DNA from: Hexactinellida sp. DTS-2022
Taxonomy: Eukaryota > Porifera > Hexactinellida
Reading direction: 5' to 3'
NCBI GenBank assembly: GCA_028753945.1
Contig: JAPNXP010000006.1
Span: forward strand, 3,224,001-3,288,000
Length of the DNA: 64,000 bases
A program made the position numbers and the translations under genes. Every line of letters begins with the position of its first letter. Positions within the stretch are counted from its first letter, which is position 1. Shown here piece by piece: positions 1 to 64,000 of this stretch. The notes beneath the pieces were generated by a model, which saw only the letters and a list, made by a program, of their open reading frames with translations, searched no databases and was not told where the DNA came from.

Positions 1-164
1 TCATTATATGGGAATCCATAACAAATTTTGTGTCTGCACACCATGACAAGCAGTCCAGGTGATAATCTTTGATGTTTTGGATATATTTTCGTGCACTTTT
101 CTACTCTCTACTGCATTCGTGTCTGTGTACATAGGCAGCCTAAGTTTAAAGCAATATTAGTAAA

Positions 165-849
165 CTAGCCGGGTGCCCGCGCTTCGCCGCGGTATTCAAA
201 TTCACGGGATGTGACGGATATCTAATATGACGGATGTATAATATTACGGATATGACAGAAGTTAACAATATTGTAAACAGTTGTATTTATATTACGGGCA
301 CCATAGGAATGAGACTATTGACAACTCAATGCAAGCTGAAATTATATTGGTTAAATCATGTCAGCTATAGCAAGGGACATTCAATTGTTGTTTTCTTTCA
401 TACACAATTAACCCATTGAATTATATAGACCAATAAAACTCGAGTCAGAATAATGTGAAAACTCTGCAATCTGATAAGTCAAGGTCGGTACCCTCGCAAA
501 GTCTGAAAATATACATGTGGTAAATTGCAAATTATGCATTCTATTGACTTTAAAATATCATATTTGGATTCCTCATACACTAAAACCTAAATTGCACGTT
601 TGAAATGTTTTTCTAGCAGTTGTGAACATTTGATAATTCCTATTGAAATGTATGGGAAGGTGCCAAAAAATCACATATTTTGAGTTAACTTCGCGAGGAA
701 TGTAAATATCTCTTAAAAATTCCTTATTCAGGGTGGTGGGGTAATTCCTAAGTGACATACAAATTTTGGTTCAGATCTGTTGTGAACTCTCAGAGGAGAT
801 GTGAGGACATACACACATACACACACACAAACAACTTTATATATATAGA
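165..849 (-). mobile_element. Non-autonomous Helitron, family 1, copy A
   Basis: Read on the minus strand the element begins TCTATATATATAAAG after an A and ends with a GC-rich hairpin (CCGCG, loop, CGCGG) about 8 bases before a terminal CTAG followed by T. A 5' TC, a 3' hairpin plus CTRR and insertion between A and T are the Helitron signature. Two more copies in the same orientation lie at 1957-2674 and 5706-6520. No Rep/helicase coding is present, so it needs a helper in trans. The open frames inside are not genes. Confidence 0.7.
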
Positions 850-851
850 TA

Positions 852-956
852 CAGTCGAATCCGCTTAATTAATAGAATCACCTCGGGAACAGGTTGCTTT
901 ACCCGATTAAGCAGTGAAATCTATTAACCGGTGGCTCTATTAAGGGGAGTCGATTG
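852..956. mobile_element. Short pogo/Tigger-like MITE, degraded copy
   Basis: Starts CAGTCGAATCCGCTTAAT after TA and ends with a degraded inverted copy, as in the better copies at 10669, 13143, 29155 and 52115. It abuts the Helitron end at 849. Confidence 0.6.
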
Positions 957-989
957 CCTTGATATTGTGTTAATTGCAAGGTTACTACA

Positions 990-1448
990 AATACAATACG
1001 TAGTCCGTAATAAGTTAACTTACTTGTAACTCTTTGTAATTCATGAAAATATGTGAAATTATCCTTCAAATTTAATGAATTTAACAAAATCCCTAAGGTG
1101 TACACCTTTCGAGATATTGCTGTAATAATGGAACGTTTGCACTATTTTCTAAGGATTGTCGAACAAGTGATTGTCGTTCATAGTTGGTTAGCAGAGAGAA
1201 TTGGAATGAGCCTGAGATTGGTTCGGAGCAGCTAAACAACTTAACTGTCTTTTTGGCATTTGGATATTCATCGATAATTGATATAATTTTAAGATTTGTG
1301 CAGGTATGCTTAATATATGCAGTTAGTTCATTTGGTAGAAGTTCCAACATTTCTTTTAAATCACCATTAATTAAACCTTTCGATGAATATGCTTGCAGAT
1401 ATTTTCTTGCCCCGCTGCATTTGAAATATATATTCGTTCTGATATTGG
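990..1448 (-). pseudogene. Gene X, 3' half (cysteine-cluster family protein), broken by a transposon
   Basis: The minus strand encodes a segment clearly homologous to the 3' exon of gene Y at 32624-33428. Shared blocks include EPISGSFQFSL against DPISGVFQFSI, KKTVKLF against KKAIELL, and YTLGILLNSL against YTLDILFNSI. At least one frameshift lies near 1410. At its upstream edge the reading is PISERIYIS, which continues the sequence ending APVPI at 34791-34798. The edge is the 8-mer GATATTGG (1441-1448), immediately followed by a hAT MITE. This is therefore the 3' half of the gene whose 5' half lies at 34791-35556. Function is not recognised; the family has clustered CxxC motifs and resembles cysteine-cluster proteins found with large transposase families, which is a weak inference. 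Confidence 0.75.
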
Positions 1449-1904
1449 CAGGGTTGCCGTGGGTATGGGAATCCTGTGGGAATTCCCACAGGATTCCCAT
1501 ATGGGATGGGAATGGGAAATTTTTTTAGCCTATGGGAATTCCCACATGTGGGAATCCTATGGGAATTCCCACATGTGGGAATCCTGTGGGAAACCTATGG
1601 GAATCCTGTGGGAATTCCCATAGGATTATCAGTAGAATTTTCACACATTCATATAGATCATCATATTACAATAAAGCATAGTGACATTATGGTTGTAGAC
1701 AAACCATATGATAATGATTCATGAACACTATATAGGCGAATTCCCATACGTAGGAATCCTGTGTAAAATTGTAAATGCTATGGGATTTCCCACATGTGGG
1801 AATCCTGTGGGAATCCTATGGGAAATCCTGTGGGAATCCTATGGGAATTCCCACAGAAATCCTGTGGGAATGGGAATGAAAATTCACTTCCCACGGCAAC
1901 CCTG
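1449..1904 (+). mobile_element. hAT MITE family I, copy 1
   Basis: The ends are CAGGGTTGCCGTGGG and its perfect 15-bp inverted copy. The subterminal parts are built from an iterated palindromic motif of the GGGAATCC(TGT/TAT) type, with an 8-12 bp period. The unique core (about 1625-1780) is shared with copies at 14998 and 34355. Its own immediate flanks differ (GATATTGG left, ATTTTTAC right). The long frames rich in MGILWEFPHV come from the iterated motif and are not genes. Confidence 0.85.
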
Positions 1905-1956
1905 ATTTTTACCCCAAGAGCACTAAATGCATTAATTATTATCCGAGTATAACGAA

Positions 1957-2674
1957 CTATCCGGGTGCCCGCGCTGCGCCGCGGTATTCAAATATCGGGA
2001 TGTCTTATAATGAGTTTATGAATTGAAATATGACGGATGGGTAATGTGTAATATGACGGATATTATATGTGAAATATGACGATTTCACAGAAGTTAACAA
2101 TATTGTAAACAGTTGTATTAATATTACTGGGACCATAGGAATGAGACTATTGAAAACTCAATGCAAGCTGAAATTATATTGGTTAAATAGCTATAGCAAG
2201 GGACATTCAATTGTTGTTTTCTTTCATACACAAATGACCCATTGAATTATAGACCAATAAAACTCGAGTCAGAATAATGTGAGAACTCTGCAATCTGATA
2301 GGTCAAGGTCGGTACCCTCGCAAAGTGTGAAAAATATGCATATGGTAAATTGCAAATTATGAATTCTATTGACTTTAAAATATCATATTTGGATTCCTCA
2401 TACACTAAAACCTAGATTGCAAGTTTGAAATGTTTTTCTAGCAGCACTGTGAACTTTTGATAATCCCCATTGAAATGTATATGGGAAGGTGCCAAAAAAA
2501 TCACATATTTTGAGTTAACTTCGCGAGGAATGTAAATATCTCTTAAAAACTCCTTATTCAGGGTGGTGGGGTAACTCCTAGATGGCATACAAATTTTGGT
2601 TCAGATCTGTTTGAACTCTCGGAGGAGATGTGATGACAGACACACACACAAACCTACTACTTTATATATATAGA
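1957..2674 (-). mobile_element. Non-autonomous Helitron, family 1, copy B
   Basis: Same organisation as the copy at 165-849; the terminal CTAG has mutated to ATAG. The interior is close to copy A throughout. Confidence 0.65.
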
Positions 2675-2689
2675 TACCCGGAAATAACG

Positions 2690-3070
2690 AAGGATTTACA
2701 GATCCCAAGCACTTCGTTACAGAAGGCGTTGACTAGATTTTCCCTTCTACCCTTATTTATGTTCTTTTGGATTTGTGTATCCATTACATTGTCATAATTT
2801 ATTAAATATTTTCTATTCACAAACTAAATATTCATTGTAGTTCCTTACGAGCCGACAGATCACTTACACTGATTATATTATAAATATTTAAGATTGAAGT
2901 GATGCAGTATTTGCTTTAAGTAATAAATTGGAGAACATGGATAATTATTGTAGTGAGATAATAGGATGAACTTATTGTGTAATTGAATGGACGACTAATT
3001 CTTCCTAGCATACCCCATTGGCAATGCTGATAAACTGAAATATGAGATTAATTCATTATATTATCTTAAG
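2690..3070. other. AT-rich spacer
   Basis: No coding, RNA gene or repeat boundary recognised between the Helitron and the MITE cluster. Confidence 0.4.
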
Positions 3071-3400
3071 CAGGCCTGTAGCCAGAAAACGATAGTGGGT
3101 GGGGCTATGGGAATTGCAAGGGGGCTGAGTCTAATATATTATGTAAACCCAGTGGCGTCGTGCTCTTTGTGCCCGGGCTCCCCCAAATTCCTGTGCCCCC
3201 CCTTTTTAGAGGCTTGTCCCGAAAAACATTGATCTGGTCACTAACTACGACACTCTGTGCCCCCCCCCAGAATGTATTCAAGCACGACGCCACTGTGTAA
3301 ACCTATGCGTATTCAAGGAGTTTAATTGGACATTAAGAATATGTATGCGCTCGGATTAAAATTATAGGGGAAGCTCAGCCCCCTTCTGGCTACGGGCCTG
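3071..3400. mobile_element. TIR element with CAGGCCTGTAGCCAGAA ends
   Basis: Inverted ends CAGGCCTGTAGCCAGAA and TTCTGGCTACGGGCCTG. No clean target duplication. A second MITE (3150-3295) is nested inside. A fragment of the same family, in inverse orientation, lies at about 15737-15842. Confidence 0.6.
3150..3295. mobile_element. hAT MITE, CAGTGGCGTCGTGCT family, perfect TSD
   Basis: Ends CAGTGGCGTCGTGCT and AGCACGACGCCACTG, flanked on both sides by TGTAAACC (3142-3149 and 3296-3303). Nested in the element at 3071-3400. Confidence 0.85.
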
Positions 3401-3614
3401 GTAAACACAGTATATTACGTATAGCGGCCCAGTCTAACATCACAATTAAATACATAACCGTGTGAAAGTGATTAGAATGAATCATAGAGTGGTAATGATA
3501 AATACTCAATAATACACAGATAAACACGAAATGTTAGTCCACAAATACTGATATCTCTATTAGGAATCAAAAGGGAGACCTGAAGCAGTGTTATGTCTGA
3601 AGAGTAGTCTAGAG

Positions 3615-3808
3615 CAGTAGCGGCGCTGGGAGCTTCTTTTGGGGGGGATGGGAGCTTCTTTTGGGGGGGGGGGGGGCTGTCTTGGACAACCGGGTTCGAC
3701 ACCCTAGTAATAATTGCAAATACAATAAAAACCTTGGGATATTTTGGGATTTGGGGGGGGGGCAACCGCACGTTCGCCCCCCCCCCCCCCCCCCGTCCGC
3801 CGCCACTG
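3615..3808. mobile_element. hAT MITE with poly-G/C interior, perfect TSD
   Basis: Ends CAGTAGCGGCGCTG and GTCCGCCGCCACTG, flanked by GTCTAGAG on both sides (3607-3614 and 3809-3816). The interior carries runs of 8-18 G or C, which explains proline- and glycine-rich spurious frames. Confidence 0.8.
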
Positions 3809-4189
3809 GTCTAGAGAATATAGAGAGGGCATCAAACAGAGAAATTGAGTGTACAATAGGAACAGTAAATGCAAATTGATTTAATAAAAGTAGACAGAAT
3901 TGTAAGATTACTTATCTTAAATTCTGAACGATATCTTGTTTCCCAATTGTGAAAAATTCAAATAAGATTAATATTTAGAATGACTTGGAGTTTGAAAATC
4001 CAAATAATTTATGAATCTTTATACTGTTTAATTCATTATCCACTTTCAATATGAACAAATTTCTAATTGTGTATTATATGATTATACTACACTGAAATTG
4101 AGGATAACAATTCAAAACAGATTTAATAAAACAGAATACTTACGTATATATAATGGGTGTTCAAATTTGCTGGCCATGCATGTGGCGTG

Positions 4190-5682
4190 CAGTAGCGGAT
4201 TTACCATAGGGCTGCTCGGGCTAAAGCCCTAGGCCCACTTCATTCTTAGGCCCAGTTTAGGTCAACTTGGCCAGGAAATGGGATTGATTTGGGAGTAGAA
4301 ACTAGTTTCCGCCGAAGAAATTTCAAAATATAATGAATAGTTTGCATTAGCTAAACCCGATGTTTCAATAAAATTTTAGCAACACCAGGTACATAAGTAC
4401 TTCGTGACATTTTTAGCAATAAAAGTTATCTATCCATATATTAAAAGCACAATTGTTGTCTGCTTTTGTCTGTGTTAGTCTAAAATTGTTAGGGAAGACA
4501 ATATGCTCTAGAAAATACAAATTGGCATGCAAGGGTAATTTTAGACGTTCACAACGATGAATTGGTCTTAACGTCTTCCAAACAAAATATCGGCATTCTG
4601 AAGTCTTAAAAGCGCATAACATCAACCTTCCAAACGGGCACCCTTATTGATGATACTCAAACTAAACAAGTACTTATTACTATAATCACGTTTAATGATA
4701 AAAATATGGACAAGACACTTTCTGAGATGTGGGTAAATTCCCAGTTACGGGCACCCTTCGTTAAAAGTTCCCGGATATAGGAAGTTTAGTGTATTTAGGA
4801 ATAACTAATTAGTTTTTGTCCGAATCGCCACAATTTTAGATGACAAGGCAGGATAAAATGAAGCACACGTACGATTTATGGGATTATTGCCTCACGTAGG
4901 AACTAATTTGGATTGACTCCTAGTATTTTGATTCAGACGACATAAATTTGTCACATTATAATATATATTGTTGTGTATTTCTCTTCAAAATTTAACAATT
5001 TTCACTTTTAATCTGCGCAGATATTATCAAAAACGCACCTCCAACTGCTTCCTCATGGCTCAAATTGTGTTTTGTAGATTTAATCTTCCCCTACATTTTT
5101 CCGAGATTGCATACTTTGATTAATCCAGTTTGGCTTACATCAATTACTTCTATTGGTGATTTATTTTTGCTACGTCAATCACATAATTATGCATGATATT
5201 ACTATCAAAGATGTTCAGCGATTTACCCGCATATATCTTCTGCATTGTAAATGACATATTGATCCAACAATTTATTGTCTGGAGGAAAATCTTGATGTTA
5301 AATAGCATTTTAATTGATAAGTTGAATTGCCTTGACTCCCAAATTGTGACAAACTAATCTGAATAAAATAATATACGTGTAATTAACAATTCACAGGCAT
5401 AACTTATTTTATTATGAATGATTTCTTGAGGTTGGTAAGGTCGCGAAGCGTCCGTTAATTGTGTTCTAACACCAACGAAAAAAGGACACGGTGCGACCTA
5501 GACCGAAGAACTGGTTTATATTAATAGCAAATAATTAATAGTAATTATGGAAGAAAATATGTTATTTCATTGTTTCTGCTTAAATATGTAAAGTAGGGAC
5601 TATCATTGGAAAATAAAAGATATAAAAATAGGCCCAATAAAAATAACAGCCCTAGGCCCACAACACCCTAAATCCGGCACTT
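4190..5682. mobile_element. Non-autonomous or decayed hAT element, 1.5 kb, perfect TSD
   Basis: Ends CAGTAGCGGATTTACCATAG and CCCTAAATCCGGCACTT, with internal CCCTAGGCCCA blocks at both ends. The flanks are GTGGCGTG on both sides (4182-4189 and 5683-5690). No transposase reading frame survives. A small fragment of Helitron family 2 sits at 5429-5520. Confidence 0.8.
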
Positions 5683-5705
5683 GTGGCGTGTTGGAATATT
5701 AATAA

Positions 5706-6520
5706 CTAGCCGAGTATCCGCGCTTCGCCGCGGTATTCAAATTCACGGGATGTCTTATAATGAGTAAATAATCATATTTACATATGTTATTGATAGTATT
5801 ACTAATAGCCGAAGCGCCGCCCTCCGCCACAAAAAGGCTTCTTGAGTGGCATTTTTTATGATTTGAAATATTACGGATGTGTAATGTGTAATATGACGGA
5901 TATGTAATATGACGGATGTGAAATTTAAAATATGTTAAAAATATTGTAAACAGTTGTATTCATATTACGGGGACCATGGGAATGAGACTATTGACACCTC
6001 AATGCAAGCTGAAATTTTATTGGTTAAATCATGTCAGCTATAGCAAGGGACATTCAATTGTTGTTTTCTTTCATACACAATTGACCCATTGAATTATAGA
6101 CCAATAAAACTCGAGTCAGAATAATGTGAAAACTCTGCAATCTGATAGGTCAAGGTCGGTACCCTCGCAAAGTGTGAAAAATATGTATATGGTAAATTGC
6201 AAATTATGAATTCTATTGACTTTGAAATATCATATTTGGATTCCTAATACACTAAAACCTAGATTGCACGCTTGAAATGTTTTTCTAGCAGCACTGTGAA
6301 CTTTTGATAATTCCCATTGAAATGCATGGGAAGGTGCCAAAAAATCACATATTTTGAGTTAACTTCGCGAGGAATGTAAATATCTCTTAAAAAATCCTTA
6401 TTCAGGGTGGTGGGGTAACTCCTAGATGGCATACAAATTTTGGTTGAGTTCTGTTGTGAACTCTCAGAGGAGATGTGATGACAGACATACACACACACAA
6501 ACAACTTTATATTATATAGA
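5706..6520 (-). mobile_element. Non-autonomous Helitron, family 1, copy C
   Basis: Same termini as copy A: TCTATATA start on the minus strand, and hairpin then CTAG before T. About 130 bp longer than A because of extra sequence near 5770-5860. Confidence 0.65.
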
Positions 6521-6692
6521 TACTTTTTATTAAATAAACTTAATTGAAATAGTGAAGGACAACATTATTTAATCTGAGAAGATAAACTAGCAAGAAAAAT
6601 AAACTTGGTTTGGTTATTACTTTTCCGAATGTAACACAAAATTTACCAAATTTATGTTCGAAATATAAAATAGCGAAATATAATTAATGTAT

Positions 6693-9433
6693 TTACCTTG
6701 GTAGGTGAGATAAATCAAACAGACGATGATCGATGTGAAAAGCGTCAGCAAAACTTATCAGGTGATCAATTAGTTCCTCTTCAGGACTTGATAGATCAGT
6801 TGCCTCTAGAAACTCGAGTTTTGAGAGACTACCAATCATATAAACCAGTGCTTTACATGATTCTGATGTATTATCGCAATGGAGTATGCTCAACAGGCGA
6901 AGTGCAGGGTGATAAGAAAGTTCCTGGCAGATGGATAGCACGCCAGTATCGTAGAGCGTGACGTTATAAAACCTCAAATCAACAAGAGACCTTAAGTTAT
7001 GCATCGTAACTTCCCATAGTGTGACATCATCAGATGGTAACACAATGTTCTCAAGCACTAGCTGAACCAAATTTTCGCACGATTTCAGATAATCGAGAAA
7101 AAACTCCAGCTCTCAAATCCAATGGTATCCAATGCGTATAACTTAATACCTTTTAGGGTATCTCTGTTCTTTTTAATGATATTCTGCAGATTAATGTGCA
7201 TATTTTTGTCTTCTGAGTTTACATCCCTTATCTGTAGGTAAGTTAGCTGAGAGAAGTTAATCAAAGCAGGCAATAGAGCATAGTCGTTTAATCCAACCTC
7301 TTTTAACTGTAGAAATCGGGGAACACACGGATAATGTCATCATGCAACCTAATGGGAACATCGTAAAGATGTAGGCCTTTTAATTGGGTAGCTTTGCACA
7401 GAGCAGGGATTAGTGTGTCAAAATGGTTTCTTTGAAATGTATCGTTATCAGGTGGGTATATAAATAAGATATCGAAATCAGTCAAATGGCTAATTAATTG
7501 TTGCGAAAATGGAGTCGAATAAATTGTATTATCCAGTCGTAAACTATTAGGAAAAGACTTGTAATCTGTCAAATTACAACTGTATAGTTCAATACTAACT
7601 TTAGTGCAAGACTTCAATCCTGTCTCTCTAATTGTTTCGGTATACGATAGGACTGTAGTGGAATCTTTCCCATCGAAGTACAATGCTAATAAATTAATTG
7701 AACAAATTCCCATTTCCTGTATTAAAGAGTGAAATTGAGTAGGATTGATATGGCTAGTGTCGATATAAATGAATTGAATTCGACAAACAAGTTTGAGAGT
7801 CTGAATAAAACAAATCCATTCATTAGGAGAGACTGATTCTAGTACATACAGATACACTGGCATCGGAAAGTGTTGTTTGAAGTTATTAAACCAAAAGGGA
7901 ATTGAATCTGAGTTAGTTTCGAATAAAATTGAGGCTAATTGGAAATAGATTTTGGTAAATAATTCCCAACCTTTACAGTGATATAATTCAGTGTGGTAAA
8001 AACCAGTGTAGTCAAGTTGATAGCTCATAGGCATATCGATTAGCTGAATGGGCTGAGGAGTCAGGTACCTGTATAGGATGGAAAGAAGAGCAGCTGCTTT
8101 ATCAGACAGGAGTCCACAGAGGAACCTGACTACCATTCGGAACAGAGAGAAGTTAGCCTCGGAGTGGGAAATATACCTAACACTGTAGCACTGCTTAATC
8201 CAGCTAGTGTGTTCTAAATAGAGGGCAGATACGAACTCCTGCATAGTCAGGTGGACAAATGTCCACACTTGTTTCATAAGTCCGACGGATTCCTTTTGGT
8301 AGTGCTCGTGAGCTAGATCCTGCCAGGTGTTTAGCTAGGTCCCTTGACCAATTGGCGCCATTTGGCAAACCTAAACAAAGCCATTTTGTGATGAATCCTG
8401 TCTCAATTTCTGCTGCATAATCATATCGTGTCGACTCCATTGAGTGCCAGTTAGTGTTGCGACAGGGAATCGATATTGAGTATCGAATTCCGACTAATTC
8501 TTTGTGACTGAATCTGAGAGCAGTTCTCTTTGACAAGAATGTCTTACCGCATCCCGGATTCCCGATTATGCACCAAATTTCAGGCTTTGCAGCATCATAC
8601 GCTAATAATTCTTCTGTAAAATCGACAGGGGTTATTTCTACCTCCTTATTTGCAATTTTTCTGAGGTATGCAATTTCATTATAGGTCGTTTCATCCTCCA
8701 TGTTTATTTCTCTGGGTTCCTCTTTTAAAATTGTTAAATCAACAAATACGCTTTCCAGGCTCACCAATTTATCCTTTCCAATCATTTGTTTAATATTTTC
8801 GAATTGTAATTTTGCAAAATCTCTTAGTTTAATTTCCCATTGTTCCAGTTCTTTTGCTTGTTTGTCAATTTCCTTTTTGAATTTGCTTTCAAACTCCCCT
8901 TCCTGCATTTTCGAGAATAAAGTAATGTAGACCTTTAATTGTACAACCACGTCATTTCTTTGGATTCCCACCAGGATCTTTGTCAGATTTATCAGGTCTT
9001 TCTGAATAAATCCGTTTTCCATCAGTTTGTTCATAGCCATCTCAAAACTTATATTCTCAATTGGTTCATTTGTCACTGCTATGTATATTAACGTCCATTT
9101 ATCCATAGGGATTTCATCTCTCAGTAGATTGATTAGAGTTTCGATTGACAGTTCCTCCTCTTGGAATTCGGTTTCCACTGGGGATGAGGCGCATAGCCAC
9201 TTCACATCACAAGCTATTTCTGACAAGTCGGGTCGGATGTGCTGTAGGGCCAGATAGAACTTGTGGGCGTCTCTGCCTTTCCATTGTTTCATTGCGATTA
9301 GGAAATTCGATTTTTGAGCTATATCTTCACACAATCCTTCTGGGATACCGATTTCGTTCTTGATTTGTCTAATTTCTTCGGATGTTAATTTGTTGTTTAG
9401 TTCCGTTAAGGCAGAGATCTCTTCGATTGCCAT
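6693..9433 (-). pseudogene. NLR-like receptor pseudogene (death-fold x2, NACHT P-loop, LRR-like tail)
   Basis: Reading from ATG at 9433 (MAIEEISALTELN; a possible splice acceptor lies just upstream) the protein has two helical death-fold or DED-like domains (about residues 1-90 and 95-170), a coiled coil (about 180-250) and a NACHT P-loop, GNPGCGKTF, near residue 290. The NACHT conserved block around LCLGLPNGANWSRDLAKHL follows, but the next recognisable block, WTFVHLTMQEFVSALYL, comes immediately and in another frame (break near 8280-8300). The Walker B/DGLDE part and winged-helix region are absent. Leucine-rich-repeat-like sequence continues to 6693 through further frameshifts near 7305 and 7090. 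The terminal CCAAG/GTAAAT could be a splice donor. Such proteins are innate immune or cell death sensors; this copy is unlikely to work. Confidence 0.85.
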
Positions 9434-9582
9434 TTCCGGAATTCTACACAAATAATGCGTTGGTTAAATTAAAGTTAGGCTAATTCTTTATACATACTCA
9501 AAAGGTGGTATATAACCAATGTGATAAATAATATTTTCTTCTAATACTGACATGGGGCACAAGTGTTTACATCTATGATCAT

Positions 9583-9615
9583 ACAATTCTTACACCGATC
9601 GTGTATAAGAATTGT
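9583..9615. repeat. Short palindrome
   Basis: Arms ACAATTCTTA and TAAGAATTGT around a CGATCG-containing centre. Could be a structured site or a small repeat remnant. Confidence 0.3.
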
Positions 9616-9796
9616 GATCGGATTGTAGATCACTTTACAAACTAGGATCGGATTCGGTAACTGATCTAATATTTTCTATAAGAAGATTCGTATACCTTTT
9701 TGATTTATTTCGTCCCATTTATACCCAATATCAAAAATTCTTTTACGCTTATCAATAGTAGACAAACAAAATATATCATTGATTTACTGACATTAC

Positions 9797-9935
9797 TTGA
9801 GGTGCGTAGCACCGAATCTGTCGCAAAGCGACCGAGACCGAAGGGCTCGTTGTATTAAAGTGTTGGGAGAATAGAAACCGCATTTATTTATGAGATAGTA
9901 GCTAACTTCCAAATGTTATAATTCACTACTGCAAT
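9797..9935 (+). mobile_element. Helitron family 2 fragments
   Basis: Contains the family 3'-end hairpins GGTGCGTAGCACC and GTCGCAAAGCGAC followed by CGAAGGGCTCGT (to 9852), then sequence similar to the family's 5' region (GTATTAAAGTG, AACTTCCAAATGTTATAAT). Fuller copies lie at 20050, 49330 and 60690. Confidence 0.5.
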
Positions 9936-10668
9936 GTTTGTAATCAGTTAGTTCTAAACTCTTTTTAGAGACATAGATTACTAGGTTTGTGATGGGAATT
10001 GGTACAATATTCTCATTATAATTTACAACATTTGTACTCTGTCAACCACCAGTTAAAATTGCTTACTTTGTCACTCGACTTATTATCATTGTGTGTTTTA
10101 TACTTACTCGCATTAATTTAATTTCTTAATTTTATTTTTCAGACGCCATTTGTATTTTTTTTGAAAATATATAAACAAAGATTATGCTAAGGTTCAGAAT
10201 TTGCTCATTTGTTCGAATTTCGAAAACTTTCGAAGAAGATCTGTCAGTTGAATTCGATGTTTTCTAACTATTTGTGGTGTAAAAAATTCCAACTTATCTA
10301 ATATTTCCATAGGTTTTTCCTAACCATGGTATGATTTAACAATCGGTTTATTCAAAACTAAAATCCGTGTCAGAATGTAATACATCCTTGTATGCCTGTA
10401 CATTACAGCCACAATGGTTAAATCCCTATAAGGTTTGGTAGATATGGTAAGTATCGGTTTATTCTAACTATCCTTATTTGAAAATAAATGGTTAGCGAAA
10501 ACCGGTTTCTAACTAACTAACTTTGGCCTAAATGTCACTTTTTCGCCTTAAGTTATTGCTCAAAATTAACAAATAATGTTCTCCTTTATATGTTTGCTAT
10601 TTTGTCATTTAATAAAGATGGTGTATTATACGTAATAACATATTCAGTGGTTTTTATGCAGAAATATA
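9936..10668. other. AT-rich spacer without recognised genes
   Basis: No frame with convincing coding character on either strand and no clear repeat termini. Confidence 0.4.
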
Positions 10669-10850
10669 CAGTTGACTCCGCTTAATAGAGTCACCTCGGG
10701 ACCAGGTCGCTTTGACCCGATTAAGCAGAGAAATCTTTTAACCGAAAATATTAAGCCAAACTGTCATTCCGTCCTATAAATAATGTGAGATTTTGACCCG
10801 ATTAAGCGGCAAAATCTAAAACCGGGGGCTATATTAAGCGAAGTCGACTG
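10669..10850. mobile_element. pogo/Tigger-like MITE
   Basis: Ends CAGTTGACTCCGCTTAATAG and TTAAGCGAAGTCGACTG between TA dinucleotides. The interior repeats the ACCCGATTAAGCGG motif. Confidence 0.75.
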
Positions 10851-11399
10851 TATATAACCTTATGTAAACTGTAAAATTTCTAATTTATTTTCTGTGATGA
10901 CAGTCGAATTTTAAACTTTAATTGAATATATAACAAAACACATTACTAATTCTTGGTTTGGATTCTCGGCTTAATTGAGTCACGATCTACTCTCGAACTG
11001 AAGTGACTCTATTAGATATGATCATTGCATTGTGCAGTAGAAACTCGTTAGTACGAACACCAGGGGACCGTCAAATATGTTCGCTTTGTCTGGAATGTAA
11101 TGCGGAAATGGTTCGATTTAAAAAAATAGTAAATAGTTCGGACCAAAATAGGAAATATTACGACTTCATTTTGTTGGACCATGGATTCAAGCCGGGTTTT
11201 TCTCATATCCATGGTGTAGCAACACTGAAAATTTGAACTACGTTTTCCTATTTGGTTTTTCGAACCATTTCCACCACACCACCAAACGAATATCATTCGT
11301 ATTGAAAAGGATTTGAAGGGACTGAAATAGTGTCAACTCGTATTAACCGAATTTCTTATTAAGTGTTGTAATTCAGATATAAGTTTATGGCCTACTTAA

Positions 11400-11898
11400 T
11401 ACAGGGCCGTATATATATATATATATCACAGAGGCCAAAAATAAGAAGACCTAAGAAGGCCCACTATATTCAGACTGTCCAACCTCTGGACAGTATCTCG
11501 TCGGGATTTCAGTCGAGGGAAAAGTCCAAGAAACTAGCATTTTCCGGGGGTATTCTTCTCTCCGGGAATCTTTGCTACCTGGAGGCCTTCAAACCCATTT
11601 AAGGCCTCTCAGATATATATTACTGTCAAAATGGTTTAGTAAATTAATCGTAATTTAACTCATTTCACACATATTTCCTAATAAAAACTAAATTTTAAGG
11701 ATTTAATATTATCTGGAACGCATTTTGAATTTCAGGTTAGTATATACTCAACACTAAATAAATTAGCAGTGTATATAAATTCTATTTTCAAACAAACTAA
11801 GACCCATATCAAAAGTCAATCGAAATTTCCAGGGAAAATAGAATAAATTATCGGCCTTCTATGTTTTTAGCTTTCTCACTGTAATATGCGGCCCTGTA
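11400..11898. mobile_element. piggyBac-like MITE flanked by TTAA
   Basis: Ends TACAGGGCCGTATAT and ATATGCGGCCCTGTA lie between TTAA at 11396-11399 and 11899-11902. TTAA duplication is the piggyBac signature. The frame of about 71 residues inside shows no family resemblance and is probably fortuitous. Confidence 0.6.
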
Positions 11899-12329
11899 TT
11901 AAGTGGATCACAATATTCAAGTATCACTATGTTAAGATGCACTATATTGAATTTGAATATTTTCGATACGTATAGTAAATGGGAATCTAACTATAGCTCG
12001 TAGCTGCATCTAACGGACAGGTACTTAGAGTGTCCTATCCAAATATTTTTGGGGCTTTTTCACACAATGATAAGATGAAAAGAACTGAAACTGCTTAAAA
12101 GCAAACCGAGTATGGCTGATAGGATGAAAGATTTGAAATATAATATAACTTTCAACAGACAAATAATGGTGCAAAAACAGTCGTCAACAGGGATAAGACA
12201 TTATGACAAAATATCGGTCAAGTATTACAAACTACAAAGTTTAATTCCCTTAGCCATTATAAGGCCGAATGGAATTTCCGGAAAATACAAACATGTTTCT
12301 ATTTTCTCCTCATATTCGTAACGAGGTTA

Positions 12330-12759
12330 TACAGTCAACAAATTAATGAAAATTCAGAATTAACCTAGAAGTTAGCTTCCCACAGGTATTGTAGGTAAAC
12401 AAGTATGCTGATTTCGAAGTTTGCATTTATAAATTTATAATATGAATAATTATTGTTGTTGTTTACAAAAAGAGGTAAACAAATTAATTAAATTCAAAAT
12501 CAACCTAGAAATTGGGTTTCAACTGTTATTATAGATAAACAAATATTCTGAACACGAATTTCGCATTCATAAATTTCTAGTATGAATATTTATTGTTGTT
12601 GTTGTTGTTGTTTACCAAAAAAAGGAACACAAATTCCCGAAAATTCAAAAGCAACCTAGAAATTAGCTTTCAAGGGATATTATTAGTAACAAGTTTAAAC
12701 TTTGGTGGAAAGGGTGAAGTGTAAGGCCGCATAGCGGTCGTTAACTTGAGGTGCGATCC
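12330..12759 (+). mobile_element. Helitron family 2 copy, 3' part, interrupted
   Basis: Contains about three internal units of the family's tandem repeat (AACCTAGAA, GCTTTCAA, CGAATTTCGCAT, TTGTTGTTGTT) and then GGCCGCATAGCGG. The 3' end is interrupted by the element at 12760. Confidence 0.55.
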
Positions 12760-13005
12760 ATAGGCGCCGAAAGGGGGGGGGTCAGGGAGGGTGTCACCCC
12801 CCCTGGCCGAGGAGAATTCAGGGGAAAAAAATGGAAAATTCTTGATTCCATAACGAGTTTGTATAAATATCAGTGGATGATGTATATATCTTTACAATTA
12901 TGCCCATCAAACATTGATTTTATCCCCATAAGCATTGTTTTTTGAACTTTCACATTTGAATATTACGTCACACCCCCCCTAGCGTTTGAGAGTTTCGGCG
13001 CCCAT
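12760..13005. mobile_element. Mutator-like MITE with 10-bp TSD
   Basis: Inverted ends ATAGGCGCCGAAA and TTTCGGCGCCCAT. The flanks are GGTGCGATCC on both sides (12750-12759 and 13006-13015). A 10-bp duplication fits Mutator-like elements better than hAT. Inserted in a Helitron 3' end. Confidence 0.65.
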
Positions 13006-13142
13006 GGTGCGATCCATACCGTACCGATTGGTATTCGTATTAACGAGGTTCTACTGTATATACTTTGTTCGAGGTCAAAACAATTACAATTTTTAGATAC
13101 AGCTTTGTTTATTTAATTCGAAAAATAATTTAATTGCGTATT

Positions 13143-13322
13143 CAGTCGACTCCGCTTAATAGAGTCACCTCGGAACCAGGTCGTTTTGACCCGATTAAGC
13201 GAAGAAATCTATTAACCGAAAATATTTTAAGCCAAAATCTAATTCCGTCCTATAAATCCTGTGAGATTTTACCCGATTAGTGAAATCTATTAACCGGTGG
13301 CTCTATTAAGCGGAGTCTACTG
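13143..13322. mobile_element. pogo/Tigger-like MITE
   Basis: Ends CAGTCGACTCCGCTTAATAG and ATTAAGCGGAGTCTACTG, the same family as 10669-10850. Confidence 0.75.
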
Positions 13323-14997
13323 TAATAGGTACTAACTAATCCCTGCCTAAATTATTGAGTGACTGCCATTGTATTATATATAGAATGCTATGAATAGTTT
13401 AATTACTTATTAGGTCTTATTTAATTAATTAAGCGAGCCTACAAATCATACTATGCACTTGCAATATTCAATGGATATCACACTGAATATATGAATTTGT
13501 TTTGGGTAGTTTTCTTGCTAAAGTGGATAGTTTAATTCCACACATAATTAATTATTCAGATTAAATCTAATCTATTAATATATTATGGGATTAGGCGCTA
13601 TAAGTATTCTCATTGAATAATTAATGAAATTAAAAATAAATGTTGAAATCACCACGAATCAAAATATCTGTAGAATATGTTAGGCAATTAAGTGGTTAGA
13701 TACCAATATTTCAAACAAAATTAGATATAATTGCATGTATGTATTTCCATGAACAAGTAATTCGGTTAAATAGTTTATTTTCCTACATGTTACTGTGTGA
13801 GACCCAAGTTAAACAGCCAAATAATGATACTTGTAAAAGTTGATGTCTCATGACAAATTTAATCAATATACGTATTGGTAATAGCACCGAAGTATGTATA
13901 AACTTTAAACACTCCAGAAATAAATAATAATTTTAGACTTATAATTAAGTTAGCAGATTTTAGATTGTACAACAAATGATGCAGGGCATAATGATGATAT
14001 TTCCTATTTAAGATTAATGCGAATGTATATCGATACAATTATAGTGAATATACAGATAAACAAAGAAATTTACTTACTTTTTATCTGATTCAACTGATTG
14101 ATGATATTAGCGTTATTGATAATTGTAATAGGATCTATAAACACAGATAAATACAATAAATACAGTGATATGATAATGAATAGTATCATTATAAAGGAGG
14201 GAATAAGCAATTGAAATGTCATTATTAAATGCCCGTATTTCTGGTATAATACATGTTCAAATTCTATAAAATATAATTAAGACAACTCACTGTAATTCGT
14301 TGATAATGGAAGTATCTTTGATTATAAGAAATTCCTTTTGAGATTCTTCAATTATGGATAAGTTTCCTAGCAACAGATATTATGGTAAAGAAATTATTCA
14401 ACTAACATAATAAATTGTTTGTTAAATACTATATACTAACCTGATAAATTGATAAATCACTGATTATAGAAATTAGGTTAATTTCGGAGTTTATATGAGT
14501 ATCTTCAAGTATTAATACAGTTATTATGAATAATATAAGTTGAATAGAATAGTATAGAGCCACTATATCAGCTTATTTATAGATAGATGCAATATGAGAC
14601 TAATTATAGGAAAGTCTCTATGCATATTCCACTGTAACCATATACTTAACCAAATTTACTTTTTGACAATTAAACCAAATTTTTCTAATAAACTTTCAAA
14701 TGTTTATTCCAATTCATTATGTCTAACTTAATTACTGTTTACAAGAATTATTTATGCAACATTCATTCTAAAGTCTATTTTATTGTATCTACGTATTGGC
14801 AAACATTTTAAAGTATTGGAATATGATAAAATAATATTATATAATTCTTTTTTGTTCATAATGAATGACTTATAAGGATTTTGAATATGTTTGTAACTTT
14901 GTATATATGCAATAATTTTAATGAATATATCTCTTATTGAATTGAGAGTCCATGTATAAAGTCAGTTCATGTACTGTACTCAACTGTGTATGTATAC
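13323..14997. other. AT-rich spacer without recognised genes
   Basis: About 1.7 kb of strongly AT-rich sequence. No coding, RNA or repeat ends were recognised on either strand. Confidence 0.4.
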
Positions 14998-15660
14998 CAG
15001 GGTTGCCGTGGGAAGGGAATTTTCATTCCCATTCCCATCCCATTCCCACAGGATTTCTGTGGGAATTCCCATAGGATTCCCACAGGATTTCCCATAGGAT
15101 TCCCACAGGATTCCCATAGGATTCCCACAGGATTCCCACATGTGGGAATTCCCATAGGATTTCCCACATGTGGGATTTCTATAGGATTTCCCACATGTGG
15201 GAATTCCCACAGGATTCCCACATGTGGGAAATCCCATAGCATTTACAATTTTACACAGGATTCCTACGTATGGGAATTCGCCTATATAGTGTTCATGAAT
15301 CATTATGGTTTGTCTACAACCATAATGTATACTATGCTTTATTGGTAATATGATCTATATGAATGTGTGGAAATTCTAATGATAGTCCTATGGGAATTCC
15401 CATAGGATTCCCACAGGATTCCCACATGTGGGAATTCCCATAGGATTCCCATAGGTTTCCCACAGGATTCCCACATGTGGGAATTCCCATAGGATTCCCA
15501 TAGGTTTCCCACAGGATTCCCACATGTGGGAATTCCCATAGGATTCCCACAGGATTCCCACATGTGGGAATTCCCATAGGCTAAAAAGATTTCCCATTCC
15601 CATCCCATATGGGAATTCTGTGGGAATTCCCACAGGATTCCCATACCCACGGCAACCCTG
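14998..15660 (-). mobile_element. hAT MITE family I, copy 2 (inverted, longest)
   Basis: Ends CAGGGTTGCCGTGGG and its reverse complement. The unique core is in the opposite orientation to copies 1 and 3. At 663 bp it is longer than copy 1 (456) and copy 3 (436) because it carries more GGGAATCC-type units. The flanks ATGTATAC and CATTGTAT do not form a convincing duplication. Confidence 0.85.
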
Positions 15661-15736
15661 CATTGTATACTGCTTGCATTATCTATTGGTGTGTATAACA
15701 AGCTATAGAGACAGTGCTTTATAGTTTGTATTCAGA

Positions 15737-15842
15737 GCAGACCCGTAGCCAAGGGGTCTAGGGGGGATGATCCCTCCATACAGAATTGTGGGTCCCCTGA
15801 GGATTCTTAATGTCCAATTAAACTCCGTGAATACAAATACCA
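15737..15842. mobile_element. Fragment related to the element at 3071-3400
   Basis: Starts CAGACCCGTAGCCAAGG and shares, inverted, the segment around TGTCCAATTAAACTCC found near 3305-3335. Confidence 0.45.
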
Positions 15843-16980
15843 GGTCAGTGATGTCCAACATGGTTTGCACGGACTGAAGTAAGGGGTCACGCATTTTGGC
15901 TTTGCAATCGTTTTGCCTTATCTCCTAATTCCTAAATTTTTCACCAAATACATAGTACATATGCATTGTAATATCATTAGTACTTGTTGATTCATTCCAT
16001 CCATTACTCAGTGATATTCTGTAATTATTCAATAAGGTATTAAACGAATTTCTAACGGGAGTATAACTATTTATCCGTAATGCACCATACTCCTAACACG
16101 GAAACACAATATATCCGTAGAGACTATCAGCAGCGCCGAAAGTTCAATTCCCTACAATGCACCTTGTTTAGCTAATTTGTCAAACAATATTCAATTAACG
16201 AAACTACTACTAAGCTGTACAATTATATTACAGGGGCATGGACTGACCACTATTGAACTGACTCCGCCGCCCCTGTATTAACTAACAAGACTAGTCCGAA
16301 GTAACAGTAATCAACTGTTTGCCATTTTGAACTTTGTTTTCAATCACAATTAAATAATAATGACCCAATTTAGTAAATACGATTCAACTAATATCTTTAA
16401 AGTTGAAATATACCTTTTGAGATTTTGTAAGGGACAATTATTCGTTGTTTACAGATCATTTTATATGACATATTAAATATGTTTGCACTGAAAGCAACCA
16501 AATCGTAGACTGTAACATAATAGCGCTAACAAGTTAAATATGCAAGAAGTTTGATTACCTATGTGGACTATATAACTTCTTGGATATTCTATGTGAGAGG
16601 GATACTATAAATTATATTAAATTACATTAAATGTTTACTCGTGTAAATCTGTGCAATAAATCCCATTTTATGTAATCAGTAAATCAATAATGCTAAGTGG
16701 ATTACAGGATACACAATTTAGTATAAAAACTAATTAACATAACTTATAATATAATTCGAAATGATATTAAAAATTATCCTATACTCAGTTTTTTTATCTA
16801 TTTCCTAATATTCAGTGGATACTGGGGGTTTATTTTCGCCAGGAGAATCCATTGCTGCAGAAAATACAAGAGAGGAGTAGCGAGATGTCTCTCAGGTGAT
16901 TCAGGTTATTTAAACAAACAATTATATAATCATTATGAAACGGAAATATGGAAAATACTCTACTACTTTTGATTAATATG
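15843..16980. other. Spacer upstream of the membrane-protein relic
   Basis: Mostly featureless. A small inverted pair (ACAGGGGC at 16231, GCCCCTGT near 16270) suggests a tiny MITE. A possible exon after TTCAG near 16815 has no family match that I recognise. Confidence 0.3.
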
Positions 16981-17015
16981 ATAATATCTGTGAGATTATT
17001 GCTAGTATATTATTT

Positions 17016-17884
17016 TTGACATCAAGTACCATACAGCATTACCTTACCTACCATAAAGTAAGTAATAATACACTCGTTTTACCATCCACTGATTGTACAA
17101 TTTATGACAAGCCTGGACTGAATCAAGTTAATATTATTTACACGGAAATTCCTTTCTTAATTGGACTTAACTCCATAGCGAGATCTGCTGAGTTATTTGT
17201 ACTTGCCCTCAGTGCAGGTTTGATGAATTATCTAATTATTCGTATGAAGAAAATCAAACAACCGTACAACACATTGAATTCTCGGCTGTTCTTAAATATA
17301 ACCACCTTGTTAAGTATAGTCATTATCCTAACTGGGTTTATACAATATACCACGGTTATTAGTACCGTATTGTTCTACGTTATTGTACCCACATATCTCT
17401 GTATATTGGTTCGCACTTCTACCGATTCAAATGTGCCTTGCTCCAGAGAGCTTTGGAGCGTCTCACACAACACGGTTCCAACAAGGAAGAGATGAAACAG
17501 TACAGATACTGCAAGCACACTATTAATATTATAACATGCGGATATCTGCTCATAATATTAGGAGAGATCTTAATAAATCTTACTGCGGTTTTCACCAGTA
17601 TATTATTCTTTGGAGACTGTTATTTCCCGTTTAATTTGTTCAGTTCGTTAAACTATGTTATCCAAACTGAAGAAGCTGTTGAAACATTCTTGAAAGTAAT
17701 GCGATATCCGGAGTTGATTGGCAAAGTTATTCTCTTTCTATCAATATCAATAGGCCTGTCGCCTATCGTGTTCGTCACAATCTGTATTTGGTGTAAACAT
17801 ATTCATAAGTTTATTTATGGCACAAAGAAAATACAGTATACTACTGCAAATAAGGACTTAGAAGAGTTATTAATTAATAATTAA
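17016..17884 (+). pseudogene. Multi-pass membrane protein, GPCR-like, frameshifted
   Basis: Two overlapping frames (17016-17495 and 17438-17884) together give one polytopic protein. Hydrophobic helices are near LFVLALSAGLMNYLIIR, LFLNITTLLSIVIILTGFI and VLFYVIVPTYLCILV in the first frame, and near INIITCGYLLIILGEILI and KVILFLSISIGLSPIVFV in the second. The switch around 17400-17440 restores a basic stretch (FYRFKCALLQRALERL) directly after the third helix, where a GPCR second intracellular loop would lie. The first frame opens without a good ATG, so an upstream exon is likely. No DRY or NPxxY motif is obvious, so the GPCR assignment rests on topology only. It ends at TAA 17882-17884. Confidence 0.5.
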
Positions 17885-18248
17885 TTCACCCGTTATCTTA
17901 TATTTCTTGGAAGTAATGCCTACTATATCCCATATAATATTTGGTGCCTAATTATTATACAAATATATTTGTGTTTGTTTGTGTGCTCATTTTTATTTGG
18001 AGAGTGTTGTAATATTGAAGTATTTCAATACAATGGAACTAGTAGATGGTAAGCTATAAGATAAGTACAATTGACTCCGCTTAATTCGTAAAAATCTCCA
18101 AAACAAATCTATTTAAAGAGATAAGCTAATGTTTATTTTATTTCATTAATTGAAACAATGTCAGGCCCGATGTGTCCCAATTCAGGGAAATCGACTATGT
18201 TCATTGGTTGCAAATGTGTCATAAGTCCTTAACTCGAAATTAGTTGTA

Positions 18249-18882
18249 CAACTCCCGTTATAACGAAGTGCTCGGGACCGTAGTTTCATTTCGTTATAAT
18301 TGGATTAATATCAATAGCTTAGAAGCAAGGTTGAAACCGCTCGAACATGAATAGTTCATGAATAGTGCCCTACCGAATACGAATACTGATAATTTACGGT
18401 TACGTCAACCGAATACCAGGGATTATCCAGGAACGTGAGACGCTCCTTTTGGAGTATGATTTAGGAAAATAATTAATTAGGAGCGCAAAAATTGAAATCT
18501 TCTCTATACCGTAACATTAATTTGTGATTTAGGCAATTTATAAATGGCTGAATAATACACTGCCGAAGACGAATACTGATAATATTATGTCGGGAGACCG
18601 AATACCGAATAGTGATATCTATCAGGTTGGCAACCAAATAACAACTATTCGGCAAATAGTATTCGGTTCAACCAAATATATCAGTATTCGGTTTCAACCT
18701 TGCTTAGAAGCTATATCATGGGATTTAAATTACTTCGTTATAAGCGTAATTTCGTTATATCCATTTCGTTGTAACCGAAGTTTTAATATGTAATAAGATA
18801 GAAGCATTTCCGGACCATTAAACGACTTCGTTATAAGCAGGTACTTCGTTATATCCGACTTTGGTATAACGGGAGCTGACTG
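18249..18882. mobile_element. Tc1/pogo-like MITE (CAACTCCCGTTATAACGAAG ends), interrupted
   Basis: Starts CAACTCCCGTTATAACGAAG after TA and ends TTGGTATAACGGGAGCTGACTG before TA in the sense of its inverted repeat. It is split by a nested hAT MITE at 18326-18702. Confidence 0.65.
18326..18702. mobile_element. hAT MITE with iterated CCGAATA motif, perfect TSD
   Basis: Ends CAAGGTTGAAACCG and CGGTTTCAACCTTG with CTTAGAAG on both sides (18318-18325 and 18703-18710). The interior repeats CCGAATACCGAATA and ATTCGGT blocks. Confidence 0.85.
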
Positions 18883-19240
18883 TATATCACAAAAAATCTG
18901 ACTAGTTGTGAGTCTGTGACACATTAAATTTAGTACAACGAATTTTTTTAATTTTTTTACATATTTTTGTAAATCACATCAGTAAATATTCATATTAGCA
19001 ATTTGTAAATGCGAAATTCGAATTCAACATACTTGTTTACCCAGTATATCATTTGGAAGTTAGTTTATATCTTAAATATAAATGCACTTTTTATTCTCCA
19101 TGACATTAATGCAATCCAGGTTAACAAACAAACACTAATTGTGTTTTAATAATACGAGCCCTTCGATCTCGGTCGCTTTGCGACGGTTCGGAGCTTCAAG
19201 CCTCAATTGACGGCCGCTGCGCAGCCTTACTACGCCTTGA
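18883..19240 (-). mobile_element. Helitron family 2 fragment
   Basis: Contains the reversed family blocks CGAGCCCTTCGATCTCGGTCGCTTTGCGACG (19155-19186) and CGGCCGCTGCGCAGCC, preceded by AATCCAGG-type 5' sequence; 18883-19015 has no recognised feature. Confidence 0.45.
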
Positions 19241-19383
19241 AACTAATAATTTAGAATTATACATCTCTGTGGTGTATTAAATATATTCCTCAGGCGCTGA
19301 TTAGTGTTTCCCCATATATTTTCTCTGTCCTTATACGTATATACCTATGGATAGGGCCCACGGATATAAATAGACAGCTTAGG

Positions 19384-19566
19384 CAGTGGCGTAGACTCGG
19401 AATGGGGATTGGTAGGGGCCGTAGGGCTATTGGGCTTGGATTCAGGATTGGTAGGGCCATTTATGCTAACTTGCATCACACTTAATAGAAGATGATGGCT
19501 CTTGAGTCTTGACAAATTATTGGTAGGGCCATGCCCTCACCAACCCTACCGGAGCCTACGCCTATG
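19384..19566. mobile_element. hAT-like MITE, CAGTGGCGTAGACTC ends
   Basis: Ends CAGTGGCGTAGACTC and GAGCCTACGCCTATG. The flanks AGCTTAGG and CTATTAGG match at 5 of 8 positions. The interior repeats ATTGGTAGGGCC. Confidence 0.55.
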
Positions 19567-20049
19567 CTATTAGGGGGGCACAACCCTACTCTGAAACAAT
19601 AGCATAACTGTTATGTGGGTCACTAGCGGTAACATAAACATTACCCATATGATTCCCCGTAATATAATGAACCTGTGTATAGGGCCTTTGAATTTTAAGT
19701 AATGCTCAAGGGGGTAAGTGTTACAGCCCGTCCTTTTTATTACAAAATGGCAAAAGCGTGATGTAGGGAGGGGGTATATAATTTTGTTAATTTTTCGTTA
19801 CATAACCCGACACTTTTTATAGGCGCCTAGATTCAGTTTGAGCTCAATATTCAATGCACATACATTCATTCAGGGGCGTATTTGACGGGGGCTCAATATT
19901 AAGTGCACATAAATTAATTACTCAAATTGCATCACGTCTATTGATACAACCGGAATTTTATTTGAAAAGGCATGTGTGTGAATTACAAGCGAGGGACTTA
20001 GGCCCGAGTGAAAGTTGTAGAACGCGTAGCGCGGACGAGCAGCTTAAAT

Positions 20050-20384
20050 GATTAAAGCTCGATTGTTGTGTGTTTGTTTGTCCGGATTGTATTAATTAAA
20101 GTGATGGGGGTATAAATCCGCATGTATAATTGAGATATAAACTAACTTCCAAATGTTATAATAGTTAAACAAAGACAGTATGCTGATTACGAATTTCGCA
20201 TTTACAAATTTATAATGTTAATATTTATTGTTGTTTACAAAAACAGGTAAACAACTTATAATTTTGGAAATGGTAGAAAGGGAACTAGTTTATAACATCC
20301 TCCATGGAGAGAAGAGGAAAGTATTTAACTTGAGGTACGTAGCACAGACACGCGCAAAGCGACCTAGACCGAAGGGCTCGTATA
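20050..20384 (+). mobile_element. Helitron family 2 copy, short
   Basis: Begins near TTAAAGCTCGATTGTTGTGT, has one internal repeat unit and ends with the GGTACGTAGCAC and GCGCAAAGCGAC hairpin remnants and GAAGGGCTCGT. Confidence 0.6.
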
Positions 20385-20892
20385 AAATAATTTATTTTGT
20401 CTCCTATATGATCTTAGCAGTTAAACATAACGAGTACAAAATTAGCCCTGTATACAAATTTTCAGCTTTCTGGGACTCGTAGTCTTTCCAATTAATTACG
20501 GACAAACATCCAAACAAACAAACAAACCAAGGAATTATCCAGGAGCGCCTTAACAACTCCCCAATGAGATTACATACTACCGTAACAACCCCCCAATGCT
20601 ACATAATGACACTGCAGCCCATTCTCTACACAGCTACGCTAAGGGAGCCTCGCTCTACTCGTTCTACTGACGCAACCAGCTTAGAGAATACAGATCCTCC
20701 TCATGGACACGTTATTTCGCTAGCTCGTATACCAGGGGATATTATTGCTAACTGGAGGGACAAAGGACATCAGATTGACTCAGTTATAAAGTGGTACCGG
20801 CCTAACCAGTGACGTCAGAGTGATCAGGCCTGAGGAGTTATAGTGGTGTTCGTATTCACCTAATAGCAATTGCTCTATTAGCAGGTTATTTT

Positions 20893-20988
20893 CAGGGCTT
20901 TTAACGAGTCATTTGATTGACTCGATAACTCGCGAGTCATCGAATTTTATCACGAGTCAAATGTCTCTATGACTCATGAAAATTCCTG
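20893..20988. mobile_element. hAT MITE family III, short copy, perfect TSD
   Basis: Ends CAGGGCTTTTAACGAGTCA and TGACTCATGAAAATTCCTG with GTTATTTT on both sides (20885-20892 and 20989-20996). The interior is reiterated GACTCG/CGAGTC. A longer copy is at 55142-55480. Confidence 0.9.
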
Positions 20989-21112
20989 GTTATTTTCAGT
21001 CTCCAAATGAGCATTAGTGTTAATTCTGTTTCTCTAATTACAAGTTCGCCTATTAACTAGCAAATTTCAATGCAAAATACAACTTTCTATTACGCGAACA
21101 CCACTGTACATA

Positions 21113-21262
21113 CAATCGACTCCGCTTAATTGAGTTCCTTTGGATCGAGTATGTAGGATGCAATTAAGTGGAGAAATCCTTTTGACTGAAAGTATTGCTT
21201 GACAAACTGATTTCGTTCTGTAAATCCTGTGAGAGGATAATCCAATTAAGCGGAGTTTACTG
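21113..21262. mobile_element. pogo/Tigger-like MITE
   Basis: Starts CAATCGACTCCGCTTAATTG after TA and ends AATTAAGCGGAGTTTACTG before TA. Confidence 0.7.
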
Positions 21263-21290
21263 TACTTTTATAATGAATAGCTGAGTAATA

Positions 21291-21639
21291 CAGTTGACTC
21301 TCGTTAGTACAAACTCTATTAATACTCTAACGCTGTTTTGGTTCTCTTCAAATCTCCTTTATTACATAATAATTCCTGTTAATTTAAGTGACATAAACAT
21401 CAACTTGTATTTTTTACCCACTATACTATTACATAGGCGTAGCACGCGGTCCGGCTGGTCCGGCCATGGCCGGACCACTAACTGTTTGGCCGGAGATCTT
21501 TCAGAGCCGTGCGACGCCCGTGTATTAGTATAGTGGCCCAATTCAGGGGGACTGAAGTAGTGTTTGTGTTAATTAATAATAAATTAATTAATTAACCAGA
21601 ATTTCGTATTAACCGTGTTGTTCTAACGAAGTTCCACTG
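21291..21639. mobile_element. Tc1/pogo-like MITE with a nested GC-rich palindrome
   Basis: Starts CAGTTGACTCTCGTTAGTAC after TA and ends TTCTAACGAAGTTCCACTG before TA. Inside, 21432-21521 is a GC-rich palindrome (GGCGTAGCACG and CGTGCGACGCC) that looks like a second, nested MITE. Confidence 0.6.
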
Positions 21640-21683
21640 TATTTGTTAGTTCCTGGAACCAACTCTTAGGTATCCTGAGGACC

Positions 21684-24480
21684 ATGGATATCGTAACACC
21701 TGCATACGTAAACCGCACTTTTGAAGACCGAGAGTGAGTTCGCGAGATCGTAAAGACCGCAGCTACTGCTAGCGAGGCACTTGAGGCACTTGAGGCACTC
21801 GCCGCTACTCTGGACCCGCCAATAGACCAATATAGCTCCAGGCAAGCCCTCTGCCGGCCACCAGGCAACCTGGCGAATCTAGCGACCACCTATACTTCAA
21901 AGCAAAAGCGTTTGGCAGGCGTCGACCTGAAGTTTGTGGCTCTCTGATAGCCTCCCAACTCCCGCGTGATGTTGAATCGAAAATAAATGGTACAGTGGTC
22001 GAAACTGACAGCAATCTTGGAGGCGGCGCTAGCAGGAAACCACTGATCGATATAAAAAGAGAACTGAACTACCGCGGACACGCACTGGACAAAGGAAGTC
22101 GAGACGTAGAGCGAATCGTCAAAGTAGCTTCGCTATCGGGCCAGTCCACCACAGAACCGCCTGTTTCCGACGGGAAGAAGAACCGGATGCTCCCGGGAAA
22201 CTATAGCATACACCCAACAGAAGCGAGACAGGAGAGGTCAGCATACAGAGTTCATACAGTCGAAATCGGATTATTTTGTCATCGGATTATTTTGTTTTAT
22301 CGGACTATTTTGTCCTAATATTCGATGAAAAATATGATAAACATATACACCATTTTGCATGGATATCCCACCGGGTTTATTTGTCTTATCGGATTATTTT
22401 GTCGAATTATCCATGAAAAGAATTGGACAAAATAATTCGATTTCGACTGTATTTGGCGAAGATCACTTCTGGCGCTACTGTACACAGAGATGCTGCCCCA
22501 TCTGTGGAGGCAAGGAACATGGTATCAGCAATTGCCAAAGGAAGAAGTTCAGCGGGAGCAAGAGTCGTATCATGCAAATTTCCCAGCGTCACCCCGAATC
22601 CGAACTATCTGTGATACTATCAGTAAAGCTAGCAAATACACCAATGAAGATGATCCTGGCCTTCATTGACATAGGCACAGTCCGCGAGTTAGGCCTAGAT
22701 TCAATACGGCGACGCATAGCGACCGTGTATGGGGTAGGACAGAACCCAGTTCATCTAGTGGGGAATATCACTTTGGAAATCGACATAGGCGACGACCAAA
22801 TCGTACGGCATTCCTTTGGGTCTTTCAAGATCCCAACAAACCCCGCATATTAGGCAGAGATCTACTGAGGAAAATCGGCCCCACAGAATTTGATTGGAAT
22901 ACACAGCGCATACGATTGGGATCCGTCTGGAAAGACACACAAGCTACTCTTGAGGGTGGAGACCCTTTGATCCGCTCAGCAGTCGCCGCTCTCAGAGCGA
23001 AGATGACTTTAAAGCGCAGGACCGTATTTTCAGTACTGTTGTAAGGAAGCTATGGGACCTTGCTAGGATCAAGCTGCCACCATTGCCAGCTCGAACGGTC
23101 CAAGTGGCTTCGCCGCCACTCAAGGGTTTCCATAGGCCTCATCAGGAGGACCTTCTACCCTCGGTACGTTCACTACGACCGCTGTGCCTGACCTCTGCTC
23201 CCTAGGAGCTCCGTCAGCGCACATCTAGGTCTGCTCTCGCTCCTGTCCCTCGCGGACTCTAGCAGCACCTATGACCTCCTGGGAGTGACTCATCTCATCG
23301 TAGCGATCTCGCTATGCCGCTACATGACACTGTAAGTACACCGGGACGGATAAAAGTCTCCATCAACCCAGACCTATCCGATAACGAGCGATTGCAACTA
23401 GCCGCCTTAGTCGACGAATTCTCGGAAGTGTTCGCGGCCAACTCCAAGTCGCCTAACATCACGCCAAACGCTACTCACTCAATCGATACCAGTGGCAGAC
23501 TGCCCGTAAAACACACAGCGGCGCGTCTCCCGGCTACTCAAGCTCTGATTGATGAACAAGTTGCAGAAATGCTGCATAACGGGATCTGCCGTCCAACCAA
23601 CTCTCCATGGAGTAGCTCCATAATCCTAATCACCAAGAAGGATGGAGGTACCAGATTCGTCGTTGATTATCGCGCTTTGAATTACCTGACTCGCAAGGAC
23701 GCTTATCCTATGCCCAACCCCCGCGATATTTAGACAGCCTACACGGCGACCGTTACTATTCCTCGCTAGATTGCGCCAGCGCATATTGGGCCGTAGCAAT
23801 TGATCCCAAGATCAAGCAAAGACAGCATTTTCGACAGCGTTTTCGGCTCCCATTCATACGTGATGACTTTTTGGTTCATTCCCCTGGTATAGCGCTACAC
23901 ATCGGAGATCTCCGGGATACACTAATCCGACTCCGCCAGGCGAAGATCCAACTACGCGCCGACAAATACCGTATTGGATACCAGGAAATCGAATTCGTGA
24001 GACATACAATAACCCCAGACGGACACCAGCCACTCCCGAGCAACATTCAGCGGGTAACCACTTATCCACAGGCAAAGAATCGGACTGAACTCCAGAGGTT
24101 CCTTGGACGCGCTGACAACGAAGGTAGTGCATTTGAACCGATGTAAGGTCTGTAAGTACCAAGAATGCCAGCGAAGGCACACATTCTCCGTAGGTACCAA
24201 CCTGCGATTCACGAGAATTGAATGAATCCATTCATGCTGAGGAATTACAGCCTACTCATGCGATTCCAGTTACGCCAAACTCCGGGCAGGAGGGAAACCA
24301 CCGAGTCACCCGCTCGGGACGAATCAGTCAAAAGCCCAGCCCCTACGCTATAGAGAAACACTCATCATGAGGCCTTCTCGAAGGGAAAGTGATGTTAGAT
24401 CACATGTTGACTAAACAGACCTCCCACTACTACGCCCATAGTATAGGACTATCATTAGTTACAAAATAGATCTAGTAGCT
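21684..24480 (+). pseudogene. Ty3/gypsy-type retrotransposon copy 1, decayed
   Basis: Reading from about ATG 21684, a gag-like region (to about 22250) is homologous to copy 2 (ASQLPRDVESK against ASQLPKDIQSK; IKRELNY against IKRELIE). A CCHC zinc knuckle (C-x2-C-x4-H-x4-C near 22490-22535), a protease remnant with a DIG triplet, and reverse-transcriptase N-terminal blocks (about 23560-23735; KDGGTRFVVDYRALN) follow. A deletion near 23825-23850 removes the polymerase active site. RNase H and integrase are missing, and the tail near 24360-24410 matches the end of copy 2. It is interrupted by a MITE at 22257-22449. GC content is clearly above the surrounding DNA. No long terminal repeats were recognised. 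Confidence 0.85.
22257..22449. mobile_element. Tc1/pogo-like MITE with iterated CGGATTATTTTGTC
   Basis: Ends CAGTCGAAATCGGATTATTT and AAATAATTCGATTTCGACTG, TA on both sides. The TCGGATTATTTTGT block recurs several times. Inserted in the gag region of gypsy copy 1. Confidence 0.8.
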
Positions 24481-24538
24481 ACATTTAGCGATGCAAGCGA
24501 ATCTTAATTATGTTATTCTTTATCAGTCAATAAACTTA

Positions 24539-24770
24539 TCTATACTATTAAAACACAAGGCTGGGTGTATATGTGTATATATATATTTGTTTGTATGTTA
24601 CGAGTTGATTGAAGACAGTGGAAGGTTTCCAAATGCGATTTTTAGCATATAGCAGAGTTGTGGATTTGATTTGGATGGATTTGATGCATTTTAAAAGGAA
24701 AATAATTTGATTTGATTTGGATTTGATTTGATTTTGATTTGGATTTGATTGACCCAGGCTCCAAGGCTCA
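24539..24770 (+). mobile_element. Helitron family 3, 5' fragment, and GATTTG simple repeat
   Basis: Starts TCTATACTATTAAAACACAA after A and matches the 5' end of the element at 54984 for about 120 bp. From about 24655 it gives way to an irregular (GATTTGATTTG)n tract. Confidence 0.5.
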
Positions 24771-24779
24771 TCAGTAACG

Positions 24780-25402
24780 CTACTCGTTACTCGCTTCCCA
24801 ACTCCCGAAGGACATACAAAGCAAGGTGCGCGATAAAGTTAAAGGTGTCGACGATGACATCGAGGGAGCCGACGGTAGAGGTTTGATAACAACTATTAAA
24901 CGTGAACTAATTGAACCCGGGTACCCTCTGGATTTGGGGAACAAAGATTTTGAGAGGATCAAGAAAGTCGCAGTGTTTTCCGAAGCCTCGGAATTTTCGC
25001 GCTCAATCAATTCTACTAGCTACGATGTAGAACCACTCCCGCCCTCGGACGATACGGTGGCTTACTTTAAGGCTAACCCCCGGGGTGCCAAATTTAGGAC
25101 TGGAACCCCTCGTGGAAAATCGAGCCAGCCAAGTGTATGGTTTGTCGCGAAAACCTGTGGGAGTTGTTGGGAGTATCAATTTAACTTTGGATCTTGGAGA
25201 TGGGCAGGTTGTGCATCATACATTTGAAGTACTCAGCGATACTGGAACAACTAGGATTCTGGGACGCGACCTATTGAGGAAATTCCGATCCACGGAGTTT
25301 GATTGGGCTACGCATAGGGTTGGCTCGGAAATATTTGGAAGGATTCCCAAGCGGCTGTCGAGGGAGGAGACCCACTTTCTAGGGCGGAAGTCGCATGTTT
25401 AG
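24780..25402 (+). pseudogene. gypsy copy 2: gag-like and protease remnant
   Basis: Gag-like sequence (LASQLPKDIQSKV onward) in one frame continues as a protease-like C-terminus in another frame (LDLGDGQVVHH, RILGRDLLRKF). The CCHC knuckle present in copy 1 is missing, so there is a deletion plus a frameshift near 25085. The 5' end appears truncated; no LTR is visible before it. Confidence 0.7.
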
Positions 25403-25459
25403 AAGTTGCTCACTGTGAGGATGTTTGTTTAGCTCCAACGATAGTTAAGAGCGACCTAG

Positions 25460-26543
25460 ACCGTTGCCAAAGAGAAAAACTCAACGAACTCTTAGCTGAA
25501 TATTCCTGTGTATTCGCTGAAAATCCAAAGAAGCCAGCCATTACATCGATGACAAAACATAAAATCGATACTAGGGGCTCTTATCCAGTGAAACAAACTG
25601 TTCGTAGGGTATCACCGGTCATGGAGGAGAAATCAACAAGCAGGTTGAAGACATGCTCGCTAATGGTGTTTGCCGGACTTCGAACTCTCCATGGTGTAGT
25701 CGGGTAATTCTGGTCTCAAAGAAAGACGGAAGCACAAGATTTGTTGTAGATTACCGCGACTTGAATAGTGTTACTACCAAGGACGCATACCCTATGCCGA
25801 ATCCCAAAGATATTTTGGACAGGATGCATAATAAAAGGCTCTTTACTTTTCTCGACGCCGCAAGCGCTTATTGGTGTGTTGAATTAGAAGAAGAGGATAA
25901 ATGCAAGACTGCGTTTGCCACACTCCGGGGACATTACGAGATGAATCGTATGGCATTCGGTCTTTGTAATAGCCAAGCGACATACCAGAGGCTCATGGAT
26001 GATAGTTTACGCGGAGTTAAGAATGCAGATTCCTACATAGATGACATCTGTATACACTCGGACAATTTTGATAGTCACCTTAAGGACCTACGCCAAACGT
26101 TGAGTGCATTGAAAAAGGCAAACATACAACTGCGACGCGACAAGTGCGTGTTTGCTGCCCGATCGGGTGAATTCCTTGGACATGTCATCTCTCAAAATGG
26201 GCGCCAACCTGTATCAAGGACAGTGGAAAAAATAGTTAATGCGCCTCACCCGAGGTGTAGGCAGGAACTACAGAGGTTCCTTGGCCTCGTGAATTTTTAC
26301 AGGGAATATATTCAGGACATGGCACATGTTGCTGAGCCCCTATACAAGCTTACACGAAAGGGAGTTGAAAGGGTATGGGATAGCCCTGCACAGAACGCGT
26401 TCTTGACCCTCAAGGATAAGCTAATTAAACATCCCGTAATATTGTCGTTTCCCGATTGGAATGATGACTTTACCTCCAGACTGACGCTTCATCAATCGCA
26501 GTTGGAGCTGTGCTTTCGCAGAAAGACAAACAAGGGAAATTAA
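25460..26543 (+). pseudogene. gypsy copy 2: reverse transcriptase
   Basis: The main frame runs from about 25653. RT blocks KKDGSTRFVVDYRDLN, FLDAASAYWCVELEEEDK, TAFATLRGHYE and the catalytic YIDD (in SYIDDICIHS) are intact, followed by FLGHVIS and the LQRFLGLVNFYREYI connection. A frameshift near 25650 separates it from upstream sequence (LLAEYSCVFAENPKK), and another near 26500 from RNase H. Copies RNA into DNA for retrotransposition in intact relatives. Confidence 0.85.
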
Positions 26544-27682
26544 GACCTTTAGGATACTCGTCTTCGGGCCTTAGAGCTGCACAAAGAGAGTACAGTGCGG
26601 GGGAGCTTGAATGTTGGGCGCTCATTGCTGCAGCTCGTAAATGGAGGTATTACCTGCAAGCGGCATGGAAAGTCGTGTTTTTGAGTGATCATAACCCGCT
26701 CCGGTGGTTGCGAAGGCAGAAGGATCCCAGAAATAAGTTTTCAAGGTGGATACAAGAGCTAGAGGCGATCCAGTATGTGAGAGGAGAGGAGAACGCAGCC
26801 GCAGATTACTTGTCAAGACTCCCTCGCGAGATAGATCAGAACGTAAACGATGATATCGATCATTTTGAGCGGCACTTATTTCCTATTTCCGATCAGTATC
26901 AATTATTATCGAGGATCAAAGAAGATTTACGCCTAGACAAGGCAACATCTCTCGCGCTAGCCCAGCTTGAGCATGGAGGCGTAATCTATTCGGGTAGATT
27001 CAAACGGCAACGTGGAATGCATCTGAGTGATGGGTTGCTTTATAGAGGTGATCAGGTTGTCGTACCTCACAGACTTAAGAATGAAATCCTTACACGAATT
27101 CACAATGATTCGCATCCCGGCATGGAGAAGACTATCGCGGAGACTAAGTTGCATTTCTATTGGAGGGGGCTATATTGCGACGTTGAGCGTTTTTGTGAAG
27201 GATGTCTGATATGTCAGAGGAACAAACCCAAGAACCGGCCTAGAGAACCTCTCGAACCGATTACAATCGCCGAAGAACCGAGACACGCGATTGCATATCA
27301 TATTGCAACCTTACCATGGTCCACTGATAGCCATCGGTATTTCCTTATAATGACTGACCTCTTTTCCAAATTCGTGGAAGTTTATCCAATGGCAGATCAA
27401 ACTGCCGAGTCCGTGTGTAAAGGTTTGCTCCAAGGTTGGATACACAGACATGGCCCTTCTAGGATCATGTTAAGCGATCAGAGCCCGAATGTCGATGGGA
27501 AGTTAGTTAGGGAAATGCTCGGCAGATTGGGAATTGAAAAACGCCGCAGCTCTCCCTACCACCCTGAGGGCGATGGCCAGGCGGAGAGGGGAGTTCAAAC
27601 CGTTAAACTGGCCATCCGCTGCCTTCTTGAAGAAAGAAGCATTGAGAAAGATAATATTGGCCTTCAATTCTATAGGAGGTGA
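26510..27682 (+). pseudogene. gypsy copy 2: RNase H and integrase
   Basis: RNase H blocks (REYSAGELECWALIAAARKW, SDHNPLRWL) are followed by an HHCC-type zinc region (HNDSHPGMEKT ... CEGCLICQ) and the integrase core. The second Asp (LSDQSPNVDG) and the Glu region (PYHPEGDGQAER) are visible. In the first core block, where Asp is expected, the sequence reads IAYHIATLPW, so His stands in for the catalytic Asp. A frameshift at about 27680 separates the C-terminus. Confidence 0.85.
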
Positions 27683-28374
27683 GCTACAACCTCAATTGCC
27701 TCCCAAGTTCCAGCACAGGATACCCGCCCTACACTGTAATGTACGGAGTGGCGCCTACGTCGTTATCTATGACCTGCTTACCTCGTTCGAAATGTGGGGG
27801 TGATAAGGTTACTACTCAGGAATGGTTGGAGGAAGTTACCAACGCACGAGGAGTGGTAAATAGTAAGGTTAACTCCAACCTTAGTGAGTCGCGTTCCAGG
27901 ATGAAGTCTAATTACAGATGTAGCGCCTCACCAACAAACATACAGGCAGGAGATAAAGTTCTTCTAAAAAATGAACCCAGGTCAGATGGGCTTGAACCCT
28001 GTTTTCGTGGGCCTTATACGGTGACCAAGCGAATGGGTGTTAACGTGAGAGTCCAGATCAATGAAAGGAAGGAAAAAGTTGTTCACTTAAATAAATGTAA
28101 GCTTTATCACCCCCCGCCTGATATGTATATCCCATTTCAACCAACACGCGAGATTCTACCATCATTCAGTACCCGAGAAGAGGTTGCAAGTGAGACCGAA
28201 ACAGAAATAGTACCGGAAAGTGAGAACGAGGAATCACCTGGACAGGTAACTATGCAGACGGTTCCCCTGAGGAGATCTGATAGGGATAGGAGGCCTCCTC
28301 TCAGGTATAGAGACGAAGACAGTTTTATTGTTCGAAGGAAAGTGATGTTGTGTAGTTCTTACTACCTGGCTTAG
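27679..28374 (+). pseudogene. gypsy copy 2: pol C-terminal region
   Basis: Continues the integrase (SSSTGYPPYTVMYG) into the C-terminal chromodomain-like or GPY/F-like region (FRGPYTVTKRMGVNVRVQI) and an acidic, proline-rich tail ending at 28374. The last part matches the end of copy 1. No env-like frame follows. Confidence 0.75.
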
Positions 28375-29010
28375 ACCACAACTAGTTACTAATTAGTCCT
28401 TTGTTAACCAGATAGTATATTTAGCTACTCTTATGTTATTCTTACCAATTGTAGTATTCCTTCCGATTGAACTTCTTAGTTATTTCATTGTTAACTATAA
28501 TAACGATCTCACATTACTGAAAATCTATGACAAATTTATTTACGTATTTCTATTATTAATGAATAGATCTGTCATGGTAATTTTGGTCCCCTTTGAAAAT
28601 TGGTCCGGTGGGACCACAATTTTCATGGAAATTGTTCCCTCTGAGGTTTGTGTTTATTTAGTTACCGTATTTACTAGAATAGTAACCTAGGCGATTATCC
28701 AGTGAAAGATCTTAGAAATTTGTAAATTTTATCTAAATAATGTCTCCCAAATAATTTTTGGCTGCTACGCCCATTGAAGTATGGTATGAGGAACAGGATT
28801 TCATAGGAAATATTGTTCGGTAAACAATAAGATTCGGGGAACAGGATCTACTACAGGGGCGGGACGTCCTTTAGAAAAGTGGTACGGCGGAGAACTTTGC
28901 AGTATTCGAATGTGGTCATCATAAAATAATTAATCGGATAAATTAACAAATGAATTGCTTAATTTTGAACCAGTGGCGGCGCTAGCCAGCATCCACTGGT
29001 GGGGCACAGG
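28375..29010. other. 3' flank of gypsy copy 2
   Basis: May include 3' untranslated or LTR sequence. A short self-complementary block (AATTTTGGTCCCCTTTGAAA and GGACCACAATTTTC) lies at 28579-28626. No matching 5' LTR was found. A CAGTGGCGGCGCTAGC hAT-like end occurs at about 28971. Confidence 0.35.
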
Positions 29011-29013
29011 GTA

Positions 29014-29072
29014 TTAAGTTAGATTGCAGTGATTATTTAGTCTATACTAATAATCACTGCAATCCAACTTAA
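29014..29072. repeat. Near-perfect 24-bp hairpin
   Basis: Left arm 29014-29037 and right arm 29049-29072 pair at 23 of 24 positions around an 11-base loop. It sits next to a CAGTGGCGGCGC end, so it may be the core of a small MITE. Confidence 0.6.
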
Positions 29073-29154
29073 CATAGTGGCAACTATAAAATCTAGTGGA
29101 GTCCAGTACACTCATTTGGAACTCAATTGGAATTTTCAGTAACATAATAACATA

Positions 29155-29710
29155 CAGTCGACTCCGCTTAATAGAGCCACCTCGGGACCAGGTTGTTTCT
29201 ACCCGATTAAGTTCGAACTTAAGAACTTAAGACTTAAATAATTCCCTACCTACGCAAATTTATTGAATTATAGATAACCCATAATTAAATAATAAAAGAT
29301 TAAAAATCATACAATACTTCAAGATAATATTTAACATTTGTGGTTATTTAACAATGCTTATTGGTTTGAACCATGGATATATAAATACACATTATTTTGT
29401 GGTGATCTTAAATAAAAGCACGAACCTGGCGATATAAACTGTATAGACTTTTGAGATAAATATCACTTAATTTATAGTTCTTGAGTTGATCAATAATAAT
29501 TATTGGGTTAGAGTTTTTTTCCAAAAATCTGATTTTGTGAACGAATTGTTTCTAATTTCTGAGCTACGCACTCACTCCTTAAGCGGAGAAATCTATTAAC
29601 CGTAAATATTTCGAGTCAAACTGTCATTCCGTCCTATAAATCCTGTGAAATTTTGGCCCATAAAGCAGTGAAATCGATTAACCGGTGGCTCTATTAAGCG
29701 GAGTCGACTG
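29155..29710. mobile_element. pogo/Tigger-like MITE, interrupted
   Basis: Starts CAGTCGACTCCGCTTAATAG after TA and ends ATTAAGCGGAGTCGACTG before TA. About 350 bp of unrelated sequence (29215-29570) separates the halves. Confidence 0.65.
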
Positions 29711-30004
29711 TATCGAAATATACAACGCATTTCACAGTAACAGAACAGTAACCTAATAACATAACAGAATTAAAACTATTCGATCAATTTGTTTTGGTAC
29801 ACTTTTAATACAAAATAAATTGCCTGTACAGTTTCTGGGTACAACTGATTTCTCAGACATTAAAATTCCAAATGGGTTCATGGTCCACTCTGATCCCTGC
29901 ATAGGTTGGCAACACGAACCGCTGCGCTTTATCTAGGTGCCAGCCATGCCTCGGTTGAGGTGAAAAGTGCTACAGTGTGATTCTATTTAGGTGCGGGTTG
30001 GTAC

Positions 30005-31180
30005 TTAATTTGGTGTCAGGTATTGCCAGATTTTCTGGCTCATAAATCCTGAATTTATCTCCTTCAGATAATGTCGCATCATTGAATTATACGGATTATT
30101 TATTTTGGCTAACACCCAGGGTGTTATCCAGGCGTGCTGGGCGCCTAAAGGAGCGTGATTTGGCGGGATTTTTATCAAGTGAGTTTTGTATTGCTCTAAG
30201 CGCTGTTTCTCCCGCTTCACAACAGACATTTGTGATTGGTAGTCTTTCTCTTTTCTGTCCAGTTCTGATTTTCGATACTCTTCGAATTTATCCAGCTTTA
30301 TCTTAAGCTCACTCTGCTCCCGTTGTCTCTCACACTCCTGTCTCCTCATTATGACATTCAGCCTCTGATACTCGGTAATTTCATTCTCCAGTTCTTTAAC
30401 TCTCTCTTGGATTTGATTAGATACACTCCTATCCTCTTCAATCAGTGATTTTATTTCTTTCTTGCTGTTATGAACGCTCTCCTCGTGTGCAGGTAAATCT
30501 ACTCATTGTCCTAGTGGGCCGGTGCGGTGGGCACTATCCAGATGCCACTAAGAGGGTGCAAACCTATCAAGCGGGTCGCTGATCCGGGGGGGGGGGGGGG
30601 GGGCCAATAAGGACGTCACTCAGGGGTAGTCGATCAGCGAAGACGAATCTCCACGCATAGAGTGACGTGGGTCCAACCTCTGACAAAAGTCCCAGTAGTA
30701 AACTCTGGCTTTAACCGGTAATTTATATTCACTAGGAGAAAAAGTCGTTTGCACTGCACTTGTTAGTGAACCACAAGGTTAAAGCTTCCAACAACTTGGT
30801 GTATATAAATAAGTCGAAAATATTTATATTAGAGATATAACGTAGTAGCGTTACTGATGAGCTTTGAAGCCTGGGCGAAATCTCTGTGTCCCGTATCTCT
30901 AGAATATCACTTCACCAAAAATCTTGGATTTGATTAGATACACTCCTATCCTCTCAAGTGATTTTATTTATTTCTTGCTGTTAAGAACGCTCTCCTCGTG
31001 TGCAGGTAAATCTTCTGTAGCTGTCTTTATTTCATCACCAAGGTACTCATCCCACTTATCGTTTAACTTCCGATATTTCTAGTTGCATTTCAAGCAATTC
31101 TTCAAATCTGACTCTCTTTTTCAGCTTAGTTAGTATCAGCCGTTTTGTTTGAATGAAGTGCAGCACTGGGACAGAGAGTC
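30005..31180 (-). pseudogene. Coiled-coil protein relic with an internal duplication
   Basis: The minus strand encodes a charged heptad-rich segment (RRQECERQREQSELKIKLDKF ... EYRKSELDRKEKDYQSQ) continuing upstream in other frames. The block around 30410-30505 is repeated at 30928-31015 with about 90% identity and small deletions. Roughly 420 bp of unrelated GC-rich sequence, including an 18-G run (30588-30603), lies between. The gene family is not recognised; long coiled coils of this kind occur in many cytoplasmic proteins. Confidence 0.4.
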
Positions 31181-31606
31181 AATGGATCCCGAGTCGGACG
31201 GACATTATTAATTAAGCTAATTTTCATTGAGTATACGTACAGTCAGGTTCTTCTACAATGAACATCCAAGGGACCAAAAAATTTACATAAGGTCATATAA
31301 AATAAATAACTTGTTTATCATCACCGTCCGTCCCAATTTTTACCCTCCGTCCGGATCTATTTTATTATTATTTTCTGAACATAATCGTACAAGATATTAG
31401 CTACGAACTTATGTAAAGGACTGTTGCATGGGAAATGGACCCCCGTGGGAAATGGACCCCCTAATTAAGTGACCATGGATATGTTCATGGGGGTCCATTT
31501 CCCACGGGCGTCCATTTCCCAGACCTATGCGTGGGATTTGGACCCCCCTTGATATGAAAATACATTAGTCATATCCTGTTATGAAAATGTATTACTAGTC
31601 ATATCC

Positions 31607-32076
31607 CATAGGCGGCGGAAGCACTGCGAGCATTGCGAGCATGCTCGCACCTATATTTTCTCAGAAAATTTGGGCCTAATTATTTTTAAGGGCATCAACT
31701 GCATTTATAACACCAGTGATCAGAATATTCAGATATTCTATTTGGGTTTAATAGATACAGTAGACTCCGCTTAATAGAGCAACTGGTTAATCGGATCAAC
31801 CTGACTAATCGGGTCACTTGGCTAGAAACAGAAACATTTAAATAGCGTTAAATTATTCCGGTTAATCGGGCCAACACCTTTATTCCGCTTAATCGGCTCA
31901 AAATGGCCTGGTCCCGACTCCCGATGTGACCCTATTAAGCGGGGTAAACTGTAAATTCTGTAATTATGTACTATATTAATAGTCACTTAGTCAGCTATTA
32001 TTTGGGCCTATTTTTTGTTTTTTGGGTCTAAACGAGGAGTGCTCGCACCTACATCTAAATGCTTCCGCCGCCACTG
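31607..32076. mobile_element. hAT MITE nested in the foldback element, perfect TSD
   Basis: Ends CATAGGCGGCGGAAGCA and TGCTTCCGCCGCCACTG with TCATATCC on both sides (31599-31606 and 32077-32084). It contains in turn a pogo-like MITE at 31758-31951. Confidence 0.8.
31758..31951. mobile_element. pogo/Tigger-like MITE, third nesting level
   Basis: CAGTAGACTCCGCTTAATAG after TA; ends TTAAGCGGGGTAAACTG before TA. Confidence 0.75.
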
Positions 32077-32623
32077 TCATATCCTGTTATGAAATACAAT
32101 TATCACCTGTTATTTAAGAACGGAATTTGTTGACTTTTTATAAATACATTCTAATTGAGCACAAAATTTGGTGCGTCTACCTTTAATTGAGTTGAATTGT
32201 TAATTTTCTGCCTAATTGTTACTGCATATTTACCAATTTGGATTGTCGTTTTTTGAGTATACTTATTAGCTCATTCACGGTTCCTGATTTGATGGAATCA
32301 ACTTCATTCAAGAACTAGTTGATTGAGAACTAGTCTACATTAATATGTACAAAGTATTTCATAACAGGATGACTAGTAATACATTTTCATAACAGGATAT
32401 GACTAATGTATTTTCATATCAAGGGGGGTCCAAATCCCACGCATAGGTCTGGGAAATGGACCCTACTATAACGTTTTTTACTAGAAGAAGCACACTAAAA
32501 AACGAATCTACTCACCTATGCTATCCCAGTGGGAATAGTTCCCAAAGTACTTGTGTATTTTGTAATTTTCAATACGTATATAAAACTATAAATATTATCA
32601 CTACGAAATTAACAAATTTGAAC

Positions 32624-34354
32624 TTACTTATAGCTTGTTGTAAAAGTTGGGAAATAGTTGAAATAGTTGTTGCTTTCTGGAAAAAATTCAACTAATCTTC
32701 TTGATGTTTTGCTAAATAGACTTTCAATTTGTGCCAAGATGCTTCGCAATAGCGTGGACACTGCCGGGTGTAAAGTGACGAGACCTGTTTTATCTTTTGT
32801 AGGTTGGATAGAATTGAATAATATATCCAACGTATACATTTTTTGGTAAATTGAAATTAAGGAATCTTCACTAACTGATTTTCCATGGGCAATGAGAGCT
32901 ATGTCTTTTCGCTCATTCGGTCCCAGTATAGAGAATTGGAATACTCCGGAAATAGGATCTGTATGACAGAGGAGCTCTATCGCTTTCTTAACATTTCTAT
33001 GATCTCCACTTATTGTCACCAAATTTTCAGTCCTACTGGAACTAAATAAAATATAGTTGGCCATTTGTTGGTTAAGAGAATTCAATAGGTCATTGAAAAT
33101 ATCTTTTGCCAAGCCTTCAGAACAATATTTAAGGAGCTGTTTTCTAATAGAAGTGTCCGGGATAAATACACGATCGGAAAAAGGGATCATGGGGTAGTGC
33201 TGATCCTGGTCGAAATTTGCAGCCACTTCTGGAACCGCTTTCATTGTTCCCATCGCTATGCCATCTAAAATTATCACTTCTGGTTGATCTTTACACTTGG
33301 GACATGTGTAGTGCGAGGTATAATCTATGTCAACCATTCTCAGATATGCATTCCATGCTTGATAGAATATGTGATAATGGAATGTATTAGTTCTACCCAT
33401 TCTGATGAGCTTCCTGTTCTTTGCACTAAATAATAAAAATCAAATAGATCGTGTTTAACTCAAGTACATAAGTGAATTCACAAAACATACCTCAAGTATC
33501 CATACAGAGTATTTCGTGACATAGTCATCAACTCACTGTAGTCGTATAACAAGCTGTAATGAACGAAGTATCTGTTGTTGATGTTTAATAGTAAACTGCT
33601 ATGTCCTTCGAATACTGCCAGGCAATTGCAAGGGCCATTGCATATTGAACTGTAAACTAGATAAATAATCACATTATTCACTAATGAATCAATGAGTTAC
33701 GAAGTGCAAAGTTGTTAATTATAAAGTACATTTTCTGATGCGAAATTAGCTCTGAAAAAATCCCACCTAAACTTTCCTATATAAACGGGTACAACTAATT
33801 CCCTTATTATTATAAATATATGTACCTTTGTGTTCTTTTAATTCATTGACATCATTTTCCATATAGATAATTATTCCGACCTTTTCCAATTTTAGTTGCT
33901 CTTCTTGATTGAATTTGAAGCCATAGTCACAATAATTCTTTTCAGGATAGATATTTACAGGCAAGTTGATGCCATGTCTAAGTTGGTTGTTGTAAATTGA
34001 TATTTGGTTCTCATCTAGATTGAATGGTATTGGAATGGTTGATGTAGTTTTGTATTCAATTTTATTCTGGTTTTTGATTGATGTATCAGATCCAATTTTA
34101 TCGAGAATAATATGGAGTCTGAAGTGCTGCTTACATTTTGAAGGACAAGAGCTACAAAACCAACGGTCATTATTCAATTGGAAATTGTGAAAAGTACCAT
34201 CTGCCAACAAAATATATCCTTAGCATTAGGAAGATAATAAATTATGTTTTCCAGGTTGTTTCCTTCACAAACTTGCAAGGAATCATTTCTTGAACACAGT
34301 TCAAATGCTTGATAATGAAGACAAGTCCCACTAGAACAATGGGTGCATATATGG
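32624..34354 (-). pseudogene. Gene Y, cysteine-cluster family protein (paralogue of X), N-terminus lost
   Basis: Three exons can be read on the minus strand. The first (to about 33822, donor AAAG/GTACAT) has cysteine clusters (CTHCSSGTCLHYQ, CSSCPSKC) and ends ELKEHKG. The second (about 33651-33487, donor GAG/GTATGT) contains SICNGPCNCLAVFEG and RYFVHYSLLYDY. The third (from about 33428, after TTATTTAG) contains AWNAYLRM and YTCPKCKDQPEVIILDG and runs to 32624. A one-base frameshift near 34215 and the MITE at 34355 remove the start. The CPKC/CPIC plus DG pattern resembles cysteine-cluster proteins linked to large eukaryotic transposons, but the function is not recognised. Whether the third exon ends at the stop or splices on (TATAA/GTAAGT) is unclear. 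Confidence 0.65.
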
Positions 34355-34790
34355 CAGGGTTGCCGTGGGTATGGGAATCCTGTGGGAATTCCCACAGGAT
34401 TCCCATATGGGATGGGAATGGGAAAAATTTTTAGCCTATGGGAATTCCCACATGTGGGAATCCTGTGGGAATCCTATGGGAATTCCCATAGGACTATCAT
34501 TAGAATTTCCACACATTCATATAGATCATCATATTACAATAAAGCATAGTGTACATTATGGTTGTAGACAAACCATAATGATTCATGAACACTATATAGG
34601 CGAATTCCCATACGTAGGAATCCTGTGTAAAATTGTAAATGCTATGGGATTTCCCACATGTGGGAATCCTGTGGGAATCCTGTGGGAATCCTATGGGAAA
34701 TCCTGTGGGAATCCTATGGGAATTCCCACAGAAATCCTGTGGGAATGGGATGGGAATGGGAATGAAAATTTCCTTCCCACGGCAACCCTG
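34355..34790 (+). mobile_element. hAT MITE family I, copy 3
   Basis: Same ends, core and orientation as copy 1. Left flank ATATATGG (gene Y side), right flank GATATTGG (gene X side). Confidence 0.85.
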
Positions 34791-35556
34791 GATATTGGGA
34801 CTGGTGCATACTGATGTCTCTTATCATACTCAAAGAATGCCTCTGGTAACTGTTTACTGTTTACATGTGCCCATTGTTACCCCGTCCATAATAATTTCTT
34901 CGGGATTGTCTTTACAAATGGGACAATTTAAGCTGCTTTATAATCAATGCTTATCATACGTAAATAAGCGTTCCAAGCATGTTTTATAACTTCCCATCTT
35001 CCCATACGTTGCATTTTCATATTCTTAGTACTAGATACAATTGGGTAATACATTTAGTTACCAATTTTACTACCCTTAAAATGTAAATTGTATATTAAAA
35101 TAGGTCGTTTCTAGTATTACTTACCTCACATAGCCATGCAATGTATTTCTGGATAACGTCACCAGTCCGCTGTAATCATACAATAACCCATGATGAATAA
35201 AGTAGCGATTGTTGACATTTAAGAGTAGTTTGTTTAGTCCTTCAAACTGACTTACGTTTGCATGGTCAATTGCAACTGGAACTGAATACTAAACAAATAT
35301 CAATATTAATACTACTTAAAATGGCACAGGCATACTATTAATTATATATAATGTCACAATATTTACTTACTTTTGTGTTCCTTCAGTTCGAGCGCATCAG
35401 CTTCTGTATATACAAATAAACCTGTTTGTCTAACTTTAGACATTCACTTGTGTTGAATGGATAACCATTATCACAATACCAGGCTTCAGGTAGAATTTGT
35501 AGTGGCAGTGACTTCTTTAATATAGGGACTGTAAACTTCGTTTTACGGTAAAATTA
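34791..35556 (-). pseudogene. Gene X, 5' half, cut by the MITE
   Basis: On the minus strand, three exon pieces match gene Y. The first is about 35556-35371 (YCDNGYPFNTSE ... ELKEHK, donor AAAA/GTAAGT). The second is about 35275-35130 (VNNRYFIHHGLLYDYSG, LSRNTLHGYV). The third starts near 35030 (MGRWEVIKHAWNAYLRM, NCPICKDNPEEIIMDG). Frameshifts lie near 34930 and 34855. It stops at ...HQYAPVPI exactly at the duplication 34791-34798; the missing remainder is at 990-1448. Confidence 0.75.
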
Positions 35557-36545
35557 GCGTAGGCCTAAAACAGTATTGTTACTTATTGATATCCCGTAAT
35601 CCGCTAATGCTAGACACAGGAAAGGTATTATTGTCGTCTAGGAAATCATATTTTGGGAGTCCAACAGTCATATTGGTTTATCGAAAATATTTGTGGTGAC
35701 ATGTGATCCCAAAATAGCGAAAAACAACAAATACTTTCGAAATACTTTTCATCACTAAATACAGATCTTAGTCACTGTCAGAAGTTATAAACTGAGTTTG
35801 TGGAGTCCAGTGAAGAAAATACGTGTCTGGATGGGTGGACCATGGCACGGACAACTAAATTACCGGACGTGACAAAGCCAAACCACAGTCAAAAATGCAT
35901 AGGCTGGACATTGTATGACGGAAAATATGGTCAATTCTGTATTTTTAGTCACTAAATTTGGTATCTAACACAATCTTTGTGCGCTGAATTCAAAAATGAC
36001 AATTTCAAGGTTCAAAAACTCACTCCCCGCCCAAATTTTGGCAAAAAGGCGTAGTTACACCCAAATATGGTCAATTCCACATTTTTGTTCTATTAACTTT
36101 ATTAAGCAATCATAACACTAAATTCGCAACATCCTCTTAACTAGGAAAGATATTGATGAACATATGATTAATAAATTGTTCAGCTAAATATACATTACTA
36201 TAATATGCACATTTCAGCCCAATTTGGTGATGATGAAATAGCAAAAAGATAAAAATCCACAGTTTTGATTGTAGGAGCTTGAAATTTTTATAGCACGAGA
36301 GGCACGGGCTACTAAAATTATCGGACGTAATAAAGCCATATCACAGTGAGAATGCATATGCTGAACATTGGGAATGTAATAAAAAATGATCAGCATCATA
36401 ATCTAATTAGTTTTGACTTGGATTTTATTTTTAATTATTGTGACAAAATTTGGAGTTTTAATGATTTGTAGGTTTTTATTTGTTTTCTTTTTTTGTATTT
36501 ATTTATGAGAATTTATTTTAGAAAATCATATTGTATTTCAATATA

Positions 36546-37111
36546 CACTAACCAGCCAAAAGTATTTGAACATAGGGAATTTAATATTGGACACACAATA
36601 CTCGTCTGGTTACTTATCAACGGCTATCTAAACTACTCTGAAATGACTATAAATATCTTATCATAGATATACATTACAAAATATTGTGATTTCAATTCAA
36701 TTTAGAAAATTTCGACGAAGTGGCATAAGTGTTTCTGCCACGTGCCACTTGTGCCATAAGTGGCACAAATTGAAATGTGGCTGTATCACAGTAGAAAATA
36801 TTCGGATTGTTTTGAAATTATGCACTTAGAGTAATTTAACCATGTGGAATTCAAATCTTCTATCATAATTAATATATTAACATTGGATCTTAATGATCCC
36901 AAGTTAATTATTTAATTAGCTAATTATATATTTAATGAGTTTAACGCCTCCATAAAAATGTAAATTCGAAAATTTTGCTGTTTTATTATACTTTACATAT
37001 CGTTTCATGTAAATAGCCATTTTGCAGTTTCTACTAATGTTATTTTCCTGGTATAACTTTAAATGTCTGAATACTATTTTTTGCTGTTCAAATAATTTTG
37101 GCCGGTTAGTG
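36546..37111. mobile_element. mariner-like MITE, 566-bp family, copy 1
   Basis: Starts CACTAACCAGCCAAAAGTAT and ends ATTTTGGCCGGTTAGTG, TA on both sides. Copies of near-equal length at 42425-42990 and 50336-50897. A palindromic GTGCCACTTGTGGCATAAGTGGCAC-like centre (36718-36768) is shared. It sits 13 bp before the THAP ATG of the P-type element. Confidence 0.85.
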
Positions 37112-37124
37112 TAGTTTGCATTTA

Positions 37125-39860
37125 ATGCCAAGAAAATGTTGTGTGGGAGGCTGTCGCTCAATGTACGATGGGACAGTTGAAAAAGTAATAGTTTTTGGCT
37201 TTCCCACAGAGGAAGACGAGTGCAGAAAATGGACCAATGCCTTTTCAAATATAATTCATAATGTGACAAAAACTACTGGGTGTGTGAGGGAAGACCTTGG
37301 GAAGACCTTGTTGCATTCTGCAAAAAACTCAATTATAACATAAATGAAGAAAATAGTCAACTTAGCATTTACAAAATAAGTCCACAACCACCATCAATCT
37401 TCTTTCTATAATAATCAGCAAAAACTTCTCTGTTGTTTGCTACAACTGCTCAGAAATAATATCTGTCAGAAACTTCCTTGGTTTTTCTGCGAAACTCCAA
37501 TTTTACTCTCAGATCGAAAAAATAGTAGATCATATGAATAAGTTGGAACCAAATTTGAACTGTGAACTTTCTTCTTGCAGCTCGTTTTTGTCAAAAATAT
37601 GGGCATGAGTGAAGAAGGATCGAAAAAATGCCAAAGGGTCAAGTTTCTATGCAATCAGTTGGTAATGAATTCAAACGATCGGCAAAATTATTCCTCTGAT
37701 ACAATGAGAGAAGCAATGAGTATATTTTTACGTGTTTGTGGTGCTTATGAAGCAGTTCGGGAACTACTTATATTTCCCCACAAAAGAACTATCAAGCGAT
37801 TTTTTGAAAAATTGGGAACTCGAGGAGGTAGTGATCAGTGCACGGCTATCATTAGGACAGTTTTTGAAAAACTTAAAATTATTCAAAAGAATTCAATATC
37901 AGGGTGAACATTTTTTTTGGGTTTTCTGTTGACAAACCAGATCGTCCAGCAAAAAACAATTTTGGCATTTATGGTGGCTCCTCTTGTGGGAGTTCGCGCT
38001 TTTGTTGCTCGACTGATACCAATTTTTTCTTTGACTGCAGAATTACAGTATGAACAGGTTAATTTGCTTTTGAAAATAGTACATGCCTGTGATGGTTATG
38101 TCTTTTTGGTCATGAATGACAATCTAAATAGTAACCAGAAAATGTTCTCTATGTTTCACCAAAACTTTGAAAGTGAGAGTATATCTTCCATCAAGCATCC
38201 AATCGAAAATGATCAGTATTGTGAGTTGTTTCTTTTTATGACCCAGTGCATGTGGTGAAGAACATTAGAAACAATTGGTGCACAGAAAAGATGAAAATGC
38301 CGAAAATTTTTAATAAGGAAAAAGATACCGTTTGCACTGTATCTTGGATCAGATCTTGTAAACATCTACAAAAAAAGAGTCCAAAGGAATTGTTACCGTT
38401 ACCACAATATCATACGCAGCCCTATACCCAACAAACTTCTACAAACGGAAAGTTTCGCTTGCTTTGCAAATATTCAATGAAAAAGTTCCACCCTTACTGA
38501 GACAACAAGGAGCTCATGAAACAGCGCGGTTCGTTGAATTAGTTGTTAAATTGTGGTATATGTTGAATATCAGAATCCCTAGTGTTGGCATGAAAAATTA
38601 TATGAACAGAGAGCCTTTTAAAAATATAGACGATGCCAGATTAGGGTTCATGAGTGATATGGCTACCATGTTTAAGCAAATGGATACCTCCTCAGCGTCC
38701 CAACATACACGTGTAATAGGGCTTACAAGTGATGCAAGTAATGCTTTACACATGACCCTTAATGGTTTAACCACACTTATACAAAAGTTGCTCTCAAAAA
38801 TGAGCTATGTTTTGACTGCAGAACTGCAAAGCGATCGTTTAGAAGGTGAATTTGGAATCTACCGGCATTTAAGCGGGGGCAATTTCCATATTTCAGCTCT
38901 GCAAGTTTTCAATGGACTGTCATTAAAACGCATCAAGTTATTTCATAAACTTGAAGTTGAAAAACAGAGTGCACATGAAAATGATCAATGCTGCACTATG
39001 GATATAACAGATTCAGAACTTGATATGATAGAAGCGTGTTTTCAAGATGCCACCGATTTGACTGTTATACAGCGGTAATCCCTATATTATATCGCCGGCT
39101 ATATAACATGCAAGGAAAAAATTGATGTAGACACCACAAATGTGGAATATGCGGAGGAGTCAGAGTTTACCACAATGGTATCACGTGGTAAACTCTGCCA
39201 TCCAAGTGAATAACTTTTTGATCTTTCATTGATCTGTACACATATTACAAGTCACTAGAGGACAAATCTTGTTCTACTAGATTGCTGAGGGCATTTGAAA
39301 AATTCACTTTTGATAGTATACCTGCACATAATTCAGTTCTCCAACGATTTGCAAATTGCTTTGGGAAGGCATTCTCTAAGAAGGCAAGTCAACCAGGATT
39401 GTCAAAAGGTCCCTCATTGTCAGATCAGGTCAGATCAGGTCAGGTCTTATATACAATATTAACGTTTAGGTCAGGTCAGGTCATGGTGGAAAAAATCATA
39501 CAGGTCAGGTCAGGTAGGTATTTCACATTCTCAGGTCAATTTCAGGTCATTTCAGGTCAATTTCAGGTCAAAATCAAAGCGCGTTAAATGGCATGGCGCG
39601 TTTAACGCGCTTTGTGGGAAAAGTGGGGTTGATATATCTGAAAAATTAAATCCAACCGAGTTGACCCTTTGATAGACTAGGTCAGGTCAGGTCAAGGCGT
39701 TCAGAAAATAAGTTCAGGTCACTCAATGGTCGGGTCAGGTCAGGTCATGACCAGACCTTTTGACAAGCCTGAAGTCAACAACTGCGGATTGACAATGAAT
39801 CCAAATGCATAAAAAAGCTGCGAATGTCAAATAGATTATGAATCAACAGATCAACATTTC
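37125..39860 (+). pseudogene. P-type transposase (THAP domain), frameshifted
   Basis: ATG 37125 opens a THAP C2CH zinc finger (MPRKCCVGGC ... FGFPTEEDECRKWTNAF). The transposase follows in several frames (37575-37907, 37917-38258, 38246-38500, 38464-39078). The last contains the family hallmark LQSDRLEGEFGIYR and LSGGNFHISALQVFNGL. The C-terminus (RAFEKFTFDSIP ... FGKAFSKKAS) is cut by a hAT MITE at 39394 and resumes after 39771. At least four frameshifts; not functional. Confidence 0.8.
39394..39771. mobile_element. hAT MITE family II (GGTCA array), copy 1, perfect TSD
   Basis: Ends CAGGATTGTCAAAAGGTC and GACCTTTTGACAAGCCTG with AAGTCAAC on both sides (39386-39393 and 39772-39779). The interior is an array of AGGTC/TCAGG pentamer-decamer units around a palindromic AAAGCGCGTTAAATGGCATG core. 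Confidence 0.9.
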
Positions 39861-39973
39861 GAACCTATAATTTCTAATAATTTATTTATTTGGTGTTGAT
39901 GAAGCCCTAAACATGTATATTTTGTCAAATTTTGTACTTATCTGTGTCGATCGTGATGTTGAACCGTAAGGTC

Positions 39974-40312
39974 CAGGCTTGTCAAAAGGTCAGGTCATGA
40001 CCTGACCTGACCTGACCTTTGAGTGACCTGAACCTATTTTCTGAATGCCTTGACCTGACCTGACCTACCTGACCTGAACTTTTTTGACCTGAATTAACCT
40101 GAAATTGACCTGAAATTACCTGAAATTGACCTGAAATTACATGAACTTGACCTGAAAATGACCTGAAATTGACCTGAGAATGTGAAAGACCTGACCTGAC
40201 CTGACCTGTATGAATTTTTTTCCACCAAGACCTGACCTGACCTGACCGTAAATATTGTATATGAGACCTGACCTGACCTGACCTGACAATGCGGGACCTT
40301 TTGACAACCCTG
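39974..40312. mobile_element. hAT MITE family II, copy 2, perfect TSD
   Basis: Ends CAGGCTTGTCAAAAGGTC and GGACCTTTTGACAACCCTG with GTAAGGTC on both sides (39966-39973 and 40313-40320). Same array in the opposite orientation; it lacks the GCGCGTTAAA core. Confidence 0.9.
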
Positions 40313-40691
40313 GTAAGGTCGCAACCAATTTTTACCATTAGCCTTTTGTGAGTGAAGGATAGGATCTTGAGCCTATGAAAGATCAATTTTATAATTCAGA
40401 ATCTAAAAAATGTGCTAGGAATCAAATTTCGTGAATATAGAACAAAAATATGGAATTGACCATAATTGGGTGTGACTACGCCTTTTTGTGCATAATTAGG
40501 GCGGGGAGTAGTTTTTGAACCTTGAAATTGTCATTTTTGAATTCAGGCTCAAAGATTGTGTTAGATAACAATTTTTGTGACTAAAAAAAAAGAATTGACC
40601 ATATTTTCAGTCATACAATGTTCAGCCTATGCATTTTTGACTGTGGTTTGGTTTTGTCACGTCCGGTAATTTAATAGTCCGTGACCATGGT

Positions 40692-41880
40692 TAAATCCCC
40701 TGGCGTTGGAACTTGGCAGTTATAATTTGGGTGTGGCTTTGTACACGCGTATCATTACAGTTTACACCATTTACTGTTTACATGCAAACTTTCAGATATT
40801 TCACCGTTTCTATGAACAGTATCTAACCAGTTTTTTTCAGCTTCTTAAGAATTCCAAGTTATTTTCCTTAGGATAAGGGGATAACGGGGATTCCCTGGAA
40901 TCCCTGGATTTTCATTGCTAAACACCTGGAAATGGGCGTTCTATAGTTCCTCTGGAACTATTGTGATTATTATTTTCTTCAAGAATAACATTATTTGACC
41001 ATACAATGCATATTTAGTAACGGGTATATAAGCAAATATAATTGCAAAAAATCTCTTGATATTCGATGAAATCCCTATATACCTGGATAGTTTGTAAGTA
41101 TGACAAGTTCATTGTAGCTTCATTGTTTTCAGATATTTCTGACAGATGGAAAACTTACCCCACTGAAAATTAGTTGCCCTCCCTCTGCCCCCCACAGTTC
41201 GAAAAACCTGGCGCCGCGCATGTTGGTAGTATGTTAACAAGTATTCTATAAGCTCAGGATTATAACAAGGATTTGCATCTGCATTTTTCCAGGATTATTG
41301 TTGATCCAAGATTTGCAATTTTTTGCAATATTTACAAAATGATTGTCGAAAGTAGATTTTTCTATGAATGTTTTACTATCCTTGTTATCAATAGAAATAT
41401 TATCATCCATATATTTTCCACCAATATTAATTAGTCTTTAAGAAGTTAACGGTTTCAATTACTAATCAGTGATGTTTTGGCAAAACACCACAGTTGCTAA
41501 TGTATGTTTCTAGCAAATGAGTATGTCTCTTTTCTCTTGCACTTAAAAAACTACTCATAAATATAAAGCATAAAGATTGGAATAAATTATTGATACTTGT
41601 AATTTCAACAGCGCGTACTAAAATCTGATAAAATGTAAAAACAGTTTTCTCACATCTTTTTTAGTTTAAATTTTTTAATTATATTAAAAATATGCTGTGT
41701 ATTAAATGAGCTGAATATAAGTGAAGAATTACTTAAAGTCCGTCTCATTAACTGCATAATTTACATCTACCATATTCCAACACTTATGGAGATAAGTATC
41801 ATATCACACTTGAGAAAAATACTACAAGAACTGTGAATCAAAACCCAGCTGAAATCTATTTCAACTTGTGAAATGTTTGA
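40692..41880. other. Spacer downstream of the P-type element
   Basis: AT-rich; no coding or complete repeat recognised. Confidence 0.35.
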
Positions 41881-41886
41881 TCGTCC

Positions 41887-42424
41887 AGGGCCCGTATTCA
41901 CTAAGATTACTTAGTAATTAAGTATTAATTAAGTATATACTTAAGTACTAAGTTCGTACTTAGTTAAGTACATACTTAAGTCGTATTCACTAAGAAATAT
42001 TGTTGTACTTAAGTATATTTATTCAATTATAATTAATAGCATAGCATATTAGTGTATGGAATGCTATTGTAATAGCTTGCTGTATTCTTTTAACTTTAAA
42101 AAGAATATTCTCTTTGAAGTTCCTGCGATTTGCGTGCTTGAGAAAAAACAGAAACTTTTAGAAAACAACAACCAATAGTAAAAAATGTTGAAAATAAAAT
42201 CATAAACTTCCCCTAAAGTAAGGGAAGTACTACTAGAAATATAATACAGTGTTCTAATCAAACACCAACGTCTAAGGGTCAATAAAAGTATATTCTTATA
42301 AGTTAAGTTAATTAGTAGGTTACTTAAGTTTTGTACTTAAGTACACACTTAATTAAATCTTAGTGAATACCAATCTTAGTGAATATGACTTAGTACATAC
42401 TAGTATTTAAGTACTAAGTAAGTA
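41887..42424. repeat. MITE-like palindromic repeat with iterated ACTTAAGTA
   Basis: Begins CAGGGCCCGTATTCACTAAG and contains many TTAAGTACTTAGT-type units in both orientations, near 41905-41990 and 42340-42424. The right end seems lost or displaced beyond the mariner-like MITE that interrupts it at 42425. Confidence 0.5.
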
Positions 42425-42990
42425 CACTGACCAGCCAAAAGTATTTGAACAATAGGGATTTTAATGCACACACAATATTCACCCGGTAACTTATTAACGG
42501 CTATCTAAACTACTCTGAAATGACTATAAACAACTTATTATAGATATACATATGAAAATATTGTGATTTCAATTAAATTTAGAAAATATTCACGAAGTGG
42601 CATAAGTGTTTCTGCCACGTGCCACTTGTGGCATAAGTGGCACAAATGGAAATGTGGCTGTATCACAGTAGAAAATATTCGGATTGATTTGAAATTATGC
42701 ACTTAGAGTAATTTAACTATGTGGAATTCAAATCTGCTATCAGAATTAATATATTAACATAGCATCTTAATTATCGCAAATTAATTATTTAATGAGCTAA
42801 TTTTATATTTAATGAGTTTAAAGCCCCCATAAAAATGCAAATATTCGGAAATTTTGCTTTTTTAATATTCTTTAAATATTCTTTCATGTAAATAGCCATT
42901 TTGTAGAATCTACTATTGTTATAATGCTGGTATAAACTCAAATGTCTGAATACAAATTATTGCTGTTCAAATACTTTTGGCCGGTTAGTG
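42425..42990. mobile_element. mariner-like MITE, 566-bp family, copy 2
   Basis: CACTGACCAGCCAAAAGTAT to CTTTTGGCCGGTTAGTG between TA dinucleotides; the same length as copy 1. Confidence 0.85.
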
Positions 42991-42999
42991 TACTTAAGT

Positions 43000-43400
43000 A
43001 TGTACTTAACTTCTGCTAGTGGAATTGGACTTGTAGAGTAAGTAGGATGTCAAGCAGTAATAACGTAATAGAATACTTCTTTAGCGAAGGTTCTAGTTTC
43101 CTAACAATTGATCCTGTGGCATCTAAGTGAAGAACAATTCTTGTATCTTTAAACGATTTCAATATTTTGATTTGATCTTCAGCGTACAATAAAAGGATTA
43201 TGACTTAATGATTGTATGTAACCTCTAACATGAAGACCAATAACACTATTTCTATAATATTGTTGTAAGCTAATTAACTCAGTCCAGTTATCATTAGAAT
43301 ACCTCTGTAAACTAGACAAATCAAATTTAGCTTTCGCAGAACTGCAGAACTTCTAACCTTACTTAGGTTACCATAATTAAGTGCTAAGTTTGTGTTCTCA
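43000..43400 (-). pseudogene. Transposase-like relic
   Basis: A minus-strand frame around 43040-43200 reads YAEDQIKILKSFKDTR then IVLHLDATGSIVRKLEP, preceded by NSVIGLHVRGYIQSLSHNP and followed in another frame by STSPIPLAE. An IVLHLDATG block followed by a conserved region ending PLAE is typical of DDE-type transposase-derived proteins of cnidarians and other invertebrates. The superfamily cannot be fixed here. It is a fragment without a start. Confidence 0.45.
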
Positions 43401-44471
43401 ACAGAATGAAATTGATCATAGAAATAAGGATTTACATACTGTATGTATCTGCTACCCCTCTAGCTACTTCTAACCTATACGAATGTGTAAATTCCGTGAA
43501 TGCACAGTTTTATTATCGAAATGCTGTTGAGATAAGGTTCCATAAGCTACATATTCCATAAATAATATTATTTTACACTCTAACGGCTCTTTCTTTATTA
43601 CAAATGTGAATTCAAAACCATCTTTAAACTTTTTCACTGCTTTAGCTCTAAAAAACAGTATTTAATTTTTGGCTATTAAGTTTATTAACCTTTTTGTAAT
43701 GAACAGTAAGAACACACACAAAATTTCCCTCTATTTTTTAACTAAATAAATTGGTCTTTAGAAAATACTACAGAGTCTCCATGAATTTGTGTAATACTTT
43801 TCCATTCCATTCCACTTAACAAAAATTCACCACAGATTTCCTCCCTAAACACGGATTATTCAACTATGACTTCATTACCCAGAGTACTGTCATCTACTGG
43901 TGGCACTGGCAATTTGACTCGGGGATATTGGAGGTAATATCAATTTCAGGTTGCGGGTCATCGGTAGATGACAATATCGGGACTTGTTGATCTGAAGAAG
44001 AAGAGGTATTATGCAATTTTAGAGACAGAGATTCATGAAATGAGTTTAAAGTAATTGAACTTTCTCGACAAGATAGAATAAAGCTAGTGAATAAATCTAG
44101 TTGTTGGACTGTGATAGCTATACATATATGAATTCCCGAATAGCCCCCCGAATTTAATACGCATATTATGAATTTGTAAAAATAAATAGTGTAAATATAT
44201 TAATGGTATTATTATTATACATAATAGGAATATTATGGCAGCTAACATATTTATTGCTAAAGTAATGCAATTTCCATTCATCCAATTAAGTCTTTCAGAA
44301 TATGACAACCTTAGTTTTTTAGTCATACTATAAATACGTATTATACGTAAATATCAAACAACTTAAAAATAGCTTCCATGTTGTATAGCAGTAATGAAAC
44401 TAAGAAGATTAGAAGACGAATCTGTATTTGTTATGTTTAACAGCATTTCGTATTATCCGCTACTGTTATAC
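43401..44471. other. Spacer with possible further transposase debris
   Basis: Open stretches near 43850-44090 on the minus strand are acidic and short. Nothing can be named. Confidence 0.3.
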
Positions 44472-44620
44472 CAGTGTTTCCCAACCTTGGGGTATGCGAA
44501 TATTATTTCTCTAATAAAGTAGTTATATTGCTATGTACATATTGGGTAGGTGCCAAAGACACGAGAGATTATACAAATATACAAAGGGGTATTGTAGTTA
44601 AAAAAGGCTGATAACCACTG
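44472..44620. mobile_element. hAT-like MITE, CAGTGTTTCCCAACC ends
   Basis: Ends CAGTGTTTCCCAACCTTGG and AAGGCTGATAACCACTG, a classic hAT end pair. The target duplication is not clear. Confidence 0.6.
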
Positions 44621-44865
44621 GTATAAATAAACAGAAATATATTAACTGACTTGGGTCTACAAGATAATAAGTATCCCTTATTAGCAATTAGATTGAGAAC
44701 AAATACAATACAGTAAAAATGCCAAGTAAATCTACATGTAAGGTAAATCCACATTGATGGAACAATTCAAACAAATAAGGATGAGAGCTTATATTAATAT
44801 AAGTTAAAATTCTTACATTCAGGAAAAATTTACCAATAATTAACATTGAAAGATTACATTGAATT

Positions 44866-46190
44866 TTGGGAAAAAAAGTTCCCTGGCTAATACTACTGCT
44901 ATTCTCAAGTATTGTATACTACAATGAAAATATTCACATACCTCCCTTGGATGATCAACACCTGATACCAGGATTAGATGATAAAGATATCGACTACTAT
45001 TCAGGTCTAATTGCATTCTCGAAATTCTTAGGACGAGCAATAAGTTCGTATTTGTGGGGGTAATTACTTCGCAGATAGGTTCGGACGAAAACTTGTATTA
45101 ATAGCTTCAGTTGTTCTTTTAGCATTTTCAACTCTTGGATTTGGATTTTCAGACACCTTCGCAATGGCTATTATATTTCTATTCTAGTCGGAATATTAAA
45201 CGGGATCACACCAACAACTAAAGCAGTCATATCTGAATTATGTAGCGATTCAATACATTCATTTGCAATGGGGTTCGTCAGTGCTACATCAAGCATAGGT
45301 TTTGGTTTATAGCGAATGCAATAATAATTATGGTCAGTGTAATCTCAGTCTGTATCTTTATGGAAGAAACCGATAAATCGAAAGTGAAAACATTAAGAAT
45401 AGAATTTTCAGAATATGATCAAACGAACAAGCGAACAACAGATGAATGCAATCAAGTTTTATTACCAAAGGTTAGTGAGGCTAAAGTATTACAATACATT
45501 CTGAATACCACACTTTACCAGCTAATTACATCTAGAGTCTAGACCGACTATGCTAGCCATATTAATAAACTCGCTCTTGGTGGTAACTTGTTTCGAAGAA
45601 ATTCTCGACTGCAGAGTTAGGAGGCCTAGAAATGAGCATAAGAACATCGTCAGTTATTATGCTAATGAGTGCGCTTATTAGTTTCCCATTTATATATTTA
45701 TATTCAAATGTATAGAGAGGTATTTAGGGGGGCTCAGAACCTTTAATTCACTGGTCATGTTTATAATTCCTGTTTTCATATTTCTACCCAACTTGTCCAT
45801 TATAACGAATGAGCTTATGTATATTTCTTGTTGACACACGCGTCTTATACTCGGGAATAATATCTGGAATATCAATTTTTATCAACAACTCTGTAACTCA
45901 AGATCAACTCGGCGCAGTGAATGGATTATCATTATCCTTTGCAGTCTATTCAGATCGATCGCTCCAGTCTATGGAGGTATAATATTCGTAGCTTCGCTTT
46001 ATAATTAGAATCTTATTTTCATTCTCAATGGTGGAATACTAATATTATGTGTAGTGTTAGGTAACTTAGGTAGCGCATTACCGGATAGTATTATAATAAG
46101 AAAATATATAAATAATTCAAGATTCACTCAATCATTGGTAATATTTTCTAATGTAGTACCAATGTTCATTAAGCATGCATAAGACATAAT
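44866..46190 (+). pseudogene. Major facilitator superfamily transporter relic
   Basis: Pieces in several frames follow the MFS order: DKDIDYYSGLIAFSKFLGRAISS, then YFADRFGRKLVLIAS (the loop 2-3 motif GxxADRFGRR, after a one-base slip in a G run near 45056), ILVGILNGITPTTKAVISEL, a charged cytoplasmic loop (45330-45540), PxxxSTAELGGLEMSIRTSS, and INNSVTQDQLGAVNGLSLS near 45885-45945. The set resembles the ZIF1/Tpo-like drug or zinc antiporters. At least five frameshifts or stops; not functional. No transposon ends were recognised around it, so this is a decayed host gene or retrocopy. Confidence 0.7.
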
Positions 46191-46712
46191 TATATCATCA
46201 TATGGTGTATTTTTGGATAATAAATAAATGATTTGACATATGCTATTATTTATGAGAAATACTAGCAGTATGTAGTTTTACAAGGTATTTATAAGGTATA
46301 TTGGGGTCTGCTAAAAAGTTTCAGAAGAACTCACCCTAATCATATTACAAATACAGATAAGTAGGCTATAATTAGGCCTCACAAGAACTTATCCTAATCA
46401 TATTTTAGATAACAGATAAGTAGGCATAATTTATTTAAAATATTAGACTCAAAAGCATGAGTCTAATATATTATATAAATTATGAGATGAACGAAGTTGT
46501 AAGTAAAAGCAGTTAAACTACAGATTATTTTGAGGTACGTACCATATTTATTAATTTATTATTTTATTTATTTAATCAAGTTGTTAAGTAGTTGGAATTA
46601 TTGAAGTTGAAGATTTTGATAAGAATTTCCGAGTTTGACAAGGTTACAGAAGATTTTCTGTCAAAATACATGTATTGCAAATAGTACAAAATGATCATAC
46701 TTCATAGGATTG

Positions 46713-47563
46713 CCAGTCAACTCGTACCTATTTCAACTCGTACCTAATCAACTCGTCCCAAATACCAACTTGTATTTGTACTATCTCAATGGTCAACAGG
46801 GGCTTGGCTTAGTTAACCAAATTGTTTCTCATCGTTATATAAAAACGATCTCATTATTTAATATTAATATCATGTTATTAATTAATCAAATGGGGAATAA
46901 GTTGATGAACAAGGTTGCTGTAGAATAAGTACGCGTAAGAGTTGCCCAAAATTACTGGGACGAGTTGACCCAAAAAATAGATACGAGTTGCCCGAAATAA
47001 GAGGTACGAGTTGACCATTGAAATTGGTACGAGTTGACCAAAAATAAAGACCATTTATTAGTGCCTAAAATAGGCACGAGTTGACTAAAAATACTAGGGA
47101 CGAGTTGACCGAAAAAATAGGTACGAGTTGAGTCTAGTGATCGACCGAAATAAGTTTCGGCCGAATATACGGCAAACCGAATATACGGCAAATGACGCCG
47201 AATAATGATTTCGGCATTATATAGTATTTTAATGATTTGCATTCCTTAAGATCAAATCTAACAAAAATGTTATGTTATGCATTCAATGCCAGCATTGAAT
47301 AACCTTTTATTACATGGTTTACATTTGACACGATACATAAGCTTTCTACTAAAATATTGTGTCTTGAAGTAAAAGGTAAATTAAATGATGATATTCCTCA
47401 CATCTATTATAATAATAGGTATTAGTATTTTGCCGAAACCGATATTCGGCACAAACTATTCGGTTTCGGCAGAAACCGAATATTCGGCGAAAAACAGTTT
47501 CGGTAGATCACTAGAGTTGACCAAATAATTATGGACGAGTTGAAATAGGTACGAGTTGACTGG
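46713..47563. mobile_element. TIR element built of ACTCGTACC/GGTACGAGTT units
   Basis: Ends CCAGTCAACTCGTACCTATT and AATAGGTACGAGTTGACTGG. GACGAGTTGACC/TACGAGTTGA units recur at least ten times near 46930-47130. A hAT MITE is nested at 47134-47514. Confidence 0.7.
47134..47514. mobile_element. hAT-like MITE, CTAGTGATCGACCGAAAT ends
   Basis: Ends CTAGTGATCGACCGAAAT and TTTCGGTAGATCACTAG. The flanks AGTTGAGT and AGTTGACC agree at 6 of 8. The interior repeats CCGAATATTCGGC-type motifs. Confidence 0.7.
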
Positions 47564-47602
47564 CTCCCCTTCAGGATGCCAACTTATGGTATTCTCACTA
47601 AC

Positions 47603-49125
47603 TTTCATGCTACTTTTACACATATGCTATTTTTACACAAACCATGGATGTTTAGTATCCATGCTAGTTTTACACATTCTTGACTTGGTGTTAATAAATG
47701 AAGTAATTGTCAACTACACACTTAAGTCTTCTTTTACAAATGCTGACTAGTTTTCATGCTACTTTTACACATATGCTATTTTTACACAAACCATGGATGT
47801 TTAGTATCCATGCCAGTTTTACACATATTTCACGTCGTGTTAATAAATCAAGTAATTGTCAACTACACACTTAAGTCTTCTGCAGTCAACACACAAATAA
47901 TTCATCTTTTAAGCATAATTTGTTTTCTACGAACAACAACAATGAAACGAACAAATTCAAATTTGCTTTCCTATTTTGTAAAGTCCATTAATATTTAAGT
48001 TTCTGAGGAAAATATAATGTGTATAATATTCAAAAACGTATACACAATAATTAATAATTTCACTATTACTAACTAAGAAATTATAACCTAAACAAAATAA
48101 TTGAACTGCTATTACTAATCTAATGTAATTACATTTTGGTCTTCTTCGGCATAAGTAGGATAAATACTGAGTATGAATTTTATCACCGGTTCATAATGAC
48201 TATTGAAATTCGCCATATAAATTGCACATGTATGATCGTAATTGGAACTTGCACTATAACGACACCAATGAATGACTCGGTTTGACATTTGGAAGGGAGA
48301 TAAATCATCGATAATATCACATTCTGTTGCAACATATATATCTGTTTCAAGAATAGCCGAACTGCTAAAATTTCCATTTCAGTCCCCCGGATATTGTTTC
48401 CATCCATCTGCGTGCGCAACAGATACTTCAATGGTGTTTCATTGGTAGTATGAAAACACCACCCCAACTTCTCTTTTGCAGTTGTGGCGATGTATCTACA
48501 TATTTCTCCACGAACCTTTGGATATGCTTCCTGTGAACCAGTAATTACGCTAAACATCGAAATAAGCAATTACCATCCTTTTAACCATATAACTCTTGGA
48601 CATAGACTTGAAGTCTTGATTGCAAAACGACAATTCTTTTCAATAACATTCAATGGAATTGTTTTATCGGACAAGTATATAAATAAATCATCGTACACAC
48701 TATTTTCCATCAGCAATGAAGTTCAAAAACACATGAGAATATAAAAGCGATAAGTATTCAAGTGTATCATATATACAGAAAAATGACTAATTTATAGTAT
48801 TAGAGATTCAGTTTACGTAAAAGTATTGGTATAGTCAGCATTTGTAAAAGAAGACTTAAGTATGTAGTTGACAATTACTTGATTTATTAACACGACGTGA
48901 AATATGTGTAAAACTGGCATGGATACTAAACATCCATGGTTTGTGTAAAAATAGCATATGTGTAAAAGTAGCATGAAAACTAGTCAGCATTTGTAAAAGA
49001 AGACTTAAGTGTGTAGTTGACAATTACTTCATTTATTAACACCAAGTTAGAATGTGTAAAACTAGCATGGATACTAAACATCAATGGTTTGTGTAAAATA
49101 GCATATGTGTAAAAGTAGCATGAAA
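47603..49125. mobile_element. Foldback element enclosing an OTU-protease relic
   Basis: Each end is a pair of diverged units of about 150 bp in tandem (47603-47750 and 47753-47885; 48832-48975 and 48980-49125), one arm the inverse of the other. The outer units match each other (CTTGACTTGGTGTTAATAAA against TTTATTAACACCAAGTTAG), as do the inner ones (TTTCACGTCGTG against CACGACGTGAAA). Each unit contains TTTCATGCTACTTTTACAC. The cargo between the arms is the OTU frame at 48183-48640. No target duplication is clear. Confidence 0.7.
48183..48640 (-). pseudogene. OTU-like cysteine protease relic
   Basis: The minus strand shows the OTU active-site block DGNCLFRCLA (about 48575-48545 in one frame), then in the next frame FSVITGSQEAYPKVRGEICRYI, TQMDGNNIRGTEMEILAVRLF and IYMLQQN. 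This is the usual OTU order of catalytic Cys region, helix and GTE-I block. A frameshift separates the Cys block from the rest, and the C-terminal His block (IYLNHS.NHY type) is blurred. OTU proteases remove ubiquitin; OTU domains are often carried by invertebrate transposons. Confidence 0.65.
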
Positions 49126-49329
49126 CAGGCCTTATATAACGTAGGTCACGATTCATCTAACCAATCAGTCATTTTCTATTATATTACATGTTTTTTATTT
49201 TAGTATTATTTGGATTCGAGCTATCCTTATCGTGCAGCTAAAATTTATTGAGTTTACTAATGGGAGGATTTGAATTTCTCAAACAAATTACAATGTACAT
49301 GTATAGCATTCTTATTAGGAGAATATCTA

Positions 49330-50147
49330 TATTATTAAATCTCGATTGGTGTGTGTTTGTGTGTGTGTGTGTGTGCATAGGCGTCATTAATGGGGGGGCA
49401 GGGGGGCAGGCCCCCTAGTTTTTAAAACTGGGGGGGGCCGAGTATCCCAGGCCCCCCCAGTATATTAACCTCGATGTTTCATAGATTGATTGTTTTTTAC
49501 AATGAATGCGACTATTCATTCTACAGATTCATTCGCAAGGTGTTACAAAAACAAATTGTTAATTTATTGTTAATTGTGTAATGATATTAATAATGAGGTA
49601 TAGAGATAAACCTTTTTTGGCCCCCCCCCAGATTTTAAGGATACCAAAAATATCGACGCCTATGTGTGTGTGTTTGTCTGGATTGTATTAAAGTGATGGG
49701 GGAGTAGAAACCGCAATTAATATTGGGATATAACTAACTTTCAAATGTTATAATAGGTAAACAAATGTTATAATAGGTAGACAAGTAAGCTGAACACGAA
49801 TTTCGCGTTTATAAATTTCTCATATTAAATATTTGTTGTTGTTGTTTACACAAAATAGGTAAACAAATTAATGAAAATTCAAGATCAACCTAGAAGTTAG
49901 CTTTCAACGGTATTATAGGTAAACAAGTTGCTGAAGACGATTTTCGCGTTTAAAATTTCTAATATTTGAATTTTTGTTGTTGTTGTTTACACAAAATAGG
50001 TAAACAAATTAATGAAAATTCAAAATCATAACGTCCCTTTCTGCCATTTGCATGGTAGAAAGTGTGAGGAGTAAGGCCGCATAGCGGCCGTTAACTTGAG
50101 GTGCGTAGCACCGAACTGTCGCAAAGCGACCGAAACCGAAGGGCTCG
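49330..50147 (+). mobile_element. Helitron family 2 copy, interrupted
   Basis: Starts TCTATATTATTAAATCTCG after A, has AACCTAGAAGTTAGCTTTCAA-type internal units (about two), GGCCGCATAGCGGCC, then hairpins GGTGCGTAGCACC and GTCGCAAAGCGAC and an end at GGGCTCGT. A hAT-like MITE (49376-49664) is inserted in its TG-rich 5' part. Confidence 0.65.
49376..49664. mobile_element. hAT-like MITE, CATAGGCGTC ends
   Basis: Ends CATAGGCGTC and GACGCCTATG flanked by TGTGTGTG on both sides; the duplication is in a TG repeat and so is weak evidence. The interior has G and C runs (GGGGGGGCAGG, GCCCCCC). Confidence 0.55.
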
Positions 50148-50335
50148 TACAGTTCAAAATTTTATCGAAAGAATATACGTACATGGCATAGGCTTATTTA
50201 TTGTATGAAGCAACACTTAACAAATGAATGGGTAAACAATATATTCAATACAATAATACTGGTTGAGGATTCATATCAAATGTCCGATTGCGAGAGAAGT
50301 GTTATAGGGTAATATTAAACCTAACCAATATTATA

Positions 50336-50897
50336 CTAACCAGCCAAAAGTATTTGAACAATAGGGATTTTAATGCACACACAATACTCATACGGTAACT
50401 AAATAACGGCTATCTAAACTACTCTGAAATGACTGTAAATATCTTATTATAGATATACATATGAAAATATTGTGATTTCAATTAAATTTAGAAAATATTT
50501 TCGAAGTGGCATAAGTGTTTCTGCCACGTGCCACTTGTGGCATAAGTGGCACAAATGGAAATGTGGCTGTATCACAGTAGAAAATATTCGGATTGATTTG
50601 AAATTATGTACTTAGAGTAATGTAACTATGTGGAATTCAAATCTGCTATCAGAATTAATATAATAACATTGCATCTTAATGATCACAAATTAATTATTTA
50701 ATTAGCTAATTATATATTTAATGAGTTTAACGCCTCCATAAAAATGTAAATTCGAAAATTTTGCTGTTTTATTATACTTTACATATTGTTTCATGTAAAT
50801 AACCATTTTGTAGAATCTACTAATGTTATTATGCTGGTATAACCTCAAATGTCTGAATACAAATTATTGCTGTTCAAATACTTTTGGCCGGTTAGTG
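50336..50897. mobile_element. mariner-like MITE, 566-bp family, copy 3
   Basis: CTAACCAGCCAAAAGTATTT to CTTTTGGCCGGTTAGTG; two bases at the left end appear lost. Confidence 0.8.
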
Positions 50898-50913
50898 TAT
50901 ATAGTTACACATA

Positions 50914-51003
50914 CAGTCTTTTCTAATAATCCATCAGTGTGTAAAAGGATTCTTATTGGAAACATGACTACTAGAGAAGTGGACTATTAGAGAGAACATA
51001 CTG
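50914..51003. mobile_element. Tiny TA-flanked MITE
   Basis: CAGTCTTTTCTAATAATCC at one end and GGACTATTAG...CATACTG at the other, TA on both sides, 90 bp. It abuts the next element. Confidence 0.5.
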
Positions 51004-51007
51004 TATA

Positions 51008-51175
51008 CAATAACCGGCAAAAATATTTGAACAATAATTAGTATTACTAAATTAATAAATACTATAGTAAGATATTTAACGTCATTTCAGAGTAGGTAGA
51101 CAGCCGTTAATCGGATACAAGAAGCATATTGTGTCTGGAATAAAAATTCCTGTTCAAATACTTTTGCTCGGTTAG
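51008..51175. mobile_element. mariner-like MITE, short relative of the 566-bp family
   Basis: CAATAACCGGCAAAAATATT to CAAATACTTTTGCTCGGTTAG; only the ends resemble the longer family. Confidence 0.6.
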
Positions 51176-51299
51176 TACCTATGAGAAATAATAATTTGGA
51201 ACTTAATTACTGATAACTGAACTAACCAGGAAGTTTATTCCAATAAGTATTCCCTAAATTATGTCATTTATTTAAATCATCAAGTCATACTATATAGTA

Positions 51300-51551
51300 C
51301 AGTATTTCCCCTAATAAGCGCCGGGGGCATGAGTATGCGCTGTATCCATAAAAATGACATTGCTATGATAAAATTTAAACGCTTTAGTTAGTCACTGGAG
51401 TGTAATTCCATTGATTAGGAAACTTCGGCATGTATACATTCGGTGAAAACCATTAGAACCGACCAAAATATTATTTTCTGGAATTTTCAAAAAAGATAAT
51501 TTTGGTCCACGAAAACAATAAGCGCCGGGCCGCTTATTCTAAGCATTACTG
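51300..51551. mobile_element. Tc1/pogo-like MITE, TAAGCGCCGGG ends
   Basis: CAGTATTTCCCCTAATAAGC and GCTTATTCTAAGCATTACTG after TA on the left. Confidence 0.6.
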
Positions 51552-51840
51552 TTATGAGCTAGGGCCACCAACTAGTATGACGACTAGCGGCTATACGGAC
51601 CCTATCTCATAGAGATGTTATGAGCAGTGGTTTCGTCCTATCTCAAGGACTCATCAGGAGGGTAACCCCCGACCACTCTTATTGCGCCTCGCGCCAGGTG
51701 CCTCGCACCACCTAGTGTCTAGGCTTCCAGTCGTACTGCCTGCTGGCCCGTACTGACCTACACAAGGCTCCCAACCTCATGTACTCCTGTAGACTCGGGT
51801 ATGTCTTCACAACATAACGATATGCACAATCTTATTATTA

Positions 51841-51999
51841 GGGGCCTTTCAACGTTAGGTAACGCTTCCAAGGGAGGTAAGGGGTAACCAATGTGTGTCA
51901 GATCATGTTTTTGTATCACAAAAAGGCGACAAAAGCATGACTAAGGGAGGAGGTGTCTAATATTTTGGAATTTCATGCTACACAACGTTTGAACGACCC
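51841..51999. mobile_element. Harbinger-like MITE flanked by TTA
   Basis: GGGGCCTTTCAACGTTAGG and CAACGTTTGAACGACCC between TTA trinucleotides (51838-51840, 52000-52002). A decayed relative is at about 19681-19825. Confidence 0.55.
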
Positions 52000-52114
52000 T
52001 TAGCTAATGTATTTAAGTATACATCATAAGGAATAGGAGGGTCAGGATTGATTAAAGTTTGGATTTTCAAATTCTTCTTCTGGATTCCAATCCAAAATCT
52101 ATAAAATAGGGATA

Positions 52115-52298
52115 CAGTTAACTCCGCTTAATTGGGACACCGGTTAATCGGTTTCTCCGCTTAATCTGGTCAAAATTTACAGGATTTATAGGACAGAATT
52201 ACAGTTTGGCTTACAATATTTTCGGTTAATAGGTTTCTCCGCTTAATCGGGTCAAAACAACCTGGTCCCGATGTGACCCGATTAAGCGGAGTCGACTG
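52115..52298. mobile_element. pogo/Tigger-like MITE
   Basis: CAGTTAACTCCGCTTAATTG to ATTAAGCGGAGTCGACTG between TA dinucleotides. Confidence 0.75.
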
Positions 52299-52974
52299 TA
52301 TTTGCAAGGCTTTGGAATGCTCTATTAACCCAAGGTTTGAATTATGGAATATAGGTAAAAAATGAGTATGGGGCTTCATAAATAGGGAGTCTTTCAAAGG
52401 ACACCTCCCCTAATCAGACCTGCCAACTTATTTGAGTCGTATCCCTGTATGTACCTCTTTTCCCCCTGTAGTACATTGGCAATAATACCTGGACACCCCT
52501 CTCGCTCGTATAAGAAAACCCTATACGCTTGAATAGGAACTGTTAATTTATAAAAATGCTACCTTTTTGAGAGTGTATAAATTTTTAGGCATTATTTGAT
52601 TTAGTCATTAATTTTGTCCCAACTTAAAAACAATGTACAAATGTAATAATCCCTGACAAAACAGCCAATTATTAAAGCCCTGTACGGTTGGCAGCAGGTA
52701 TGCCTCTAAAGTAGATACGTAATAAGATTAGTGTGTGCCACTGTGTGGCACAGTTGGGGATATACCCTTTAGTTTAGTGAAGTAACTCGAATAGGGGAAA
52801 TCAAATATTTTACAGAATGGAGGATTATGTAAACATACATGCGCAGTATAATGTACAATAGAATTTCCAAAACCGGGCACTGATTGACAAATTTTATTGT
52901 ATTTCATCAGGAAGAGTTCCGTATCAATAAATATAGATAGTCTAATCAATTCCGAGAATATTTAATTAGCACAA
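52299..52974. promoter_or_regulatory. Upstream region of the caspase gene
   Basis: About 680 bp with no competing coding or transposon ends. It should hold the promoter and 5' UTR of the gene at 52975. No TATA box can be fixed with confidence; TTTAATTAGCACAAATGG surrounds the start. Confidence 0.35.
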
Positions 52975-55900
52975 ATGGCAACTGGAGATAGTTACTATAA
53001 GCTTCGTGAAAATGGAACAATTGGTTTCGCCATAATTGTAGTAAATGAATTTGATGGCGAAGATCATCGAAGTGGCACAAAAGCTGAAATAAAAATGCTG
53101 GAAGAAATATTCTCAAAACTGAGATTCGAGACGATAATCTTTGGCGAGGTAACAATAAACGATTTTAAAGACAGAATGAACGCTATAAGAGACAACCAAA
53201 TCCTCAATGACCACGACATGATAGCCTTAGCAATCTGCAGCCATGGAAGAAAAGATGAGATACGCTTTCCTACAGAAAAGATCGTAAATAAAAATAAACT
53301 AAAACTTGAAGGTAAGATTAAGATAACTTTATTCATTTTAAATAAAAATGTGCTTGAACAATATTTATTTTTAATGTGTAAAAAACATAGATTCGTAAAT
53401 ATTTGTATTTTCATTATAATAATACATTGTTTAGCCTGTGGAGTATCATCAGCTAACAATCCAAATGATATTTGTCAAAATAAAGGTTTGTATACTTTTA
53501 AGCTTCCTTTTTGTTAGAAGATAGCTATGTTTACATCAATTTATTTATTCTTGTAGAGTGCGAATGTGAATATCTTACCGTTAAAGAAATTCAAGAAACA
53601 GTAATGTCCTCCTATTTAAAAGGTAATTAGGAATAGCCAATTTTTTCACATTTCACAAGCATTGCTTGCTTTCGTTTTCTTTTACTATGAAATTAATCCC
53701 GGTGTAACAGCCCAGATTATACCCCCGTCCTCGAATAACCCCGGGTATAATCTGTCCTAGCCCAGATTATTCCCGGGATTATTCTGTCCTAGGACAGAAT
53801 ATACCTGGGTATAATCTGGGCTAGGATAGAATATACCTGGGTATAATCTGGGCTAGGCCAGAGTATACCTGGGTATAATCTGGGCTAGGACAGAATATAC
53901 TCCCTGGCCTCATTATGTCATGTGCGAAAATGTGGTGCGTGTGGTGTGATAACTTATATATGTATGCATAAATGTTGCATGCAACATTGTAACATACAAG
54001 GTGCAACAATTTTGAATGAATATCGAACACTCAACAATTCGCATGAAATATCGCAAAACAAATTTGTATGCAACATTCCAAATATACGATGCAACTTTGT
54101 TCTACTATCAAATTTTCTTCGTATATAAACAAATAAACGTATGTCCCATCTCTAAGTTGAATAATTCTTGAATATAACGAATTATTCATGAACTATTAAC
54201 TTTTTGGCAAATTTGGGTATTCACGATATGGATAGTTTATTTGCAAAGTTTACCCGAAGAGAAGTTGAATTTGATCAAATATTTGTTCTCTTGGTAGTTT
54301 TAACAATCAATAATGGATTATTCGGCAAAAATAATAGTTTATAATCTATTCACAATTATTTGTCATTTTTTTCAATGAATTAGTACGTATTTAGTTATAA
54401 AAATTAAAACCACATAATATAAACTTGTGTTGGGTGTTTTTTGTTCAATCGTCATTCAAAATACAGTGGATGCCGGTTATAAGCACATCGTCGGGAACTG
54501 CACTTGATGTGCTTATAACCGGCATAATTTATATAGGGTATAATAACCGGTATATGGCAAGTTGGCAACCGTTTTCCAACATAGTGTTCTTATATCCGAT
54601 ATGTTCTTATAACCGGCGTGCTTATATCCGACATCTACTGACTACATATTTGGTAACCTACTACTACTGTCCCGTCCCGAAAATTGGGTATCTGGATTTT
54701 CCGGGACTGTCCCGTCCCGTTCCGAAAATTAGGCATACCCAATAAGAGAGGGGTATATTTTGGGCTAGCCCACTTCATACCCAGGGTATAATCTGTCCTA
54801 GCCCACTTCATACCCGGGGGTATATTCTGGCCTAGGACAGATTATACCCGGGTATATACTGATGGGGGGGTTAATCTGGGCTGCTACACCGGTACTTGAA
54901 TAAGAAACAATTCAATAAGGACCGAACTAACTCATCTTTGTCTTTACTCTCAAATCTTTACGGTGGTAACAGGGTATTACCTATCTCCGTATACTATTAA
55001 ACCACAAACCTGGGTGTATATATATATGTGTATATTTGTTTGTATGTTCCGAATTGATTGAAGAAAGTAGACGGTTTCCAAATGTGATTTTTGGCATATA
55101 GGGGTAACTTTTGGCACCTACCAACAAGTTGAGGTTTCCACCAGGGCTTTTCATGAGTCACCAAGTCACCAAGTCTGACTCGATAACGCGAGTCTTCAAG
55201 TCAATCAGATAATATATTTTGAGATTCATGGATTTTTCGAATTCTGAATATAATCAGATTAGTAAAAGAATATACAGGTGTATATTCAAATTTCAAATTG
55301 CTTATTCTTACACATCGATGACTCGCGAGTCCTGACTCAAGTCACCGAGTCATTTGACTCGTGACAAGATTTAATGACTCGATACAAAATTTAATGACTC
55401 GAGTAACCGAGTCAATTGACTCGTGATAAAATTCGATGACTCGAGTCACCGAGTCAATCAAGTGACTCGTAAAATCCTTGGTTTCTACTCGAATTTTCTC
55501 ACACCTCGACAAGTTATGACGTCATTGTCACATTTCGATAACCTTGAAAATTCACTTAATCGCACATAATTCCCGCCCTCTAAGAGATAAAAATCTGAAA
55601 ATTTAATAGAACATGGACATTAATGATGCGGACACGATGGTCACACCAGATCGCCAATATGCTTACTCATTGTCGCATTATGACGTAATCACTAAAATTT
55701 CACATTGTTAAATTTGACTATTTAGGCCGTTTACGCTTTATAATCAATGTTAGAATTATATAAACCACACACTAACCGCGAAGCGGTTGGTTTGTGTCAG
55801 GCTTGTCAAAAGGTCAGGTCATGACCTGACCTGAACTTTTTTAACTTGACCTCAAAGGGTCAACTCGGTTGGATTTAATTTTTCAGGTATATCAACGCCA

Positions 55901-57612
55901 CTTTTCCCACAAACGCGTTAAACGCGCCATGCCATTTAACGCGCTTTGATTTCAGAATGGAGTATATTTTTGCATAAAATGACGCGCTTAAGTATTGATA
56001 TCTCGCCCTTAAAGCGTCTCTACAAATTGACCTGAAATGACCTTAAATTGACCTGACCTGACCTGTATGATTTTTTCCACCATGACCTGACCTGACAATG
56101 CGGGACCATTTGACAAGCCTGGTGTGTGTGGTTGTGTTCTGTCGCGAAGCGACCTAGCAAGCGAAGCGACCTAGCAAGCGAAGCGCGCTAGAATTAATAA
56201 AAATAAAATTTATTTATTTATGGCTTTATAATACTATGTATGTAGATAAGCCAAAACTTATTATACTGAACGCTTGTCGAAAGATAGCAGATGCAATGGA
56301 ATGTAAAAGTGTTGGCGATAGATTTACATTATTTTCAACAAAATTGGGGCAGTTATCATCAAAGTAAGTTCAGAACTTCAGGAACGAGAATTATTTGAAC
56401 AAATCTTATATTTATAGGTTCAAGTTAAAAGAACAAGGATTTGTTCCAATGTTTTTGAGAAAACTTTATGAAGTGATAAACAATCAAAATCCTAATGACA
56501 TATTTGACTCAATAGCCGATAGGATTAATTACACTTATGATAAAGATGAACAGATGAAGAACAAATATGAAGAGCGAAGCGTTTTGGAAATATATAATGC
56601 AGAAAAAAAATTACGCCTTAGACTTCAAGGTCGATTGAAAAAATTTGATGTCTTATTTACTGAAAAAAATCTTAAGGAAGAACATGATTCGGACGTTTTG
56701 GTAACAGGGCCTAACAAAGAACTAATCATTCGAGGAACCAGTAGTGCTACGAGCATTGCATACAGTAATAACGATATACAGCCATGTTATTATATCTGTG
56801 ACCCTGAAAGGTCAAAAATTATTAAATTTCTTGCTGGTTTTAGTGGGGATGTGGAAATCACTATCGATTGTGAATTAAAGAGTCCTAGGTACATTCGATG
56901 CATTTCCCATGAGAATTTTATATTCATTTCACATGAATCAGGTGTGATAAAAGTGGACATATCAAAAGGAATCCTAGAAAATAAGCATGAAGCCGAAAAA
57001 TTATTAGGAGTTGAGGAATACATTTCACCATGTCTAGCTGCAAACGAAAATGATAACTTACTATTTATCCTTGATAGGTTTAGTCACAGCGAAAACAACA
57101 AAATGCGGAATATTAGTGTTTATAATATAACCGAGGAGAAAATTACGGGTACATATCCTATAACAATTGAGATATCACCAGGATTATTACTAGACAAATA
57201 TTGCAAATATAGCCCAATAATTAACGATATGAATTTCCGTCAATATAACCCTGAACATGAACAACAACAGTTATTAATTTTGGCTTATCTTCCATCGCCC
57301 TGTTTGATAATATACACAATTGGCAAAAAAGATCACATAGAATTCACACATCACTCGGAATTCTGGATAGAAGAACACTGTGAACCTTGTTTTATTGCAT
57401 CATTTCAAAATTATACATTAATGTCATGCCCAAATATTGATAAAAGTATTACCAAGCTCAATGATGAGAAGATAAATACAGATAAATGGTGCACGCAATT
57501 AGATATAAAGAACACTCAAGCTGTCCTAATTCATCAAGATGGAAAAGCGGTTATAACCGCTATTGAAGACAATAACTGTCTTATATACTCCTGGGATGGG
57601 ATGACCAATTAG
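52975..57612 (+). CDS. Caspase with C-terminal beta-propeller-like domain (five exons, about 588 residues)
   Basis: Exons: 52975-53311, 53435-53485, 53557-53622, 56246-56363, 56418-57612. All introns are GT-AG and every junction keeps phase, giving 1767 nt with the stop TAG. Exon 1 holds a caspase p20 start: Arg in HRSGTK (S1-pocket position), the helix-strand pattern around MLEEIFSKLRFETII, and the catalytic His in ICSHGRKDE. Exons 3-4 give YLTVKEIQ then KPKLIILNACRK, with the catalytic Cys where caspases have QACRG. p10 follows in exons 4-5 (DRFTLFSTKLG, GFVPMFLRKLYEVI). The S1 Arg of the WR motif appears to be Lys. There is no DED/CARD prodomain and the p20-p10 linker is short, with no clear Asp site. 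From about residue 265 the same exon encodes strand-rich repeats (SPRYIRCISHENFIFISHESG, AVLIHQDGKAVITAIEDN) typical of an NHL/WD-type propeller. This is the only large gene here without breaks. A separate-gene reading for the last exon is unlikely, because p10 lies inside it. Confidence 0.8.
53699..54892. mobile_element. TIR element with GGGTATAATCTG arrays, in caspase intron 3
   Basis: Ends CCGGTGTAACAGCCCAGATTA and TAATCTGGGCTGCTACACCGG (21-bp inverted pair with slight mismatch). Subterminal arrays of CCTGGGTATAATCTGGGCTAGG at 53720-53910 and 54755-54870. Nested pogo-like MITE at 54464-54640. Confidence 0.75.
54464..54640. mobile_element. pogo-like MITE, GATGCCGGTTATAAGC ends
   Basis: CAGTGGATGCCGGTTATAAG and CTTATATCCGACATCTACTG, TA on the left. 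Confidence 0.65.
55142..55480. mobile_element. hAT MITE family III (GACTCG array), long copy
   Basis: Ends CAGGGCTTTTCATGAGTCA and TGACTCGTAAAATCCTTG. The flanks GTTTCCAC and GTTTCTAC match at 7 of 8. The interior is a dense array of GACTCGAGTCACCGAGTC-type units. Confidence 0.85.
55798..56121. mobile_element. hAT MITE family II, copy 3
   Basis: Ends CAGGCTTGTCAAAAGGTC and GGACCATTTGACAAGCCTG. The flanks GTTTGTGT and GTGTGTGG agree at 6 of 8. It contains the CGCGTTAAACGCGCC core also seen in copy 1. Confidence 0.85.
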
Positions 57613-57723
57613 ATAATCATATGTTAAGGAAATATTAGTTAACTTGAGAACTTCTCAATTGTTAAATATTTTGTAATGTGTGATTTATTTTAGAAGTTGT
57701 TAAAACGAAAAAATCACAGCTGT

Positions 57724-57802
57724 GCTGACAGCATTTTCTTATGGAGACACGAGCAATCAACCAACTACCGACTTAGTGCCTCCAAAAGAAAATGCTGTCG
57801 GC
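57724..57802. repeat. Long hairpin just 3' of the caspase gene
   Basis: Arms 57724-57750 and 57776-57802 pair at 24 of 27 positions plus one G-U, with a 25-base loop. Its size and pairing suit a small-RNA precursor, but a minute MITE or a 3' regulatory structure is equally possible. Confidence 0.45.
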
Positions 57803-60689
57803 CATAGCTTACTATATACAGTTATGAAACTTACCGAATACAAGGCCAGTTTATTTATTTAATGATACTATATGTACTTACTTCATGCTAAATTATTCAC
57901 TTCGATGTTTATAATAACAAAATTCCCACATCAAAGAAGGAATTTAGATTAATCGTGGTGAAATTTTTCAATAATTCGTTGGCGGGTCTTGATTTGCTTC
58001 AATTCATCATCCTTTCTTTAGCGTCAAATTTGGTTTTTTCGTATGGTTTCAGAGATTCAGAGATTTACTTGAGTGTGCAGAGTATATAAAATGAGCATCC
58101 CAATTCTGTGAGATTTCATTGAGCAACTGTGACCCAAGATTTTCCATAGAACTGTTGTGTGGTATTTTGAGACGCCTATATGATACACTCTATACACCAT
58201 GGATGTGCTATTACAAATTACACTGTGGTATTTTGAACACATACAAACTAAAGTCTAATACTCTTCTTTTAATTAAATAATTCTACACTTAATCTGAATC
58301 CATATCCCCCAATCGTATTATCGTTTGTTTTAATTTTCTGATTTTTTTTTAATGCTTTTTCTCGATTTCCCATTCCGCCCTTTTCATATCTATATACGCT
58401 TTATGTTCATCAATCATCTTACATGTCTCTCCCATCATGCTCATTTTTTTCCCTCGTGTTCTTTTCGCATCTGTTCAATGAATTCAATATAGTATCTTTC
58501 TGAAGAATCCATTATAGCTGTAATTACTTTTGCATATTTCATGTGGTATTTATAGTTGTAAGTTGTAAATCATTGTAGCACAAAACTGAGTCATGAAACT
58601 TTCAAAACGTAATTTTGGACAAGTGCACACATTCTGGAAGTTTAAAAAGCTTCCTAAGTAACACGATATCTAATCTATCTAATTACTAGTTTATTTTCTT
58701 ATTTCTCTCTCACCACTTTGTTTGGCTACAATACAGCCTTATTACTCCCTGATTATATTTTTGATTATAAAAATTCTGTCTAAATAAAAGCAATTTATAT
58801 TTAAAATTTACTTTTATCACCCTGTTATTAAGATTAGCCACTACATTATGCATTGATATCTGTTATTAATAAATTTAATGGGAAATATCAGAATAACAGT
58901 TTCAGAAAGATGTAATAAATATACCACATAATTAACGTGTAAAGGATATATATAAAACTAATCCATCAAAATACACAAATTCATGACGGGAACTACTTGT
59001 TCTGGCTTGTACAATGTTCAGGCTCGATTTTTCTCTCAGAGTAATAAGATAAAATGTCTTGATAACTGCCTGTTAGTAAGCTATATGGAAAGATAATTGA
59101 TTATTCTGTGAAGTAGTGTTAATTAATTAATTGATTAATTAATAAATAGTAGGTTGGTCCCTCAGGGCTGCAGCTAGCTACTAAAGATTAGTTTCGCTGT
59201 GAGTGCACTTGGAACACACTCTGTACCTTTCCCCAACCGCGAGCCTAACGGTTGAGGGATGTCAGGAGCTTACCTGAGAACACATAACTTATCTCTTGAC
59301 ACCATTAGCGGGACCTAGGCTCAGGACAATTTAGCCATTACATGAGACTGAGGGATGTATTAATTAAACATAAGGTTTAATACAAACTATGATGACACAA
59401 CGAGAGTCTTAACTTAGCTAACTGAAAGAAATTGAAATTTTGGCTAGTTATTATCTCAGTATTTCACAACAACCACCAAATTATAGCCAGACATATGTAC
59501 TAAAATTAGATACTCTTTTTTATGGCATACTACAGCGCTATATAACAATTATTAATTAATATCGTTTCTATTATTAAAAATAAATATTTAGCAATATGTC
59601 ACTGATAATATTTGATTAGAATGTAGAAAAATGATTATGCAAATTACTTGTAAACTCCCTTCCTTGGTCGTGTTGAATAATATCGGGTAATCCCATATCG
59701 AGGTAGATATCCTTAAGATTCTGGATTACTTCTTTTGATGTCTTCGACTTGAGAGCGCGCACTGCAACGTATTTGCTCAGATAACAAACAGTGACTAAAA
59801 TGTGTTTATATCCATCTTTGCTCTCAGAGAAATCACATATAAGGTCCATTCCTATATGTTTCCACGTTTTAGACGGAGGTGGGATTGGTTGGAGCTTCTT
59901 TTGCGGTTGTGGTGGCAAGGCCGCTGTCATCTGACATGTATGGCAAGTCCTTACCTTTAGTATACAAGAAAGTCATTATAATATGGCATTTTTTAATAAT
60001 TTTGCATTAGTTACAGCATCGATATCTAATTACACCATTATATAAAATTCGTAAATGGTTAATTGAAGTTAACTGTTATAAAAATAAATATAAAAACAAT
60101 TTGGGATCTTGCGAAATCATGTTAGTGCTATTAGTCGTCAAAATAAAATGCTTTACTAATTAGACAATCTAGAACTGTATAATTACGATTACAGCAAATG
60201 GATGATTCAACTGAAATGTTCCACTAACACTGCATTATAATGCTATTTTGGTATGTACATCAATTAGAATAGAAATATAGTAGAACTCGATTAACTAAGG
60301 CGTACCTTGGGAAACAAGACAGTATGTACTAACCGAGGCATGTCTTATCCGTATGCATAATCCACAGGTCGAAGTACTGACTTGTTCAATTGTGTAAATA
60401 CGATGTAATACAAGTCTTCAAACATACTTAACGATACCAAGTGTTTTGGTTGTCACGTACTCAGACAATCAAAACACTAACGGAGTTCTGCTGACAGATT
60501 TCTAGAAATTGAAATTAGTACGTCTGATTCGAGTATGTACTGTACTGAATTGATAATTGCAATGCAATTTACCCAGTAATTGTAAAATAAATCAAATGAA
60601 TATATCTACATAACATTACAAATTGATTTTAATTGAAATAAATCGAACTAATAGTAGGTTAAGGGATAATATATATATATATATATATA

Positions 60690-61806
60690 CGAGCCCTTCG
60701 GTCTCGGTCGCATTGCGACAGATCGGTGCTACGCACCTCAAGTTAACGGCCGCTGTGCGGCCTTACTCCTCACACTTTCTACCATGGAAATAGTAGAAAG
60801 GGACGTTATGATTTTGAATTTTCATTAATTTGTTGACCTATTTGTGTAAACAACAACAACAACAACAACAACTAATAAATACTCATATTAGAATTTATAA
60901 ATGCGAAATTCGTGTTCAGCATACTTGTTTACCTATAATACCCGTTGAAAGCTAACTTCTAGGTTGATTTTGAATTTTAATTAATTTGTTGACCTATTTG
61001 TGTAAACAACAACAACAACAACAACAACAATAAATACTCATATTAGAATTTATAAATGCGAAATTCGTGTTCAGCATACTTGTTTACCTATAATACCCGT
61101 TGAAAGCTAACTTCTAGGTTGATTTTGAATTTTAATTAATTTTTTTACTTATTTGTGTCAACAACAACAACAAATATTCATATTATAAATTTATAAATGC
61201 GAAATTCGTGTTCAGCATAATTGTTTACCTATAATACCCGTTGAAAGCTAACTTCTAGGTTGATTTTGAATTTTAATTAATTTTACTTATTTGTGTCAAC
61301 AACAACAACAAATATTAATAATATAAATTTATAAATGCGAAATTCGTGTTCAGCATAATTGTTTACCTATAATACCCGTTGAAAGCTAACTTATAGGTTG
61401 ATTTTGAATTTTCATTAATTTGTTTACCTATTTTGTGTAAACAACAACAACAAATATTAATATGAGAAAATTATAACCGCGAAAATCGTGTTCAGCATAC
61501 TTGTTTACCTATAATACCCGTTAAAAGCTAACTTATAGGTTAATTTTGAATTTTCATTAATTTGTTTACCTATTTTGTGTAAACAACAACAACAAATATT
61601 AATATGAGAAAATTATAACCGCGAAAATCGTGTTCAGCATACTTGTTTACCTATTATAACAATTGTTTACATATTATAACATTTGGAAGTTAGTTTCTAT
61701 CAAAATTATAAATGCGGTTTTTTATCCCCCATCACTTTAATATAATCCGGACAAACACACAAACAAACACACAAACAAACAACAATCGAGATTTAATAAT
61801 ATAGAT
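60690..61806 (-). mobile_element. Helitron family 2, longest copy, with six tandem units
   Basis: On the minus strand it starts TCTATATTATTAAATCTCGATTG (61806 downward) and ends with hairpins GGTGCGTAGCACC and GTCGCAATGCGAC then GGGCTCGTA at 60690. Between them six units of about 138-155 bp (60903-61640), each with CGAAATTCGTGTTCAGCAT and (CAA)n, are tandemly arranged. It lies in the intron between Ginger exons B and C. Confidence 0.7.
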
Positions 61807-62092
61807 ATATAAAACAATGAAATACAAACTAAAATAACGATATCAATTGTTCAAATAAATTTCATTATCATATTAACTTACATAATCTCGAACGTCAATG
61901 TGCATGCCTGTCCATGTGTATCTTTGCTGAACTGAATGAAGAGTGGCGGGAATCCCTGGATGACCAACTTGGTCATGGAACCTTTGATAAATATCATCAA
62001 ACTGAGACTTCAATGGAACTTCCAAATCTGTTTCTGTACCTCCCAGTTTAACTCTCTAAGGAGAAGATTTATTAAAACTATTAAATCAAATA

Positions 62093-62193
62093 TAGTAGAA
62101 CCTGCTAAGTAATAAGGACCAGGAAAGGACAGGGGAAAATGGCCGTTATAGACAAGTAACCGTTATACAGTGGCTGTTAAAGAGGATCTACTG
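62093..62193. mobile_element. pogo-like MITE in Ginger intron 1
   Basis: TAGTAGAACCTGCTAAGTAA to GAGGATCTACTG; the first base is mutated from C. TA on the right. Confidence 0.55.
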
Positions 62194-62589
62194 TATTTTA
62201 ATTAATATATAAATAATGTGGGATTATTTATTAGTATAGCGAGTCATTTTGGGGTAAAAAAAATAAATCTCACCTTGAAAAGTGTGTCGGATTCTGCAAT
62301 TAAATAGGAGGACAGTTTTCTTTTGTAATTCCATCTTGTTTGCCGTGAGTCTTGTACTGTCTCAGGATATTTTTGTTCGCGAAGCAACTGAATAATTTCT
62401 TGATACTCTTCTGAATTCATTTGTAAATCAGAATAGAAATGATTGATTATTTGTGTTGATTTGTTTTGATTTGTTTGATGATTGAGTGAGTGTTGTGATA
62501 GTTGTAGACAAAGAGAGTGGATAAAATTTGCCTTATATAGTTGCGTCTCAGAATACCACAGCGTCTCAAAATACCACACAACAGAACTT

Positions 62590-63470
62590 TAAAACTTTGA
62601 ATTTGAGATTCATAAGTGTCCAATACACTATAGCGAAAGCTGTATAAGTGTAATGGTTGAGAGCAGATTGTGGTAATGTCAAGCCATGGTTTAGTGATTG
62701 TACATAGTTATTGGTAACAGGATCCTGCTTCAGCTTTCCGACACATTCGTACAACTTACTTTTTTTAGCAAAGAATAGGAAATATATCCCGCAACATAAT
62801 TGATAAATTCTGCGGTATCGTTCGATAATAAAATATGGCCATGGTCGGCCTCAAAGCGAGCTTCTGATATGAATTTTGAGACCTGTTCGCCGTCCATTTC
62901 CTCAGAGGAGGTTAGTTCTTCTACTCTCAATTCATTCTTAAAAATAGTTTTTAAGGAAATTATCGACTCGGAGCGCATAATTTCAGTTAAAGTAACCTGA
63001 AATCGACCACCACTCATCTGTCTGTATGAGAAAATCTCCTCTCAAAAGAATCGGTTTGCAATCTGCCTGTGAGTATATGCTGATATCCAGCTGATAGTAG
63101 GTCAGAGCTTAAGTCAGCAATGGCACGATTAGTGAATGTAAAAGTTTTGAGAGTTTGCCTGGTAAGTCCGATGAATTGACTGGAATTCCAAGTTTCAAGC
63201 CAATGGCTAATTACTCGAAGAAAATCTATATTATCATTCGATACGAGAGCTTTTTCCTATTCGCGATGGGTGGAAGCGTTCCTTAGCATTATAACTACTA
63301 ACCACTAGGCATGGATAAGTTCGAGGAAGGCGGTATAACTACGAATCGCAGAATTGGTAGTTGGTTCAAATACTGCTAGAGTAAGTGGCACTGATTTCTT
63401 ATTGTTTCCTTGATGAAGAACAGAATAAGATAACTTTGGCGCTTTCTTTAGATGAGCATTAAGGTTAAAT
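62590..63470 (-). pseudogene. Second P-type transposase relic (C-terminal part)
   Basis: Minus-strand pieces in changing frames give NAHLKKAPKLSYSVLHQGNNKKSVPLTLAVF, FLELIHAWWLVV, DFLRVISHWLETW, LTGRLQTDSFERRFSH with MSGGRFQVTLTEIMRSES, and FINYVAGYISYSLLKKV, in the order seen in THAP/P-type transposases. Several frameshifts. It is a different subfamily from the element at 37125. The Ginger element inserted close to its 3' end. Confidence 0.65.
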
Positions 63471-64000
63471 CATGGGTGTACACTTGGTGAAGATGAGACC
63501 AGATATCGAAGCCTGGAGGAATGTTGAAAATTATATCTTATAGGTTAAATAGAAATTGTGGAACCTGGAAAAATCGGGAAGATATAAGAATATTTGAATA
63601 TTCTTAACTAAGTGTACTATATCCAAAATGAAGAAAATATGCTGAGCAGAATTAGAAGGATTTTTGTTGCAATATTCTCTATTCTCAAGAGGGAAATTCT
63701 TTACTAAACTCTAAATGCTTTCACGTTAGTTGAATGGTTGTGTGTAATTACAATCAAACCTCCAACATCCGGACAAATGTTGCCCAACCGGGCAACATTT
63801 TTGTTTAAGTTCAAAATTAAGTCGCCTTTTTTTGGTAATTAGCCCCGAAATTTAATTTATCTTTGCAGATTTTCAATGTCAAACACGTTACTAAAGGTAG
63901 AACTGTTGCAGTGTATATGCACTTTTGGTGTACATGCATGTACCGGTGTATATGCACTTTATGAACTATATTGGCTACAAGTGTATATCACTAGTCTAGT
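63471..64000. other. Right-hand spacer
   Basis: No gene recognised. CAATCAAACCTCCAACATCCGG at about 63750 looks like one end of a pogo-like MITE, and GTGTATATGCACTTT recurs at 63912 and 63947. Confidence 0.35.

Follow-up and report, generated by a model that had tools for sequence, protein, structure and literature searches.

Animal caspases are normally recruited via N-terminal death-fold domains. One locus in a 64,000-nucleotide stretch of contig JAPNXP010000006.1 of the sponge Hexactinellida sp. DTS-2022 (hereafter the window) raises the question of whether a caspase domain and a C-terminal beta-propeller are joined there in one protein and, if so, how such a protein could be controlled. 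The reading that we favour, with a probability of about 0.58, is that of a caspase with a C-terminal NHL-type propeller, probably active, working as a single chain and activated by proximity, the propeller serving as a sensor or targeting domain.

Structure of the probable caspase-propeller gene

The gene occupies positions 52975-57612 on the plus strand, and its five exons, separated by four GT-AG introns, encode a product of 588 aa; exon number, phases, coordinates and product length are exactly those of the preliminary description. Exon 1 (52975..53311), supported by homology to the Oopsacas minuta protein LOD99_5826 (P0004), carries the start Met and most of p20, including the S1 residue Arg32 (RSGT) and the catalytic His90. 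Intron 1 (53312..53434; 123 nt, GT-AG) is open in frame and its length is a multiple of 3, so that its retention would leave the frame intact; P0004 has no counterpart of this insert. Exon 2 (53435..53485) encodes 17 aa of a weakly conserved p20 loop region, and exon 3 (53557..53622) the 22 aa of the p20 segment ahead of the catalytic strand. Intron 3 (53623..56245) spans 2.6 kb, in which short repeats were noticed by eye. Exon 4 (56246..56363) contains the catalytic Cys162 (NACRK), a short linker and the first p10 strand, and is followed by the 54-nt, phase 2 intron 4 (56364..56417). P0006 has unrelated residues as far as this very position, which makes conservation of the intron's location probable.

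Exon 5 (56418..57612) encodes the rest of p10 as far as aa 237, where the Pfam match stops (56418..56556), a charged linker joining p10 to the propeller (56557..56727), and the propeller with the stop codon (56728..57612). Since p10 starts in exon 4, the earlier placement of p10 in the propeller exon holds for its remainder, not for the whole. Nor is there support for exon 5 being a repeat or a recent copy: at E<=1 the genome yields no further match to it.

LOD99_5826 aligns over 99% of the window protein with 39% identity, which supports the exon joins; join 3 is spanned by KDKPKLIILNACR and join 4 by LSSKF in both proteins. The 2.6 kb of intron 3 with its short repeats, lying between exons 3 and 4, could suggest that a decayed caspase and a separate neighbouring propeller gene have been artificially united in one model. 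This is extremely improbable, as part of p10 shares an open exon with the propeller, one annotated Oopsacas protein covers both domains, and sister genes hold both in one open frame. Judged by this conservation of sequence, the window gene is real.

The caspase domain

On the spliced protein, the caspase profile PF00656 matches aa 17-237 with an E-value of 5.7e-14 and 52.8 bits (cut-off 21.4), covering positions 2-220 of 233, and exon 1 alone reaches 4.2e-6 against the caspase profile in the whole-genome search. When the window protein was used as a single-sequence query against the PDB, the best E-value was 0.003, and all 27 matches listed at E<=1 were named caspases. Pfam detects no family other than caspase in the protein at E<=10. 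With merely 16 residues ahead of the caspase match, a death-fold prodomain of the DED/CARD type is absent. A tandem caspase of the Acropora type was also considered and rejected, the window protein having a single caspase domain.

The C-terminal domain is most likely an NHL-type propeller

About 290 residues lie beyond the caspase domain. When the C-terminal profile of the window family was compared with hhalign to the propellers of sister caspases together with coiled-coil-NHL frames, a score of 37.4 was obtained, against a mean of 14.8 (sd 2.0, maximum 20.3) for 60 column shuffles and 14.4 for the reversed profile. The probabilities given by hhalign itself are 28.9% and 51.3% with deeper sister profiles, and no more than 4.3% when the coiled-coil-NHL frames are the sole target. 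The propeller signal appears only with the deeper sister profiles: shallow alignments give an E-value of 0.12, and the global mode no result. Within the domain, blades 1-3 are detected statistically by the profile-profile match, and blades 4-6 alone score 14.9, no better than shuffles (mean 17.2); six blades in all are predicted from the in-register sequence alignment.

These profile comparisons make an NHL-type (TRIM-NHL-like) beta-propeller the most likely identity of the C-terminus of the window protein. Pfam finds no NHL match in it, and a PDB search with the domain gives one match, 4hw6, at an E-value of 1.4. Together with blades 4-6 going undetected and an hhalign probability of 51.3% at best, this leaves room for a beta-rich fold other than the NHL propeller. 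We consider such a fold very unlikely, since blades 1-3 score far above shuffles and the domain follows a caspase of the same set, with a similar length and the same C-terminal end in the alignment. A caspase-WD40 protein is rejected, no WD40 match being found by Pfam at E<=10. The caspase with C-terminal propeller proposed earlier is supported as a domain order, which recurs in a second species and in four further genes of the window's own genome, with statistical detection limited to blades 1-3 of the propeller.

The architecture is conserved in a caspase-NHL family

The full-length alignment with LOD99_5826 indicates that the caspase-propeller fusion is conserved. Identity amounts to 97/242 aligned residues (40.1%) in the caspase part and to 115/265 (43.4%) in the propeller part, and both proteins have the same order of caspase, linker and C-terminal domain. 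The sources call LOD99_5826 a hypothetical protein or a caspase family p20 domain-containing protein; its C-terminal domain has neither an NHL or propeller name nor a Pfam NHL match. In its accessible text, the Oopsacas genome paper contains no occurrence of 'caspase' or 'apoptosis' (PMC10280926).

The search for the same architecture elsewhere, suggested in the preliminary description, was positive not only in Oopsacas but also within the window's own genome, where at least four further genes (P0007, P0008, P0009 and P0010) show the caspase-then-propeller order. A lone oddity at one locus is thus rejected. These copies are single open frames carrying both domains, and Pfam NHL matches exceed the cut-off in three of the sister genes. 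P0009 matches caspase-3 in the PDB at 1e-15 and the TRIM2 NHL domain at 2e-11 over the whole sequence, where no single stretch passes 0.01. Similarly, the ENA proteins P0011-P0015 have the caspase first and a propeller or NHL match last.

In a caspase-domain tree of 29 rows, from which P0012 and the metacaspases were left out, the window protein pairs with P0004 (100/100) on a very long stem (3.52 changes per column). The pair lies inside a set of 11 (10 with a propeller and one with SH2; 99/99). On the evidence of this tree, the window caspase belongs to a set spanning at least five genes of its own genome, Oopsacas minuta and further relatives. The sisters P0007-P0015 share with it the domain order, the tree set (P0012 apart) and an Asn ahead of the A/G/F-C-R motif, but differ by a longer linker and an Arg at the second S1 position.

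Active site, linker and possible mode of activation

Both catalytic residues claimed earlier are present in the spliced protein: His90 (codon CAT, 53242-53244) in an SHG motif, and Cys162 (codon TGT, 56275-56277) in NACRK. As this dyad is kept, the window protein is probably an active protease. The canonical caspase S1 pocket is Arg/Gln/Arg; here the first Arg is kept, Gln is replaced by Asn, as in 11/11 members of the caspase set, and the second Arg is replaced by Lys. This Lys191, whose codon is split over join 4, had been suspected beforehand and is common to the Oopsacas counterpart. The residue following CR is Lys in the window protein and Gly in Oopsacas, which keeps NACRG.

With NACRK and the Lys at S1 as deviations from the canonical active site, the protein may have a changed activity or none at all. 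The protein could then be a regulatory pseudo-caspase or low-activity caspase, pairing via p10 with active sister caspase-NHL proteins under the control of the propeller, in the manner of c-FLIP and caspase-8. In addition to these substitutions, the shortened linker and the long stem of the window-Oopsacas pair would fit this scheme. So would the existence, in the same genome, of caspases matching clade member P0016 in which the catalytic Cys is replaced by Trp (two L041 frames) or Asn (one L042 frame). The scheme nevertheless appears unlikely, given that both species, at about 40% identity, still retain His and Cys.

The p20-p10 linker, already described as short, is so in both proteins: the distance from Cys to strand is 20 and 21 residues versus 33-44 in the nine sisters measured, a shortening by 12-24 residues. 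An Asp at Cys+12 occurs in 8/9 measured sisters, or 7/8 of the propeller sisters measured, and in neither the window nor the Oopsacas protein. The reported lack of an Asp site is correct for this position, and not for the linker as a whole: an Asp stands 5-6 residues past Cys in both species, the window linker having one at Cys+5 and another at Cys+14. In proximity-activated caspases, linker cleavage is not essential. With the linker largely lost and no Asp at Cys+12, single-chain activation would be most likely, rather than linker cleavage.

Under our preferred reading of an active, propeller-bearing caspase, the enzyme would thus work as a single chain, switched on by proximity or dimerisation. 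The propeller might bind a ligand or a partner and so bring two caspase domains together, or it might alternatively direct the protease to what it cuts. A single polypeptide would then be both sensor and executioner, with no need for a death-fold adaptor. As a rule, NHL propellers are scaffolds that bind protein or RNA, and the present sequence analysis gives no sign of a switch. Both points suit a propeller whose sole role is to target a constitutively poised caspase to a substrate or location, without gating its activity; we regard this as quite improbable.

Relation to known systems

TRIM-NHL proteins carry RING, B-box and coiled-coil regions ahead of the NHL domain. TRIM2, TRIM71, Brat and Thin probably resemble the window protein in their NHL-type propeller and differ from it in what precedes: a caspase in the window protein, with no RING, B-box or coiled-coil match (Pfam, E<=10). 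More than 100 NHL frames were counted genome-wide, many of which are probably coiled-coil-NHL proteins; the PDB matches of one such frame, in L037, include TRIM2, TRIM71, Brat and Thin.

Within the accessible text of the sources, fusions of related logic are described. Amphioxus has TNFR-caspase and LRR-caspase hybrids, proposed there to be a shortcut (PMC2575513); as the window protein may do, they fuse a receptor or sensor domain straight to a caspase, but their sensor domains are others, and the word NHL is absent from the main text. Cyanobacterial metacaspase-WD40 proteins combine a caspase-fold peptidase and propeller repeats in one protein, as prokaryotic metacaspase and WD40 rather than animal caspase and NHL (PMC2853523). 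Acropora caspase-X, too, comes from a non-bilaterian animal and departs from the usual caspase architecture; it has tandem inactive and active caspase domains and sometimes a glycosyl-transferase (PMC4715348).

Our literature searches had most subscription journals outside their scope. Among the matches listed for caspase architectures, multidomain caspases and cyanobacterial caspase-WD40, no title or abstract start describes a caspase-NHL protein, and no match was found for an NHL expansion in Porifera.

A conserved caspase family with a C-terminal propeller would mean another wiring from sensor to caspase in an early-branching animal group, and the window protein would offer a natural single-chain, linker-shortened caspase for the direct study of ligand-driven activation. 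As a tentative and rather doubtful extension, NHL propellers, recruited from the large genomic pool of NHL frames, could act as sensors in a cell-death or immune circuit of these sponges. Recognition and execution would there be united in caspase-NHL chains, with death-fold adaptors dispensed with. The lineage of the window protein would have gone furthest, having swapped linker cleavage for purely ligand-gated single-chain activation. As for the surroundings of the gene, four of the ten frames scanned in the window match retroelement parts, one of these below the cut-off; NLR-like matches, weak and likewise short of the cut-off, occur in two.

Gene Structure and Caspase Domain

The preliminary description had proposed a five-exon gene encoding a caspase fused to a propeller-like domain, and the gene is indeed present on the forward strand of the window, opening with exon 1 (52975-53311) and continuing with exon 2 (53435-53485), exon 3 (53557-53622), exon 4 (56246-56363) and a last exon 5 (56418-57612). 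Every intron is GT-AG and the spliced length, 1767 nt, corresponds to 588 aa and a stop, exon 5 being open over 414 codons from stop to stop. On the spliced protein, PF00656, the caspase domain, is the sole Pfam family at E<=10 (E 5.7e-14; aa 17-237, profile positions 2-220 of 233). A single-sequence PDB search is weaker, with a best E of 0.003, and all 27 distinct sequences matched at E<=1 are named caspases. The proposed catalytic residues, His90 (SHG) and Cys162 (NACRK), are both in place.

When about 5.8 billion proteins are searched with the window protein, 4 matches at E<=1 are obtained among 7345 candidates: P0004 (Oopsacas minuta LOD99_5826, 567 aa), which shows 39% identity over 99% of the query and an identical domain order, and P0001-P0003 (ENA, 365-383 aa), which are 55-71% identical to the exon 5 part. 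To go by P0004 as the nearest named relative, the source organism is probably a glass sponge. In a profile search, 6 matches at E<=10 are obtained among 4883 candidates, P0005 and P0006 being new (43-44%). Both searches detect only relatives having short exact words in common with the query.

In the alignment with P0004, exon 2 is weakly matched, the join between exons 3 and 4 is crossed by aligned KDKPKLIILNACR and that between exons 4 and 5 by LSSKF. Identity is about equal in the caspase half (97/242, 40.1%) and in the propeller half (115/265, 43.4%), as expected of one gene. Because intron 1 is 123 nt long and open, its retention is possible; P0004 is without a corresponding insert. Ahead of the start of window exon 5, the residues of P0006 are unrelated and may represent a read-through intron, which they resemble. 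By eye, intron 3 contains runs of a short imperfect repeat based on 'cccgggtataatctg' (window 53700-54880).

Sister Genes and Caspase Tree

The search of the window's own genome (112,398,167 bases, 18 contigs) gives 64 caspase matches at E<=0.001, each exon being counted separately. Twenty regions were fetched, and in 17 of these (L016-L018 left out) 20 frames bearing a caspase were scanned with Pfam; PF00656 is found in 20/20, as expected of frames chosen for caspase. In three open frames, P0007 (region L024), P0008 (L027) and P0009 (L028), the caspase is followed on its C-terminal side by an NHL repeat that passes the curated cut-off. The C-terminal part of a fourth, P0010 (L023), is without Pfam match and resembles the propellers of the other sisters (hhalign 93.6%, E 2.1e-7). 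Together with the window gene, they bring the caspase-propeller genes of this genome to at least five. A profile search with the sisters gives 16 matches at E<=0.001 among 6971 candidates; P0011-P0015 (ENA) cover 94-97% of the query, with a caspase in 5/5 and a precomputed NHL in 4/5. Among the best 60 of 172 PDB matches, P0009 on its own finds caspase-3 at E 1e-15 and the TRIM2 NHL domain at a whole-sequence E of 2e-11, no single stretch of the latter passing 0.01.

P0008 and P0009 are encoded by neighbouring genes on contig C1, about 12 kb apart (L027:4425-6164 and L028:4238-5941). Their propellers are 97.7% identical (260/266) and their caspase domains 60.0% (147/245), which could reflect either gene conversion of the propeller or a faster change of the caspase half.

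In the caspase-domain tree (29 rows; P0012 and metacaspases left out), P0004 is joined to the window protein with 100/100 support, and both belong to an 11-row set supported at 99/99, ten rows with a C-terminal propeller and one, P0016, with an SH2 domain instead. Inside the set, the pair is grouped with P0008, P0009 and P0014 at 88/90, a position that is less sure because the pair sits on a long stem (3.52 changes per column). Several long rows flagged by the tree program lie outside the set.

In the literature searched for this architecture, where coverage of subscription journals is limited, none of the papers listed describes a caspase-NHL protein. TNFR-caspase and LRR-caspase proteins, in which a caspase is fused to sensors other than NHL, are reported from amphioxus (PMC2575513). 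Other reports describe metacaspase-WD40 proteins in cyanobacteria (PMC2853523) and expansions of TRADD-N proteins in marine animals, some with terminal WD40 propellers and the largest set in the sponge Amphimedon (PMC8195603).

A Probable NHL-Type Propeller

Direct Pfam and PDB searches with the window C-terminal domain give no match identifying it, and shallow sister profiles reach E 0.12 (hhalign). With deeper sister propeller profiles, the hhalign score is 34.1, vs. a mean of 15.1 in 100 column shuffles (sd 2.7, max 25.4) and 16.5 for the reversed profile. It is 37.4 when coiled-coil-NHL frames of the genome are added (60 shuffles: mean 14.8, sd 2.0, max 20.3; reversed 14.4) and 25.9 with these frames alone (shuffles: mean 14.9, sd 2.4, max 20.6). 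A purpose-written profile aligner gives 41.3 (25 shuffles: mean 21.1, sd 4.5, max 34.8). The following results count against the NHL reading: the hhalign probabilities are 28.9% (sisters), 51.3% (with coiled-coil-NHL frames) and 4.3% (these frames alone), and the match is limited to blades 1-3. Blades 4-6 alone score 14.9, no better than 40 shuffles (mean 17.2); they are putatively assigned from alignment register, length and the shared C-terminal end. The propeller-like domain proposed earlier is most likely of NHL type, but statistical support is confined to blades 1-3.

Active Site, Linker and Possible Function

Asn precedes the A/G/F-C-R motif in all 11 members of the set, at a position where the caspase consensus has Gln. 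The window protein retains the first S1 Arg; at the second S1 position, the Lys noted earlier is borne out and shared with P0004, vs. Arg in the sisters. The linker, taken as the stretch between the catalytic Cys and the first p10 strand at motifs chosen by hand, counts 20 residues for the window protein, 21 for P0004 and 33-44 for nine sisters. An Asp lies exactly at Cys+12, a spacing also seen at the caspase-3 processing site, in 8/9 measured sisters (P0010 excepted) and is absent from the window protein and P0004; as 1/7 other caspases measured has it, this position is not general. The linker is thus short, as had been proposed, and without Asp at Cys+12, but it is not free of Asp: both proteins have one at Cys+5 or +6, which probably lies too near the active site to serve for processing, and the window protein has a further one at Cys+14, on the border of the p10 strand.

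The sequences themselves establish the domain order, the conserved dyad, the shortened linker and membership of the set. Beyond these, the window caspase is probably enzymatically active and most likely works as a single chain; proximity would turn it on, and the propeller, on binding a ligand or partner, would bring this proximity about. The main rival is a FLIP-like regulatory role, because the active site of the window and P0004 lineage has drifted and because the same genome contains caspases devoid of the catalytic Cys. These pseudo-caspase frames, which match P0016, a member of the set, have Trp (L041:2256-2849 and L041:5210-5818) or Asn (L042:3940-4458) in its place.

Genome Context

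An NHL search of the genome gives 150 scored matches from 2268 first-look candidates. In a few cases two matches fall on one frame, and the majority lie in open frames some 400-440 aa long. In nine such frames inspected by eye (L030-L038), a coiled-coil-like front of about 140-170 residues precedes the propeller; NHL is above cut-off in 5/5 of those scanned with Pfam, and TRIM_CC, below cut-off on L030 (E 0.0015), is the sole coiled-coil family found in the fronts of these five. The sister caspase propellers are related to the propellers of these frames. This very large set of single-frame NHL proteins is possibly a receptor-like expansion.

Parts of a caspase-SH2 gene are found on contig C5 (L040, C5:973500-978500), where caspase and SH2 pieces lie in the order of P0016 and probably form one gene; by eye, the frame just downstream begins a coiled-coil-NHL gene. 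Long single-frame proteins with a C-terminal caspase preceded by Roc are found in L011, L012, L014, L015 and L021; L011 has a CARD, and the Roc and COR-A matches of L012 fall below cut-off. One open frame (L025:5115-7829), whose tree branch is very long, carries immunoglobulin domains before the caspase domain.

Within the window, two overlapping frames on the reverse strand (7303-9463) match NACHT (E 0.005) and NLRC4_HD2 (E 9.3e-5) weakly, below cut-off, and might be an NLR-like gene or its remnant. Retroelement frames for reverse transcriptase, RNase H and integrase, presumably of a Ty3-like element, lie at 25608-28374 on the forward strand. An integrase core match just under cut-off (30.0 vs. 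32.6 bits) is located about 2 kb downstream of the window gene, on the reverse strand (59616-59972).
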